A DNA stretch of 54,846 nt from Mesonia sp. Its GTDB lineage: Bacteria; Bacteroidota; Bacteroidia; Flavobacteriales; Flavobacteriaceae. The stretch covers positions 1 through 54,846 of the forward strand of contig DTTX01000020.1 of assembly GCA_012964435.1 (NCBI GenBank), read 5' to 3'. The position numbers and the translations under genes were made by a program. Below the pieces are notes generated by a model, which had not been told where the DNA came from, did not search any database, and was given only the letters and a program-made list of their open reading frames with translations. Positions 1 through 54,846 of the stretch are shown one piece after another. Numbering within the stretch: position 1 is the stretch's first letter; every line of letters starts with the position of its first letter.

Positions 1-54
1 TAGCGCATCTGATTACGGCTCAGAAGGTTGCAGGTTTGAATCCTGCCGAGGTCA
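1..54 (+). tRNA. tRNA-Arg (anticodon ACG), 3' part only
   Basis: The 5' end lies before the window. The anticodon stem TCTGA (8-12) pairs with TCAGA (20-24) around the loop TTACGGC, putting anticodon ACG at 15-17. The T arm is GCAGG/CCTGC (30-34, 42-46) with loop TTTGAAT. The 3' acceptor strand CGAGGTC (47-53) is followed by discriminator A54. No CCA is encoded, which is common in Bacteroidota. I saw no integrase or duplicated attachment site near this tRNA end. Confidence 0.9.
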
Positions 55-60
55 CTACTC

Positions 61-100
61 AAAAACGCAATTACTTAATCTTAAAGTAATTGCGTTTTTT
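61..100 (+). terminator. Intrinsic terminator after tRNA-Arg
   Basis: A near-perfect stem pairs AAAAACGCAATTACTT (61-76) with AAGTAATTGCGTTTTT (84-99) around a 7-nt loop and ends in a T run. It should terminate the tRNA transcript and insulate the kinase gene that follows. Confidence 0.85.
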
Positions 101-166
101 GATTTCTATCAAAATTTCTTTTTAAAATTGCTTAACTTTAAGAAGTAATGTTTTGAACTTCGCAAT

Positions 167-1279
167 ATGACAAAAGAAATTCCATTGATATTAGCAGTAG
201 ATGATGAGTTAATGAATTTGGAATTACTCTCTTTCATCATCAAAAAAATCGATCTTCATTTTGTGGGGGTGCAAAAAAGTACGGAAGCACTTTCGGCGAT
301 CAAAAACAAACAACCCGACTTAATCTTGCTCGATGTGACGATGCCCGAAATCAACGGTTTTGAGCTTTGCCAATTGATCAAAGAAGACAAAGACCTCAAC
401 GATATTCCCATCATTTTTGTGACCGGAAAGCAAAAAGTAGAGCACAAAGTAAAAGGCTTACAACTAGGAGGGGTCGATTATGTCACCAAACCCTACAACG
501 AACATGAACTACGCGCGCGGATCCAAACTCATTTAGAACTGGCTTCGGCCAAGCAACAAATAGAAGATCAGGCCCAAAAGCTAGCCAAAGATAATGCACT
601 GCTCAATCACATGTTTTCGATCATTGGGCACGATTTACGCTCTCCCCTAAGTGCTATTAAAATGCAGCTCGATTTTATTTTAAGAGGAATTATCGATCCG
701 AAAGCAGAAGATTTCAGCTCCACGACAGTCCAAAGCCTTTCGCTCACCTCTTCAGAAGCCTTTAACCTCTTAGACAATTTATTGGGTTGGGCAAAATCGG
801 AAACCGGGGTACTCACCACACTAAAAGAAGCGGTAAATTTACAGAACCTAGTAGCGCAAACCGCTCGCTTGCAACAACTCGGCTTTACCAATAAGCATAT
901 TTCTTTTCGGCAAGAGATCCCCGAACAAGCGACCGTACTTGCCGATTTCAATATGCTAAAAACCATCTTAGTCAACCTGGTTTCGAATGCGATCAAGTTC
1001 ACCCCAAAAAAGGGAACAATTTCGGTGACGGCGGAAGAAACCCCCACCCACTGGAAAATTTTGGTGACCGACTCCGGCGTGGGTATGGGCACCGCACAGC
1101 TAAAAAAAGTTTTGGATCCTGATATTCATTTCAGCAAAAAAGGAACCGAAGAAGAAGCGGGCACCGGATTAGGCTTAGTGCTCTGTCAAGATTTCTTGAA
1201 GAAAAACGACAGCCAACTGCAAATCGAAAGCAAAAAAGGAAAAGGTAGCACCTTTTCCTTCTCCTTAGCGAAAGCTTAA
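167..1279 (+). CDS. Receiver-histidine kinase hybrid (response regulator fused to sensor kinase)
   Basis: This 370-aa cytoplasmic protein has no membrane segment. Residues about 5-120 form a receiver domain with acidic pair D12/D13, phospho-acceptor D56 (in LILLDVTMPE) and the conserved lysine in VTKPYNE. A short helical linker leads to a HisKA domain with H155 in the motif IGHDLRSPLSAI. The HATPase_c domain follows, with an N box (NLVSNAIKF), DSGVGM and GTGLGL. With the receiver at the N terminus and no own sensor, it is likely to receive its signal from another protein. Its stop overlaps by a few bases the stop of the convergent polysaccharide operon, whose other end carries two more receiver domains. 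A functional link to that operon is inferred from position only. Confidence 0.9.
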   Translation: MTKEIPLILAVDDELMNLELLSFIIKKIDLHFVGVQKSTEALSAIKNKQPDLILLDVTMPEINGFELCQLIKEDKDLNDIPIIFVTGKQKVEHKVKGLQLGGVDYVTKPYNEHELRARIQTHLELASAKQQIEDQAQKLAKDNALLNHMFSIIGHDLRSPLSAIKMQLDFILRGIIDPKAEDFSSTTVQSLSLTSSEAFNLLDNLLGWAKSETGVLTTLKEAVNLQNLVAQTARLQQLGFTNKHISFRQEIPEQATVLADFNMLKTILVNLVSNAIKFTPKKGTISVTAEETPTHWKILVTDSGVGMGTAQLKKVLDPDIHFSKKGTEEEAGTGLGLVLCQDFLKKNDSQLQIESKKGKGSTFSFSLAKA

Positions 1280-2484
1280 ATCGCTTGGTTATGCATCACG
1301 CCTCGTTTGGCACGTTCCCAATTCACCGATTGATTGCCTTTCATATACCGAGCAAAGCCTAAGTACACCGAAAAATTCATCATCAAAAAGTAATAGGGAA
1401 TAAAAAGTACTTTCAAACGAATTTCTTTGGTTTCTAAAAACCAGCCTAATAAGGCTGCCACATAAAATAACACCTGCCCCAAAAATAATAGGGAATAGAG
1501 GTGCATACTCCCCAAACCTTCTTGCATGGCGATCACAAAATTTAAGGGAAAAATAATTCCTAGCAATAGCGGCGTGAGCGTCCAACGCAAGACCCGATGA
1601 GAAATGTATTGAAACGATAAGGTAGTATAGCGGAATACATTCAGTAAGGCTTTTAAACGCACTACCGATTGGATCCCCCCGGCAGCGATGCGGACTTTCC
1701 GCTTTAATTCTTCTTTAACATTGGCAGAAGAAGTCTCGATCGCATAGGCATTAGGGTTGTATTGAATGGTGTAACCTTTCATCGCCACGCGTAGAGAAAT
1801 CATAAAGTCATCGAGGAGCGTATCTTTTTCTACCTCTTGCCATAACTCGGTGCGTATCGCAAATAATTCTCCGGCAGCACCGACTACCGAATATAATTCG
1901 GCATCCCATTTTTTCAATTGCGATTCGTATTTCCAATACATGCCCTCGCCTGCTCCGGCCGCGTGATCGGCTTCCTTGCTATAAATTCGCTTTTCTCCAG
2001 ATACACAACCCACCTTAGGATCGCTAAATAAATTCACGATTTCCTGGATGGAATCGAGACCTAATTCAGTATTGGCATCAGAAAAAATAATGATGGGCGT
2101 GTTCACAAACTCCATACCCCGGTTCATCGCTGCAATTTTACCGGCACGCTCGTCTTGATGGTAAACTTCTACGCCTTCATAATTTCGAAGCAACTCCGGC
2201 GTGCCATCATCAGAGCCATCGGTCACCCAAATTTGTTTGACTTTATCTTGATGATAACGTAAGTTACGGGCGTTCTTCACTTTGTCTGCTACATAATCTT
2301 TTTCGTTAAAAGCACTCACAAACAAGGTTACTTCCGGCTCGTAAGCAGCGGTTGAAGTCTTTTTGGATTGAGGTCGAAACATACGCTTCAGCTTTACCAA
2401 AACGAACAACAACATGCCGTAGCCTAGGTAGGAGTAGAAAATGACGAATAGGGCGATCCAGAATAAAATTTTTAAAGCTTCCAT
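1276..2484 (-). CDS. Membrane glycosyltransferase, family GT2
   Basis: A 402-aa protein and the last gene of the polysaccharide operon. It has an N-terminal membrane segment (KILFWIALFVIFYSYLGYG), a GT-A domain with FVSAFNE, TDGSDDGT near residue 90 and the DxD-like FSDANTE, then GAAGELFAIR and the acidic LLDDFMIS acceptor motif. Three or four C-terminal membrane helices follow. This is the layout of processive or membrane-bound GT2 enzymes such as the PgaC/hyaluronan synthase group; the sugar cannot be read. An in-frame start 114 bases upstream exists, but it would overlap the acetyltransferase gene deeply and add non-conserved-looking residues, so ATG at 2484 is preferred, 10 bases after the preceding stop. 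Confidence 0.86.
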   Translation of the reverse strand: MEALKILFWIALFVIFYSYLGYGMLLFVLVKLKRMFRPQSKKTSTAAYEPEVTLFVSAFNEKDYVADKVKNARNLRYHQDKVKQIWVTDGSDDGTPELLRNYEGVEVYHQDERAGKIAAMNRGMEFVNTPIIIFSDANTELGLDSIQEIVNLFSDPKVGCVSGEKRIYSKEADHAAGAGEGMYWKYESQLKKWDAELYSVVGAAGELFAIRTELWQEVEKDTLLDDFMISLRVAMKGYTIQYNPNAYAIETSSANVKEELKRKVRIAAGGIQSVVRLKALLNVFRYTTLSFQYISHRVLRWTLTPLLLGIIFPLNFVIAMQEGLGSMHLYSLLFLGQVLFYVAALLGWFLETKEIRLKVLFIPYYFLMMNFSVYLGFARYMKGNQSVNWERAKRGVMHNQAI

Positions 2485-2494
2485 AGGTTGAAGA

Positions 2495-3109
2495 TTAGAT
2501 ACGTTCCCATTGCTGGGTTTCGTGGTTATAGGTTTTAATAACTTTGGCGGGGTTGCCCACCGCGATAGAATAGGGCGGAATATTTTTAGTGACCACACTG
2601 CCTGCCCCTACCTGACTCCGTTTACCAATAGTAACTCCGGCCAAGACGACGCTATTGGCGCCAATATGTGCTTCTTCCCCAATAATCGTAGGTCGAATAT
2701 CTAAGGCTTGTTCACTCGAATTTTTATGGGCATCGGCATAACCATGGTTAAAACCGGCTACAAACACGTGTTGCCCCAAACCGGAACCATCTCCCATTTG
2801 TACGGGACCAATCACAACGCTACCAATCCCCACGCGCACGCGATCGCCAATCCTTACCGCTCCGGAACCATTATTAACGGTGCAAAAAGATTCGATGGTA
2901 CTTTGAGCCCCTACTTCAAAAGGGTTCCAAGGGAACACATCGATACGAGCGTTTCTACGAATCACCGATCCCTTTCCTCGTTTATGAATAAACGGGTTCA
3001 TCAATAATTTCACCCATAATCTGGGTCTTGGGTTTCGTTGAGGTGCCAGCATTCGTAAGGTAAATTGCTTGGCTTTCGGATTATTTTTTATTGCAGACAC
3101 TATTCCCAT
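2495..3109 (-). CDS. Hexapeptide-repeat O-acetyltransferase
   Basis: A 204-aa protein with a left-handed beta-helix built of repeated hexapeptides, seen as runs such as VRIGDRVRVGIGSVVIG and IIGEEAHIGANSVVLAGVTIG. It ends in the typical tail SVVTKNIPPYSIAVGNPAKVI. A catalytic histidine is likely in the GFNHGYAD loop. The family transfers acetyl groups from acetyl-CoA to sugar hydroxyls (WcaF, maltose or virginiamycin acetyltransferase type). Inside this operon it probably decorates the polysaccharide repeat unit. Its start overlaps the preceding glycosyltransferase stop by 10 bases, so translational coupling is likely. Confidence 0.88.
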   Translation of the reverse strand: MGIVSAIKNNPKAKQFTLRMLAPQRNPRPRLWVKLLMNPFIHKRGKGSVIRRNARIDVFPWNPFEVGAQSTIESFCTVNNGSGAVRIGDRVRVGIGSVVIGPVQMGDGSGLGQHVFVAGFNHGYADAHKNSSEQALDIRPTIIGEEAHIGANSVVLAGVTIGKRSQVGAGSVVTKNIPPYSIAVGNPAKVIKTYNHETQQWERI

Positions 3110-4326
3110 AACTTTACTACTTTAGGGTTTTTTGCTTTTGCTTGAGCGATACTTTGGCTAATGGCGTTTACATTCTGCTCCCAAGTATGAGCCCGACCAA
3201 AAGCCTTTCGCTTAGCGATCAAGGCATCTGAATTTTCACTCAGAGCTTTCGTAATCAGCTGTATATAATCTTCGGTAGTTTCTCCTAAATAGGTATATTC
3301 CTCAAAGTAATCCATTGCTTTGGTGGCCGAGGCTACCACAGGTTTTCCCATGACCAGATATTCATCGATCTTTCTCGGGTAATTGCCCATCGTCGCCTCA
3401 TTGATCAATTGCGGATTGATCGCTACATCAAATCCTTTGATATAGCTTGGTAAGCTTTCCGGCGCTTGACTTCCTAAAAAATGAACATTCGGAAGTTGAT
3501 GTAAACAGGCCGCTTTAAAGTTTTCATCTTCAGGTCCTACCAATACAAAACTCCACTCCGGTTGCTGTTGCGCCAATTCGGTTAACAAAGGAATGGATAA
3601 CCTTCGGCTACTTAAAAAGCCTACATAGCCAATAATAGGTCCGTCGATGTCGTGAAGTGCTTCAGCAATTTCAATCTCACGCTGGTCTTCATCAAACAAA
3701 CTCGTATCACACCCTTGTCCCACCATATACGCATGCGGGTTGTATTGCTGAGCGTATTCGGTATATAAAATCGAATTATTCACAACGCAATCGGCTTTCG
3801 CGATCAATTGAGGTTCTAAGCGTTGCCCATGCTTTTTCCAATACGGGTTTTTCACTAAATAATCTCGCATGTAATACACGTAGGTTTCCGGCTGTAAAAA
3901 CTCCTGAATGTGCTGCCCTAAAAACATCGAGCTATCGTTAAACACGATATAATCTTCAAAACCTAAACGATCGATCGCACTTTTAATATCGGCACAAAAA
4001 CGCTTGGCGTTTCGCTTATTGAAGTAATCGAACAAACCCTCGTGCGGAATGGAGTTGATCGACTCGACCAACTGACTCGGATACAAATTCCAGAGTTGTG
4101 CTTGTAGTTGTATCAAATCCTGATCTTCTCCTTTTTGTACCCGAATGCGCTTCTGAATTTTTTCGGTATTTCGCTCTCGGTATTTTGAGACGCGATCTAA
4201 GGGTGGATTTACGTACAACACCCGGTTATGCTTGGCAAAGGCTAAAGCAATATTCTTACAGTTGCTGCCAATTTGAATATCCCATGCCTGAATCCCCATC
4301 ACGATAATGGCTCTATCTTTCATCAT
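3100..4326 (-). CDS. Glycosyltransferase, GT-B fold (TuaH/GT1-like)
   Basis: A 408-aa soluble protein. The N-terminal half has the pattern of a Rossmann acceptor domain (IIVMGIQAWD, then HNRVLYVNPP). The C-terminal half has a nucleotide-sugar binding domain (GPIIGYVGFLSSRRLS, WSFVLVGPED, NVHFLGSQ, KIDEYLVMGKPVVAS). The conserved glutamate of KIDEYL occupies the place of the GT-B donor-binding acid. The likely start is ATG 4326, overlapping the previous stop in an ATGA arrangement. An upstream in-frame start at 4395 would run far into the neighbour and is rejected. It presumably adds one sugar of the repeat unit; donor and acceptor are unknown. Confidence 0.83.
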   Translation of the reverse strand: MMKDRAIIVMGIQAWDIQIGSNCKNIALAFAKHNRVLYVNPPLDRVSKYRERNTEKIQKRIRVQKGEDQDLIQLQAQLWNLYPSQLVESINSIPHEGLFDYFNKRNAKRFCADIKSAIDRLGFEDYIVFNDSSMFLGQHIQEFLQPETYVYYMRDYLVKNPYWKKHGQRLEPQLIAKADCVVNNSILYTEYAQQYNPHAYMVGQGCDTSLFDEDQREIEIAEALHDIDGPIIGYVGFLSSRRLSIPLLTELAQQQPEWSFVLVGPEDENFKAACLHQLPNVHFLGSQAPESLPSYIKGFDVAINPQLINEATMGNYPRKIDEYLVMGKPVVASATKAMDYFEEYTYLGETTEDYIQLITKALSENSDALIAKRKAFGRAHTWEQNVNAISQSIAQAKAKNPKVVKLWE

Positions 4327-5486
4327 TTGTTGAGGTATTTTTGTTGATATACTTCTCGGTAAAGTGCCAATACGCTTTTTGCCATATGCGTCCACGAAAA
4401 TTGCCTAGCGCGTAAAATCCCCTTTTCGGTTAAAAGTTTTGCTAAGGCTTGATCTTCGACCACTCGCTGCATAGCTTTGGTGATTTCTTGCGTTTGTAAC
4501 GGATTTACCAAAATAGCGGCTCCATCTTCTCCGGCCACTTCCGGCATTGAAGATGTGGTAGAAGTAATCACCGGTACGCCACAAGCCATTCCCTCTAAAA
4601 TAGGAATCCCAAAACTCTCGCGTAACGACGGATAAAGAAAGGCTTGGGCCTGACTAATAATCGCCGGCAGTTCTTCATTTGGCACGTAGCCGGTAAGATG
4701 AATAAACTCCTGAAGCGCCGGTTCATCGATTTGCTGTAAGAGTTTGGTCAATTCTGCTTGATCATAATCGAGCATCACCAAATGGTATTTTTTCGACTGC
4801 TTTTTATTAAAATCGGCAAAAGCTTGTAAAACGCCTTTGGTATTTTTCTTAGGATCGGTATTGCCTAAAAAGAAGAAAAAACGCTCGGGTAAACTATATT
4901 TTTCTTTGATCTTAGTCAGCGCCACTACATCGGTCACTTTTTCAAAATGTGCTCCAACCCCATTATAAACCGCGGTTAACTGTGCTTCGTTCAGCTTAAA
5001 AAAGTGTTGGATCCTTCTTTTTTCGTAGGTAGAAACCGTAATTACTTTGGCTGCATTTCTCACGACCGTAGGCACCACAAACCGTCGGTACATATTGCCC
5101 AGCTTTTGGTACCAAGTGCCTTCCTTTTTAAAAATACTTACACTCTCTAAATAAATAATATCGTGCAAGGTTACTAACGTAGGAATATCGGTCACCAACG
5201 GAGCGGTATTGCTGGTGCAATGCAAAAGATCACAGGCTTCTTTTTTTGCGGCTTTAGGTAATTCGATTTGCTCCCAACCGGCATACCCCAATGCTGAAGA
5301 AAGCTCGACTACTTTAAAATTATCGGCTGCCGGCAAACAACTCGTATCTTGATCGGGTTTTACAAAAATCACATATTCGTTAACCGTATCGATACGCTGC
5401 AAGTTTTTAATCAAGGCGAGCGCTACCATATCCATCCCGTGCTTTTTTGCTCTAAATAATCGCTGTGCTTCTATTCCTATTTTCAT
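4323..5486 (-). CDS. Glycosyltransferase, family GT4
   Basis: A 387-aa GT-B glycosyltransferase. The N terminus MKIGIEAQRLFRAKKHG is the glycine-containing start of GT4 enzymes. The C-terminal domain carries FFFLGNTDPKKN, the EX7E-type signature ESFGIPILE within SLRESFGIPILEGMACG, and PVITSTTSSMPEVAGE. It would transfer a sugar from a nucleotide donor on the cytoplasmic face of the membrane during repeat-unit assembly. It starts 12 bases after the upstream GT2 stop and overlaps the next gene by 4 bases. The exact sugar is not predictable from the sequence. Confidence 0.9.
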   Translation of the reverse strand: MKIGIEAQRLFRAKKHGMDMVALALIKNLQRIDTVNEYVIFVKPDQDTSCLPAADNFKVVELSSALGYAGWEQIELPKAAKKEACDLLHCTSNTAPLVTDIPTLVTLHDIIYLESVSIFKKEGTWYQKLGNMYRRFVVPTVVRNAAKVITVSTYEKRRIQHFFKLNEAQLTAVYNGVGAHFEKVTDVVALTKIKEKYSLPERFFFFLGNTDPKKNTKGVLQAFADFNKKQSKKYHLVMLDYDQAELTKLLQQIDEPALQEFIHLTGYVPNEELPAIISQAQAFLYPSLRESFGIPILEGMACGVPVITSTTSSMPEVAGEDGAAILVNPLQTQEITKAMQRVVEDQALAKLLTEKGILRARQFSWTHMAKSVLALYREVYQQKYLNK

Positions 5487-5498
5487 CTGCTTCGTGAT

Positions 5499-6704
5499 TT
5501 AGTGGTCGATCGTACCGTGTTGGGTATGTATAAATTTTCGATTCGCACCTTTCAGCTTAAAAAGCGAAAACAACATGCTTATAAAGGCTTGGGGCAATTT
5601 TAATACCGCGAGTAGCGTGAAGGCGTTGTAAAATTTCTTTGGAATGGCCAACAGCAAAGCCATCACCGTGAGTACAAAAACACTCAACCATAATACGCTA
5701 TGTATTAAGGTAGACGACTCCATCCCTATCAAATTCAGTGCTGCATAGATAAAAGTGGTCATGCTTACCCAACCTAACAACAAGACTCTAGGCGGAGTGA
5801 TCATTTGGTAAACTTTATCGAAAAAGTCGAGGTTGCCGTTCATCCATAATTCTTTGCATCCGCTTACAAAATACCTACGGAAATAGACAAACTGAGCAGA
5901 CAACCAACGCTTACGCTGTTGTTCAAAAACTTCTACATGCTGTACTTTTTCATCGAAGACCAAAGCATCGTTCACATAGGCAATCTGGTGTTTGGCTTTC
6001 AATAATTTCAACTCGAGTTCTTTATCGAAACCACCCACCGCATTTACAGCTTTCATCGTGCTTTTAAAAAATGAGTACTCGAACGCCATCCCCGAACCGA
6101 TCAAAGCAGAAGACAATCCTAAATTACGATGTCCTTTTCTAAAGATCTGATTATTCACTTCTTCACTAATCGCATCTAAGACGGCAAAAGAAGTATTTAA
6201 GTTTTTCGCAACTCGATGTCCTTGCACCACTCGATAACCTTCATCGAAAGCTTTATTGATTTTGTAGATAAAATCTTTTGCCATCACATTATCGGCATCT
6301 AAAATAAGGGCCACATCATACGCATCACCGATCACCTGCATGGCTTTATTCAAGGCTTTTGACTTGGTGCTTTTTTCAAAACTCACCTCCACCAATTTAA
6401 TCGGGAGTGCTTTTAACTGCTGAAGGGTTTCAGGCTGAAAAGAATCGGCAATCACCACTACTTCATAAAAAGCAGTCGGAAAATCTTGTTGAAGCGCTTT
6501 TTTAGCCACCTCTACAATTACTTGATCTTCCTTATACCCAGGAATGAGCACCGCATATTTTCTAAGCTTGGTAATATGCTTTCTATTCTTTTTCTGCGGA
6601 AATATTCCGGCAAAGGCAAATACAAAAATGTAAACCGCCGCAAAGCCCAAGTAAAGAAAAACTATGATCTCTAAAAACTGAATGAACATTTTGATTACCC
6701 CCAT
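5499..6704 (-). CDS. Membrane glycosyltransferase, family GT2
   Basis: A 401-aa protein. One N-terminal membrane helix (FLEIIVFLYLGFAAVYIFVF) is followed by a GT-A domain with AVLIPGYKEDQ, the metal-binding motif ALILDADNVM and the QxxRW-type motif QQRKRWLSAQ, typical of membrane GT2 synthases. Two to three membrane helices close the protein. The upstream in-frame start at 6713 is a TTG; ATG 6704 is preferred because it follows the A/G-rich tract GAAGAAA, though ATG 6689 is also possible. It sits 11 bases after the LruC lipoprotein gene. It may be a processive enzyme or simply a membrane-anchored transferase. Confidence 0.85.
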   Translation of the reverse strand: MGVIKMFIQFLEIIVFLYLGFAAVYIFVFAFAGIFPQKKNRKHITKLRKYAVLIPGYKEDQVIVEVAKKALQQDFPTAFYEVVVIADSFQPETLQQLKALPIKLVEVSFEKSTKSKALNKAMQVIGDAYDVALILDADNVMAKDFIYKINKAFDEGYRVVQGHRVAKNLNTSFAVLDAISEEVNNQIFRKGHRNLGLSSALIGSGMAFEYSFFKSTMKAVNAVGGFDKELELKLLKAKHQIAYVNDALVFDEKVQHVEVFEQQRKRWLSAQFVYFRRYFVSGCKELWMNGNLDFFDKVYQMITPPRVLLLGWVSMTTFIYAALNLIGMESSTLIHSVLWLSVFVLTVMALLLAIPKKFYNAFTLLAVLKLPQAFISMLFSLFKLKGANRKFIHTQHGTIDH

Positions 6705-6715
6705 TTTCTTCAATT

Positions 6716-8668
6716 TTAATTGTTATACCATTCTAATTCTATAGTGCCTCCCGAGTTGGCCCAATCTTTAAATTTAGGATACCTACTGATGATCGAAGTA
6801 CGCTCAGAAGGTGGCTCAAAGTTGTCGAACACATTTAAGGCCCACGGTAAATTCTTTTTCGTCTTGTAATAGCGGTCATTATTAGTATCACTATAATCAT
6901 CGGCTGTTCCTAAATCGGTGGCTTTGCTTGTTGGAGATAAATCGGGTAGATGTACTTCTCGACCTCGATCACCATTAGCAATTAAAAAACTGTTGAATGG
7001 AACAATCCCTATATCGGCAACGTCTTGCGGCGTGGCAAAATCGATTACCAGAGAAATAGTTTCCCCTAATTTGGCAGAAGTATTTCCGCAAACATAGATC
7101 ACCGTTTCGTTAGCCTCGGTTCCTAATTCTGTTCCGTTGGTATTTACTTGCTCATAACCTCCATTGAGTACCTGACCAGAAATCGTTGCAATACTCGAAG
7201 GATTGATAGGCAATACAAAGGCGAGTCCGTTTTCAAAAGAAGCCCCAATATGATTGATGGTGAAATCAGCTTCAATTCTAGAGATCAAATTGTTTCCGTT
7301 AGCAATTAAATTAAAATCATAATTCAATACCAAATCGTTAAAATCGTAATCGCCGGTACTCGGCCATAAGTCTTCGAATACTAATGTTCCTGAATTTTGA
7401 TTTGATGGGTAAAAATTGTTGAACGCTAAGTTCACATCGTAAGGAAATTCATCTAAAGCATCATTGATCCCGTCGCCATCAGAGTCGTTCGCCGCATCTA
7501 ACACCGCTACGTTACTGGTTGAAATTGCCGTCACCGGGTTAGAGGTTACGTAAAAGATAGCATCGTTAAAATCTTCATCAGAATAACCATCTTCGCGGTG
7601 CAAATCTTCAAAACCAAAAATATTTAAATCTCGAGCCTGATCGTGTAAAAGCACCATATGATCCTTTAGACTTGGCGTATTTTCTGGATTTAAGTTAGGG
7701 TCGGCATAAAATTTTTGTGCATACGATTTCACGCCATTTCCATTCCAACCATTGGCTACCAAAAACCAACTGATTACCGTATTGGCTTGAAAAAAGCCCA
7801 AATGAACTTTATCTCCCGGTACTAAGCCGCCACCAGAAGTAACCATCGAGGCATTTGAAAATACGATCGTATGATCGGCGATATCAAATTCTGAAATAGG
7901 CTCATTTCCTAATTGATAAGTATAGAAGCCTAGCGAATTTTTATTTCCGGCACCTTCTGCCACAAAGGTTACCCAAACATCGGCGTCTTGGGTTAAAACA
8001 ATCTCGGTTTCTTTTCCGGCAAGAAATTCAGGATGGGTATTCGGGATCCCTCCGGCCGCTTCGGGTAACGAATTATTGATATCATCTAACAATAAGGCAT
8101 CGATCACATCTGGAGTTTCCATAGTTGTTGGTACACCCTGATTGTCGAACGCCCCTAGATAACTAAACATAGTAGTTAACCGGTCATACGTATTCGTTCC
8201 TTGATTGGGGGTAGATGACGCAGGTCTTTCTTCTGCAATAGTATTCACATAAAAGTCACGGTAATCGACGTGAAGTTCGTCGCTGTTAATGGCTAACCTC
8301 ACTTCTTTGGTTAAGCCCACGTATACCGAGGTAATAATTAAACTATCTGCTGCTGCAGGTAGGGTTAATTCTCGATAAAAGCTGGCATTATCAAATGTTG
8401 CTTTTCCTAATTCTTGTAATTCTCCCTGACCAGTTTTGCTGTAAAGCTGAAATACTGCGTGTTCTAAAAATTGCGGTACATTTAGACTTATACCTACTTG
8501 TTTGGTTGTGGCATAATCAAAATCGTCTGCCACATTTAGTCCCTTCATAGGTCCTTCAAGAACCAAATTCCCTTCATTTTCTATCGGTTGATCTAAATCT
8601 TCTTCAGAAACACATCCTACTAAAAAAATAAGGAGTGTTATACTGATATATTTTGCTAGTGTTTTCAT
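6716..8668 (-). CDS. LruC-domain surface lipoprotein of the polysaccharide operon
   Basis: A 650-aa protein starting with a lipoprotein signal peptide; the lipobox is FLVGC with Cys19. The residues right after the cysteine, VSEED, are acidic and resemble the export signal that sends Bacteroidota lipoproteins to the outer face of the outer membrane. A DUF4114-like stretch (FGFEDLHREDGYSDEDFNDA) and a calcium-type repeat (DSDGDGINDALDEFP) precede an LruC domain with the hallmarks FEDLWPSTGDYDFNDLV. The family is known from outer-membrane and surface lipoproteins; its function is unclear. Its place between two glycosyltransferases suggests binding or anchoring of the polysaccharide. An upstream start at 8803 would hide the signal peptide and is rejected. 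Confidence 0.88.
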   Translation of the reverse strand: MKTLAKYISITLLIFLVGCVSEEDLDQPIENEGNLVLEGPMKGLNVADDFDYATTKQVGISLNVPQFLEHAVFQLYSKTGQGELQELGKATFDNASFYRELTLPAAADSLIITSVYVGLTKEVRLAINSDELHVDYRDFYVNTIAEERPASSTPNQGTNTYDRLTTMFSYLGAFDNQGVPTTMETPDVIDALLLDDINNSLPEAAGGIPNTHPEFLAGKETEIVLTQDADVWVTFVAEGAGNKNSLGFYTYQLGNEPISEFDIADHTIVFSNASMVTSGGGLVPGDKVHLGFFQANTVISWFLVANGWNGNGVKSYAQKFYADPNLNPENTPSLKDHMVLLHDQARDLNIFGFEDLHREDGYSDEDFNDAIFYVTSNPVTAISTSNVAVLDAANDSDGDGINDALDEFPYDVNLAFNNFYPSNQNSGTLVFEDLWPSTGDYDFNDLVLNYDFNLIANGNNLISRIEADFTINHIGASFENGLAFVLPINPSSIATISGQVLNGGYEQVNTNGTELGTEANETVIYVCGNTSAKLGETISLVIDFATPQDVADIGIVPFNSFLIANGDRGREVHLPDLSPTSKATDLGTADDYSDTNNDRYYKTKKNLPWALNVFDNFEPPSERTSIISRYPKFKDWANSGGTIELEWYNN

Positions 8669-8679
8669 AATAAAATGAT

Positions 8680-9585
8680 TTATTGATGAATAATTTGATG
8701 GTGCGTTAAATTCCAAAAAATGGCTTTCCAAAAGGCTTTTAAATGCTGAAATTGGCGTTTTACCAAAAATGAAAACGTGTTCTTTGGAATAGAAATAAAA
8801 CATTGAAACAATAAGCTCACTCCCAAGTGTAAGGGCTTAAAATTTCTACGGGCATATACTAAGCGATTTCGCGAAATATAATAGGTCTTTAACGGACTAG
8901 ATTTTCCGGTAGAAATCGATTCTTTATGCAGAATATACGATTGTGGCTGATAGAAAATTTTGTAACCGGCTTTCTTGATCTTTGCAGCCCAATCGTGTTC
9001 TTCATAATATAAAAAATAGATCTCGGTCATCATCCCTACCCGTTCTACTACTTGACGCGGTACCATCATCGCAGCTCCATGAATAGATGCCGTTTCTCGA
9101 GGCAAGTCGTAACTGCCATCGTCTTTTGCTCGGTAACCAATACTACTGTTTCTAATCGTCCACGTATTCATCGCGGTATAACCAGCATATTGGATAAGTT
9201 CTTGATTCCAGTGAAATTTAATTTTAGGACTCACCATCCCAATGCTGGGATCATTTTGTAAGGTTTGCAACAAGGGCTCTAAAAAATTTTCAGGTACAAT
9301 CGTATCGTTATTGATAAACAATAGATAGTCTCCTTTTGCGGCTTTCACCCCCAGGTTATTTCCGCCGGCGAATCCTAAATTCGTTTCACTTTTAATCAAG
9401 TTGATCTCCGGATAGGTTCCTTTTAAAACTTCCGGACAATCTTTAGGTGATGCATTATCCACAACGATCACTTCTAAATTCGTGTAGCTTAATTTTTGCA
9501 GTGAAGCTAACAAGGCCAAAGTCACTTCAGACTCGTTATAATTCACCGTAATAATCGAAACAAGTGGTGTAGTATTTTGCATCAT
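8680..9585 (-). CDS. Glycosyltransferase, family GT2 (COG1216 rhamnosyltransferase-like)
   Basis: A 301-aa protein with the complete GT-A pattern of the WcaA/rhamnosyltransferase group: SIITVNYNE, VIVVDNASPKD, NLGFAGGNNLG, YLLFINNDT (the DxD equivalent), then FLYYEEHDWAAKIKKAGY and the histidine in ILHKESIS. A C-terminal hydrophobic region may attach it to the membrane. Start ATG 9585 overlaps the polymerase stop as ATGA. A start at 9792 would add about 70 residues with no family resemblance, so it is rejected. It probably adds a sugar to the lipid-linked repeat unit. Confidence 0.9.
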   Translation of the reverse strand: MMQNTTPLVSIITVNYNESEVTLALLASLQKLSYTNLEVIVVDNASPKDCPEVLKGTYPEINLIKSETNLGFAGGNNLGVKAAKGDYLLFINNDTIVPENFLEPLLQTLQNDPSIGMVSPKIKFHWNQELIQYAGYTAMNTWTIRNSSIGYRAKDDGSYDLPRETASIHGAAMMVPRQVVERVGMMTEIYFLYYEEHDWAAKIKKAGYKIFYQPQSYILHKESISTGKSSPLKTYYISRNRLVYARRNFKPLHLGVSLLFQCFISIPKNTFSFLVKRQFQHLKAFWKAIFWNLTHHQIIHQ

Positions 9586-11069
9586 CCTAAAGTTTTTAAT
9601 GAATAGTTTTCCTGCTCTTGCTCTTTTTTCTGCTGAAGCTTTTGATCCCATCTTGGCGCTAGAAAAATAAACACCATGGTCACATACATTAACACTCCGG
9701 TTGGGAACTGACCGAAAACGCCATTGCCATAAGATGCGGCCATAATCCCGGCTAAACCACAAGTTAACGCGGTAATTTGCCCACGAAGCCAAGGGTCTTT
9801 TAATCGAAACATCGCATTATAAGCTCCGGTAACGAGCACAAAAAATAATATAAACAGGTGCAACCATAAGCCAACAATCCCCATATCTGCCCAAATGGCT
9901 ACAAACCAACTATCGGTAGCTGTATTCGCTAAAAAGGTATGCGGGGTAAAACGTTGACCCCAGTTTCCGGTAGCCCCAATGCCACCGCCTAAAGGTCGGG
10001 AAGCTAAATAGGTCGATAACTTTCGTTGGTTGGCTAGACGCACTTGCAACGAAGCATCGTTAGGATCGAAAGCCGTACGCATTCTTCGTACTTGCGCATT
10101 ACTATTTAAGATCGTGGTGTGTGCAAAAAACACATAAACGCCAATGCCCATCACGGCTCCTAATAAAAGGATCTTGATATTCTTTTTCAGAATTAAATAC
10201 ATGAGGCCTCCCATCGTCGGTACAGCAATCGCTCCTCGGGTTCCCGAGATCAACATTCCGTAAATACCTGCTAAAGCCACCACGATAAAAAACAGTTTTA
10301 ATTTTAAATTCTTCTTTACAAATAGCGCTAGAATCCCAAACACCACGGCTGTATGACCTTGCGAGGCTCCAAATTGACCTGCATCTGAATAAAAACTGAA
10401 GATTCTCAATTTCCCAAACAACACGTGTGTAATATGGCCACCGCCGTCTAACCATCGCTGCTCAAAAGGATCTACGCCTAAAAACAGTTGTTGCATACCT
10501 TTTAAAGTTCCTAAGAGGGAAAGGATGCCCCAGATCATCAAAAAGATTTTTAAATCTTTTGGCTTGTTAAACAAGAGAAACAAGAGCGGGATGATCATCC
10601 ATTGGTAAAGCGCAATCCCTCGCATTGCATAAAACCAAGCTACTCTACTTACAGCTTCGGGATTGGCGATCTGTAAAAACGCATAGCCCATCCAAATACT
10701 CACTAAAAGCGTCAGTTGAGATTTTGCTTTGCTCCACTTAATCTTTCTCTTGAATGCTGTAAAGAAAAGGGATAAATACATTAAAAATAGGAGACCATCG
10801 ACGATTAGTCCCCAAGTGGCGGCGAAATACCTAGAAAGCCCGATAACAAAAAAACTAAAGATAATGATAGTAATAATTCCTATTCTCGGCTTAAGCATTA
10901 AGGCGGTAAGATACACAAGCACAAGCGGTAACAAAATAATTGCTAGGCCAACGACCATGCCTTTCGTGGCGGTTAAGACCGCAAAACATGCTCCCACACT
11001 CAATAAGATCATGAGAGGAAGCGGCTGTTTTAGGAGCTCGTGACCATATGTTTTCTGAAAAGGATTCAT
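9582..11069 (-). CDS. Wzy-type polysaccharide polymerase / O-antigen ligase family
   Basis: A 495-aa integral membrane protein with about 10-12 hydrophobic helices and a large periplasmic loop near the middle to C-terminal third. The SGTRGAIAVP motif and the loop with RPLGGGIGATGNWG are typical of the O-antigen ligase/polymerase (Wzy_C) family. Between the flippase and the glycosyltransferases it is best read as the polymerase that joins lipid-linked repeat units in the periplasm. The family also contains ligases, and sequence alone does not separate them. Start ATG 11069 overlaps the flippase stop by four bases. Confidence 0.85.
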   Translation of the reverse strand: MNPFQKTYGHELLKQPLPLMILLSVGACFAVLTATKGMVVGLAIILLPLVLVYLTALMLKPRIGIITIIIFSFFVIGLSRYFAATWGLIVDGLLFLMYLSLFFTAFKRKIKWSKAKSQLTLLVSIWMGYAFLQIANPEAVSRVAWFYAMRGIALYQWMIIPLLFLLFNKPKDLKIFLMIWGILSLLGTLKGMQQLFLGVDPFEQRWLDGGGHITHVLFGKLRIFSFYSDAGQFGASQGHTAVVFGILALFVKKNLKLKLFFIVVALAGIYGMLISGTRGAIAVPTMGGLMYLILKKNIKILLLGAVMGIGVYVFFAHTTILNSNAQVRRMRTAFDPNDASLQVRLANQRKLSTYLASRPLGGGIGATGNWGQRFTPHTFLANTATDSWFVAIWADMGIVGLWLHLFILFFVLVTGAYNAMFRLKDPWLRGQITALTCGLAGIMAASYGNGVFGQFPTGVLMYVTMVFIFLAPRWDQKLQQKKEQEQENYSLKTLG

Positions 11070-12403
11070 CGCACCAAAAAGGAATTAAGATTTTTGAAAA
11101 AATGAATACTTTCCGGAAGAATATGGGTCGGCTTGATCTGCATCACCCGATGTAAATAATAGAAACCTAAGCCCATACCGAGTAGAGTAAAGAGTACCGT
11201 CCCTACAGCTACCAACAATAAAGATTCGAAAGTAAACACCGCGATCAAATTCATCACGATATTAGCTAAGGTCATCACGATCACTTTTCGCATATTTAAG
11301 CGAGGTTGATTGGCGCTGTCTAACATCACTCCGGTAAACCGATCGATAGGAAGTAAAATCGTATATACGGTAAAAATACGGAAGATCAACGTGAGCTCTT
11401 CTAAATGAACCCGATAAGCACTTCCACCTAAAAAAAGAATCAATTCTTCTGCAAAAATAAAACTCACCAAGGCTATGGGAACAAATGCCAAGGTAATCGC
11501 TCCCGAATAAGCGTAAAAAGTTTTTCGGGCACTTTCCAACTCTTGTTGAATAACTTTTCTAGAGAGTTTTGGGTAAGCCGTCATCATTAAGCTTCGTAAC
11601 GGAATGCCCAACAAATCGGTTAGTTTTAAAGGGATCGCATACATAGCAATAGCCGTAGCTCCCATCACCGGACTTAAGCCAATAATAAAGGTATCGGCAC
11701 TTTTCAGCAAGCTACTTCCGATCAAAGTACCCATAGAATATTTTCCAAAATGAACGAGTTCTTTAATTTTATCAGGCTGCTGAAATTTCAAAAAACGGAG
11801 TCCGTCCCATTGGCGCGCAATCACATAAACACTCGCAATAAGATTGGTCGTTAAATAGGCTGCTAAAATATAGGCTTCCCCAAGATGAAGGTAAAAATAA
11901 TTCAGCGCCAAGAACGCAGTGAACAATCCGGTATTGGAAAACTTCACCCAAAACATGCGCATAAAATTTTGCTCTGCCTGAAATAAGGCACAGGCATTAT
12001 TCCAACTTAAATTAAATAAGGCCAATACGGGATACCAAGTAAAAAACAACCCATAACCGGAAGTTTCGCCAAAGTCGACCAGCAAAAATATTGCGAAACA
12101 GATCACGCTAATAAGGCTCCATAAGACCAGATTGATTCGGTAGCTGGAACCTAAAATGACATTTACCTGATTTTTGCCGGCGTTGGATAACAACCGCACC
12201 GCAGCAGTATTGGTAAGACCAAAACGCAACAAATCGACAAACGAGGCTAAGGCAATAAATAACACCCACTGCCCAAAAGCCGCTTGATCCAGCTGGCGCG
12301 TGAGCAACATAAACGACAACAAGCCTAAGCCTGCGATCGACATGTTCGCAAATAAAGAAGAAAAATTCTTCTCCCGTACAAGATGTTGCCATTTACTTTG
12401 CAT
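11066..12403 (-). CDS. Wzx-type polysaccharide flippase
   Basis: A 445-aa membrane protein with 12-14 predicted helices. The start, with SIAGLGLLSFMLLTRQLDQAAFGQWVLF, matches the first two helices of the PST/Wzx branch of the MOP superfamily (COG2244). It should move the undecaprenyl-linked repeat unit to the periplasmic face for polymerisation by the adjacent Wzy. The start codon overlaps the stop of the Wzc-like gene by one base (TAATG), which argues for coupled translation. I cannot tell substrate specificity. Confidence 0.9.
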   Translation of the reverse strand: MQSKWQHLVREKNFSSLFANMSIAGLGLLSFMLLTRQLDQAAFGQWVLFIALASFVDLLRFGLTNTAAVRLLSNAGKNQVNVILGSSYRINLVLWSLISVICFAIFLLVDFGETSGYGLFFTWYPVLALFNLSWNNACALFQAEQNFMRMFWVKFSNTGLFTAFLALNYFYLHLGEAYILAAYLTTNLIASVYVIARQWDGLRFLKFQQPDKIKELVHFGKYSMGTLIGSSLLKSADTFIIGLSPVMGATAIAMYAIPLKLTDLLGIPLRSLMMTAYPKLSRKVIQQELESARKTFYAYSGAITLAFVPIALVSFIFAEELILFLGGSAYRVHLEELTLIFRIFTVYTILLPIDRFTGVMLDSANQPRLNMRKVIVMTLANIVMNLIAVFTFESLLLVAVGTVLFTLLGMGLGFYYLHRVMQIKPTHILPESIHFFKNLNSFLVR

Positions 12404-14634
12404 TACGAAACTTTAGTTTTTGAAAAAAAACGCATTTGTACCAATCGCTTGAACCATCTTCTTAACCGGGAACGTTTTTTGGGTAATTCTCCCAAAACGC
12501 TTTCCATCTCTAAGACTTTTACGCCGTTTAAAATGATGCTAGGCTCCGGTCCTGTGGTAGCCTCCTTAAAAAGTTGCAAAGCATTACGATCGGCTTCGGT
12601 CCACGATCGGTTAGCTCTCACCACTAAGAAACTATGGTCGATCGCTGAAGCCAATTTTACCGGAAACGGATGTTTGATGATCGAAGGCAACTCTAGTAAA
12701 ACAAAGTCGAATGCCGTATAATCGATAGTCGCTTCCGCAGGAAAAAACTCATCGATACGGGCAATTTTATATAAATAATCACCTACTGTATAAGGGATGA
12801 AGTGATAATTGGGATGTGATGGATAGGCCGACTCATCATAACTAATATGCAGCACTTTATATTCTAAATCGCATAATTTAGCGATCAGCTGCTCGCTGAT
12901 AAATGTTTTCCCTTCTGCCTCTTGAGTAGAAAAAAACATATTGACCACCGGCATTTTAGTGATTTCACTTTTAAACTGATTTAAAATAATGCGACGAGAA
13001 ATAGCCGTCACTGCTTTATGCTGAAGGTATTTAAAATCGACTCCCTTAATCTGTGAATTTATCGCCGGAAAGATCGAGCTTACTTTTAGACCGATTTTAT
13101 CTTCTGCACGTTCGGCAGTATTTAGATTTCCGTCTAATAAGACCAAGACTAAAATGGTAAACACCACCAAAACAAAGCCCATGATCGCTGCCACCAAGAC
13201 CAATAAAATTCGTTTACTCGGATTAGGTTCTATCGGAAAAAACGGAATTTCAGTAATTTTGATATTGGTTTGTAATTCGGCATTTTGTTGTTTCAATTTT
13301 GCTAGTCCCAAACTGTGTAACAAGCTTAAATATTCTTGTTCGGCGATATTTATTTTTCGCTCTAATCGCTTCATCGTAGCGCCCAGCGGAGCGTAACGGG
13401 CGTAGGTTTGCTCAAACTCCAAGCGTTTTTCATCTAAAATTTGCAATTCGGCTTTGGCACTTTCAAACTTGATGGTATTTTCTAACCATTGTTGCAATAC
13501 ATTGGTAGCACCCACTCCATCGGTAGTATGATCGATGGTAAAAACCGTATCGACCGCTATGGTTAATTGCTGTTTCACCCCACTAATGTCTTTTTTGATT
13601 TGATTTACCTTGACTTTGTTTTTTTCACGCTGAAGAGAATCTGTATTTCTACCTGAAGTGAGCATGACCAAATCAAAATTAAGTGTGCTTAAACGATCGC
13701 GTAGTTTTAGGACACTTTCGTTATTTACGCGTTTACGGTCAAATTTATTCAGCTTTTCTTCGAGCGAAGCTAAGACCGATTGAGAACCATAGAATTTTTG
13801 TACGACCGCTTGGTATTCCATCTCAAAGATCTCTTTACGCGAAGCGATTTGCTTGGTTTCTTCGTAATAATTCATCAATTTATTACGCTTATTGAAATCT
13901 AACAATTCATCTTCTGCAACCTTTAAACGATTGGTGCTGGTATTTAATTCTTTCTGAAAATAACTCACCACTTCATCCGACTGGTTCACCTTCATTTGCT
14001 GGTTGGCATCAATAAAGGTGTGCGTTAAAATCATTAAAGTATTTTGGCAGATCCCGGGATCTTCAGATTGAAAAGCGATATCGATAAAGTCACTTACCGA
14101 GACTCTTTTTAGCGTAATGCGCTCCAAAATCTTTTCGGTACTGTAATCGGGATGATTCAGGTTGAGTAACTCATAAATAAAGTTATAAGGATCTTGATTT
14201 TTGTAAGCTTCAAAATTCCGGTAGGTCGTTTCAAAATCGCCAGGAACCACTAGAGCTTTAACTTCCTGCGGAACAATCTCCATCAGCTCCTTGTACTTCT
14301 CTTCTCCAATAATTCGTTCATCGGGAGCTTCTACCAACATGTGCTGCGTAAATAACCGAAGGGAAACTTCTTCTAAGGTGGTACGAGATCGAATGAGGTT
14401 CAGGAGGTTTTCGTAAGCGATATTGGTTTTATTGAGTTCTAACCTTGTATTTTCTAACTCGATGGTAGAACCGGAAGCAAAACCGGTATACACGCGAGCT
14501 TTAGAATCATAAACTTTTGGCTGATTTTTGGTAAGTACCACGACAAGAATAGCCAAAAACATCGGGACGGCAATAAGCAATCCCAAATGCTTCATTAAAA
14601 TTCTAATAAAAAAAAGTAGGTTAAACTTGATCAT
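12403..14634 (-). CDS. Wzc-like polysaccharide co-polymerase with degenerate BY-kinase domain
   Basis: A 743-aa protein. Residues about 12-35 form the first membrane helix. A long periplasmic, coiled-coil-rich Wzz domain follows to about residue 475, then a second helix (LVLVAAIMGFVLVVFTILVLV). The cytoplasmic part resembles a bacterial tyrosine kinase: a P-loop-like stretch STQEAEGKT (G575, K576, T577) is present. The Walker A' position reads HISYDES instead of a DxD-type motif, Walker B reads FVLLELPS instead of ending in Asp-Thr-Pro, and the usual tyrosine-rich tail is missing (C terminus basic, SKTKVS). It likely sets chain length and bridges to export, but kinase activity is doubtful. 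Confidence 0.88.
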   Translation of the reverse strand: MIKFNLLFFIRILMKHLGLLIAVPMFLAILVVVLTKNQPKVYDSKARVYTGFASGSTIELENTRLELNKTNIAYENLLNLIRSRTTLEEVSLRLFTQHMLVEAPDERIIGEEKYKELMEIVPQEVKALVVPGDFETTYRNFEAYKNQDPYNFIYELLNLNHPDYSTEKILERITLKRVSVSDFIDIAFQSEDPGICQNTLMILTHTFIDANQQMKVNQSDEVVSYFQKELNTSTNRLKVAEDELLDFNKRNKLMNYYEETKQIASRKEIFEMEYQAVVQKFYGSQSVLASLEEKLNKFDRKRVNNESVLKLRDRLSTLNFDLVMLTSGRNTDSLQREKNKVKVNQIKKDISGVKQQLTIAVDTVFTIDHTTDGVGATNVLQQWLENTIKFESAKAELQILDEKRLEFEQTYARYAPLGATMKRLERKINIAEQEYLSLLHSLGLAKLKQQNAELQTNIKITEIPFFPIEPNPSKRILLVLVAAIMGFVLVVFTILVLVLLDGNLNTAERAEDKIGLKVSSIFPAINSQIKGVDFKYLQHKAVTAISRRIILNQFKSEITKMPVVNMFFSTQEAEGKTFISEQLIAKLCDLEYKVLHISYDESAYPSHPNYHFIPYTVGDYLYKIARIDEFFPAEATIDYTAFDFVLLELPSIIKHPFPVKLASAIDHSFLVVRANRSWTEADRNALQLFKEATTGPEPSIILNGVKVLEMESVLGELPKKRSRLRRWFKRLVQMRFFSKTKVS

Positions 14635-15392
14635 TCTAATTCTAGTTTGGTACCAATCGTATTTTCTAAATACATATAGGCTAATAAAAACTCTGATTTT
14701 TGTCGTTCAAACTCTTTAAAAGACTGGTTCATTTGCTGTTGTAATCGGGTGTATTCCGAAATGCTAATGAGTCCGTTTTTATAATCGGTTTCTGCCCGCA
14801 TCGACTGCACTTTGTAGGTATCTAACATCGTTCCCGAAATAAACAGCAGTTTATGGGCTTTCAATAATTCGTTATAAGTTAAAATAAGCGCGCGTTCCAG
14901 CTCTTGGCGGGCTACTTCTTTATCAAATTTGGCACGTTCGTAAAGGGCGGTTTCTGCCTGTACCGATTTTTTTCTATTGAATATTGCTGAAATGGGTAAT
15001 TTTAAAGTCATACCCACTGTATACCGAGAAGCTTCGGTATTGATTAAATTTTGATTCGCCGCCGGTAAACCTGACAATTGCTCGTTATTAAGGTAATTAA
15101 ACATCCCATAATTATAGTTGGCATCGGCATAAATATAATCTAACCACTTTCTACGCTCCAAACTTTCATTCACCTTAAAGTATTCGATATCGGCATCGTG
15201 ATACTTGAGCAATGGCGAATGCTCCCAAGCCATGGTTTTTAAACTATCTAAAGAAGGAATATGCTTGCTAAAATCGATATCTTCTAAACTTTTGTCGATA
15301 AAGTATTCGATCTCCTGAGCTTTTCCTCCCTGAATTAAAAGCAGAAAAAACGTGATAAAAATGAATTTTTGAGGCAATACAAAACACTTCAT
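14631..15392 (-). CDS. Half-length TolC-like outer membrane channel component
   Basis: A 253-aa protein with a signal peptide (FIFITFFLLLIQGGKAQ). Residues 50-250 resemble one repeat of the outer membrane efflux (TolC) family: a helical arm ALEEAR-like start (DSLKTMAWEHSPLLKYHDADIEYFKV), beta segments (YIYADANYNYG, SRYTVGMTLKLPI), then the long helical pair ending FERQKSEFLLAYMYLENTIG. Classical TolC proteins have two such repeats in 420-480 aa, so this one is about half length but shows no frameshift; it ends cleanly and overlaps the Wzc-like start as ATGA. No Wza-type exporter is encoded in the operon, so this protein may form the outer membrane exit as a multimer. Confidence 0.78.
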   Translation of the reverse strand: MKCFVLPQKFIFITFFLLLIQGGKAQEIEYFIDKSLEDIDFSKHIPSLDSLKTMAWEHSPLLKYHDADIEYFKVNESLERRKWLDYIYADANYNYGMFNYLNNEQLSGLPAANQNLINTEASRYTVGMTLKLPISAIFNRKKSVQAETALYERAKFDKEVARQELERALILTYNELLKAHKLLFISGTMLDTYKVQSMRAETDYKNGLISISEYTRLQQQMNQSFKEFERQKSEFLLAYMYLENTIGTKLELE

Positions 15393-15395
15393 GAT

Positions 15396-16580
15396 TTATA
15401 CATTTTCTTTTTGGAACACCGCTCGAAAAGTTCGTAGTAAAATCCACATATCTTTCCAGAAGGCATATTTCTCGAGCGAATATTCTACATATCGGTTATC
15501 TAATTCTTTACGTTCTTCTGCAGACATTTTTGAAGTTCTCCCACGAGCTTCTACTTGCCATAACCCGGTAATGCCTGCCGGACCGTTAAAACGCTTCGTC
15601 CATTGATCGGTGGTTAACAATTCCGCCTCATAAAGTGGTAAAGGTCGGTTCCCTACGATCGACATATCGCCTTTAATCACGTTGATGAGCTGCGGAAGTT
15701 CATCTATACTCAATTTTCGAATGATCTTTCCTACTTTGGTAATTCTAGGGTCATTATCAAATTTGATAAAAATGTTTTTAGCTTCTTCTAAACGGGATTG
15801 ATTGTAAACACGTTCACTAATTTGCTCTTCATCCCCATAAAGCATTACCTCATCATGAATTAAATTTTGCGCTTTTTTGGAAGTTGAAAAATTTTCAGTT
15901 TCAGCTTCAGCATATTGATTTAGATGGAGAAATTCTTTTAAACGCTGATCTGCATCGGGATACATTGACCTTAGTTTATAAAAATTAAAGATTTTATATC
16001 CAGAACCCACTCGCTTAGAGATATAATAGACTTTTCCTTTCGACTCTAACCTTATCGCAATAACGGTTATCAATAATAAAGGTGAAATTAAAAGTAGAAT
16101 AAAGCTGGCTAAGACAATATCAAAAAGTCGTTTGAAAATTTTAGGTTTGCTATGGAATGATTTTTTTTCACTTATCTCATTTTTTAAATTCTGAGCATTT
16201 AATTCTTTTAAAAATAATAACCTATTAACTAAACGCTGTATCTCAATTGGCTTAGTATAACAATCGTCAATACCTAATGAAGCCGATCGTTTAATAAAAT
16301 CATTAGAAAAATAATCACTAAGTAAAATAAATTGTATTTTTTCTTTTGGTTGATAATTTTGAAAAAATTGGTTATAAAATGACAGTCCACTTTGTCCCGG
16401 CAAATCATTTTCACAAACTATTGCGTCGATGTTTTCGATTTGCTTGAGTTCTTTAAAAGCTTCATATGTGTTTTTAAAAAACTGAAATTCGACCTCTCTC
16501 AATTCTTGAAATGAATCGATAATTAATAGATCGTTACCAATATAGATTACAGAAAGTACTTTTTTCAACTTAGTGTCCAT
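15396..16580 (-). CDS. Pseudo-receiver domain fused to undecaprenyl-phosphate sugar phosphotransferase
   Basis: A 394-aa protein. Residues about 8-128 have the receiver fold pattern (SVIYIGNDLLI, IDAIVCENDLPGQSG, IQFILLSDYFS, CYTKPIEI), but the phospho-acceptor position is Glu57 and the acidic pair is N16/D17. Residues about 160-394 are a bacterial sugar transferase (PglC/WbaP/WcaJ monotopic group): KRLFDIVLASFILLLISPLLL re-entrant helix, FYKLRSM, the DE dyad in LSIDELPQLINVIKGDMS, VGNRPLP and GITGLWQV. An extra segment of about 60 residues lies between KLRSM and the DE dyad. The enzyme loads the first sugar-1-phosphate on undecaprenyl phosphate. The glutamate may mimic a phosphorylated state; this is inference. 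Confidence 0.9.
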   Translation of the reverse strand: MDTKLKKVLSVIYIGNDLLIIDSFQELREVEFQFFKNTYEAFKELKQIENIDAIVCENDLPGQSGLSFYNQFFQNYQPKEKIQFILLSDYFSNDFIKRSASLGIDDCYTKPIEIQRLVNRLLFLKELNAQNLKNEISEKKSFHSKPKIFKRLFDIVLASFILLLISPLLLITVIAIRLESKGKVYYISKRVGSGYKIFNFYKLRSMYPDADQRLKEFLHLNQYAEAETENFSTSKKAQNLIHDEVMLYGDEEQISERVYNQSRLEEAKNIFIKFDNDPRITKVGKIIRKLSIDELPQLINVIKGDMSIVGNRPLPLYEAELLTTDQWTKRFNGPAGITGLWQVEARGRTSKMSAEERKELDNRYVEYSLEKYAFWKDMWILLRTFRAVFQKENV

Positions 16581-16597
16581 AAAATTTAGGTTTTAAG

Positions 16598-16975
16598 TTA
16601 TACAATAGATTTCTGTAAAATATTCTCTAAACGAATAAGTAATTCTTCAGGATTAAAGGGCTTTACCATATAATCGGTAGCGCCCGTTTTTAAACATTCG
16701 ATGCGGTCTTTACTCGTATTTTTACAGCTTAAAACCATTACTGGTATTTCTGAAAAAAAACCGCTTTCTTTAATTCTTTTGATTAACTCCAGTCCATCCA
16801 TTTTTGGCATTTCAAGATCAGTAATTATTAGATCGGGAAGATTTGAATCTTGTAGCCAAAGCATTGCTTCTATTCCATTCTTCTTGGTGATTACCTCAAA
16901 ATTTTGATGTAGAAATTGGGCGACTAAAGCACTAAGACTTTGTTTATCATCTACTATTAGTATTTTCTTCTTCAT
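16598..16975 (-). CDS. Stand-alone CheY-like response regulator, first gene of the polysaccharide operon
   Basis: A 125-aa single receiver domain: KILIVDDKQSL (D9/D10), phospho-acceptor D53 in LIITDLEMPKMDG, the conserved serine in VMVLSCKN and lysine in MVKPFNPEEL. All residues needed for phosphorylation are present and there is no output domain, so it must act through a protein contact. It is the first gene of the operon and lies 17 bases before the pseudo-receiver/sugar transferase gene. Likely phosphodonors include the hybrid kinase at the other end of the locus, but this is inferred only from neighbourhood. Confidence 0.92.
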   Translation of the reverse strand: MKKKILIVDDKQSLSALVAQFLHQNFEVITKKNGIEAMLWLQDSNLPDLIITDLEMPKMDGLELIKRIKESGFFSEIPVMVLSCKNTSKDRIECLKTGATDYMVKPFNPEELLIRLENILQKSIV

Positions 16976-17004
16976 ACCCCACGTATTTTGTTAATTGATT
17001 GGAA

Positions 17005-17012
17005 TAAAAGTA
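17005..17012 (-). promoter_or_regulatory. Candidate -7 box of the polysaccharide operon
   Basis: On the minus strand the sequence TACTTTTA lies about 30 bases before the response regulator start. It differs from the Bacteroidota TAnnTTTG box only in the last base. A clear TTTG -33 element is not visible; a T-rich stretch lies at roughly the right distance. The remaining bases from 17041 to 17300 are AT-rich and show no gene or repeat that I can support. Confidence 0.4.
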
Positions 17013-17301
17013 TTTAACTAAGTAGATTTTAATTCTGAAAAACGACCAACGGTATATTTCTATCGATAACAGGTAATAATATAACGACGTAATATAAAAA
17101 CATACAATTAACTACCCAATGAATGAAACACAGAATTATAAAATGAACCTTATCATTTATTTAAAAATTCATTCGTCATGAAATTGTAGAAGTACATATT
17201 TAGAAGTTCATAAATTTTAAATTAAAAGATTCTCAATTTAAGATACCTAAAAATAAAATATCTATAAAAATGAATCATTTTAACATTTTAATTAAATTTT
17301 A

Positions 17302-17334
17302 TTTTGGCTAATCGACGATAGTTCTATACTTTTA
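17302..17334 (+). promoter_or_regulatory. Candidate promoter of the ilv operon
   Basis: TTTTG (17302-17306) is followed after 20 bases by TACTTTTA (17327-17334). This fits the Bacteroidota sigma pattern of TTTG, about 19-21 bases, TAnnTTTG except for the last base. Transcription would begin near 17341, very close to the first leader peptide start at 17345, so either the leader is almost leaderless or a different promoter further upstream is used. Confidence 0.5.
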
Positions 17335-17344
17335 TCAAACAATT

Positions 17345-17407
17345 ATGAAGAAATTAAATAAAAATAGATCCATCAGCTGCTTAGTCATTTCTATTATTAG
17401 AAATTAA
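17345..17407 (+). CDS. ilv leader peptide 1 (attenuation peptide)
   Basis: A 20-codon open frame ending in TAA. Its second half reads SISCLVISIIRN, and the whole peptide contains Leu4, Ile10, Leu13, Val14, Ile15, Ile17 and Ile18. All three amino acids made by the downstream operon are represented, with Ile most frequent. It precedes a terminator with a competing antiterminator, so a ribosome waiting for charged Ile, Leu or Val tRNA would relieve termination. Too short for a protein function; judged by arrangement and codon content. Confidence 0.85.
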   Translation: MKKLNKNRSISCLVISIIRN

Positions 17408-17458
17408 CAGATGGATGGTACCCAAAATTGAAGCCATCCTTTTTCGGATGGTTTTTTT
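17368..17458 (+). terminator. Attenuator 1 with mutually exclusive hairpins
   Basis: Four segments are visible. Segment 1, ATCCATC (17368-17374, inside the leader codons), pairs with segment 2, GATGGAT (17410-17416). GGATGG within segment 2 (17413-17418) can instead pair with CCATCC (17434-17439, segment 3). Segment 3 also pairs with GGATGG (17446-17451, segment 4) to form the terminator, followed by seven T. Segments 2 and 4 contain the identical hexamer, which is the mark of a classical attenuator. Confidence 0.85.
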
Positions 17459-17468
17459 ATTTAACGAG

Positions 17469-17537
17469 ATGAAAACAAACAATAACATCGTGATTAGCAT
17501 TATTCTTTTAGTCATTATTATTCCGATAATGAGCTGA
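17469..17537 (+). CDS. ilv leader peptide 2 (attenuation peptide)
   Basis: A 22-codon frame starting 11 bases after terminator 1 and ending in TGA. From residue 7 it reads IVISIILLVIIIPIM, so 12 of 22 residues are Ile, Leu or Val. It is followed by its own terminator and antiterminator. The core resembles leader 1 (ISCLVISII against ISIILLVIII, with shared DNA around TTAGTCATT), so the two leaders may derive from a duplication. A hydrophobic mini-protein is an alternative, but position and codon content favour a second attenuation peptide. Confidence 0.85.
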   Translation: MKTNNNIVISIILLVIIIPIMS

Positions 17538-17600
17538 GAAGGTATTGCTATTATTGAAAGTATAAATAAAAGCTCTTCTCACACCGAGAAGAGCTTTTTT
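17535..17600 (+). terminator. Attenuator 2: strong terminator with overlapping antiterminator
   Basis: AGCTCTTCTC (17571-17580) pairs perfectly with GAGAAGAGCT (17586-17595) around ACACC, followed by T residues. The competing segment TGAGAAG (17535-17541), beginning in the stop codon of leader 2, can pair with CTTCTCA (17575-17581). A ribosome at the stop codon would cover that segment and favour termination; one held upstream in the Ile/Leu/Val codons would leave it free. The terminator ends about 17 bases before ilvD. Confidence 0.85.
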
Positions 17601-17616
17601 GTTAAAGAACAAAACC

Positions 17617-19308
17617 ATGAAACTCAACAAATTTAGTCAGCGCGTAACCCAAGATCCCTCCCAGCCTGCTTCACAAGCCATGCTGCACGCTTTAGGATTA
17701 ACCGATAAAGATTTAGAAAAACCCTTCATCGGCATTGGCAGTACAGGCTTTGAAGGCAACCCGTGCAATATGCACCTCAACGACCTCGCGCAACATGTAA
17801 AAACCGGGATCAACAGTAGTGATGGTGTGGGTCTCGTATTCAATACCATTGGCGTAAGTGACGGGATATCGATGGGAACTCCGGGAATGCGCTTTTCACT
17901 TCCTTCCCGCGATATTATCGCCGATTCGATGGAAACCGTGGTCCAAGGCATGAGTTACGATGCGCTCGTCACCGTAGTAGGTTGCGACAAGAATATGCCG
18001 GGTGCATTAATGGCGATGTTTCGGTTAGACAGACCTTCGGTGATGGTATACGGTGGTACGATTGCTTCCGGAAAATTAGGCGATAAAAAGCTAGACATTG
18101 TTTCTGCCTTTGAAGCATGGGGAGAAAAATCTGCCGGAAAAATGAAGGAGTGCGAATTTAAAAAAGTAATTCACCATGCTTGTCCCGGTCCTGGCGCTTG
18201 TGGCGGAATGTACACTGCCAACACCATGGCTTCTGCGATTGAAGCTTTAGGCTTTTCATTGCCCTACAACGCTTCTAATCCTGCGGTAGGAAATGCAAAA
18301 GTAGCCGAATGTACCCAAGCCGGAGAAGCCGTGATGGAGTTACTGAAAAAAGATTTGAAACCTTCCGATATCGTTTCAAAAAAATCATTTGAAAACGCGA
18401 TTACCGTAGTTATTGCCTTAGGCGGTTCGACCAATGCGGTGCTCCACTTTTTAGCGATCGCCGATGCCGCAGGCGTCGATTTTAAGATAGACGATTTTCA
18501 GCGCATTAGCGATCAAGTTCCCTATTTAGCCGATTTAAAACCGAGCGGTAAATACCTGATGGAAGACCTGCATCAAATTGGCGGAACACCCGCCGTGATG
18601 AAATATTTATTAGAAAAAGGCTATCTACATGGCGATTGCCTAACGGTCACCGGAAAAACAGTAGCCGAAAACTTAGCAGAGGTTCCTTCCCTTTCTTCAG
18701 AACAAGAGATTCTTCATTCCGTAGAACAGCCTTTAAAACCTACTGGTCATTTACGAATTCTAAAAGGAAACTTAGCTCCGGAAGGTGCCGTAGCAAAAAT
18801 CACCGGAAAAGAAGGTTTACTCTTTTCAGGAACCGCTAAAATCTATAATGGCGAATACGAAGCCAACGATGGGATTGCTAACGGAGAAGTAAAAGAAGGC
18901 GATGTGGTGGTGATCCGTTATGAAGGTCCTAAAGGCGGACCCGGAATGCCGGAAATGCTCAAACCTACTTCAGCCATTATGGGAAGAGGTTTAGGGAAGA
19001 AAGTGGCCTTAATTACCGATGGAAGATTTTCCGGAGGTACGCACGGTTTTGTGGTGGGGCACATTACTCCCGAAGCACAAGTTGGCGGCACAATTGGTTT
19101 GCTGAAAGATGGCGATCAAATTACCATCGATGCTGAAAAAAATACGATCGACGTTCACCTATCTGAAGAAGAATTACAAGAACGCCAACAAGAATGGAAA
19201 GCGCCGCCACTAAAAGTATCCCGTGGAGCGCTATTTAAATATGCACAATCTGTAACCTCTGCATCTTTAGGATGCGTAACCGATAAAGCTCATGGAAGTA
19301 CCAACTAA
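17617..19308 (+). CDS. ilvD: Dihydroxy-acid dehydratase
   Basis: A 563-aa enzyme that dehydrates 2,3-dihydroxy-isovalerate and 2,3-dihydroxy-3-methylvalerate to the 2-keto acids, the third shared step of Val/Ile synthesis. Family signatures are [11 protein letters not shown] (Cys123) and [18 protein letters not shown] (Cys189 and the next Cys), which bind an iron-sulfur cluster, and [19 protein letters not shown] near the C terminus. ATG 17617 is preferred over an in-frame TTG at 17599, which lies in the T tract of the attenuator. It is the first enzyme gene of the operon and overlaps ilvB by 17 bases. Confidence 0.97.
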
Positions 19309-21001
19309 AACAAAAGTCATCACAGGAGCAGAAGCCGTGGTTAAATGTCTTTTGCTAGAAGAAACGGAATATTTGTTCGGCTATCCTGGCGGAGCCATTA
19401 TGCCGGTGTACGATGCAATGTACGATTATCGCGATCGCTTAGCACATATTTTAACGCGACACGAACAAGGTGCTATTCACGCCGCACAAGGTTACGCACG
19501 CGTCTCGGGTAAGGTTGGTGTTTGCATCGCCACATCGGGCCCGGGAGCCACCAATCTGATTACCGGTTTGGCCGATGCGCAGATCGATTCAACGCCCTTA
19601 GTTTGCATTACCGGGCAAGTAGGCAGCAATCTTTTAGGCACCGATGCTTTTCAGGAAACCGATGTGGTCGGCATTTCGACGCCGGTCACCAAATGGAACA
19701 TCCAAGTGACCCAAGCGAAAGATATTCCGCAGGCCTTAGCCAAAGCTTTTTATGTAGCCAAAACCGGAAGACCCGGTCCGGTATTGATCGATATTACCAA
19801 AGATGCACAGTTTGAAAGTTTTGAATTTGAATATGAACCTTGCCAAAGTGTTCGCAGCTATGTTCCCGATAATCCTGTTGAGGAAGCACAAATCAAAAAA
19901 GCGGCCGCCTTAATCAATCAAGCGAAGAAACCTTATGTGCTTTTTGGCCAAGGAGTGGTGTTGGCAGAAGCGCAGGAAGAATTTAGAAAATTTATTGAAA
20001 AAGGAGACCTTCCTTCGGCGTGGACCATTTTAGGAATTTCTGCACTTTCTTCACATCATCCACTCAATATGGGCATGTTAGGGATGCACGGAAATTACGG
20101 CCCTAATTTACTCACAAACGAATGTGATGTGTTAATTGCCGTCGGCATGCGTTTTGACGATCGGGTGACCGGAGATTTAAGTCGCTATGCCAAACAAGCC
20201 AAAGTGATTCATCTCGAAATTGATCCGGCAGAAATCAATAAAAACGTATATGCCGAGGTGCCGGTTCTTGGCAATTGTAAACATTCGCTGCAAATGCTTA
20301 CCGAGCTTTTAGAAGAAAAAAAGCACGACGATTGGAAGCAAGAATTCTACAACTGCAAGCAAAAAGAGTTTTTAGAAGTCGTTGAAGAAGAACTTTCTCC
20401 TTCGTTAGAAAAAGAAATGACGATGGGTGAAGTAATCAAAAAAATCTCAGATAAAACCCTAGGCAAAGCGGTGATCGTAACCGATGTGGGGCAGCATCAA
20501 ATGGCAGCACAACGGTACTACGAGCACGACCAATGGCGAAGTCATGTGACTTCCGGTGGTTTAGGCACGATGGGCTTTGGCCTTCCGGCAGCGATCGGTG
20601 CCAAATTAGGAGCTCCCGATCGTGAAGTGATTTGTGTAGTGGGCGACGGTGGGTTTCAAATGACGATCCAAGAGTTAGGCACCATTTTTCAATCGCAGAT
20701 CGATGTGAAAATTTTGGTATTGAATAATGAATTTCTAGGCATGGTTCGCCAATGGCAAGAATTGTTTTTTGAGCGTCGCTATTCGTTTACCGAAATGGTG
20801 AACCCCGATTTTCAAACCATCGCCAAAGGTTATCATATCGAAACCGAACGTGTAGAACAACGAGAGCACTTAGAAGAAGCGCTCAACCGATTTTTAAATC
20901 ACAAAGGCAGTTATTTATTAGAAGTGATGGTAGGGAAAGAAAACAATGTATTCCCCATGATTCCTACCGGATGCTGTGTTTCTGAAGTGCGATTAAAATA
21001 A
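19292..21001 (+). CDS. ilvB: Acetolactate synthase, large (catalytic) subunit
   Basis: A 569-aa thiamine diphosphate enzyme that condenses pyruvate with pyruvate or 2-ketobutyrate. The N-terminal domain carries the catalytic glutamate in [17 protein letters not shown] and [15 protein letters not shown]. The central FAD-type domain follows. The C-terminal domain has the ThDP motif GDGGFQMT, ending in [12 protein letters not shown]. Length and layout are those of the biosynthetic AHAS large subunit. Overlap with ilvD and the ilvN start 7 bases later show one operon. Confidence 0.97.
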
Positions 21002-21008
21002 AAAAAAG

Positions 21009-21548
21009 ATGAAAGAAGAATTCACCATATCGGTATTTACCGAAGATAAAATTGGCTTACTAAATCGGGTAAGCATCATCTTCACCCGAAGACATATTAA
21101 TATTGAAAGCATCACCGCTTCAGCTAGTGAAGTCGAAGGCGTTCACCGCTACATCATTGTAGTGGAAGAAGAAGAAAGCTTGGTCGTTAAAGTAATTCAG
21201 CAAATCGAAAAGCAGGTCGATGTGGTGAAAGCTTTTTACCACCGTAACGACGAGATGGTACATCAAGAAATCGCACTTTATAAAGTACCTACTTCAGCTT
21301 TGGCTTCCGGAGAAGATGTAGAAGAGATCATTAGAAGTAGCAATGCTCGCATTCTCACGGTCGAAGCTGAATTTACGATCATCGAAAAGACAGGTCATAA
21401 AACCGATACGCAAGCACTTTACAACAAGTTAGAACCCTACGGCTTGTTAGGTTTTGTACGTTCAGGCCGTGTGGCCATTCCCAAACAGATGAAAGAATTT
21501 AAAGAATACATGGCAGAAGTTGAAAAAGCTTCCACCTTTAAATACTAA
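21009..21548 (+). CDS. ilvN: Acetolactate synthase, small (regulatory) subunit
   Basis: A 179-aa protein with an N-terminal ACT domain (FTISVFTEDKIGLLNRVSIIF, then INIESITASASE), followed by the C-terminal AHAS small-subunit domain ending in GFVRSGRVAI. The subunit activates IlvB and gives feedback inhibition by branched-chain amino acids, most often valine. Length is usual for the family (about 160-180 aa). It follows ilvB by 7 bases, so co-expression in the same ratio is expected. Confidence 0.95.
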   Translation: MKEEFTISVFTEDKIGLLNRVSIIFTRRHINIESITASASEVEGVHRYIIVVEEEESLVVKVIQQIEKQVDVVKAFYHRNDEMVHQEIALYKVPTSALASGEDVEEIIRSSNARILTVEAEFTIIEKTGHKTDTQALYNKLEPYGLLGFVRSGRVAIPKQMKEFKEYMAEVEKASTFKY

Positions 21549-21561
21549 AGTTCGTATTAAC

Positions 21562-21657
21562 GTCACCCTGCTTGTCACATAGAGCGGAGTCGAAATGTTG
21601 ACTTTAGAAATATAACGAGATTCCCTATCAAGTCTGGAATGACGCACGGAGCTTGCC
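21562..21657. repeat. Composite intergenic repeat between ilvN and ilvC
   Basis: This segment holds AGAGCGGAGTCGAAATG, a variant of the GTCATTTCGAGCGGAGTCGAGAA unit found elsewhere in the window (near 23187, 34020 and, reversed, 46887), and a second piece, GATTCCCTATCAAGTCTGGAATGACG, related to the sequence near 46815. The operon seems to read through it. Confidence 0.6.
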
Positions 21658-21718
21658 AAAGTGTGATATCAGAAAAAATTAACCTTAATACAATTCATAA
21701 AACTTAAATACAAAAATC

Positions 21719-22765
21719 ATGGCAAAATTAAATTTTGGCGGCGTAGAAGAAAATGTAGTCACTCGTGAGGAGTTTCCTTTAGCTAAAGCAGTAGAAACTT
21801 TAAAAGAAGAAACCATTGCGGTTCTCGGGTACGGAGTTCAAGGTCCGGGGCAAGCGCTCAACTTAAAAGACAACGGCTTTAACGTCATTGTAGGCCAACG
21901 TAAAAACTCTAAAACCTGGGATAAAGCAGTGGCCGATGGCTGGGTTCCCGGTGAAACGCTTTTTGAAGTAGAAGAAGCTGCCAAACGCGGAACGATTGTT
22001 CAATACTTACTTTCTGATGCCGGACAAATCGCTCAGTGGGAAATCGTAAAAAATCAATTAAATCCCGGCGATGCGCTTTACTTTTCGCACGGCTTCGGAA
22101 TTACCTATAAAGACCAAACCGGCATTGTGCCGCCCAAAGATGTCGATGTGATTTTAGTCGCCCCTAAAGGTTCAGGAACGTCTTTACGCCGACTTTTTGT
22201 AGAAGGAAAAGGATTAAATTCTAGTTATGCTATTTTTCAAGATGCCACGGGTAAAGCCTATGACCGTGTCGTTGCCTTAGGTATTGGCGTAGGTTCGGGA
22301 TATTTATTTGAAACCGATTTTCAGAAAGAAGTGTATTCAGATTTAACCGGAGAACGCGGAATCTTAATGGGGGCTTTGGCCGGCGTTTTTGAAGCCCAAT
22401 ATGAAGTCTTACGCAAAAATGGACATTCGCCTTCGGAAGCATTTAATGAAACCGTGGAAGAACTTACGCAAAGTTTAATGCCTTTAGTCGCTGAAAACGG
22501 AATGGATTGGATGTATGCCAATTGCTCGACCACCGCGCAACGTGGAGCTTTAGACTGGCGCCATAAATTTAGAGAAGCGACCCTCCCGGTGTTTGACGAT
22601 CTTTACGATAGTGTAAAAACCGGAGAAGAGGCTCGCGTGACGATTAAAGCCAATGAAAAAGAAGATTACCGTGTAAAACTAGAAGAAGAATTAAAAGAGT
22701 TACGCGAATCTGAATTATGGCAAACCGGCGCGCAAGTAAGAAAATTAAGACCGGAAAACAACTAA
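21719..22765 (+). CDS. ilvC: Ketol-acid reductoisomerase (NADP-type, class I)
   Basis: A 348-aa enzyme converting acetolactate and acetohydroxybutyrate to dihydroxy acids. The Rossmann motif reads AVLGYGVQGPGQALNLKDNG, followed by the cofactor loop VGQRKNSKTW with basic residues that suit NADPH. The knotted C-terminal domain has the metal-binding acids in SDLTGERGILMGALAGVFEAQYEVL and the STTAQRGALDW segment. The single C-terminal domain makes it the short class I type. Wording such as VAPKGSGTSLRRLF differs from the proteobacterial VAPK-x-PG pattern. ilvN and ilvC are separated by a 170-base spacer carrying a repeat. Confidence 0.96.
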   Translation: MAKLNFGGVEENVVTREEFPLAKAVETLKEETIAVLGYGVQGPGQALNLKDNGFNVIVGQRKNSKTWDKAVADGWVPGETLFEVEEAAKRGTIVQYLLSDAGQIAQWEIVKNQLNPGDALYFSHGFGITYKDQTGIVPPKDVDVILVAPKGSGTSLRRLFVEGKGLNSSYAIFQDATGKAYDRVVALGIGVGSGYLFETDFQKEVYSDLTGERGILMGALAGVFEAQYEVLRKNGHSPSEAFNETVEELTQSLMPLVAENGMDWMYANCSTTAQRGALDWRHKFREATLPVFDDLYDSVKTGEEARVTIKANEKEDYRVKLEEELKELRESELWQTGAQVRKLRPENN

Positions 22766-22822
22766 AAAAAGGTTGATAGGTGTTAGGAAATAGGGATGAG
22801 GTGTTAGGTTCTAGGTATTAGA

Positions 22823-22869
22823 AAAAGTTCCCCTCCTTATAAACGAGGGGCTCCAACGGGCAGAGTGGT
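22823..22869. repeat. Small repeat copy 1 (CCTCC...CAACGGGCRGAGTGGT type)
   Basis: AAAAGTTCCCCTCC, an AT spacer, GAGGGG and CAACGGGCAGAGTGGT. A sister copy lies at 23090-23137. CCCCTC and GAGGGG can form a hairpin. It is the first repeat in the 531-base gene-free stretch between ilvC and ilvA, which otherwise holds only repeats. Confidence 0.7.
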
Positions 22870-23028
22870 AATTTCTTATTGTGTTTTAAGTTGAACTGCT
22901 TCCACAAAAATGCAAGAAATAACAACCCGTCAGGTCGAGTGATGTTGCGAAATGAAATGAAGCAGCATAGTATCGAGACCCAAAGATTAACTTTAAAACC
23001 GTGTTAGACCAAAAATAAAACTCAACAC

Positions 23029-23063
23029 TAGGATGAGATGCTGAATCAAGTTCAACATGACGC
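23029..23063. repeat. Palindromic repeat AGGATGAGATGCTGAA...TTCAACATGACG, copy 1
   Basis: The unit reads TAGGATGAGATGCTGAATC then AAGTTCAACATGACGC, an imperfect palindrome around GATGCTGAA/TTCAACATG. A second copy with a better palindrome lies at 40351-40385. Confidence 0.7.
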
Positions 23064-23089
23064 TTATATTTTTTATCTAGGAAATATAA

Positions 23090-23137
23090 AAAAGTTCCCT
23101 TCCTTTTAAAGGAGGGGTGCCCAACGGGCGGAGTGGT
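23090..23137. repeat. Small repeat copy 2 (CCTCC...CAACGGGCRGAGTGGT type)
   Basis: AAAAGTTCCCTTCC, a TTTTAAA spacer, GGAGGGGTGCC and CAACGGGCGGAGTGGT. It matches the copy at 22823-22869 at most positions, including both hairpin arms. Confidence 0.7.
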
Positions 23138-23144
23138 TTTGATC

Positions 23145-23256
23145 GCGTTAGGGATTGAGGCTTTGTTGAAGCTCTTTTTGTTTTGTCATTTCGAGCGGAG
23201 TCGAGAAACAAAACAAAAAAGCGACTGCCGAAAGCCCGACCCGCAGGGGAACGCCC
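23145..23256 (+). repeat. Framed repeat, diverged copy D
   Basis: The left end GCGTTAGGGATTGAGG and right end AAGCCCGACCCGCAGGGG plus AACGCCC match the frame of the copies at 31877, 33973 and 43537 in a diverged form. Its centre is a different unit, TGTCATTTCGAGCGGAGTCG, flanked by GTTTTG/CAAAAC arms. It ends 40 bases before ilvA. Confidence 0.65.
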
Positions 23257-23296
23257 AAACAAACCTAATCTGTCGCTGTACTAATTTAAAATCATC

Positions 23297-24559
23297 ATGA
23301 AAACGCAAACTTTACCGCAACTTTCTTTAGCAGAAATCAAGAAAGCGCAAAAGAATTTAGAAGGCATCGCTAAAAACACACCGCTAGAGAAGAACCGAAG
23401 TTATTCTAAAGATTTCGAGGCGCAAATCTTTTTAAAAAGAGAAGACCAGCAACGGGTGCGCTCGTATAAAATTAGAGGCGCATATCATAAAATTGTTTCG
23501 TTAACGGAAGAAGAAAGAGCAAAAGGCGTGGTTTGTGCCAGCGCGGGCAATCACGCGCAAGGCGTGGCGTATTCTTGTAAAAAGTTAAATATCGATGCTA
23601 AAATTTTTATGCCTACGCCTACACCACTTCAAAAAGTACAGCAGGTTCGCATGTTTGGGGAAGATCGCGTGGAAGTGATTTTAGTAGGTGATACCTTTGA
23701 TGATGCCAAGGTAGAAGCCATGCGGTATAGCGAGCTACACCAAAGTACGGTGATCCATCCGTTTGATGATCCTAAAATTATGGAAGGGCAAGGCACAATT
23801 GCCTTAGAGATTTTAGCGGCTGCTGAAGCTCCGATCGATTATGTTTTTGTACCCATTGGCGGCGGCGGCGTGGCTTCGGGCGTAAGCAGTGTATTTAAAG
23901 CACTTTCACCACATACCAAAATTATTGGGGTAGAACCGAAAGGTGCTGCTTCGATGTCGACCTCGATCGATAAGGATGAAAATACAGAGCTACACCTCAT
24001 CGATAAATTTGTAGATGGTGCGGCCGTAAAAAAAGTAGGCGACCTTACTTTTCAAATCTGTAAGCAAAATTTAGAAAAAGTGCTTACCGTAGACGAAGGT
24101 AAAATTTGTGAAACCATCCTGAACCTCTACAACAAAGATGCGATCGTAGTAGAACCTGCCGGAGCCTTAACTTTAGCTGCACTCGAACAATTTTCTGAAG
24201 AAATAAAAGGGAAACATGTCGTTTGTGTGGTTAGCGGCGGCAACAACGATATTACCCGCATGGAAGAAATTAAAGAACGAGCTTTATTATATAACGGACT
24301 CAAACATTACTTTTTGGTTCGGTTTCCGCAACGTGCCGGGGCTTTAAAACAATTTGTGGTAGAAGTGTTAGGCGCAACGGATGATATCACCCATTTTGAA
24401 TACATCAAAAAAAATTCTCGCGAAAAAGGCTATGCGGTCGTGGGCATCGAATTAAAAGCTAAAGAAGATTTTGAACCGCTATTAAGCCGAATGAAAGATT
24501 TACAATTCTTTGGGGATTACATTAATCCTAAGGAAAGTTTGATGAATATTTTGGTCTAA
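23297..24559 (+). CDS. ilvA: Threonine deaminase (biosynthetic, with ACT-like domain)
   Basis: A 420-aa PLP enzyme that turns threonine into 2-ketobutyrate, the entry to isoleucine. The PLP lysine is K58 in RVRSYKIRGAYHKI. The phosphate-binding loop is IGGGGVASG, and CASAGNHAQGVAYSC is the family substrate loop. Residues about 330-420 form one ACT-like regulatory domain (KHYFLVRFPQRAGALKQF). E. coli IlvA has two such units in 514 aa; this single-unit length is common in other phyla. A 531-base repeat-filled gap separates it from ilvC, so it may have its own promoter. Confidence 0.94.
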   Translation: MKTQTLPQLSLAEIKKAQKNLEGIAKNTPLEKNRSYSKDFEAQIFLKREDQQRVRSYKIRGAYHKIVSLTEEERAKGVVCASAGNHAQGVAYSCKKLNIDAKIFMPTPTPLQKVQQVRMFGEDRVEVILVGDTFDDAKVEAMRYSELHQSTVIHPFDDPKIMEGQGTIALEILAAAEAPIDYVFVPIGGGGVASGVSSVFKALSPHTKIIGVEPKGAASMSTSIDKDENTELHLIDKFVDGAAVKKVGDLTFQICKQNLEKVLTVDEGKICETILNLYNKDAIVVEPAGALTLAALEQFSEEIKGKHVVCVVSGGNNDITRMEEIKERALLYNGLKHYFLVRFPQRAGALKQFVVEVLGATDDITHFEYIKKNSREKGYAVVGIELKAKEDFEPLLSRMKDLQFFGDYINPKESLMNILV

Positions 24560-24720
24560 ATGAACTATTCTATCAATACCTAATGAATATGACAGAATAA
24601 TTCATTAAAATTTAGCTGATTTATTATATTATTACTTTATTTTTAAGGAATAATAATTTATTATCTGAATTCTTCATCATTTTCTAGAGTTCGATAAGTA
24701 AAATTAACCACATATTATTT

Positions 24721-26634
24721 ATGAGTAATTATCACATTAAACATTTAGAAGAATATTTTCAAGTCTATAGAAAATCGGTTCGCTATCCTGAAAAGTTTTG
24801 GGAAGAAATCGCTGAAGAGCATTTTCTCTGGCGAAAACGTTGGAATAAAGTGCTGGAGTGGGATTTTTCTAAACCTGAAGTAAAATGGTTTGAAGGCGCC
24901 AAATTAAACATTACCGAAAACTGTATCGATAAACATCTATTTTCTCACGGAGACGATACGGCGATTATTTTTGAACCTAATGATCCCGATGAAGAAGCGC
25001 AACACATCTCGTATAACGAATTGCATCGACGCGTGTGTAAATTTGCCAATGTACTTAAAAGTAAAGGCATTAAAAAAGGAGATCGAGTCTGTATTTACTT
25101 ACCGATGATTCCTGAACTCTCGGTGGCTATGCTCGCTTGTGCTAGAATTGGTGCTATACACTCGATCGTATTTGCAGGGTTTTCTTCATCAGCCTTAGCT
25201 ACTAGAATTTTAGATAGCGATTGTAAAATGGTGATTACTTCCGATGGTTCTTTCAGAGGAGCTAAAACGATTAATCTAAAAGAGATCGTAGATGCTGCAT
25301 TAGATAAATGTCCTAATGTAGAAAATGTATTAGTGGTCAAACGCATCAATTCTGAAATTAGTATGAAAGACTGTCGCGACGAATGGTTACAACCTTTATT
25401 AGATGAAGCAGAAGAAGATTGCAAACCCGAAATGATGGATGCGGAAGATCCGTTGTTTATTCTATACACTTCCGGCTCAACCGGAAAACCAAAAGGAATG
25501 ATGCACACCTGCGGTGGTTATATGGTATATACCGCATACACATTTAAAAACGTATTTAATTATAGAACCGGCGATGTGTATTGGTGTACTGCCGATATTG
25601 GTTGGATCACTGGTCACAGTTACATTATTTACGGTCCTTTAGCTAATTGTGCAACAACGGTAATGTTTGAAGGTGTACCAAGTTATCCTGATTTTGGACG
25701 TTTTTGGGATATTGTTGAAAAGCATAAAGTGAATCAATTTTACACCGCGCCTACTGCTATTCGTGCGTTAGCCAAAGAAAATATTGAGTATATTGAGTCT
25801 CACGATCTTTCTTCTTTAAAAGTGCTTGGTACCGTAGGTGAACCTATAAACGAAGAAGCTTGGCACTGGTATAACGATAATGTCGGTAAGAAAAACTGCC
25901 CAATCGTTGATACTTGGTGGCAAACCGAAACCGGCGGAATTATGATTTCACCACTTCCCCACTCTACGCCTACCATTCCTACCTACGCAACTTTACCACT
26001 GCCGGGAATTCAACCTGCGTTGATGGACGAAGAAGGGAATGAAATGAAAGGCTATCAAGTACAAGGAAAGTTATGTATTAAATTCCCTTGGCCGGGAATG
26101 GCAAGAACCGTTTGGGGCGATCATCAGCGTTATAAAGACACCTATTTTTCTGCTTATAAAAATAAGTATTTTTCAGGAGATGGTGCTTTACGAGATAATG
26201 TGGGCTATTACCGTATTACCGGGCGTGCCGATGATGTCGTGATCGTTTCTGGTCATAATCTTGGAACTGCACCTATCGAAGATTCAATTAACGAACATCA
26301 AGCGGTAGCAGAGTCTGCAATCGTAGGTTTCCCTCACGATATTAAAGGTAATGCATTATATGGTTTTGTAATTTTAAAAGAAGTAGGTGAATCTCGTAAA
26401 CACGAAAATGTTCGAAAAGAAATAAACCAACTAATTACTGAGCATATTGGGCCTATTGCGAAACTTGATAAAATTCAGTTTGTATCTGGTTTACCAAAAA
26501 CACGTTCCGGTAAAATTATGCGTCGAATATTACGTAAAATTGCCAGTAACGACACCAGTAATTTAGGAGATACTAGTACTTTACTTAACCCGGAAGTGGT
26601 TCAAGAAATTATAGATAATTCTCTCAACAAATAA
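24721..26634 (+). CDS. acs: Acetyl-CoA synthetase (acetate-CoA ligase)
   Basis: A 637-aa AMP-forming ligase that activates acetate to acetyl-CoA through acetyl-AMP. Motifs: LYTSGSTGKPKGMMHTCGGY (P-loop), DVYWCTADIGWITGHSY (family-specific, with the tryptophan that limits the acyl pocket), TWWQTETGG, and the C-terminal swinging lysine K598 in TRSGKIMRR. Size is typical of Acs. It stands alone between ilvA and an MFS gene, with a terminator behind it. The 161 bases before it are AT-rich; I see no clear regulator site there. Confidence 0.95.
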   Translation: MSNYHIKHLEEYFQVYRKSVRYPEKFWEEIAEEHFLWRKRWNKVLEWDFSKPEVKWFEGAKLNITENCIDKHLFSHGDDTAIIFEPNDPDEEAQHISYNELHRRVCKFANVLKSKGIKKGDRVCIYLPMIPELSVAMLACARIGAIHSIVFAGFSSSALATRILDSDCKMVITSDGSFRGAKTINLKEIVDAALDKCPNVENVLVVKRINSEISMKDCRDEWLQPLLDEAEEDCKPEMMDAEDPLFILYTSGSTGKPKGMMHTCGGYMVYTAYTFKNVFNYRTGDVYWCTADIGWITGHSYIIYGPLANCATTVMFEGVPSYPDFGRFWDIVEKHKVNQFYTAPTAIRALAKENIEYIESHDLSSLKVLGTVGEPINEEAWHWYNDNVGKKNCPIVDTWWQTETGGIMISPLPHSTPTIPTYATLPLPGIQPALMDEEGNEMKGYQVQGKLCIKFPWPGMARTVWGDHQRYKDTYFSAYKNKYFSGDGALRDNVGYYRITGRADDVVIVSGHNLGTAPIEDSINEHQAVAESAIVGFPHDIKGNALYGFVILKEVGESRKHENVRKEINQLITEHIGPIAKLDKIQFVSGLPKTRSGKIMRRILRKIASNDTSNLGDTSTLLNPEVVQEIIDNSLNK

Positions 26635-26651
26635 AAATTCTTTATAAATTG

Positions 26652-26686
26652 AAAAAGCCACTCATAGCAATATTAGTGGCTTTTTT
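26652..26686 (+). terminator. Terminator after acs
   Basis: AAAAAGCCACT (26652-26662) pairs with AGTGGCTTTTT (26675-26685) around a 12-base loop, with a T run. It separates acs from the MFS gene. Confidence 0.85.
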
Positions 26687-26724
26687 ATTACAAAAAACTA
26701 AAAAGACTTTCCTATTCTCTCAAA

Positions 26725-27888
26725 GTGAAGCATCTTTGCCATTTAATTTTATATAAATGGAGCTCAAAAGTTAAACAACGTATTGCCTTAAGTACATGTT
26801 TTTTTCTATCAGGATTTTGTTTCTCTTCTTGGGCGTCTCGTATTCCAACGATTAAAACTGCATTTAATTTTAGTGAAGCAGAATTAGGGAATTTACTCTT
26901 AGTAATGCCTATTGCTTCCTTAATTGGGTTACCTATTTCGGGTTGGATGGTTTCTAAATTCAGCAGTAGAAATCCGTTAGTTTTGTCGATGGTCTTTTTT
27001 GGTATTTCTTTATTTGTTATTGGTTTTACATCTAACCTAATAGCTCTTATAATTGCAGTTGCCGTATTTTCATTTTGCATGCGTATTATCAATATTTTTA
27101 TGAATACGCAAACCATCACACTTCAGAAAAAATTCAAAAGAAAAATTATAGGATCATTTCACGGGATTTGGAGCGCCGGTGGACTTACCGGTGTTGCGCT
27201 CTGCACCTTGGTTTTGAAATTCAATATTTCAATGGTAACCCATATGGTTATCGTTTCTTTATTCACATCGATTTTTGCAATAATATCCTATTTCTATTTA
27301 CTAAAAAATGACCGCAGTACATCGGGTAACAAAATAAAATTTGGCAAACCCGACCCTTTCATCTTTTACTTAGGAATTTTAATTTTCTTCGCTTCGGTTT
27401 GTGAAGGTGGGATGTTTGATTGGAGTAGCGTTTATTTTAAAGATGTGGTGGGTGAAGATATTTTCACCTTAGGATATTTTACCTTTATGATATTTATGGC
27501 CCTTTCTCGATTTTCTTCAGACTTGGTTATTGAAAAAATAGGGATGCAAAAATCATATTTTCTAAGTGCAATTTTAATTGTTTTAGGGATTGCTACCGTT
27601 ATACTACTCCCTTACTTTTGGCCTGCTTTAGTTGGTTTTAGCTTAATAGGTTTGGGTACTGCCGCCGTAATCCCGATGATCTTTATTTCTGCAGGAGATT
27701 CTAAAAAATATTCTGCAGGAATGGCAATTTCAATTATTTCTACTTACGGAATTTTAGGGCGTTTATTAGGTCCGCCGCTTGTAGGGTATTTAGCAGAACT
27801 TTTTAGTTTAAAACTAGCCTTCTTATTATTTCTTTTTTGCGGAATAATGCTCATACCGTTTTCTAAAAAATTATTTAAACTTTATTAG
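26725..27888 (+). CDS. MFS transporter (YbjJ-like)
   Basis: A 387-aa membrane protein with about 12 helices. The first helix pair, FFLSGFCFSSWASRIPTIKTAF, carries the WASRIP motif of the YbjJ branch of MFS transporters, and GLPISGWMVSKFSSR is the loop 2-3 signature. The substrate is unknown. The only usable start near the first helix is GTG 26725; no in-frame ATG lies upstream after the acs terminator. The stop is 12 bases before the GNAT gene, so the two are probably co-transcribed. Confidence 0.85.
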   Translation: MKHLCHLILYKWSSKVKQRIALSTCFFLSGFCFSSWASRIPTIKTAFNFSEAELGNLLLVMPIASLIGLPISGWMVSKFSSRNPLVLSMVFFGISLFVIGFTSNLIALIIAVAVFSFCMRIINIFMNTQTITLQKKFKRKIIGSFHGIWSAGGLTGVALCTLVLKFNISMVTHMVIVSLFTSIFAIISYFYLLKNDRSTSGNKIKFGKPDPFIFYLGILIFFASVCEGGMFDWSSVYFKDVVGEDIFTLGYFTFMIFMALSRFSSDLVIEKIGMQKSYFLSAILIVLGIATVILLPYFWPALVGFSLIGLGTAAVIPMIFISAGDSKKYSAGMAISIISTYGILGRLLGPPLVGYLAELFSLKLAFLLFLFCGIMLIPFSKKLFKLY

Positions 27889-27900
27889 ACAGATCACAAG

Positions 27901-28386
27901 ATGGTTAGAAAAGCTACCGAAAAAGACCTACCGGAAATTTTAGAAATTTTCAATTATCATATTGAACATACTACAGTAATATATCACTACCAAAAAAGGA
28001 CTTCTGCGCAAATGATGTCGTGGCTAAAAGAGAAAAAACAACTCAATTTCCCCGTTTTAGTGACAGAAGAAAATGGTAAAGTTACCGGCTTCGGAACTTT
28101 TGGGCAGTTTAGACCACACGAAGCTTATCAGTTTTGTGTAGAACATTCGGTTTACGTGTCACCAGATCATCAAGGAAAAGGCTTTGGAAAACAACTCATT
28201 TTAGACCTTATCGATATCGCGAAAAAAGAAAATTACCACAATATGGTTGCCGGGATCGATGCTGAAAATAAATTCAGTATCGAATTTCATCAAAAGCTAG
28301 GCTTTCAAGAAGTAGGATACCTAAAAGAAGTAGGCTTTAAATTTAATCGCTGGTTAGATTTGGTTTTTCTACAGTTAGATTTGTAA
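27901..28386 (+). CDS. GNAT acetyltransferase (phosphinothricin acetyltransferase-like)
   Basis: A 161-aa N-acetyltransferase. The start VRKATEKDLPEILEIFNYHI and the cofactor-binding motif VSPDHQGKGFGKQLILDLI belong to the PAT/MnaT (YncA) branch, which acetylates phosphinothricin, methionine sulfone or similar amino-acid analogues. The segment HQKLGFQEVGYLKEVGFKFNRWLD is also typical of that branch. It follows the MFS gene closely, so export plus acetylation of a toxic amino-acid analogue is a possible joint role; this is inference. Confidence 0.88.
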   Translation: MVRKATEKDLPEILEIFNYHIEHTTVIYHYQKRTSAQMMSWLKEKKQLNFPVLVTEENGKVTGFGTFGQFRPHEAYQFCVEHSVYVSPDHQGKGFGKQLILDLIDIAKKENYHNMVAGIDAENKFSIEFHQKLGFQEVGYLKEVGFKFNRWLDLVFLQLDL

Positions 28387-28440
28387 AATTAATGTTAATT
28401 ACTATATTCGTAACCGTTAATTAACTAATCTAATTTTATT

Positions 28441-28734
28441 ATGAAAAGAGCAACTAAATTTTTTGCTGTTGCAGTTTGTGCATCAATGCTATTAACATCT
28501 TGTTATTCTTACACATCTACAGTAGGTAAAGGAGCGCAAGGGAATGAAAAAGTAACAAAATGGAATCACTATGTTATTGGTGGTTTGGTTCCTGTTGGTG
28601 TTTCTGATAGTAAAGAAATGGCTGGAGGAGCAGAAAATTACACCATTCATACAAGACATACTTTTATAAATGGTTTAATTTCTAGTATTACTTTCGGGAT
28701 TTATAATCCTACCACTACAACCGTTACTAAATAA
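28441..28734 (+). CDS. Bor/Iss-like lipoprotein
   Basis: A 97-aa protein with a lipoprotein signal; the lipobox is LLTSC with Cys21. The mature part contains GGAENYTIHTRHTFINGLISSITFGIYNP, which follows the pattern of the Bor lipoprotein of phage lambda and its E. coli relative Iss (GGAEN, then a TFVNGLLGFITLGIYTP-like stretch). Bor and Iss are linked to serum resistance in E. coli, but chromosomal relatives in other phyla have no known role. It has its own upstream spacer and a strong terminator behind it. No phage genes lie nearby. Confidence 0.85.
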   Translation: MKRATKFFAVAVCASMLLTSCYSYTSTVGKGAQGNEKVTKWNHYVIGGLVPVGVSDSKEMAGGAENYTIHTRHTFINGLISSITFGIYNPTTTTVTK

Positions 28735-28746
28735 TTTCACAAAACA

Positions 28747-28778
28747 AAGAGAGTGAACCAATTCACTCTCTTATTTTT
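28747..28778 (+). terminator. Terminator after the Bor-like gene
   Basis: AAGAGAGTGAA (28747-28757) pairs perfectly with TTCACTCTCTT (28762-28772) around CCAA, followed by ATTTTTAT. The next small gene starts 5 bases beyond. Confidence 0.85.
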
Positions 28779-28782
28779 ATTC

Positions 28783-28965
28783 ATGAAAAAACTTCTATTC
28801 TTTCTAAGTACTGCTATTTTACTTTACCTATTATACATCGTTATCAATTTATTGATTATTGGAGAACTAAATTCATACGGAAAAGGCTATTTTACAGGTA
28901 ATATAATTCTATTAATGGTTTTCGGTTTCTTAAGCTATTGGTTAGGAAAAAAGATTTTTAATTAA
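28783..28965 (+). CDS. Small two-helix membrane protein, unknown function
   Basis: A 60-aa protein with two hydrophobic helices (LLFFLSTAILLYLLYIVINLLI and IILLMVFGFLSYWLG) joined by a short polar loop and ending in KKIFN. ATG 28783 is the likely start; an upstream in-frame start at 28753 lies inside the terminator hairpin. I do not recognise the family. Because a terminator precedes it directly, it may be expressed by readthrough only. Confidence 0.6.
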   Translation: MKKLLFFLSTAILLYLLYIVINLLIIGELNSYGKGYFTGNIILLMVFGFLSYWLGKKIFN

Positions 28966-29000
28966 ATTTATTCTATAGCTTTATTGAGCAAAATAAAGAT

Positions 29001-30551
29001 CTAAACAAAGCGTTTTTGTTCCCTAAACTTTTCTTTCACGATCTCGGCAACCGGACGATTTTCATAATTGCTCTCCAGCCAAGAAATAATATCTAAATAC
29101 AAGAAAGCTCTACGCTCAAAAGGATGTTCTTCGTAAACTTTTAATCGATCACGTAATTTTTTGAATTCTGCTTTTATGTCTGAAGGATAAACTTTTGGGA
29201 GATCGCGCAAAAACTTGATCATTTCCTTCTGTACTTCGTGCAGGTCGTTCATCTTAATTAGAAAACGATAAGTCGATCGAATCAATCGGTCTAAGTGATA
29301 ATCGAGTCCGGCTTCATAATGCGCTACTAAATTTAAAATACGGCTAAAACACATGAGATCTTCCCGCATTTCTAAAGATTTATTCTGAATGATTTTCTGC
29401 AGGTATTCAATACACTTTTTATAATTACCATCTCCAAAATAAAGCGAAGCAATTTTATAGTACAAGACCATTAAATGATGCTCATCTAAGGTGTGTTGAT
29501 AGACTTTAATTCCGTTAACAATCTCATCGACAAGCGCATCACCATCGGCAAACTCGCCTTTCATAAACCTTAAATTCAGTTTATTAAAATACAAATACAT
29601 AAAAGACAAGGCAGAAATATTCTCATCTTTAGGAATGCGCTTATCCTCAATATTCTCTTCAAATTTGATAAGTACCTGCTCAAATAGATCGACACTATTC
29701 AGGTAAAAAAGTGATTCTAACAAATAATGGTTTCCCTTTAAATAAAAGACCGGATGCACGTGTATCAAAGCGGAATTCTGCTGAAATAAATCTACCCATT
29801 TCGAAGCATAGCGATAACAAGACAAAAAATCTTGCGTGATAAAATTATACCATAAATACGCCTGATACAACCACAATTTCTCTCGAAAACTAAGCTGACC
29901 ATAATCGTAATCGGGTAAGTTCTCTTCAAAAAAGTTGGTGATTTGCTTTGCCTCTTCCTCTGTTCGCGCATAACCCATTTTCAAGAAAATATTATACAGC
30001 TGAAGCGATAAGTTAGAAAGCTTTCCCGCAATTACATTCAAAAAAGAAAGCTCTTCTGTTTGGCTTACCAACTGATCGGCTCGGTTTTCAGAACTTCGGG
30101 TAATGTATTGCGATTCGATAATTTTCTCGAGATCCAAGACTTCAAAAGCGATGGTTTTCTCTTCGTATTCAATAGCGGTGGTTTTAGTTTTATCTAACAG
30201 TTTCAACGCCTGCTTGTACAAACCTTTGCGATATAAAATATAAGCAAAATCGTATTGTTCCCGCAACTGTAGCGGAATGCTTTGCTGTGAAGTATGCAAT
30301 CTTAAACTCGTTAAAATTTGCTTGTACAAATGTGCTTTCACATTCGAAAGCTGCTGTTTGGTAATGCTTGTTTTCGAAAGAATTTCAGCTTCTTCATAAT
30401 ATTTCTGTTTCGATAATAATTTAAAAAGATGTTCAAATTTACGTTCAGACTTCCCTCCTAATCTTCCTGCATATAACGAAAATTGACGCTTTTCTGAAGC
30501 AGAAAGCGATTGCACCAAAGAAAATAAAGGATCAGAAAATTCTTTTAACAT
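29001..30551 (-). CDS. Large helical-repeat protein, unknown function
   Basis: A 516-aa cytoplasmic-looking protein without signal peptide or membrane helix. It is almost all helix with tetratricopeptide-like units, for example YILYRKGLYKQALKLLDKTK and LYFGDGNYKKCIEYLQKII. The first 100 residues (FSLVQSLSASEKRQFSLYAGRLGG) resemble a conserved head found, as far as I recall, in flavobacterial proteins of unknown role. No catalytic motif is visible. It is transcribed divergently from leuA with a 149-base spacer. I can only suggest a protein-protein scaffold. Confidence 0.75.
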   Translation of the reverse strand: MLKEFSDPLFSLVQSLSASEKRQFSLYAGRLGGKSERKFEHLFKLLSKQKYYEEAEILSKTSITKQQLSNVKAHLYKQILTSLRLHTSQQSIPLQLREQYDFAYILYRKGLYKQALKLLDKTKTTAIEYEEKTIAFEVLDLEKIIESQYITRSSENRADQLVSQTEELSFLNVIAGKLSNLSLQLYNIFLKMGYARTEEEAKQITNFFEENLPDYDYGQLSFREKLWLYQAYLWYNFITQDFLSCYRYASKWVDLFQQNSALIHVHPVFYLKGNHYLLESLFYLNSVDLFEQVLIKFEENIEDKRIPKDENISALSFMYLYFNKLNLRFMKGEFADGDALVDEIVNGIKVYQHTLDEHHLMVLYYKIASLYFGDGNYKKCIEYLQKIIQNKSLEMREDLMCFSRILNLVAHYEAGLDYHLDRLIRSTYRFLIKMNDLHEVQKEMIKFLRDLPKVYPSDIKAEFKKLRDRLKVYEEHPFERRAFLYLDIISWLESNYENRPVAEIVKEKFREQKRFV

Positions 30552-30640
30552 CGTAATTACCTAAAACACAAAGCTCTGAAAAACAACAGATTAAACACTA
30601 AAAACAAACTTTAGCGATCGTAAGCATTTTTAAAAGTCGG

Positions 30641-30671
30641 TTTCTAGACCTCTATAAGCTACTTACTTTTA
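30641..30671 (+). promoter_or_regulatory. Candidate leuA promoter
   Basis: TTT (30641-30643) and, 20 bases later, TACTTTTA (30664-30671), the same -7 octamer seen before the ilv and polysaccharide operons. Transcription would start near 30678, giving a leader of about 23 bases, too short for an attenuator like that of ilv. Confidence 0.45.
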
Positions 30672-30700
30672 AGCTAAAGATAAACTAAAAACTAGCGTTT

Positions 30701-31873
30701 ATGAGTATAGAAAAGGTAGAAATTTTTGATACCACTTTGAGAGATGGAGAGCAAGTGCCCGGTTGTAAATTAAACACCGAACAAAAATTAAAAATCGCCA
30801 AACGTTTAGATGAATTGGGAGTAGATGTGATCGAAGCCGGTTTCCCGGTATCAAGTCCGCAAGACTTTCAGTCAGTTTCAGAAATTTCTAAACTCGTAAA
30901 AAATGCCACGGTTTGCGGTTTAACACGCGCCGTTAAAAACGATATTGAAGTGGCCGCGCAAGCTTTAAAATACGCTAAAAAACCAAGAATTCATACCGGT
31001 ATCGGCACTTCTGCATCACATATTAAGTATAAATTTAAAGCCACACCTCAAGAAATTATTGAGCGTGCCGGCGAGGCGGTTGCTTATGCTAAAACTTTTG
31101 TAGATGATGTCGAATTTTACGCCGAAGATGCCGGCAGAACCGACAACGAATTTTTAGCCATCGTCTGTACCGAAGCCGTAAAAGCCGGTGCTACTGTCTT
31201 AAATATTCCAGACACCACCGGTTATTGCCTACCGGAAGAATATGGTAAAAAAATTAAATACCTAAAAGAACATGTTTCAGGCATCGAAAATGTAATTATT
31301 TCTTGCCATTGCCATAACGATCTAGGGATGGCGACTGCCAATTCTGTTGCCGGAATGACCAACGGCGCTCGACAAATCGAATGTACCATTAACGGTATTG
31401 GAGAACGCGCCGGAAATACAGCGCTAGAAGAAATTGTCATGATTTTACGCCAACATCCTGCATTAAACTTAGACACCAATATTAACACGCAGCTATTGTT
31501 CGACACCAGTAAAATGGTCTCTCGCGAGATGGGAATGTTCGTGCAACCCAACAAAGCCATCGTTGGTGCCAATGCTTTTGCGCATAGTTCCGGTATTCAT
31601 CAAGACGGCGTAATTAAAAACCGAGAAACTTACGAAATTATAAATCCTGCCGATGTAGGCGTTACCGAATCTGCGATAATTCTAACCGCCAGAAGTGGTC
31701 GCGCAGCCTTGGCGCATAAAGCCAAAAAAATTGGTTACAACCTTACCAAATTAGAGCTCGATGTCGTGTATCAAGAATTTCTTCATTTTGCCGATGCACG
31801 CAAAGAAGTGCTTGACAATGATATTCACGAGATCATGCAAATCTATCAAAGTAAACATCGAGTAAGCGCATAA
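30701..31873 (+). CDS. leuA: 2-isopropylmalate synthase, short form without regulatory domain
   Basis: A 390-aa enzyme that condenses acetyl-CoA with 2-ketoisovalerate, the first step of leucine synthesis. The TIM barrel shows [15 protein letters not shown] at the start, the metal site [14 protein letters not shown] and [14 protein letters not shown]; the C-terminal part [18 protein letters not shown] is also conserved. Classic LeuA proteins run to 500 aa or more because of a C-terminal leucine-binding domain; that is absent here. Homocitrate or citramalate synthase would be alternatives, but leuC, leuD and leuB follow directly. Confidence 0.93.
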
Positions 31874-31876
31874 TTT

Positions 31877-31975
31877 GGGCGCAACCCTAACGGGTCGGGC
31901 TATTCGCTATATCTTTTTCATCTTCCTGCGTAGGCAGGAATCTAAAAAAGGATGCCGCTTCTATCCCTTGCGCAA
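31877..31975 (-). repeat. Framed repeat, copy A (reverse orientation)
   Basis: 99 bases between leuA and leuC. In the minus orientation it begins TTGCGCAAGGGATAGAAG and ends CCCGACCCGTTAGGG plus TTGCGCCC. Its core contains the perfect-arm palindrome TTCCTGCGTAGGCAGGAA (31923-31940). It matches copy C at 43537 almost completely. Confidence 0.85.
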
Positions 31976-31992
31976 TTAGAAGATCAACAAAA

Positions 31993-33375
31993 ATGAAAAA
32001 AACACTTTTTGATAAAATCTGGGATGCACACGTGGTCGAATCGATTCCCAACGGTCCCGATATTTTATACATCGATAAACATTTAATCCATGAAGTTACG
32101 AGTCCGCAAGCTTTTCAAGAGCTTAAAGACCGTAACATTCCGGTATTTCGACCTGACAAAACGGTGGCTACCGCAGATCATAATACACCCACTGAAAATC
32201 AGCATTTGCCGGTAAAAGATCTATTATCTCGCAAACAATTAAAAGAGCTTACCCAAAACTGCGAAGAAAATAACATTACACTTTACGGTTTAGGTCATCC
32301 TTACAATGGTATTGTTCACGTGATGGCGCCCGAATTAGGCATTACTCAACCGGGAATGACGATGGTTTGTGGTGATAGTCATACCTCAACGCATGGCGCT
32401 TTTGGCACCATCGCTTTTGGAATCGGCACAAGCCAAGTTGCTCAAGTTTTTGCCAGCCAATCGGTGTTGGTGCAAAAGCCTAAAAAATTACGGGTAAACG
32501 TAAACGGAAAATTAAAAAATGGCGTTACTCCTAAGGACGTCATTTTATATATTATTAGTGAACTCGGCACCAATTCCGGCACCGGATATTTTTGTGAATA
32601 TGCCGGAAATGTCTTTGAAGAGATGTCGATGGAAGGTCGAATGACCGTCTGCAACATGAGCATCGAAATGGGTGCGCGTGGCGGACTCATAGCTCCAGAT
32701 CAAACCACTTACGATTATGTGGAAGGTCGAGAGTTTGCTCCGAAAGGAGAAGCTTTTGAAAAGCTAAAAACCTATTGGGAAAGTTTAAAAACCGATGAAG
32801 GCGCTACATTTGACCAAGAATATTCTTTTGATGCTGAAGCCATCGAACCGATGGTCACTTACGGCACCAATCCCGGAATGGGCATTAAAATTTCACAGGC
32901 CATTCCCGAAAACGAAAGTAAAAGTTCCGGGAAAGCTTTAGCATATATGGGCTTTACTGCCGGAGAATCGCTCATCGACAAACCAATCAATTACATTTTT
33001 ATTGGGAGTTGTACCAATTCTAGAATTGAAGATTTTAGAATTGCTGCCAATTATATTAAAGGCAAGCAAAAGGCCAAAAATGTGAACGCATTGATCGTTC
33101 CGGGTTCACGGCAAGTAGCTGCGCAAATTGAAGCCGAAGGTTTACATACTATTTTTGAAGAAGCCGGGTTTCAGCTTCGGCAACCGGGTTGTTCCGCTTG
33201 TTTAGCGATGAATGACGATAAAATACCTGCCGGAGAGTACTGCGTTTCTACCAGTAATCGAAATTTTGAAGGAAGACAAGGTCAAGGTTCTCGTACGATT
33301 TTAGCAAGTCCGTTAACGGCTGCTGCTACTGCGATTGCCGGAAAAATTGTTGATTACACTCAAAACTTAAACTAA
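31993..33375 (+). CDS. leuC: 3-isopropylmalate dehydratase, large subunit
   Basis: A 460-aa aconitase-family protein. It isomerises 2- to 3-isopropylmalate together with LeuD. The iron-sulfur ligands are the cysteines of [13 protein letters not shown] and [12 protein letters not shown]. The N-terminal active-site stretch [15 protein letters not shown] and the start [13 protein letters not shown] are standard LeuC. Its stop shares one base with the leuD start (TAATG), so the two subunits are translationally coupled. It begins 17 bases after repeat copy A. Confidence 0.97.
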
Positions 33376-33971
33376 TGGAAAAATTTATCACACTTACCGA
33401 TACCGCTGTTCCTTTAGAGATTGAAAATATTGATACCGACCAGATCATACCGGCGCGATTTTTAAAAGCGACCGATAAAGCCGGGTTTGGAGAGAATTTA
33501 TTTAAAGATTGGCGTTTTGATCATGAAGGAAATGAAAAAGAAGATTTTCCGCTCAATCAAGAAAGATATCACGGACAATTATTAGTGGCCGGAGACAATT
33601 TTGGTTGTGGTTCTAGTCGAGAACACGCTGCCTGGGCAATTAAAGCTTACGGTTTTAAAGTTGTCGTCTCCAGTTATTTTGCTGACATTTTTAAAGGAAA
33701 CTCATTGAATAATGGTTTGCTTCCTGTGCAGGTGAGTCCGGAGTTTTTATCGGAACTTTTTAAAGCGATCGAAGAAAACCCACAAACACAAATTAAAGTA
33801 GATTTAGAAAATCAATCGATAAAACTCATCGATAAAAATTTAGAAGAAAAATTTGACATCGATGCTTATAAAAAAATGTGCTTACTTAAAGGTTTTGATG
33901 ATATTGACTTTTTAGTAAGCAAACTTGATCAAATTAAAGCTTTTGAAAAAGCAACAAACCGCATAAACTAA
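33375..33971 (+). CDS. leuD: 3-isopropylmalate dehydratase, small subunit
   Basis: A 198-aa swivel-domain subunit paired with LeuC. Signatures: [36 protein letters not shown] and [16 protein letters not shown]. Length is the normal 190-200 aa. The start overlaps the leuC stop by one base. The next gene, leuB, is separated by a repeat rather than by a terminator, so all four leu genes may still share one transcript. Confidence 0.97.
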
Positions 33972-33972
33972 C

Positions 33973-34088
33973 TTGCGCAAGGGATAGAAGTGGCATCCTT
34001 TTTTGCTCCATGAAACACTTCTCGACTCCGCTCGAAGTGACAAGCAAAAAAGATATAACGTATAGCCCGACCCGCTAGGGTTGCGCCC
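33973..34088 (+). repeat. Framed repeat, copy B with different core
   Basis: 116 bases starting one base after the leuD stop. The frame is TTGCGCAAGGGATAGAAG on the left and CCCGACCCGCTAGGG plus TTGCGCCC on the right, as in copy C. The core is not the TTCCTGC palindrome but CACTTCTCGACTCCGCTCG plus AAGTGACA, the reverse of the GTCATTTCGAGCGGAGTCGA unit. Confidence 0.85.
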
Positions 34089-34106
34089 AACCTAAAAAAT
34101 GAAGAT

Positions 34107-35222
34107 ATGAAGTTGAACATCGCAGTATTAGCAGGAGACGGCATAGGGCCGGAAATTACACAACAATCGATCAAGGTTTTAAAAGCCATTGCCGAACGTT
34201 TTGATCACGAGTTTTTGTTTGAAGAAGCCGTGGTAGGTGCATCGGCTATCGACCTCACCGAAAATCCGTTACCCGATGCGACACTCGATTTGTGTAAAAA
34301 ATCTGATGCGGTTTTATTTGGCGCCATTGGTGACCCGAAATACGATAACAATCCCGCTGCAAAAGTACGACCGGAACAAGGTTTACTAAAGTTACGCAAA
34401 GACTTAGGTTTATTTGCTAATATTCGGCCGGTTCGTGCATTTGAACGCTTATTGGAACATTCGCCCTTACGAACCGATCGCATTGAAGGTGCCGATATGG
34501 TGATCTATCGAGAATTGACCGGTGGGATTTATTTTGGCGAAAAAACCTTGAGCGAAGATGAGCGAGAAGCTTCTGATCTTTGCGTATATACTGCGGAAGA
34601 AATTGAACGAATGACGCACCTGGCCTTTGAAGCCGCGCAGAAACGAAGAAACAAAGTAACCTTGGTCGATAAAGCGAATGTGTTAGAGACTTCCCGACTT
34701 TGGCGACGCACGGTAAAAGAAATTGCCAAAGACTACCCAGACGTAGAATTAAACTTTTTATATGTCGATAATGCGGCGATGCAGATGATTATTAACCCGA
34801 AACAATTTGATGTGATTCTTACTGAAAACATGTTTGGTGATATTATTTCTGATGAAGCGAGTGTAATTGGTGGTAGTATTGGCTTGTTAGCTTCGGCTTC
34901 GGTAGGTACAGAACACGCACTTTTTGAACCGATTCACGGTTCTTACCCACAAGCTGCCGGAAAAGGAATTGCGAACCCAATTGCCTCGATCCTTTCGGCG
35001 GCGATGTTATTAGAACATTTTAATTTACTAGAAGAAGCAGCGATCATTCAAGCGGCTGTCGATAAAAGTTTAGAAATGAATATTTGTACCAGCGATATTA
35101 ATAAAGAAAGCTCCTACTCTACGGAGAAAGTAGGAACTTTTATTGAAGGTTTAATTTTAGATAATGAAGACCTAAAAATTAACGGTGATAATCTTAGCTT
35201 GGGTCAAGCAACGATTATCTAA
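34107..35222 (+). CDS. leuB: 3-isopropylmalate dehydrogenase
   Basis: A 371-aa NAD-dependent enzyme that oxidises and decarboxylates 3-isopropylmalate to the leucine keto acid. It starts NIAVLAGDGIGPEI and has RPEQGLLKLRKDLGLFANIRP (substrate arginines), GADMVIYRELTGGIYFG, VDKANVLETSRLWR, and the metal-binding ENMFGDIISDEASV. ATG 34107 gives the usual N terminus; an upstream ATG at 34099 meets a stop after three codons. Last gene of the leu cluster. Confidence 0.97.
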   Translation: MKLNIAVLAGDGIGPEITQQSIKVLKAIAERFDHEFLFEEAVVGASAIDLTENPLPDATLDLCKKSDAVLFGAIGDPKYDNNPAAKVRPEQGLLKLRKDLGLFANIRPVRAFERLLEHSPLRTDRIEGADMVIYRELTGGIYFGEKTLSEDEREASDLCVYTAEEIERMTHLAFEAAQKRRNKVTLVDKANVLETSRLWRRTVKEIAKDYPDVELNFLYVDNAAMQMIINPKQFDVILTENMFGDIISDEASVIGGSIGLLASASVGTEHALFEPIHGSYPQAAGKGIANPIASILSAAMLLEHFNLLEEAAIIQAAVDKSLEMNICTSDINKESSYSTEKVGTFIEGLILDNEDLKINGDNLSLGQATII

Positions 35223-35315
35223 TAGAAAGGCTTTCATATTTAGTGTTTACAATGCTGTTGATTCAAGAAAACTGAATAAATATTTTGGAGAATCGGCTTA
35301 AGAATCAAAACTAAG

Positions 35316-35368
35316 TTCTCGATACAATTTTATTTCGTTTCACTACGTAAAATCACTCGAACTGACAA
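35316..35368. repeat. Degenerate intergenic repeat between leuB and hxlR-type gene
   Basis: TTCTCGATAC at one end and ACTCGAACTGACA at the other have the look of a decayed GTCA-TTCGAG...TCTCGA repeat with an AT-rich centre. No clear terminator hairpin with T run is visible between the two convergent genes (35223-35396). Confidence 0.4.
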
Positions 35369-35396
35369 AATTTTGCACTAATCTATTAAAAAGCTT

Positions 35397-35774
35397 CTAA
35401 CTTGCCTTTTGGTTATATTTTGAACGTGATGCCATAATGCTCGAAAAGTTTTGGTCTGCCCATTTTAAAAGACTAGAAATGTGGGGGACCAAACTTTTAC
35501 CTAAAGGCGTCAATTTATATTCTACGCGTGGCGGAATTTCAGGATATACTTTTCTGCTCACCAATCCGTCAGCTTCTAAATTTCTTAGGGTTACCGTAAG
35601 CATTTTTTGAGAAATATCTCCGATCACTTTATGTAGCTCGTTAAAACGTAGCTTTTCTTCTTCATTTAAAACTAAAATCACCAGCGTCGACCATTTATCT
35701 CCAAAACGGTCTAGTACATTTCTGGCAGGACAAATTTCTGCTTCCGCAAAAATTTTTAAATTTTCTGATCTCAT
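35397..35774 (-). CDS. HxlR-family transcriptional regulator (QorR-like)
   Basis: A 125-aa winged-helix regulator. The HxlR signature is clear: CPARNVLDRFGDKWSTLVILVL, LRFNELHKVIGDISQKMLTVTLRNLEADGLVSRKVYPEIPPRVEYKLTPLG. The cysteine in EICPARN lies where redox-sensing members of the family (QorR, HypR) carry theirs. It is divergent from a quinone oxidoreductase-like gene, the same arrangement as qorR and qorB in E. coli. Two inverted repeats in the shared spacer are candidate binding sites. Confidence 0.92.
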   Translation of the reverse strand: MRSENLKIFAEAEICPARNVLDRFGDKWSTLVILVLNEEEKLRFNELHKVIGDISQKMLTVTLRNLEADGLVSRKVYPEIPPRVEYKLTPLGKSLVPHISSLLKWADQNFSSIMASRSKYNQKAS

Positions 35775-35791
35775 AATTTATTGATTTTCAA

Positions 35792-35799
35792 CAAAACTA
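35792..35799 (-). promoter_or_regulatory. -7 box of the HxlR gene
   Basis: On the minus strand TAGTTTTG matches TAnnTTTG exactly, 18 bases before the HxlR start. No matching -33 TTG is seen; the AAGTAA inverted repeat (35806-35822) covers that region. Confidence 0.55.
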
Positions 35800-35805
35800 A
35801 CCTCT

Positions 35806-35822
35806 AAGTAACTACTTTACTT
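35806..35822. promoter_or_regulatory. Candidate HxlR operator 1
   Basis: AAGTAA, five bases, TTACTT: a perfect 6-base inverted repeat in the divergent spacer, between the -7 and -33 regions of the HxlR promoter. Same geometry as operator 2. Confidence 0.6.
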
Positions 35823-35834
35823 TTAAGTGCCTTC

Positions 35835-35865
35835 TTGTTTAATACTTAATTACTAAATATCTTTG
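35835..35865 (+). promoter_or_regulatory. Promoter of the quinone oxidoreductase-like gene
   Basis: TTG (35835-35837), 20 bases, TATCTTTG (35858-35865). This matches the Bacteroidota promoter pattern fully. The start of transcription would fall near 35872, inside operator 2. Confidence 0.65.
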
Positions 35866-35882
35866 ACTTACCAAAAGTAAGT
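35866..35882. promoter_or_regulatory. Candidate HxlR operator 2
   Basis: ACTTAC, five bases, GTAAGT: perfect 6-base inverted repeat directly after the -7 box, so a bound regulator would block transcription. Arm and spacer lengths equal those of operator 1. Confidence 0.6.
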
Positions 35883-35906
35883 AACAAACTTAAATAAATT
35901 ATAGTT

Positions 35907-36785
35907 ATGAAAGGAAAAATTTTAATTACCGGAGCTACCGGAAATTTAGGAGGTTTAGTGATCGATGCTTTATTAAGCAAAATTGAAGCAAATCAAATTG
36001 CAGGTTTAGTAAGAGACACCAACAAAGCTGAGGCTTTACAAGCTAAAGGGATCGATATTCGTGAAGGGAATTATGATGATGAAAGCTCGTTAGAAAAAGC
36101 CTTTAGTGGCGTTGAAAAAATCTATTTTATCTCGGGAAATGATTTAGACAAGCGAGTTGACCAGCATAAAAATATTGTTGCTGCTGCAGAAAAAGCCGGT
36201 GTAGAACATGTGGTGTATACAAGTTTCGGCAGAAAAGATGAATCTGAAAATTCACCGATCTATCCCGTAGCAAAAGGTCATTTAGCAGCCGAAGATGCTC
36301 TAAAGAATGCTTCTTTAGATTACACCATTTTAAAGCATAATTTATATATGGAAGTGATTCCACTTTTCGCCGGAGAGAATTTATTAGAAAGTAAAACGCT
36401 TTTCTTACCTGCTGAAGATGGAAAAACCGGATTTATGGCCAGAAAAGATATGGCTGTTCTTGCTGCTGAAATTTTAACCGGTGAAGGTCACGAAAACAAA
36501 ACTTACGAAGTGAGTGCCGAAAAAGCATTCACCTTTGCTGAAATTGCAGCGCTTATTTCTGAAGTAAGCGGAACAGAAATTAATTATGTTTCTCCAAATC
36601 CTGAAGAATTTGCTAAAACTTTAAAAGGTTATGGCGTACCTCAACCGGCCATCGATATGACTGTGATGTTTGCCAAAGGAATTGCTCAGGGTGAATTTGA
36701 TGAAACAGCAACTACCTACAGAGATTTCACCGGTAATGAACCTACTTCTCTAAAAACTTTTTTAGCGGATACTTACGGGAAGTAA
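35907..36785 (+). CDS. NAD(P)H quinone oxidoreductase-like protein (QorB/NmrA family)
   Basis: A 292-aa atypical short-chain dehydrogenase. The N-terminal ILITGATGNLGGLV is the NmrA-type dinucleotide motif; FISGNDLDKRVDQHKNIVAAAEKAGVEHVVYTSFG and YTILKHNLYMEVI follow the QorB/YtfG pattern. E. coli QorB (286 aa) reduces quinones with NADPH. Divergent pairing with an HxlR regulator supports this role in response to electrophiles or quinones. Not proven: other NmrA proteins are redox sensors without enzyme activity. Confidence 0.88.
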   Translation: MKGKILITGATGNLGGLVIDALLSKIEANQIAGLVRDTNKAEALQAKGIDIREGNYDDESSLEKAFSGVEKIYFISGNDLDKRVDQHKNIVAAAEKAGVEHVVYTSFGRKDESENSPIYPVAKGHLAAEDALKNASLDYTILKHNLYMEVIPLFAGENLLESKTLFLPAEDGKTGFMARKDMAVLAAEILTGEGHENKTYEVSAEKAFTFAEIAALISEVSGTEINYVSPNPEEFAKTLKGYGVPQPAIDMTVMFAKGIAQGEFDETATTYRDFTGNEPTSLKTFLADTYGK

Positions 36786-36807
36786 ATTTTTAAATGATCT
36801 CCAATAT

Positions 36808-36839
36808 AAAAAGGCTTTCAAAATTTGAAAGCCTTTTTT
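36808..36839. terminator. Bidirectional terminator
   Basis: AAAAAGGCTTTCA (36808-36820) pairs with TGAAAGCCTTTTT (36826-36838). With A and T runs at both sides it can end transcription from both convergent genes. Confidence 0.85.
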
Positions 36840-36840
36840 A

Positions 36841-37602
36841 TTATCGTTTAAAAGAATTAAGCTGTGATTTTAATTCTTCCATCGAAGCTTGTAATTGTCG
36901 GAGCATACTATTTTCTGAGTTCGCATCTAAACTAAAGGTGAGTTTACTCGTTACTTGCCACAACTCTTGAATATCTGAAACTTTAACTTCAAAAGGAGCA
37001 TATTCTTCATTTAAAGAAATCAATCGTATTTTAGAAGGATCTGCTAATTTATGTAATTTTTTTACCACGACTGTATCGTACATCACGACTACATAAATTT
37101 TATGATCGCTTGCATCCGATAAACTTGGGATGGCTTTTGCCAACACCCAATCCTCAGGTCTTAAATTTGGCATCATACTATCTCCTTCTACCTGAAAACC
37201 TCGATAGGTAGCATTTCTATACTGCGGAAGCGGAAAATCGAACGCCGGCAGTTGTCGGTACCAATCTACATCTTGAATATTATGCGGATAGCCGGCAGCA
37301 GCTTTTTGGTTAACCATCGTAATATTCTCATTATCTTCCACATCGACCGTAATTACTTTTGGCATCGTATCGACCTGATGCAAAGGCAAATATTTTTGAT
37401 GACTTTGTCCGTATAACCAAAGTGGATTAATGTTGAATTGCTTCAACAATTCCATGACCACCGTCCCGGAGAGTTTGGTACGACCGCGTTCTATATCGGC
37501 AGTAGTATTTTTTACTCCTAGACGCTCGGCAAATTCAGCTTGTGTAAACTGATTTTCATCTCTAATTTCTTTAAAACGTTTAATCTCGATTCCTAATTCC
37601 AT
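36841..37602 (-). CDS. XRE/S24 LexA-like transcriptional repressor
   Basis: A 253-aa protein. Residues 7-58 are an XRE helix-turn-helix (FTQAEFAERLGVKNTTADIE). Residues about 95-230 form a peptidase S24 (LexA/CI) domain: cleavage-site-like A103-G104 in KAAAGYPHN, catalytic serine S142 in VEGDSMMPN, and a lysine (K181 or K182) in DTVVVKKLH. Such proteins cleave themselves on RecA activation or sense other signals. There are no phage genes around. It lies 55 bases behind an MFS efflux gene on the same strand, with an inverted repeat in the gap. Confidence 0.88.
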   Translation of the reverse strand: MELGIEIKRFKEIRDENQFTQAEFAERLGVKNTTADIERGRTKLSGTVVMELLKQFNINPLWLYGQSHQKYLPLHQVDTMPKVITVDVEDNENITMVNQKAAAGYPHNIQDVDWYRQLPAFDFPLPQYRNATYRGFQVEGDSMMPNLRPEDWVLAKAIPSLSDASDHKIYVVVMYDTVVVKKLHKLADPSKIRLISLNEEYAPFEVKVSDIQELWQVTSKLTFSLDANSENSMLRQLQASMEELKSQLNSFKR

Positions 37603-37617
37603 ATCGTAAAGATAACA

Positions 37618-37634
37618 GGATTAGGAAATAATCC
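37618..37634. promoter_or_regulatory. Candidate operator of the S24 repressor
   Basis: GGATTA, five bases, TAATCC: a perfect inverted repeat 16 bases before the repressor start. Autoregulation is the simplest reading; it lies after the stop of the efflux gene, so it would not by itself control that gene. Confidence 0.5.
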
Positions 37635-37657
37635 AAAATATAAAAGGATATTTTCCC

Positions 37658-38881
37658 TTATTCAGCAATTAATTTTCTTTTCTTAAGACGTTTCAACTGA
37701 ACAGCAAGCGCATAAAAGATAGCGATCGCTAACGGAATTGAAATTAGCAAGTACCGTAACCCCATATCTTGCGTATCGATAATTTCACCGGAAGATGAGA
37801 TGATAAAACTGGAAAAAGAAGTGATGATGTAAAGCAATCCGCCAATTAATCCGCCGGCAATACCAGCATTACTCGGGTAATAAATCATATTATTGGTAAA
37901 GTAATTGGTAAAAATAAAGCCGGAACAAATATGAATTAAAAAAGCAAAAGCGATCAATACATATAAAGTATCGAAATTAAAGCTTAGTAATACTAACAAA
38001 GAAATTAGCGCCAATTGAACGATTACAGCAAACTTATTTTTTGGAGCAAAAGGATAAAAATTAAATCGCTTACTCAAAATACCACCGATCATCCAAGAAA
38101 TTCCTAGGATCAATGTACAATACCCAATCACTACCGGATTAAAATTAAAATGTTGTTCTACCACAAAAGGACCTGCAATATTAAAAACCATCACCACCGA
38201 ATAAGCTAAGCCTAAAATTAGGATACCCAACACAAAAGCCCTGTTTCTTAACATTACCCGATATAATTTTGTTGTTTTTTTCAAGTTGAATTTTTTAACT
38301 ACTCGAATGGTTTCCCCACTAAAAACAGCTTCAGCAATAAAAAGTAACGCCGCGTAAATAGCTAGAAAGTAAAAATTAGCTTGCCAGTTGAATAATTCTT
38401 CTAAATAACCGCCAAGAAAAGGAGCGATAATGGGACCACAAGACCAAACGATCGTAAAATAGCTTAGGTAGTGTTTTCTTCTTTCGGTATCGTAAACATC
38501 TACAAAATAAGCTCTCTTGGCGACCACCACAAAAGCTGTACCGATACCTTGTACAATTCGCCAAAAAGAAATTAACCAGACTTCGTCGGTAAATGTTACC
38601 GCCAAACTACTTACAAATAATGCTGCTAACGAAATTAATAACGGTTTATATCGTCCCACACTATCTAAAACACTTCCTACAAATAATTGCGCAAAACCAT
38701 AACTTAAGAAAAAACAGGTTAACGTAAATTGAATACTACTTTCTGAAACCGATAGATCTTTCGCCATCGAAGGGAAAGAAGGCAAGTAAACATCGGTCAT
38801 AAATCCAGATAATGGAATCGTGAAAAAAGTAATAATGGTAGCGATTTTCTTTTGTCGTTCAGTAGCGGTTCGAAGATGCAT
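37658..38881 (-). CDS. Bcr/CflA-type multidrug efflux MFS transporter
   Basis: A 407-aa membrane protein with 12 helices. The N terminus TFFTIPLSGFMTDVYLPSFPSMAKDLSVS contains the family DxYLP motif; QLFVGSVLDSVGRYKPLL is the loop 2-3 signature and WRIVQGIGTAFVVVAKRAYFVDVYD follows motif C-like positions. Family members export bicyclomycin, chloramphenicol and other drugs. It precedes the S24 repressor on the same strand, so the repressor may be co-transcribed. Confidence 0.88.
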   Translation of the reverse strand: MHLRTATERQKKIATIITFFTIPLSGFMTDVYLPSFPSMAKDLSVSESSIQFTLTCFFLSYGFAQLFVGSVLDSVGRYKPLLISLAALFVSSLAVTFTDEVWLISFWRIVQGIGTAFVVVAKRAYFVDVYDTERRKHYLSYFTIVWSCGPIIAPFLGGYLEELFNWQANFYFLAIYAALLFIAEAVFSGETIRVVKKFNLKKTTKLYRVMLRNRAFVLGILILGLAYSVVMVFNIAGPFVVEQHFNFNPVVIGYCTLILGISWMIGGILSKRFNFYPFAPKNKFAVIVQLALISLLVLLSFNFDTLYVLIAFAFLIHICSGFIFTNYFTNNMIYYPSNAGIAGGLIGGLLYIITSFSSFIISSSGEIIDTQDMGLRYLLISIPLAIAIFYALAVQLKRLKKRKLIAE

Positions 38882-39002
38882 ATGGCTCGTAGAAATAAAT
38901 AAATTGTATAAGTCGTTATTATCTCTTCACCTTTCAAGCTAACTTAATTTTATTCAACTCAATTTTAACATCAACGATTTTCTAACCGAAGGATAATTTC
39001 CA

Positions 39003-39010
39003 TAAGTTTG
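39003..39010 (+). promoter_or_regulatory. -7 box before the radical SAM gene
   Basis: TAAGTTTG matches TAnnTTTG exactly and lies 18 bases before the start codon. A TTTT stretch is found about 20 bases upstream, a weak -33 element. Confidence 0.5.
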
Positions 39011-39028
39011 TAATATATCCATATTTAT

Positions 39029-40315
39029 ATGAATTTTGATCGAATAAAAGAAAAACTCAATATTCTTGCCGATGCTGCGAAGTACGATGTTTCTTGTTCT
39101 AGTAGCGGCAGCAAACGGCAAAATAAAGTGAAAGGACTTGGGGATTCTAGCGGAATGGGTATTTGCCATAGTTATACCGAAGACGGGCGTTGTGTTTCGT
39201 TATTAAAAATTTTGCTCACCAATCATTGTATTTTCGATTGCGCCTATTGTGTAACTCGAAAAAGTAATGACATTCAACGAGCAGCTTTTAAAGTGCAAGA
39301 AGTAGTCGATCTAACGATTAATTTTTATCGTCGAAATTATATTGAAGGACTTTTTTTGAGTTCAGGTATTTTTAAAAGTCCCGACACCACAATGGAACGT
39401 TTGGTGCAAGTAGCCAAGAAGCTTCGGTTAGAAGAAAATTTTAATGGTTATATTCATTTGAAATCAATTCCCGGAGCGAGTGATGAGTTGATGCACGAAG
39501 CAGGTTTGTATGCCGATCGGCTTTCTGTAAATATTGAAATTCCCACACGAGAAGGTCTTAAATTGCTAGCGCCCGATAAAGACCGAAAAGATTTTCTTCA
39601 ACCTATGAAAAAGGTAAAAGATGAAATTATTCGGCATAAATCTGAAAAGAAAATCATTAAAAGTACTCCCAAATTTGCTCCCGCCGGGCAAAGTACACAA
39701 ATGATCGTCGGCGCAACCAACGAAACCGATGCACAAGTGATGTATACCGCTGCTTACTTCTATAAAAAGTACCAGATGAAACGGGTATATTATTCGGGAT
39801 ATATTCCGGTGAGTTATGATCCTAGATTACCCTCTATTGGAACCGATGTGCCTTTGTTACGAGAGAATCGATTATATCAAGCCGATTGGTTGATGCGTTT
39901 CTACGGATTTTCTATTGAAGAATTACTCAACAAAGAACATCCTAATCTCGACAGTGATGTAGACCCAAAACTGAGTTGGGCGTTGCGAAATTTACATTTA
40001 TTCCCGGTCGATGTGAATAAAGCCGATAAACAAATGCTGGCTCGAATTCCCGGACTCGGAATGAAGTCTGTCTACAAAATTTTAGGCGCTAGAAAATACC
40101 GAAATCTTAATTGGGAACATTTAAAAAAAATCGGAGTTGCGCTCAATCGCGCTAAATATTTTATGGTTTGCAATTCAAAAGAATGGGAGAAAAAAGACCT
40201 TTCTGCAATGAATATTAAAAGTTTGATCTTACAAAATTCGAGTAGCAAATTCAGAAATACGTATAATAATCAGTTGAATTTATTTGATAAACAAGATGCG
40301 TTGATTCAAAATTAG
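39029..40315 (+). CDS. Radical SAM protein of putative DNA modification/repair (TIGR03916-like)
   Basis: A 428-aa protein. The radical SAM cluster is CIFDCAYC (C67, C71, C74). Three further cysteines precede it (C23, C46, C55). A helix-hairpin-helix motif, LARIPGLGMKSVYKIL, near residues 335-350, suggests DNA binding. The start, FDRIKEKLNILADAAKYDVSCSSSG, and the stretch GICHSYTEDGRCVSLLKILLTN are marks of the family annotated as putative DNA modification/repair radical SAM protein. The partner gene of that family (DUF4130 type) follows at 40407. The reaction is unknown. Confidence 0.9.
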   Translation: MNFDRIKEKLNILADAAKYDVSCSSSGSKRQNKVKGLGDSSGMGICHSYTEDGRCVSLLKILLTNHCIFDCAYCVTRKSNDIQRAAFKVQEVVDLTINFYRRNYIEGLFLSSGIFKSPDTTMERLVQVAKKLRLEENFNGYIHLKSIPGASDELMHEAGLYADRLSVNIEIPTREGLKLLAPDKDRKDFLQPMKKVKDEIIRHKSEKKIIKSTPKFAPAGQSTQMIVGATNETDAQVMYTAAYFYKKYQMKRVYYSGYIPVSYDPRLPSIGTDVPLLRENRLYQADWLMRFYGFSIEELLNKEHPNLDSDVDPKLSWALRNLHLFPVDVNKADKQMLARIPGLGMKSVYKILGARKYRNLNWEHLKKIGVALNRAKYFMVCNSKEWEKKDLSAMNIKSLILQNSSSKFRNTYNNQLNLFDKQDALIQN

Positions 40316-40350
40316 CATAGAAGTAAGAAAAGCTTCAACTAATTTTAAAA

Positions 40351-40385
40351 TTAGGATGAGATGCTTAAACAAGTTCAGCATGACG
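40351..40385. repeat. Palindromic repeat, copy 2
   Basis: TTAGGATGAGATGCTTAAAC then AAGTTCAGCATGACG. It matches the unit at 23029-23063 and lies in the 91-base gap between the radical SAM gene and its partner. Confidence 0.7.
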
Positions 40386-40406
40386 ACATTAAAATTGAAA
40401 TAAAAA

Positions 40407-41162
40407 ATGATCTTTATTTACGACGCTTCTTTTGAAGGTTTTCTGACGGCAGTTTTTATGGCTTATGAATATAAATGTAAGCAGCCAAAAATTATAAAGA
40501 AAGAAAAATTTATGGGTGATTTTTTTGAAGAAGTTGAAGAGGTCATCACTTCTGAAGAAAAAGCAACTCGCGTGTGGAAAAAGGTAAAAGCTAAATGTGG
40601 TTCTCGTGGAACTCAACAAATTTATTGGGCATTTTTAAGCGAACTCGATGAAATTGAAAATACTTTATTTCAATACATTCAACATGCCTTAGCTTCCACT
40701 AAAGATATTGCCAAAGACTATGCGCATCCTGCGGTTTTGAAAGTAGCTCAAACGGTAAAACAGGTTGGCAGAGAAAAACACCGAATGGATGCTTTTGTAC
40801 GCTTCAGAAAAACAAAAGATGCGATTTATTTTGCCACGGTAGAACCCGATTTTAATGTGTTACCGCTCAATGCCAAGCATTTTAAAAACCGCTATGCCGA
40901 TCAAAAATGGTGCATTTACGATTTAAAAAGAAACTTCGGAATTTTTTATAATCTGGAGAAAGTAGAAATTATTCAGCTTGAGTTGCCCACTTCTATTTTA
41001 GAAACTTCTACCGACTTTTTTACAACGGAAGAAATTCAGTTTCAACACTTATGGAAAAATTATTTTGACAGTACCAATATTAAATCTAGAAAAAATACCA
41101 AACTTCACCAACAACACGTCCCCAAACGCTATTGGAAATATTTAAGTGAAAAGTATTTATAA
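40407..41162 (+). CDS. DUF4130 / probable DNA metabolism protein (partner of radical SAM gene)
   Basis: A 251-aa protein. It begins IFIYDASFEGFLTAVFMAYE, the family start, and ends in a domain related to uracil-DNA glycosylase-linked DUF4130 (FDSTNIKSRKNTKLHQQHVPKRYWKYL). The middle has HRMDAFVRFRKTKDAIYFATVEPDFNVLP. The family (TIGR03915) nearly always neighbours the TIGR03916 radical SAM gene, as here. No enzyme activity has been described to my knowledge. Conserved basic and aromatic residues at the C terminus fit nucleic acid binding. Confidence 0.9.
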   Translation: MIFIYDASFEGFLTAVFMAYEYKCKQPKIIKKEKFMGDFFEEVEEVITSEEKATRVWKKVKAKCGSRGTQQIYWAFLSELDEIENTLFQYIQHALASTKDIAKDYAHPAVLKVAQTVKQVGREKHRMDAFVRFRKTKDAIYFATVEPDFNVLPLNAKHFKNRYADQKWCIYDLKRNFGIFYNLEKVEIIQLELPTSILETSTDFFTTEEIQFQHLWKNYFDSTNIKSRKNTKLHQQHVPKRYWKYLSEKYL

Positions 41163-41281
41163 GCTTAAAATGTTAAATAAATCTTAAAACATTACTTTGC
41201 ATTACCAAGTACTGTAACAAATCTTATTCTTCAGCGTCATACTAGTATAAATCATTCATCAACAATCAAAAACACAATATT

Positions 41282-41407
41282 ATGAATACTGTAAATTTAT
41301 CATTAGACCAAGCAAGTACAAAAACTTTAGAAAACGATAGCCACTATTCTACTGTGAATAGCCGTAAAAAGTTTTGGAACAGCAAACGCCGATATTTAAT
41401 TAGTTAA
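41282..41407 (+). CDS. Small protein of 41 residues, unknown
   Basis: An open frame with its own upstream spacer and a strong terminator after it, so it is a separate transcription unit. The peptide starts MNTVNLSLDQASTKTL and ends with the basic-aromatic segment SRKKFWNSKRRYLIS. No signal peptide or membrane helix. I do not recognise the family. Bases before it contain TTACTTTG, one base off the -7 consensus, about 85 bases upstream. It could also be a leader peptide or the coding part of a small RNA. Confidence 0.55.
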   Translation: MNTVNLSLDQASTKTLENDSHYSTVNSRKKFWNSKRRYLIS

Positions 41408-41439
41408 AAAATTGTTCTCATTCATCAATCAACGGCGTA

Positions 41440-41470
41440 AAAGCTTAGCAAATTGCTAAGCTTTTTTTAT
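41440..41470 (+). terminator. Terminator after the 41-codon gene
   Basis: AAGCTTAGC (41441-41449) pairs with GCTAAGCTT (41455-41463) around AAATT and is followed by a T run. It ends 9 bases before the methyltransferase start. Confidence 0.85.
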
Positions 41471-41478
41471 TTTTAAGT

Positions 41479-42225
41479 ATGAAAGATAATTTCTCTAAAG
41501 ATTCTCATCTCTACGCAAAGTATCGCCCCACTTATCCTTCTGCTTTATTTACTTATATTTTTAGTTTACTTGAAACTAAAGACCATGCTTGGGATTGCGC
41601 TACCGGTAACGGGCAAGTCGCCACGCAACTGGCTAAGGAATTTCAAGTAGTTGAAGCCACAGACATTAGTGCTTTACAACTTGAACAAGCTCCCAAATTG
41701 GCTCATATTCATTATTCAATTCAAGCGGCAGAGCAAACAAAATTTGAAAAAGATCAATTCGATTTAATTACGGTTGCCCAAGCGATCCATTGGTTTGATT
41801 TTGAAAAGTTTTATGCTGAAGTCAATCGAACTTTAAAACCCAACGGAATTTTAGCGGTTATGGGTTATGGTTTACTAAGTATTTCTCCGGAAATAGATCT
41901 CATTATTCATCATTTCTATAATAATATTATTGGTGAATATTGGGATGAAGAACGAAAATACATTGAAGAAAACTATGCTACAATTCCGTTTTCATTTGAA
42001 GAAATTAAAACTCCTAAATTTGAAATTACCTATGAGTGGACGGCAGAAAATCTTTTGAATTACCTCTACACCTGGTCTGCTGTAAAACACTATGAAAAGG
42101 ATAAGAATGAATCTCCGCTACTCCTTATTCAGCAACAATTAAAAGAAACTTGGGGAGCTAAAAAACGAAAAGTTACTTTTCCTGTTTTACTACGAGTAGG
42201 AAAGAAAAAATCCTTTTCAGCTTAA
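41479..42225 (+). CDS. Class I SAM-dependent methyltransferase
   Basis: A 248-aa protein. The SAM-binding motif I is HAWDCATGNGQVATQL; VVEATDISALQL, ITVAQAIHWFDFEKF and LAVMGYG are the following motifs. The AQAIHWFDF segment is typical of the TMT1-like/trans-aconitate methyltransferase-like group, which act on small acids, but the substrate cannot be named. The gene follows a terminator, so it needs its own promoter or readthrough. Its last codons form the left arm of its own terminator. Confidence 0.88.
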   Translation: MKDNFSKDSHLYAKYRPTYPSALFTYIFSLLETKDHAWDCATGNGQVATQLAKEFQVVEATDISALQLEQAPKLAHIHYSIQAAEQTKFEKDQFDLITVAQAIHWFDFEKFYAEVNRTLKPNGILAVMGYGLLSISPEIDLIIHHFYNNIIGEYWDEERKYIEENYATIPFSFEEIKTPKFEITYEWTAENLLNYLYTWSAVKHYEKDKNESPLLLIQQQLKETWGAKKRKVTFPVLLRVGKKKSFSA

Positions 42226-42241
42226 CTAAAAAGGATTTTTT
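42206..42241 (+). terminator. Terminator overlapping the methyltransferase stop codon
   Basis: AAAAATCCTTTT (42206-42217) pairs with AAAAGGATTTTT (42229-42240). The stop codon at 42223-42225 lies in the loop, so the last codons of the gene encode the left arm of the hairpin. Confidence 0.8.
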
Positions 42242-42284
42242 GTATTCAATATTTATACTAAGTCTAGCTTAGAAAAATTTTTAA

Positions 42285-42560
42285 TTACTGAATTTCTGCA
42301 CTCAAACCTGCTTCTAACAATGCGCTACAACGAGGTTCTAGATCGTCGTAATCTCCGGTTTTAACTGCACATTTGCCTTTATAATGTATAAGCATCGTGC
42401 ATTGTTCTGCTTGTAAAGGATCGTGATCACACGTATTCATGAGCATTTCGATAACATAATCAAATGTATTTACATCGTCGTTAAAAACCACGATTTCATT
42501 CTGTCTTGTTTCCTCTGTTTGCGTGAGTAACTCTTCTAAAACTTCTTCTTGTACACTCAT
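42285..42560 (-). CDS. clpS: ClpS, adaptor for ClpAP/ClpCP protease
   Basis: A 91-aa N-end rule adaptor. The conserved pocket residues are in IVVFNDDVNTFDYVIEMLM, followed by AEQCTMLIHYKGKCAVKTG, which matches the ClpS fold. It delivers proteins with bulky N-terminal residues to the Clp unfoldase. The start at ATG 42560 gives MSVQEEV; a GTG 18 bases upstream is possible but less likely. It is followed by a terminator shared with the convergent methyltransferase, and prmA is 50 bases upstream on the same strand. Confidence 0.93.
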   Translation of the reverse strand: MSVQEEVLEELLTQTEETRQNEIVVFNDDVNTFDYVIEMLMNTCDHDPLQAEQCTMLIHYKGKCAVKTGDYDDLEPRCSALLEAGLSAEIQ

Positions 42561-42610
42561 ATCTAAGATTTTAACCACTTAAAATTAATAAACAATCTTC
42601 AAAAAATAAA

Positions 42611-43444
42611 TTATTTAACAAATTTCGCTGCAATCCAACCTTCTCGTTCTAAGTGACTTTCATAAGTTAACCCTAGATTTTCACAAGATTCTTGAATAAT
42701 TTTTAAATCTTCTTGGTAAAAACCACTTAAAAATAATTTTCCGTTAGCATTTAGGCAATTCACATAAGTTGCCATATCGTTTAACAAAATGTTGCGGTTG
42801 ATGTTTGCTATAATCGCATCGTAATTTTTACCCTCTAGCAAAGTCGCATCACCTTCATAAGCGGTGATATGCTCACAATTATTTCTTTCTATATTTTCGA
42901 TGGTATTTAGGTAACACCAATTATCAATATCGATCGCATCGAGGGGTTTTGCTCCTTTCATTTCTGCTAAAATGGCTAAAACTCCGGTACCACAACCCAT
43001 ATCTAATACTTTTTGATCGCGCCAGTTTTCTTTTAAAATATGCTGAATCATCATATGCGTGGTCGCGTGATGTCCGGTACCAAAAGACATTTTAGGTTCG
43101 ATCACAATATCAAATTCAGTTTCTAATTTTGGATGAAAAGGCGCGCGAACTTGGCAAAGCTCATCGACAATGATCGGTGAAAAGTTTTTCTCCCATTCTT
43201 CATTCCAATTCACTTGCTCTATATCTTCTGAAGTGTAAGTGATCTCGAATTCTTCGGAAGTCAAGATCTGAACTTCGTCTAACATATTTTCTTGAAAATC
43301 TTCAGCAATAATAAAAGCTTGCAAACCGGTTTCTGTTTCTACAAAACTTTCGAAGCCTAACTCTCCTAATTCGGCAATAAGAATTTCTGTGGCCGGTTGC
43401 ACGGGTTCTACTGTAAAATAAAAGCCTTTATACGATGGATTCAT
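42611..43444 (-). CDS. prmA: Ribosomal protein L11 methyltransferase
   Basis: A 277-aa enzyme that trimethylates ribosomal protein L11. The N-terminal L11-recognition domain is followed by a SAM domain: PKMSFGTGHHATTHMM, VLDMGCGTGVLAILAEMKGA, AIDIDNWCYLNTIENIERN, and the ANINRNILL motif in place of the NPPY-like loop. Length is normal. It is encoded between tpiA and clpS, all on the minus strand, a usual order in Flavobacteriia as far as I recall. Confidence 0.94.
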   Translation of the reverse strand: MNPSYKGFYFTVEPVQPATEILIAELGELGFESFVETETGLQAFIIAEDFQENMLDEVQILTSEEFEITYTSEDIEQVNWNEEWEKNFSPIIVDELCQVRAPFHPKLETEFDIVIEPKMSFGTGHHATTHMMIQHILKENWRDQKVLDMGCGTGVLAILAEMKGAKPLDAIDIDNWCYLNTIENIERNNCEHITAYEGDATLLEGKNYDAIIANINRNILLNDMATYVNCLNANGKLFLSGFYQEDLKIIQESCENLGLTYESHLEREGWIAAKFVK

Positions 43445-43496
43445 ACTCTTTAAATAATTTGCTGCAAAAGTACGGAATACTAAATTTTAAATACGA

Positions 43497-43528
43497 AAAA
43501 AGCCTCACTTAAATGAAGTAAGGCTTTT
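43497..43528. terminator. Terminator between tpiA and prmA
   Basis: AAAAGCCTCACTT (43497-43509) pairs, with one mismatch, to AAGTAAGGCTTTT (43516-43528). A and T runs on both sides make it usable in both directions. It should separate tpiA from prmA. Confidence 0.7.
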
Positions 43529-43536
43529 GATATTTT

Positions 43537-43635
43537 TTGCGCAAGGGATGGAAGTGGCATCCTTTTTTAGATTCCTGCCTGCGCAGGAAGTTGAAAAAGA
43601 TATAACGTACAGCCCGACCCGCTAGGGTTGCGCCC
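43537..43635 (+). repeat. Framed repeat, copy C
   Basis: 99 bases between the terminator and the tpiA stop. Left frame TTGCGCAAGGGATGGAAG, right frame CCCGACCCGCTAGGG plus TTGCGCCC. The core is the palindrome TTCCTGCCTGCGCAGGAA (43572-43589), as in copy A. Confidence 0.85.
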
Positions 43636-43643
43636 AGAATAGT

Positions 43644-44399
43644 TTAGTAAGAATTAGCAATCGCTAAAAAGTCGTCTGCTTTTAAAGACGCTCCACCAAT
43701 TAAACCTCCGTCTACGTCTGGCTTAGCAAAAATTTCTTTCGCATTTGCAGGCTTTACACTACCTCCGTAAAGTATAGCCACTTGATCGGCGATTTCTTGG
43801 TTGAACGCTTCAGCAATCATTTTTCTAATTTCGGCGTGCATTTCTTGTGCTTGTTCAGGCGAAGCGGTTTCTCCCGTACCAATCGCCCAAACCGGTTCGT
43901 AAGCTAATACGATATTCCTCCAAGAGCTAGCTTCAATGTGAAAAAGTCCGTTTTGTAATTGTTCTTTTACCACTTCAAAATGCTTGTCTGCTTTACGGTC
44001 TTTTAACTCTTCACCGAAGCAAAAAATCACTTTCATATCGTGTTTTAGAGCAGTATTTACTTTTTCTGCTAACAGCTCATCGCTTTCGTGAAAGATAGAA
44101 CGACGCTCGCTATGCCCAAGAATAACCGTTTCTACGCCAACGCTTTTTAACATACTCGGAGAAACCTCTCCTGTAAAAGCTCCGTTTTCGTTTTGGTGCA
44201 TATTTTGAGCAACAACCGTGATCGGCGTTTCTTTAGTCGATTGAAATGCAGGGTATAAATTGGTAAACGACGGCGCTACCATTAATTTCACATCGCTTGG
44301 GATGCTTTCTGCTTTATTTTTAAGTCCGCCTAAAAGTTCTTCCATTTCTGCTAGGTCGCAGTTCATTTTCCAGTTTCCGGCTACAATTTTTTCTCTCAT
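43644..44399 (-). CDS. tpiA: Triosephosphate isomerase
   Basis: A 251-aa glycolytic enzyme interconverting dihydroxyacetone phosphate and glyceraldehyde 3-phosphate. All catalytic motifs are present: AGNWKMN (Lys), VILGHSERR (His), VLAYEPVWAIGTG (Glu), and the phosphate loop ILYGGSVKPANA plus GGLIGGASL. Length is standard. The start is 25 bases after the oligopeptide-type permease stop, so co-transcription with it is possible. Confidence 0.97.
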   Translation of the reverse strand: MREKIVAGNWKMNCDLAEMEELLGGLKNKAESIPSDVKLMVAPSFTNLYPAFQSTKETPITVVAQNMHQNENGAFTGEVSPSMLKSVGVETVILGHSERRSIFHESDELLAEKVNTALKHDMKVIFCFGEELKDRKADKHFEVVKEQLQNGLFHIEASSWRNIVLAYEPVWAIGTGETASPEQAQEMHAEIRKMIAEAFNQEIADQVAILYGGSVKPANAKEIFAKPDVDGGLIGGASLKADDFLAIANSY

Positions 44400-44424
44400 T
44401 ATTGTGTTTGTTTTGGTTTGAATT

Positions 44425-45501
44425 TTAAGTGTTAGTGATTTTTGGGTCTAACCACCCATATATAATATCTACAAAAATATTGATTAATATGAACATAAGC
44501 GCAATGATTAACACCGCACCCATAATTATCGGTAAATCTAAGGTATTTAAAGCATCTACAATTTCTTTCCCTAAACCGTTCCACCCGAAAATGTATTCTA
44601 CAAAAACGGCTCCTGCTAACATCGATGCAAACCAACCGGAAATTGCGGTCACTACCGGATTCAATGCATTTTTTAAAGCGTGTTTTCTAATAATTTGTGC
44701 GGAAGAAAGTCCTTTTGCTCTGGCGGTTCTAATGTAATCTTGCTGCAAGACTTCCAGCAAAGAATTTCGCATTAATTGAATAACGACGGCTAAAGGTCTA
44801 ATCCCTAAAACTAAAGCCGGTAAAATTAAATTTTTAAACTGAAGTTGATTTTGTTCTCCAAAATCGTCGAGCTCATATAAACTTCCGGTAATATTTAAAT
44901 GCGTGTATTCGTGCAACACATAACCAAACAACCAAGCAAAAAGAATGGCGCTAAAAAATGAAGGAACGCTCATCCCTAAAGTGCTCAATACCTGAATAGT
45001 TTTATCTAAAGCTGAATCTTTTTTTAAGGCTGAAATGATTCCGAAGAAGATACCAATTAGCAAAGCAATTACGATGGCTGAAACTGCCAAGACAAATGTA
45101 TTGGGCAAAGTTTCGGCAATAACACTCGATACTTTTTGTCCGTTTTTCTGAAAAGATTCTCGCAAATATGGTGTTTTTAAAGCGACATCCGTTTCATTTA
45201 AACTAAAAAGAACTGCGGCATGATATTTTTCTTCTGCTAAATATGTGTAATCTTCTTTTTGAGTAGAATGAAATGATATGGGTGAAAGATCATTTAAGTA
45301 ATAAAAATATTGTGTTGATATTGGCTGATCGAAACCATACTTTGCTCGAACGGCTTGCAGTTGCTCCTCACTTTCGTTTTGTCCCAACATCATTTGGGCA
45401 GGATCGCCCGGTAAGACATTAAAAAGAAAAAATATAACCGTGGTTACTCCAAATAAAGTGAGTATGGCATAACCGATTTTATTTAAGATATAACTGAGCA
45501 A
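44425..45501 (-). CDS. Oligopeptide-type ABC transporter permease (DppB/OppB family), orphan
   Basis: A 358-aa membrane protein. The first helix (YAILTLFGVTTVIFFLFNVLPGDP) and the EAA loop (DYIRTARAKGLSSAQIIRKHALKNALNPV) are clear marks of peptide permease subunit B. A periplasmic insert of about 90 residues lies between helices 1 and 2. The start codon is TTG 45501, five bases after the stop of the small membrane gene. No second permease, ATPase or binding protein gene is near, which is unusual for this family. Confidence 0.9.
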   Translation of the reverse strand: MLSYILNKIGYAILTLFGVTTVIFFLFNVLPGDPAQMMLGQNESEEQLQAVRAKYGFDQPISTQYFYYLNDLSPISFHSTQKEDYTYLAEEKYHAAVLFSLNETDVALKTPYLRESFQKNGQKVSSVIAETLPNTFVLAVSAIVIALLIGIFFGIISALKKDSALDKTIQVLSTLGMSVPSFFSAILFAWLFGYVLHEYTHLNITGSLYELDDFGEQNQLQFKNLILPALVLGIRPLAVVIQLMRNSLLEVLQQDYIRTARAKGLSSAQIIRKHALKNALNPVVTAISGWFASMLAGAVFVEYIFGWNGLGKEIVDALNTLDLPIIMGAVLIIALMFILINIFVDIIYGWLDPKITNT

Positions 45502-45506
45502 ATACG

Positions 45507-45731
45507 TTATTTTCTAGCCGAATTGAACCTCCATTTTACCTGTAGTTTTGTACCGGATTGTGTTTCAACATTTTTAAATTGCGGGGCAATCAACGTAATG
45601 AGTGCCGCAATGATAGCAATATGCCAAGAAGCTAAATCTATCTGTAAAACAAATTTCGCAAAAAGCATTATTGGTAAGGCTAGTGCAATAAAACACAAAA
45701 TATGAAGTAGGTATGGAAGTGCTTTTTTCAT
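45507..45731 (-). CDS. Small two-helix membrane protein
   Basis: A 74-aa protein with two hydrophobic helices (LLHILCFIALALPIMLFAKFV and WHIAIIAALITLIAPQF) and a basic tail ending KWRFNSARK. I do not recognise the family. It lies between the DoxX-like gene (20-base gap) and the permease (5-base gap) on the same strand, so it belongs to their transcript. Confidence 0.7.
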   Translation of the reverse strand: MKKALPYLLHILCFIALALPIMLFAKFVLQIDLASWHIAIIAALITLIAPQFKNVETQSGTKLQVKWRFNSARK

Positions 45732-45750
45732 CTTGATATTTTCACTTTAA

Positions 45751-46719
45751 TTATTTCAATTCTAAATCGTCTGCATCGTTATAATGCACTTTTTGAATAA
45801 TTACTCCGTCTTCAATGGTCACTAATCCCGGATTAGAACGCACAATGGTTTTTATAGCCGTTTCATCGGTAAAATAGAAAGGAAAATTAAAGCCGTAAGT
45901 TTCTTTTACTTGATTAGTTTCGGTTGGTCCCGAAGCTGATAAAGCCACTACTCGATAACCGTTTTCTTCTGCTTTTTGCACAGCAGACTTAATTTTTGAC
46001 CAGCCCTGATTTTCAGATTTTGAAAGGTTGTAAGCCACGACTAATAATACTTTTTCTTCGTCTAAAATTTCGTCGGTATCATCTCCTTCACGATTATAAA
46101 AACCAAAATCATGGATCGGCGGAATGATCTCCCCTTCTTTAGGCTGCATTCCTTCTTGAATTACCGTACCTTCTTTATAAGCTCTAAAATCAATAGCCGG
46201 CAGATGCATGAGTACGTGATAAGTGAAACCTAAACAACCGATAAAGACTAAAAAGACAATCCATTTATTAGCAGAAGAAAGTTCAAACAAAGGTTTAAAA
46301 TATTTTCCTTTTATAAAGATGAGTAAAATTAAAACGAGTAAGACTACATCTTTCCAAAACGATTGCCACGGCGTTAAGGGTAAAGCATCACCAAAACAAC
46401 CACAATCGGTCACTTTATTAAAATAAGCTGAATAGAACGTGAGGAAAGTGAAGAAAATAATCATTAACAATAAACTCCACATCGTAAACTTTTTGCGATA
46501 ACCCAAAATGAGCATCACTCCCAAAAGCAACTCATAGATCACTACAAAAACTGCGACCCCTAAAGCGAATGGTTGTAAAAAAGGTAAATTTAAAACGTCT
46601 TCTCCAAAATATTCTTGCAGTTTATACGAAAACCCGACCGGATCATTCATTTTAATAAAACCACTGATGATAAAAAATATACCAACAAATATTCTTGCGA
46701 TGCCTACTATTGCTTTCAT
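45751..46719 (-). CDS. DoxX/MauE-like membrane protein with C-terminal thioredoxin-like domain (BT_3928 type)
   Basis: A 322-aa protein. Residues about 1-140 hold four helices of the DoxX/MauE kind, including IARIFVGIFFIISGFIKMNDPVGFSYKL and the cysteine motif VTDCGCFGDALPLTPWQSFWKD, which also occurs in MauE and vitamin K-type redox proteins. A fifth helix leads to a periplasmic domain with thioredoxin-like order (VLLVVAYNLSKSENQGW, YRVVALSASGP) but with no CxxC. The protein probably takes part in membrane redox or disulfide chemistry. First gene of a minus-strand group reaching tpiA. Confidence 0.85.
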   Translation of the reverse strand: MKAIVGIARIFVGIFFIISGFIKMNDPVGFSYKLQEYFGEDVLNLPFLQPFALGVAVFVVIYELLLGVMLILGYRKKFTMWSLLLMIIFFTFLTFYSAYFNKVTDCGCFGDALPLTPWQSFWKDVVLLVLILLIFIKGKYFKPLFELSSANKWIVFLVFIGCLGFTYHVLMHLPAIDFRAYKEGTVIQEGMQPKEGEIIPPIHDFGFYNREGDDTDEILDEEKVLLVVAYNLSKSENQGWSKIKSAVQKAEENGYRVVALSASGPTETNQVKETYGFNFPFYFTDETAIKTIVRSNPGLVTIEDGVIIQKVHYNDADDLELK

Positions 46720-46810
46720 CTTCTATATTAAATTCCAAATTTTAAAATACAAATTCCAAACTATTATTTATGTCTGAACTTTATAAATTTTATATTCTAA
46801 TTTAGCTTGT

Positions 46811-46907
46811 TATCGTCATTCCTGACTTGATCCGGAATCTCATTTCATTTATATTCATAACCGGATGCGAGCCTGAATCAACACTTCGACTCCGCTCAGT
46901 GTGACGA
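46811..46907. repeat. Composite intergenic repeat before the DUF1599 gene
   Basis: CGTCATTCCTGACTTGATCC with GGAATCTCATTTC is related to part of the ilvN-ilvC repeat, and ACTTCGACTCCGCTCAGTGTGACG is the reverse of the GTCA-TTCGAGCGGAGTCGA unit. No terminator hairpin with a T run is seen here. Confidence 0.6.
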
Positions 46908-47444
46908 TTAATTTTCCAATAAAATCAGCGCAAAAACCGAGTAATTAATCATGTCTTGATAATTAGCATCGATGCCTTCACTTACTAAGGTTTTTCCTTT
47001 ATTATCTTCAATTTGTTTTACGCGAAGTAACTTTTGCAAAATTAAATCGGTAAACGAACTTACCCTCATATCTCGCCAAGCTTCTCCGTAATCATGATTT
47101 TTATTTTCCATGAGTTGCTTGGTTGCTGCCACCATTTTATCGTAAAGTTGTGTGGCTTCTTCTTCTCCCAAATCGGGTTGCTCGACCACTCCTTTTTCTA
47201 GCTGAATTAACGCCATGATCGAATAATTAATTATCCCGATAAACTCCGGCACTTCTCCTTCATCTACTTTACGTTCAGCGTTTTCCTGAAGTCCTCGAAT
47301 ACGTTGTGCTTTAATAAAAATTTGATCGGTTAGCGATGGTAAACGTAAAATTCGCCAAGCACAACCATAATCTTTCATCTTTTTTAAAAACAAATCACGA
47401 CACTTTTCAATAATCGCATCGTATTGCGTAGAGGTATTTTGCAT
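46908..47444 (-). CDS. DUF1599 (Nmad1) protein with internal duplication
   Basis: A 178-aa protein made of two copies of one unit of about 80 residues. Copy 1 has KMKDYGCAWRILRLPSLTDQ, copy 2 has KNHDYGEAWRDMRVSSFTDL; both end in a similar helix (GIINYSIMALIQLE and DMINYSVFALILLE). The repeated DYG-AWR motif defines DUF1599, also called nucleotide modification associated domain 1. The name comes from links to modified-nucleotide systems in phages; the cellular role here is unknown. Divergent from folP with a 70-base spacer. Confidence 0.87.
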   Translation of the reverse strand: MQNTSTQYDAIIEKCRDLFLKKMKDYGCAWRILRLPSLTDQIFIKAQRIRGLQENAERKVDEGEVPEFIGIINYSIMALIQLEKGVVEQPDLGEEEATQLYDKMVAATKQLMENKNHDYGEAWRDMRVSSFTDLILQKLLRVKQIEDNKGKTLVSEGIDANYQDMINYSVFALILLEN

Positions 47445-47514
47445 AGAAACGCTGTATTTTGCGTAAATTTCGGAGAAAATTTTAAGTTACACCAAATTTA
47501 ATTCAAAATTCTCG

Positions 47515-48339
47515 ATGAATATCAACTGCAAAGGGCAACTTTTAGACCTTACCACTCCCAAAGTAATGGGAATTTTAAACTTAACCCCCGATTCTTTTTA
47601 TGACGGCGGAAAATATTCAACTCCGAAGACTGTTATAGAACAAACTGAAAAAATGCTGAAAGAAGGCGCTACTTTTATCGATGTTGGTGCTTACAGTTCT
47701 CGTCCCGATGCTCAACATATTACGGAAGAAGAAGAGTTAAGTCGAATTGTACCGATCATCGAATTATTAGTAAAAGAATTTCCTGAAATTTTACTTTCCA
47801 TCGATACCTTTAGAAGTAAAGTTGCACAAGAAACCGTAAATGCCGGAGCAGCTATAATTAATGATATTTCCGGCGGAAGTTTAGACAAGCAAATGTTCGA
47901 AACCGCAGCAAAACTTCAAGTTCCTTATATTTTAATGCATATGAAGGGAACACCACAAACGATGAAAAAAGAAAATAACTACGAGCATATGCTGCAAGAG
48001 ATCATTTTTTATTTTTCTGAAAAAGTTGCTCAACTACGCGAATTAAAGGTGAATGATATTATTATAGATCCCGGATTTGGTTTTGCAAAAGACACTACAC
48101 AAAATTTTGAATTGATGAATCATTTAAGTGAATTAAATGCGTTAGAATTACCAATGCTTGTCGGTATTTCTCGAAAATCGATGATTTATAAAACCTTAGA
48201 CCTTCAACCCCAAGAAGCACTCAACGGGACTACTTTTCTAAACACCGTTTCGCTACTTGCCGGCACTAAAATCTTAAGAGTTCACGACGTGAAAGAAGCC
48301 GTAGAATGTGTAAAATTATACGAACAACTTAAAAACTAA
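47515..48339 (+). CDS. folP: Dihydropteroate synthase
   Basis: A 274-aa folate pathway enzyme that joins para-aminobenzoate to the pterin diphosphate; target of sulfonamides. Motifs: VMGILNLTPDSFYDGGKY, ATFIDVGAYSSRPDA, LSIDTFRSKVAQETVNAGA, INDISGG, and IIIDPGFGFAKDT. Length is typical. It is followed 28 bases later by the c-di-AMP synthase gene, a linkage often seen in Bacteroidota. Confidence 0.95.
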   Translation: MNINCKGQLLDLTTPKVMGILNLTPDSFYDGGKYSTPKTVIEQTEKMLKEGATFIDVGAYSSRPDAQHITEEEELSRIVPIIELLVKEFPEILLSIDTFRSKVAQETVNAGAAIINDISGGSLDKQMFETAAKLQVPYILMHMKGTPQTMKKENNYEHMLQEIIFYFSEKVAQLRELKVNDIIIDPGFGFAKDTTQNFELMNHLSELNALELPMLVGISRKSMIYKTLDLQPQEALNGTTFLNTVSLLAGTKILRVHDVKEAVECVKLYEQLKN

Positions 48340-48367
48340 TTTTAGTACATTTACAAAAAAGACGCTT

Positions 48368-49153
48368 TTGGAATCTCTTGATTTTTTAGACTTACGAATT
48401 TTAGATGTCATCGATATTGTGCTTGTAGCCGTATTGCTTTACTACATTTACAAGCTCGTAAAGGGTAGCGCTGCTATTAATATTTTTATTGGGATTGTGA
48501 TCGTTTACCTCGCCTGGAAACTCACCCAACTTCTAAAAATGGAAATGTTAAGCAGTATTCTCGGGCAATTTATTGGTGCAGGAATGTTTGCATTAATTGT
48601 GGTCTTTCAGCAAGAAATCAGAAAGTTTCTTTTAATGGTTGGTTCTACCAATTTCGGGAATAAGCGCAATTTTTTACGTCAGTTAAAATTTATGCGTGAC
48701 GATGAGCAAGAGATTTCAACCAATATCAATGCGATCGTAAAGGCTTGCGAAAGTATGGGAAAAACCAATACCGGAGCATTAATTGTTATTCGAAGAAATA
48801 CCCAACTTGATTTTGTAAAAACCTCTGGAGACGCAATGGATATTGAACTCAACCAACCCATTATCGAATCTGTTTTTTATAAAAACAGTACTTTACACGA
48901 TGGCGCGATGGTAATTGAAGACAATAAAATTACGGCGACTCGAGTAATCTTACCGGTTTCTAACGATAGAAGCATACCTCTTCGTTTTGGACTTAGACAC
49001 CGTGCAGCTGTGGGAATCACTGAAAAAACCGATGCCCTTGCGTTGGTGGTGAGTGAAGAAACCGGACAAACCTCGTACATTAAAAACGGGTCTTTCGAAA
49101 TTTTTGATACTTATGAGCAACTTGCTCAAAAACTTAATGCCGATCTAAAGTAA
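48368..49153 (+). CDS. cdaA: Diadenylate cyclase (c-di-AMP synthase)
   Basis: A 261-aa membrane enzyme making cyclic di-AMP from two ATP. Three N-terminal helices (VIDIVLVAVLLYYIYKLV and following) precede the DAC domain with D178-G179-A180 in LHDGAMVIED and R210-H211-R212 in GLRHRAAVGITE, the two catalytic motifs. The start is TTG 48368; the resulting N terminus is of family length and no ATG fits better. c-di-AMP normally controls osmolyte and potassium transport. A DUF3667 gene follows after 2 bases. Confidence 0.95.
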   Translation: MESLDFLDLRILDVIDIVLVAVLLYYIYKLVKGSAAINIFIGIVIVYLAWKLTQLLKMEMLSSILGQFIGAGMFALIVVFQQEIRKFLLMVGSTNFGNKRNFLRQLKFMRDDEQEISTNINAIVKACESMGKTNTGALIVIRRNTQLDFVKTSGDAMDIELNQPIIESVFYKNSTLHDGAMVIEDNKITATRVILPVSNDRSIPLRFGLRHRAAVGITEKTDALALVVSEETGQTSYIKNGSFEIFDTYEQLAQKLNADLK

Positions 49154-49155
49154 AA

Positions 49156-49911
49156 ATGAATTGCAAGAATTGCCAAGTTTCGCTAAAGGTAACCGACCAT
49201 TATTGTCACGAATGTGGCGCTAAAGTAATCAATAGAAGACTAACTTTTAAGCACGCTTGGGAAGAGTTTAGTACAATTTTTCTGAATTACGACAATACCT
49301 TTTTAAAAACCTACGCCCACTTATTTACAAAACCTCATATTGTTATAGGCGATTATATAAATGGGGTTCGAAAAAAATATTTAAATGTGGTAAGCTACAT
49401 CACCATCGCTTTAACATTGGCAGGTTTTCAGGTTTTTATACTAAAAAACTTTTATCCGGAAACTTTAGATATTTCGCAAATTCAAGGTAGTGAATACAAT
49501 CCGATGAATATGGATTGGTTCTTTGATTATCAAACGCTCTTCTTTTTCTTAAATATACCAATTAGCGCTTTTATTGCTAAGATCTCTTTTTTCAGACAGA
49601 AAAAATTCAACTATGTCGAGCACTTGGTAATTATGGCTTACGTGGTAGGACAATTTACCATTACTTCTACCCTACTTATTATTTTATCGAGCGCATTGGG
49701 TCTCAATTTTTATTTGATTGGCAACATCTTAAACATTCTCCTTATTATTTATACAACGATTACTTACAAAAATCTATTTGCCATAAATATGAAAGAAACG
49801 ATGATAGGGACACTACTTTTCTTTCTAATACTAACTATAACTTTTATAGCAGGCAGCGTTCTTTGGGCATTTTATTTATACCAGTCTGGTGCTTTTGAAA
49901 ATTTAAATTAA
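49156..49911 (+). CDS. DUF3667 zinc-ribbon membrane protein
   Basis: A 251-aa protein. A zinc ribbon at the start has two cysteine pairs (NCKNCQ and YCHECGAK). The DUF3667 signature follows: LTKPHIVIGDYINGVRKKYLNVVSY-like, and then four or five hydrophobic helices. The family is common in Bacteroidota; its function is not known. It is translated right after cdaA (2-base gap), so it may be linked to c-di-AMP signalling, though this is inference. Confidence 0.85.
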   Translation: MNCKNCQVSLKVTDHYCHECGAKVINRRLTFKHAWEEFSTIFLNYDNTFLKTYAHLFTKPHIVIGDYINGVRKKYLNVVSYITIALTLAGFQVFILKNFYPETLDISQIQGSEYNPMNMDWFFDYQTLFFFLNIPISAFIAKISFFRQKKFNYVEHLVIMAYVVGQFTITSTLLIILSSALGLNFYLIGNILNILLIIYTTITYKNLFAINMKETMIGTLLFFLILTITFIAGSVLWAFYLYQSGAFENLN

Positions 49912-49919
49912 TTGAAGAA

Positions 49920-51686
49920 TTAAGCCTCTTCTTCTTGCATAAACTGTACTTCATAAAGATTACGGTAGTAACCATTTTCTTGCTGAAGTAATTGTTGATG
50001 GTTACCAATCTCTACAATTTGACCAGCGTCCATCACTATAATTTTATCGGCTTTTTTTACAGTTGCCAAGCGGTGTGCGATTACGATCGAAGTTCTTCCT
50101 TTAGTGATTTTATCGGTTGCTTCTTGTATAAGTTGCTCGCTATAACTATCGACAGAAGAAGTAGCTTCATCTAACACCAAAATACTCGGGTTACTTACAT
50201 AAGCTCTTAAAAATGCGATGAGTTGTCGTTGCCCGGATGATAACATCACTCCACGTTCTTTTACATTGTAATAATAACCGTTAGGCAAAGTTTCAATAAA
50301 CTTATTTACACCAATTTGTTTCGCGGCTTGGATTACTTCTGCTTCGGTAATACTTTCATTATTCAGGGTGATGTTACTCATAATCGTATCGGCGAATAAG
50401 AACACATCTTGCAATACGACGGCAATTTCATTCCGAAGGGATTTTAACGTGAAATCTTTTATATTAATATTATCTACTGAAATGCTTCCGCTGTCAATTT
50501 CGTAAAACCTACTTAACAGGTTAATGATTGTACTTTTTCCGGCACCTGTTGCTCCTACAATCGCAATGGTTTCTCCGGCTTTCACTTCAAAAGAAATTCC
50601 TTTTAAAACTTCTTCATTTTCAATATAGCTGAAGCGAACATCTTTAAACTGAATTTCACCTACTAAATTTTTCGCTTCTTTATTTCCGTTATTTTCAATA
50701 GTCGATTCGGTATCTAAAATTCCGAAGACACGATTTGCAGCGACCATTCCCATTTGTAGGGTATTAAATTTATCGGCAATTTGACGCAACGGTCTAAAAA
50801 GCATTTGTGCTAATTCTATAAACATCACCACCGTACCGAGTGAAAGTGTATTACCTTCTACCACGCGCAACCCTCCAAACCAAACAATAAGACCAATCGT
50901 GATCGAAGAAGAAATTTCTGCAATCGGAAAAAAGATAGAGTTATACCAAACGGTTCTCACCCAAGCATTTCTGTGTTTATCATTTATATCTTTAAAACGT
51001 TCATATTCGGTTTCTTCACGACCAAAAATTTGAACGATCTTCATACCGGTGATTCGCTCTTGCACAAAAGAATTTAGATTAGAAACTTGTGTTCTTACCT
51101 CTTCAAAAGCGACTTTCATTTTTTTCTGAAATACGCGTGTGGCGTATAAAATAAAGGGTAAAACTGCTAAAACAAGTAGCGTAAGCTTCCAACTCATAAA
51201 AAACATCACACCCAACACTACCAACATTTTTAGCAAATCACTAATAATCATAAACAAGCCCTGACTAAATATACTGGCAATTGTTTCTATATCACTTACT
51301 GCGCGCGTCACTAATCTTCCTACTGCCGATTTATCGTAATATTGCTTTTTAAAATTAAGCATATGTTCGAATAAATTCACCCGAATATCTCTTACTACTT
51401 GCTGTCCTAACCAGTTGGCAAAAAAGATAAAACTGAATTGACAAACTACTTCTAAAACTAACGCGCCGATCATTAAGCCCACATACAACAGCAGGTTTTC
51501 ACCATCTTTAGGCACAATACTTTCATCGATCGTTAATTTGGTAAGGTAAGGTCGTGCGACTGCAAAACCAGAAAGTAAGATCGCAGCAATGGCTACAAAA
51601 TAAAAAGTTAGTTTATAAGGTTGCGTATACCTTAATAACCTTTTGAATAAATCAAAATCGAATGCATTACCGCTCTTGCCAGCCAT
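49920..51686 (-). CDS. ABC exporter, fused permease and ATPase (MsbA-like)
   Basis: A 588-aa half-transporter. Six helices form the type I exporter membrane domain (residues about 20-320), then the ATPase: Walker A GATGAGKST, Q-loop VVLQDVFLF, signature LSSGQRQLIAF, Walker B ILVLDEATSS and the H-loop IVIAHRLATV. The signature reads LSSGQ instead of LSGGQ, a variant often seen. Substrate could be lipid A core, another lipid or a drug. It starts one base after the truA stop on the same strand. Confidence 0.92.
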   Translation of the reverse strand: MAGKSGNAFDFDLFKRLLRYTQPYKLTFYFVAIAAILLSGFAVARPYLTKLTIDESIVPKDGENLLLYVGLMIGALVLEVVCQFSFIFFANWLGQQVVRDIRVNLFEHMLNFKKQYYDKSAVGRLVTRAVSDIETIASIFSQGLFMIISDLLKMLVVLGVMFFMSWKLTLLVLAVLPFILYATRVFQKKMKVAFEEVRTQVSNLNSFVQERITGMKIVQIFGREETEYERFKDINDKHRNAWVRTVWYNSIFFPIAEISSSITIGLIVWFGGLRVVEGNTLSLGTVVMFIELAQMLFRPLRQIADKFNTLQMGMVAANRVFGILDTESTIENNGNKEAKNLVGEIQFKDVRFSYIENEEVLKGISFEVKAGETIAIVGATGAGKSTIINLLSRFYEIDSGSISVDNINIKDFTLKSLRNEIAVVLQDVFLFADTIMSNITLNNESITEAEVIQAAKQIGVNKFIETLPNGYYYNVKERGVMLSSGQRQLIAFLRAYVSNPSILVLDEATSSVDSYSEQLIQEATDKITKGRTSIVIAHRLATVKKADKIIVMDAGQIVEIGNHQQLLQQENGYYRNLYEVQFMQEEEA

Positions 51687-51687
51687 A

Positions 51688-52434
51688 TTACTTTATTAAA
51701 ATCGAATTAGGGTATTCTACTTGGGTTAAAAATAAACCTTTTGCATCGACAGATTTTCCTGCTTCGCTACGGTTTCTACTTTTAATGATATGGTGTAAAT
51801 CTTCAACATCGAGCTTACGCAAACCAATTTCGATAAGCGTTCCTACAATGGCACGCACCATATTTCTTAGAAATCTGTCGGCTTTAATGGTAAAAACCAA
51901 CAAATTTTCTTTTTGCTCCCACGCTGCAAAACTAATATCGCAATTGTACGTAAAAACATCGGTTTTAGACTTTGAAAAGCATTTAAAATCTTTATAATCC
52001 AACAAGATTTTCGCGGCTTCATTCATCTTATCGATATCTAAACTTTTCTTGATGTAATACGAATAATCTCTACTGAAAGGATCTTTGCTCGTACTTACGT
52101 AATATTTATATTGTCTCGCCACCGCATCAAAACGAGCGTGCGCTTCTTCTTGAACTTGATAGATGGAGTTGATCGCAACTTCATCGGGTAACAAGGTATT
52201 CAGTTTAAACTGAAGTTGCGCTTCATTAATTTTATCTTCAACATCAACATGTGCAATAAGCTGTTTGGCGTGAACACCGGCATCGGTACGTCCGGCACCA
52301 ACTACCGCAATATTTTGCTGAAAAGCTACCGACAATGCTTTCTCGAGAATTTCTTGTACAGAAATAGCATTGGGTTGTATTTGCCAACCGTGAAATGCAG
52401 AACCATCGTAAGCTAAATCTATAAAATACCTCAA
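51688..52434 (-). CDS. truA: tRNA pseudouridine synthase A
   Basis: A 248-aa enzyme that makes pseudouridine at positions 38-40 of tRNA. The catalytic aspartate is in VVGAGRTDAGVHAKQLIAHV. Other motifs: YFIDLAYDGSAFHGWQIQP at the start, ARFDAVARQYKYYV, and FLRNMVRAIVGTLIEIG. The start is TTG 52434; no ATG lies just upstream, and this position gives the standard family N terminus. Directly followed by the ABC exporter gene, so they form a two-gene operon. Confidence 0.95.
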   Translation of the reverse strand: MRYFIDLAYDGSAFHGWQIQPNAISVQEILEKALSVAFQQNIAVVGAGRTDAGVHAKQLIAHVDVEDKINEAQLQFKLNTLLPDEVAINSIYQVQEEAHARFDAVARQYKYYVSTSKDPFSRDYSYYIKKSLDIDKMNEAAKILLDYKDFKCFSKSKTDVFTYNCDISFAAWEQKENLLVFTIKADRFLRNMVRAIVGTLIEIGLRKLDVEDLHHIIKSRNRSEAGKSVDAKGLFLTQVEYPNSILIK

Positions 52435-52505
52435 GGTTTCTTATTTTTGCTCGGCAAAGATACTTAAACAAAAATTTCTAAGTAACGAAACCCTTTTAAT
52501 TCATT

Positions 52506-53000
52506 TTGAAAAAAATACTTCTCCTTAGCGACAACCATAGTTATATTGATGATCGAATTTTATCTTATGCTGAAGCTGCCGATGAGATTTGGCATGCGGG
52601 CGATATTGGCGACTTAAAAGTTACCGATGCCTTAGCAGAAAAAGCTCCATTAAAAGCGGTCTTTGGTAATATCGACAACCACAAAGCAAGAAAAGAGTTC
52701 CCGTTAGTGAATCGCTTTTATTGTGAAGAAGTTGAAGTGCTTATTACTCATATTGGCGGTTATCCGGGAAAATACTCGCCGGCTATTAGAGAAGAGATTC
52801 AGCAAAAACCTCCACAATTATTTATTAGCGGTCACTCACACATTTTAAAAGTAATGCACGATAAAAAGTTAGGACTATTACATATAAATCCTGGAGCTTG
52901 CGGCAAACATGGTTTTCATCAGGTTCGTACGATGTTACGATTTACCATCGACGGAAAAAAAATAGACAACCTAGAAGTCATTGAATTAGGAAAACGCTAA
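52506..53000 (+). CDS. YfcE/MJ0936-type metallophosphoesterase
   Basis: A 164-aa calcineurin-like phosphodiesterase. Metal-binding motifs are all present: LLLSDNHSYID, IWHAGDIGD, FGNIDNH, LITHIGG, ISGHSHI. YfcE-type enzymes hydrolyse phosphodiesters; the natural substrate is not settled. Start codon is TTG 52506, 5 residues before the first strand, which fits the family. It is divergent from truA and ends in a bidirectional terminator. Confidence 0.92.
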   Translation: MKKILLLSDNHSYIDDRILSYAEAADEIWHAGDIGDLKVTDALAEKAPLKAVFGNIDNHKARKEFPLVNRFYCEEVEVLITHIGGYPGKYSPAIREEIQQKPPQLFISGHSHILKVMHDKKLGLLHINPGACGKHGFHQVRTMLRFTIDGKKIDNLEVIELGKR

Positions 53001-53005
53001 AACTA

Positions 53006-53037
53006 AAAAACCCAAAAGACAAAGCTTTTGGGTTTTT
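53006..53037. terminator. Bidirectional terminator
   Basis: AAAAACCCAAAAG (53006-53018) pairs with CTTTTGGGTTTTT (53025-53037) around ACAAAG. It lies between the convergent phosphoesterase and DUF4293 genes and can serve both. Confidence 0.88.
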
Positions 53038-53065
53038 ACGCACTAATACTACTAAGATGTTAGGT

Positions 53066-53476
53066 TTATCGTAAACGGTCTGCAGATTTTACGAGAGCTT
53101 CATCCTTTTTAATGGCCTTATTGGCCAACACTAAAAAAACGATAGAAAGCACCGGAGTTAGCATCCCAATACCTTTCTCTGAAATTTGCATTTCTCCAGG
53201 TAGCGCTTGCGACCAGTAAACAAAAAATCCTAGTAAAATAAAGTTTAATATTATATTTAAACGCCCCAAAACAAATTGAAGCTTTCTATTTTTAAATAAA
53301 AAAATGGTGATCAAGGCTAACACCGCGCTCACCCCAAAAAATGCCAAAGTCGTTAATTGATCTAAAGCCAACACAGCTGAACCATCTTCTTTATACCATA
53401 AGGGTAATAAAAAAGCTCCTACTGCGCTTAACAAAATTACCAATAATAAGTATATACTTTGTATTCTTTGAATCAT
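53066..53476 (-). CDS. DUF4293 four-helix membrane protein
   Basis: A 136-aa membrane protein. It starts MIQRIQSIYLLLVILLSAVGAFLLPLW-like, the mark of DUF4293, and has four hydrophobic helices. A conserved helix near the C terminus is IGMLTPVLSIVFLVLANKAIKKDE. The family is restricted to Bacteroidota and is often next to rho; role unknown. ATG 53476 fits the family start; the longer reading from 53500 does not. Confidence 0.85.
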   Translation of the reverse strand: MIQRIQSIYLLLVILLSAVGAFLLPLWYKEDGSAVLALDQLTTLAFFGVSAVLALITIFLFKNRKLQFVLGRLNIILNFILLGFFVYWSQALPGEMQISEKGIGMLTPVLSIVFLVLANKAIKKDEALVKSADRLR

Positions 53477-53547
53477 AATTTTTTCAAAAACTGAAAACAA
53501 AAATAAAAGATTCTTTTTAAAATAGCACTTTAAAAATTAAAATAAAG

Positions 53548-53567
53548 TTGTATAATTGCATATACAA
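53548..53567. promoter_or_regulatory. Inverted repeat before rho
   Basis: TTGTATA, six bases, TATACAA: perfect 7-base arms in the 198-base spacer between the DUF4293 gene and rho. TATAATTG within it resembles a -7 box. It might be a promoter with a bound regulator or only a chance palindrome. Confidence 0.4.
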
Positions 53568-53674
53568 TTCGTAACCACTTCAATAAAGGTTACTTACAAC
53601 TTCATTTTTTTATTCTTCGTTAGAAAGAAAAAACAAACCCTATAAAAAACAACTTTTATATATTTTTTGAATAA

Positions 53675-54846
53675 ATGTTAGAAATTTCAGAATTAAAAGC
53701 AAAGAAACTCCCAGAGCTTCAGGAGATTGCTAAAACTTTAAACGTACCAAAATACAGGACTTTAAAGAAATTAGATCTAGTTTACCAAATTTTAGATTAT
53801 CAAGCTGCAAATCCTAAAAAAGCGCAAGAAGCACTTACTGAAGACTCAAACTCGAGCAAAGAAACTCCAGAAAAAACAGACAATAAACGACCTCGCACTA
53901 AAAGAACCAGAACTATTCCTGGCGCAGTAAGTAAGCCTACTGAAAAGAGCGAGAAGCCTGAGACTCCTAAAAAAGCTGAACCGAAGAGAAAGAAAGCAGA
54001 ACCTGCAGAAAATAAGACTGCTGACTCACAAAAAGGAAGCAAACCAGCAAAAAATGCTCCTAAAGAGAAAAAATCTTCTTCAGTAGAAAATAAAAAAGAC
54101 AATAATAAGTCTAACTCAAAGTCAAGAAGTAACAATCACCAGAACAACAACAATAATAATTCTAAAAATAACGGGAATCGCGACAACAGAAATCGCTACA
54201 AAGAGCCCGATTATGAGTTTGATGCAATTATTGAAAGTGAAGGTGTTTTAGATATCATGCAAGATGGCTATGGTTTTTTAAGATCTTCAGACTACAACTA
54301 CCTTTCATCTCCAGATGATATTTACTTATCACAATCTCAGATTAGATTATTTGGTTTAAAAACCGGAGACACTGTTTTAGGTCAAGTTAGACCACCAAAA
54401 GAAGGTGAAAAATATTTTCCATTAATCAAAATTAACAAGATAAACGGTTTAGACCCACAAGTGGTAAGAGACCGTGTTTCTTTTGAACATCTTACACCGT
54501 TATTTCCGCAAGAGAAATTTAATTTAGCAGAAAGACAAAGCACGATTTCGACAAGAGTGATCGATTTATTCTCTCCTATCGGAAAAGGACAACGTGGTAT
54601 GATCGTATCGCAACCAAAGACCGGTAAGACAATGTTACTTAAAGACGTTGCTAACGCAATTGCTGCAAACCACCCGGAAGTTTATCAGATCGTTCTTTTA
54701 ATTGATGAACGTCCTGAAGAGGTTACCGATATGCAACGTAACGTAAAAGGCGAAGTGGTTGCTTCTACATTCGATAAAGAAGCACACGAACACGTAAGAG
54801 TTGCAAATATTGTTTTAGAAAAAGCAAAACGTTTGGTAGAATGTGG
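53675..54846 (+). CDS. rho: Transcription termination factor Rho, 5' part (cut by window end)
   Basis: 390 codons are visible; the reading frame stays open to the window end. Residues 1-45 are the Rho N-terminal helical domain ([21 protein letters not shown]). Residues about 46-180 are a low-complexity insert rich in Lys, Ser, Pro and Asn, ending in an Asn-rich tract ([14 protein letters not shown]). The RNA-binding cold-shock-like domain follows ([21 protein letters not shown]), then the ATPase with the P-loop [12 protein letters not shown] and the Walker B-like [15 protein letters not shown]. Long inserts in this place are known from Bacteroidota Rho proteins. Confidence 0.95.

What the first reader, a model, noticed from the sequence alone, without database searches (positions are those of the whole stretch)
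17345..17600. Two consecutive Ile/Leu/Val leader-peptide attenuators before ilvD
Between the promoter region and ilvD lie two complete attenuators in series. Each has a short leader peptide rich in Ile, Leu and Val (7 of 20 and 12 of 22 residues), an antiterminator and a T-rich terminator whose arms exclude each other. In attenuator 1 segments 2 and 4 share the hexamer GGATGG. In attenuator 2 the antiterminator arm starts in the stop codon. Classical ilv operons have one such unit. Two in a row would multiply the reduction and work as a two-step check on charged tRNA; similarity of the peptide cores suggests a duplication.
Basis: partly seen in the sequence, partly recalled or inferred. Interest (0 to 1): 0.82.

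Follow-up and report, generated by a model that had tools for sequence, protein, structure and literature searches.

The report
Twin in-series ilv leader-peptide attenuators
Before its genes for making isoleucine, leucine and valine, this flavobacterium carries two predicted "is there enough of these amino acids?" switches one behind the other, an arrangement that recurs in several related bacteria and would let one control signal be checked twice.

Summary
Between one promoter-like site and ilvD lie two complete predicted leader-peptide attenuators: leader 1 at 17345-17407 with terminator 17430-17455, and leader 2 at 17469-17537 with terminator 17568-17598. In stall modelling leader 2 forms its antiterminator almost only when the ribosome stops in its Ile/Val/Leu run; leader 1 loses its antiterminator just after that run but has no lower limit. 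Attenuator 1 is under constraint: its core codons are 96% identical in the most distant tandem relative of the genus, where DNA upstream is about 40% identical.

In the genus 4 of 6 ilvD loci carry both units and 2 of 6 only the second. A survey of 284 ilvD upstream regions gave 18 tandem, 84 single, 182 none; 13 of the 18 are other Flavobacteriaceae, one an Ignavibacteriae MAG (second unit doubtful). Shuffled regions gave no tandem in 852. Promoter-like sites precede first units, rarely second ones.

So the arrangement is real and recurrent, not unique to this genome: a new variant of classical attenuation, two same-signal attenuators in series. Function is predicted, not measured. Whether the pair is one old duplication or a repeated one is unresolved.

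The parts
17303..17332 (+). promoter-like site TTTG (17303-17306), 18 nt, TATACTTT (17325-17332)
   Evidence: Block recognisable in all 6 genus loci, 64-88% identical to the window; the -7 consensus TAnnTTTG is from a passage of PMC9723704, the TTTG part is recalled. Register uncertain: the scan prefers TACTTTTA with a 20-nt spacer. Start of transcription inferred near 17338-17340.
17345..17407 (+). leader peptide 1, 20 aa, control codons Leu-Val-Ile-Ser-Ile-Ile
   Evidence: codons 17381-17407 are 96-100% identical in the 4 tandem genus loci
17368..17417 (+). attenuator 1 protector hairpin 1:2, -11.7 kcal/mol
   Evidence: part of the MFE of the leader
17413..17439 (+). attenuator 1 antiterminator 2:3 (GGATGGT with GCCATCC), -9.6 kcal/mol
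17430..17461 (+). terminator 1: stem 17430-17455, -13.0 kcal/mol, with U-tract
17469..17537 (+). leader peptide 2, 22 aa, control codons I7-I18
   Evidence: present in 6 of 6 genus loci
17491..17554 (+). attenuator 2 protector hairpin 1:2 running through the control codons, -18.8 kcal/mol
17535..17581 (+). attenuator 2 antiterminator 2:3 (TGAGAAGG with CTCTTCTCA, plus an inner helix), -12.5 kcal/mol; first arm starts in the stop codon
17568..17604 (+). terminator 2: stem 17568-17598, -17.9 kcal/mol, with U-tract; 3 stem pairs with changes on both sides among 6 genus sequences
17617..19308 (+). ilvD, first gene of the presumed operon; then ilvB 19292-21001, ilvN 21009-21548, ilvC 21719-22765, ilvA 23297-24559
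   Evidence: ORFs; TIGR00110, TIGR00118, TIGR00119, TIGR00465, NF006390 and TIGR02079, each over its cut-off

Best explanation
A single transcript starts just before 17345 and must pass two transcription attenuators of the classical ribosome-stalling kind, both reading charged Ile, Leu and Val tRNA, before reaching ilvD-ilvB-ilvN-ilvC-ilvA. If the ribosome finishes leader 1, segment 2 is masked, terminator 1 forms and RNA polymerase stops near 17460. If it stalls in LVISII, segment 2 pairs with segment 3 and transcription goes on. The same choice is then made by a second ribosome on leader 2. Expression needs a stall at both (AND), so full-supply leakage should be roughly the product of the two read-through fractions and the response to starvation steeper than with one unit. 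Shown by sequence: parts, order, mutually exclusive pairings, conservation, recurrence. Inferred: translation of the leaders, termination, response to starvation, product rule.
For: Anatomy and folding. Stall model, leader 2: antiterminator P 0.92-0.97 with the ribosome's A site at I7-I18, 0.01-0.05 at codons 1-4, 0.00 from codon 20 on, at footprints +14 and +15. Leader 1: P 0.96-0.99 up to I18 at footprints +12 to +16 and 0.00 at the stop at +14 to +18. Of 120 units from 284 loci, 112 have an I/L/V codon whose stall gives the antiterminator and also lose it at the stop codon; of the units of tandem loci 34 of 36. Segment 2 pairs with its own terminator arm better than with other units' arms: mean -10.2 against -7.1 kcal/mol, p 2e-17, 122 units; better than shuffled in 113 of 122. 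Constraint on attenuator 1, L092 against L095: upstream 39-42%, leader-1 core 96%, post-stop part 86%, ilvD start 84%. One promoter: score 8 or more of 10 at 13 of 14 first units, 71 of 84 single units, 1 of 18 second units, 24 of 116 shuffled places. The same genome has single classical-looking attenuators before hisG and trpE.
Against: No expression data. Leader 1 has no lower limit in the model: the antiterminator is favoured at every codon up to I18, and in the partial transcript without a ribosome (P 0.96; protector 0.04), so untranslated leader 1 would not be shut off as leader 2 would. At footprint +12 leader 1 keeps P 0.37 at the stop. Leader 2 is also permissive at Asn6 and in part at Pro19 (0.54-0.68). 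The thermodynamic end state of the full RNA is the terminator for every stall (P 0.92-0.97), so antitermination rests on kinetics. Attenuator 1 has fewer control codons and is absent in 2 of 6 genus loci. The antiterminator helix of attenuator 2 has no pair with changes on both sides in the genus. Only 36 of 122 units have their own arm among the best 5% of arms. The second unit of L038 fails.
Confidence: 0.8

Rival explanations
1. Only attenuator 2 matters. Attenuator 1 is a relic or a weak leaky terminator that adds little.
For: 2 of 6 genus loci do without it; leader 1 has only 7 of 20 I/L/V codons; its protector hairpin does not dominate the partial transcript and its stall window has no lower limit.
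Against: Core codons and the part from stop to terminator 1 stay 86-100% identical in the 4 tandem loci while DNA upstream of the promoter falls to 39-47% in L094 and L095; tandem pairs recur in other genera.
Confidence: 0.13
2. The two units answer different signals, as in Salmonella mgtCBR: for example one weighted to Leu/Val and the other to Ile, or one to a different cue through the Arg/Cys/Ser codons of leader 1.
For: Leaders differ in codon make-up: L-V-I-S-I-I against a long Ile-rich run; first and second units are distinct in the best tree.
Against: The stall window of both ends at or within two codons of the end of an I/L/V run, and both units in the listed tandem loci are rich in Ile.
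Confidence: 0.2
3. The pair arose by a tandem duplication within this genus.
For: Shared core codons; one clade for genus units 1 and 2 is not rejected (p-AU 0.084, 0.18 and 0.21 in three treatments); the closest relative of L094 unit 1 in pairwise alignment is the genus's own unit in L097.
Against: In the best tree the 16 first and 16 second units of 16 tandem loci, this genus included, lie on opposite sides of one branch (97/92 with MAFFT auto, 83/78 with L-INS-i); for L092 unit 1 the five closest units are first-position units of other genera (same-position genus units left out). With terminators removed the split needs 2 changes and is not decisive (p-AU 0.18).
Confidence: 0.3
4. Not leader-peptide attenuation at all: two ordinary terminators, or a riboswitch or T-box, with chance I/L/V-rich ORFs in AT-rich DNA.
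For: AT-rich DNA gives Ile codons easily; no ribosome profiling is available.
Against: No Rfam family reaches its gathering score here; shuffled regions give no tandem in 852; I/L/V are 978 of 1716 stall-permissive codons against 189 of 828 others in 120 units, though part of that difference is positional, since leaders tend to start and end with other residues.
Confidence: 0.03

Closest known systems
Classical leader-peptide attenuators of ilv operons (E. coli ilvGMEDA and ilvBN; recalled)
   Same: I/L/V-rich leader, protector, antiterminator and intrinsic terminator before BCAA genes
   Different: One unit per operon (recalled); here two in series behind one promoter-like site
Salmonella mgtCBR tandem attenuators (PMC3641672; abstract and section 11 read)
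   Same: Two short ORFs with attenuation-like switches in one leader
   Different: There the two sense different signals (ATP, proline), act additively, and the stem-loops do not resemble intrinsic terminators; here both leaders are I/L/V-rich and both end in intrinsic terminators
Tandem T-boxes and tandem riboswitches (passages of PMC7583486)
   Same: Two RNA sensors in series; a T-box plus ppGpp riboswitch is cited there as an AND gate
   Different: They bind tRNA or a ligand directly; here the sensor would be a translating ribosome. That review says the modes of action of tandem T-boxes are unknown
ermB control by two leader peptides (PMC8274638; listing only)
   Same: Two leader peptides before one gene
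   Different: Translational attenuation induced by an antibiotic, by its title and abstract start; not amino-acid sensing
Leader-peptide attenuation in Flavobacterium psychrophilum (PMC9723704; section 19 and passages read)
   Same: Strong clues for leader-peptide attenuation before amino-acid operons in the same bacterial family
   Different: No tandem units and no ilv genes mentioned in what I read; its supplementary tables were not open to me

Membership tests
Classical leader-peptide transcription attenuator (ilv/his/trp type), each unit | short ORF rich in codons of the amino acids made by the operon | tested here: met
   7 of 20 and 12 of 22 I/L/V; ilvD-B-N-C-A follow
Classical leader-peptide transcription attenuator (ilv/his/trp type), each unit | intrinsic terminator with U-tract before the first gene | tested here: met
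   -13.0 and -17.9 kcal/mol with U-tracts
Classical leader-peptide transcription attenuator (ilv/his/trp type), each unit | antiterminator exclusive with terminator | tested here: met
   shared segment 3 in both; own pairing better than swapped on average
Classical leader-peptide transcription attenuator (ilv/his/trp type), each unit | stall at control codons frees the antiterminator, completion masks it | tested here: met
   by folding model only
Classical leader-peptide transcription attenuator (ilv/his/trp type), each unit | protector hairpin 1:2 that keeps termination on without translation | tested here: inconclusive
   strong in attenuator 2 (-18.8; antiterminator 0.00 without ribosome), weak in attenuator 1, where the partial transcript favours 2:3 (P 0.96)
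Classical leader-peptide transcription attenuator (ilv/his/trp type), each unit | read-through rises when the amino acid is limiting | not testable with these tools
   needs an experiment
Rfam Thr_leader / Phe_leader | score at or above the family's gathering cut-off | tested here: not met
   34.2 and 28.9 bits against 55
T-box or riboswitch | match to a known family at gathering score | tested here: not met
   none in 17250-17640
mgtCBR-type tandem attenuators | two attenuators in one leader with different signals | tested here: not met
   two in one leader, but both leaders are I/L/V-rich with stall windows that cover the I/L/V run; signals not measured

The most novel reading that the evidence does not exclude
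Two paralogous I/L/V leader-peptide attenuators, an A unit first and a B unit second, have been kept in fixed order before ilvD since an early flavobacterial ancestor, with either one lost in some lineages. They act as a two-ribosome AND gate that sharpens the response of one operon to one signal, a mode that none of the papers listed or read here reports.
Probability: 0.35. Interest if true: 0.65.

Novelty: new variant of a known kind. Interest (0 to 1): 0.5.

Why it matters
Attenuation is a textbook mechanism with one switch per operon. A natural series of two same-signal switches, with close relatives that have only one, gives a ready comparison for asking what a second like checkpoint buys: lower leakage, steeper response, or less noise. 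It also suggests that leader-peptide control of ilvD is common in Bacteroidota: 102 of 284 upstream regions examined here hold at least one unit.

Tried and rejected
Considered and dropped: T-box or riboswitch (no Rfam match at gathering). A promoter between the units (a site scoring 8 or more at 1 of 18 second units, L240). A tandem arrangement unique to this genome (18 of 284 loci). A 40-aa ORF that starts in segment 2 of attenuator 1 and runs in frame into leader 2: open in L092 and L093, not in L094 and L095, so taken as chance.

Mistakes mended on the way: one search missed leader 2 because an upstream in-frame ATG was preferred (fixed). In one search three reverse-strand loci were read the wrong way (redone). 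In one search strand choice was weak for 22 loci; held by eye against the hit strands, three (L284, L307, L313) had been read on the wrong strand; turned round they still hold no unit, so counts stand; all 53 loci checked of L098-L153 were right. In one search the pair set of antiterminator 2 included an inner helix, so it reads 0.48-0.49 at I20-S22; one search counts the 8 outer pairs. In one search the pair coordinates of attenuator 2 were off by one and its zeros for attenuator 2 are void; redone.

Rows dropped and limits: 302 regions became 284 by leaving out regions with identical last 150 nt. The relaxed scan gave 21 loci with two units; three (L140, L249, L276), whose first unit had a weak hairpin or a peptide poor in I/L/V, fell out under the final criteria of 6 or more I/L/V in 10 residues and terminator at or below -9 kcal/mol. 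The four sample groups are by the locus number kept after that, so some family genomes are counted in the phylum sample. Loci L154-L313 were read for 500 nt only; 18 were extended to 838-900 nt, which turned one single (L192) into a tandem, so tandem counts are lower bounds. The promoter score was designed after I had seen the loci, and 4 of 18 first units lay too near the edge to be scored. In one search no antiterminator threshold was used, but pairing energy had a small weight in choosing among ORFs. Unit trees are short (96-128 columns) and the first/second split depends on including the terminators.

Literature; none of the titles and abstract starts listed (20 of 22 shown, 20 of 25) or passages read reports two same-signal leader-peptide attenuators before an amino-acid operon. 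Most listed papers were not opened, and the library lacks most subscription journals. PMC7366714, PMC1262725 and PMC2494555 were only searched for terms.

Full report
WHAT IS THERE. Upstream of ilvD (ATG at 17617) the + strand reads: a promoter-like site TTTG-18-TATACTTT (17303-17332), leader 1 (ATG 17345, stop 17405-17407), terminator 1 (17430-17455 plus U-tract), leader 2 (ATG 17469, 13 nt after the stem; stop 17535-17537), terminator 2 (17568-17598 plus U-tract), 18 nt, ilvD. The following genes are ilvB, ilvN, ilvC and ilvA by NCBIfam models over their cut-offs. The sequence details of the finding were confirmed: 7 of 20 and 12 of 22 I/L/V residues, GGATGG in segments 2 and 4, and a second antiterminator arm that begins with the stop codon.

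CHANCE. The two leaders fold better than shuffles (z -3.6 and -6.1; 0 of 200 as good each). A detector (I/L/V-rich ORF, terminator, antiterminator) run on 139 ilvD upstream regions of up to 900 nt found one unit in 49 and two in 9; dinucleotide shuffles of the same regions gave one unit in 6 of 695 and never two. At relaxed settings shuffles of 284 regions gave one unit in 16 of 852 and never two.

MECHANISM. A ribosome footprint was placed codon by codon and the RNA ahead of it folded up to segment 3. Leader 2 behaves as a sensor whose permissive window nearly matches its I/L/V run: antiterminator probability 0.92-0.97 at I7-I18 (also 0.92 at Asn6), 0.01-0.05 at codons 1-4, 0.54-0.68 at Pro19 and zero from codon 20 on, at footprints +14 and +15; the edges move by one or two codons at +12 to +18. 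Leader 1 is permissive from its first codon up to Ile18, Arg19 or Asn20 depending on footprint, and zero at the stop at +14 to +18 but 0.37 at +12. Its protector hairpin is weak: without a ribosome the partial transcript prefers the antiterminator (P 0.96), so attenuator 1, unlike attenuator 2, should not terminate strongly when untranslated. In the finished RNA the terminator wins at equilibrium for every stall position (P 0.92-0.97), so antitermination must act before segment 4 is made, as is assumed for classical attenuators (recalled). The same model on the 120 units of 284 loci gives the expected behaviour in 112, and in 34 of 36 units of tandem loci; I/L/V make up 978 of 1716 permissive codons and 189 of 828 others. 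Segment 2 pairs better with its own terminator arm than with arms of other units (mean -10.2 against -7.1 kcal/mol over 122 units, p 2e-17) and better than shuffled in 113 of 122, though only 36 of 122 have their own arm among the best 5%. In the genus alignment terminator 2 has 3 stem pairs changed on both sides (shuffles mean 0.9; 15 of 500 as high); the antiterminator helix has none, with 95.7% of cells paired.

ONE TRANSCRIPT. A promoter-like site (TTTG, 17-23 nt, TAnnTTTG; the -7 part is given in PMC9723704, the TTTG part is recalled) scores 8 or more of 10 at 13 of 14 scored first units and 71 of 84 single units, but at 1 of 18 second units; shuffled 24 of 116. In the 18 tandem loci leader 2 starts -1 to 43 nt after terminator 1, median 13.5. 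So unit 2 should be reached mainly by read-through of unit 1.

GENUS. 6 of 16 genomes of the genus have an ilvD match. Four (L092-L095) carry both units, two (L096, L097) only unit 2, directly behind the same promoter block. Between L092 and L095 the DNA upstream of the promoter is 39-42% identical, the promoter block 70%, the leader 1 core 96%, the part from stop to terminator 1 86%, the leader 2 core 95%, the start of ilvD 84%. Attenuator 1 therefore looks held by selection.

FAMILY. 302 ilvD upstream regions were read, 284 after removal of duplicates. Final count: 18 tandem, 84 single, 182 none: genus 4 and 2 of 6; family sample 9 and 31 of 114; named genome contigs 5 and 22 of 80; phylum sample 0 and 29 of 84. 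The nine family-sample tandem loci carry eight genus codes. The named tandem loci are two Aquimarina (L024, L029), Gaetbulibacter sp. S0825 (L036), an uncultured Lutibacter (L047) and an Ignavibacteriae MAG (L038, whose second unit fails the pairing and stall tests). Outside the window genus the usual first unit has a CCTTCC/GGAAGG terminator and the usual second one CCTGTATC/GATACAGG; Aquimarina, L038 and L243 differ in part.

ORIGIN. In trees of 54 chosen units (all 36 of tandem loci and 18 of single loci) the 16 first and 16 second units of the tandem loci other than Aquimarina fall on opposite sides of one branch (97/92; 83/78 with another alignment), this genus included. That suggests two old paralogues in fixed order. 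With terminators removed the split needs 2 changes and one-clade tests do not decide (p-AU 0.18); one clade for both genus units is not rejected either (p-AU 0.084, 0.18, 0.21). Pairwise alignment is mixed: the five closest units of L092 unit 1 are first units of other genera, but the closest of L094 unit 1 is the genus unit of L097. The four Aquimarina units group together without firm support (70/66), which hints at a separate duplication there.

CONTEXT. The same genome has single attenuators before hisG (MRQINLHHHHIHFHAQAR) and trpE (MKILTVHTWWWNNLRKTS); none was found before the leuA-like gene at about 30701. Strong clues for leader-peptide attenuation before amino-acid operons were reported in Flavobacterium psychrophilum (PMC9723704, section 19). 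[quoted passage not shown] section 11). Ten library searches listed no report of a same-signal pair before an amino-acid operon; most listed papers were not opened.

VERDICT. It is not peculiar to this genome. I file it as a new variant of classical attenuation. Dynamics and evolutionary origin remain open.

Noticed in passing
G000:C74 upstream of 86836 (-) (L338) and G000:C6 upstream of 64159 (L339): Textbook-looking single His and Trp leader-peptide attenuators (leaders with HHHHIHFH and HTWWW, each followed by a strong terminator) before hisG and trpE in the same genome.
   Followed up: partly
L016, L018, L024, L100, L103, last ~200 nt before ilvD: In many other loci the last attenuator ends 170-300 nt before ilvD; in some of those printed the gap seems, by eye, to hold a further promoter-like site. 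Its meaning is unknown.
   Followed up: no
window 33966-34076 (+), 31889-31981 (-), 43534-43623 (+): Three copies of the Flavo-1 RNA motif (RF01705) within 12 kb.
   Followed up: no
genus of the window: 10 of 16 genomes of the genus gave no ilvD match at E <= 0.001, so loss of the BCAA pathway may be common there.
   Followed up: no
L334, about 200 nt before an aspartate kinase gene in G000: A short ORF ending ...ISTITTITPFGV (translated by eye) looks like a Thr/Ile leader, but the scan found no clear intrinsic terminator after it.
   Followed up: no
L038 (Ignavibacteriae MAG contig JABFGH010000007.1): A tandem-like ilvD leader outside Bacteroidota, or a misplaced contig; first unit convincing, second doubtful.
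   Followed up: partly
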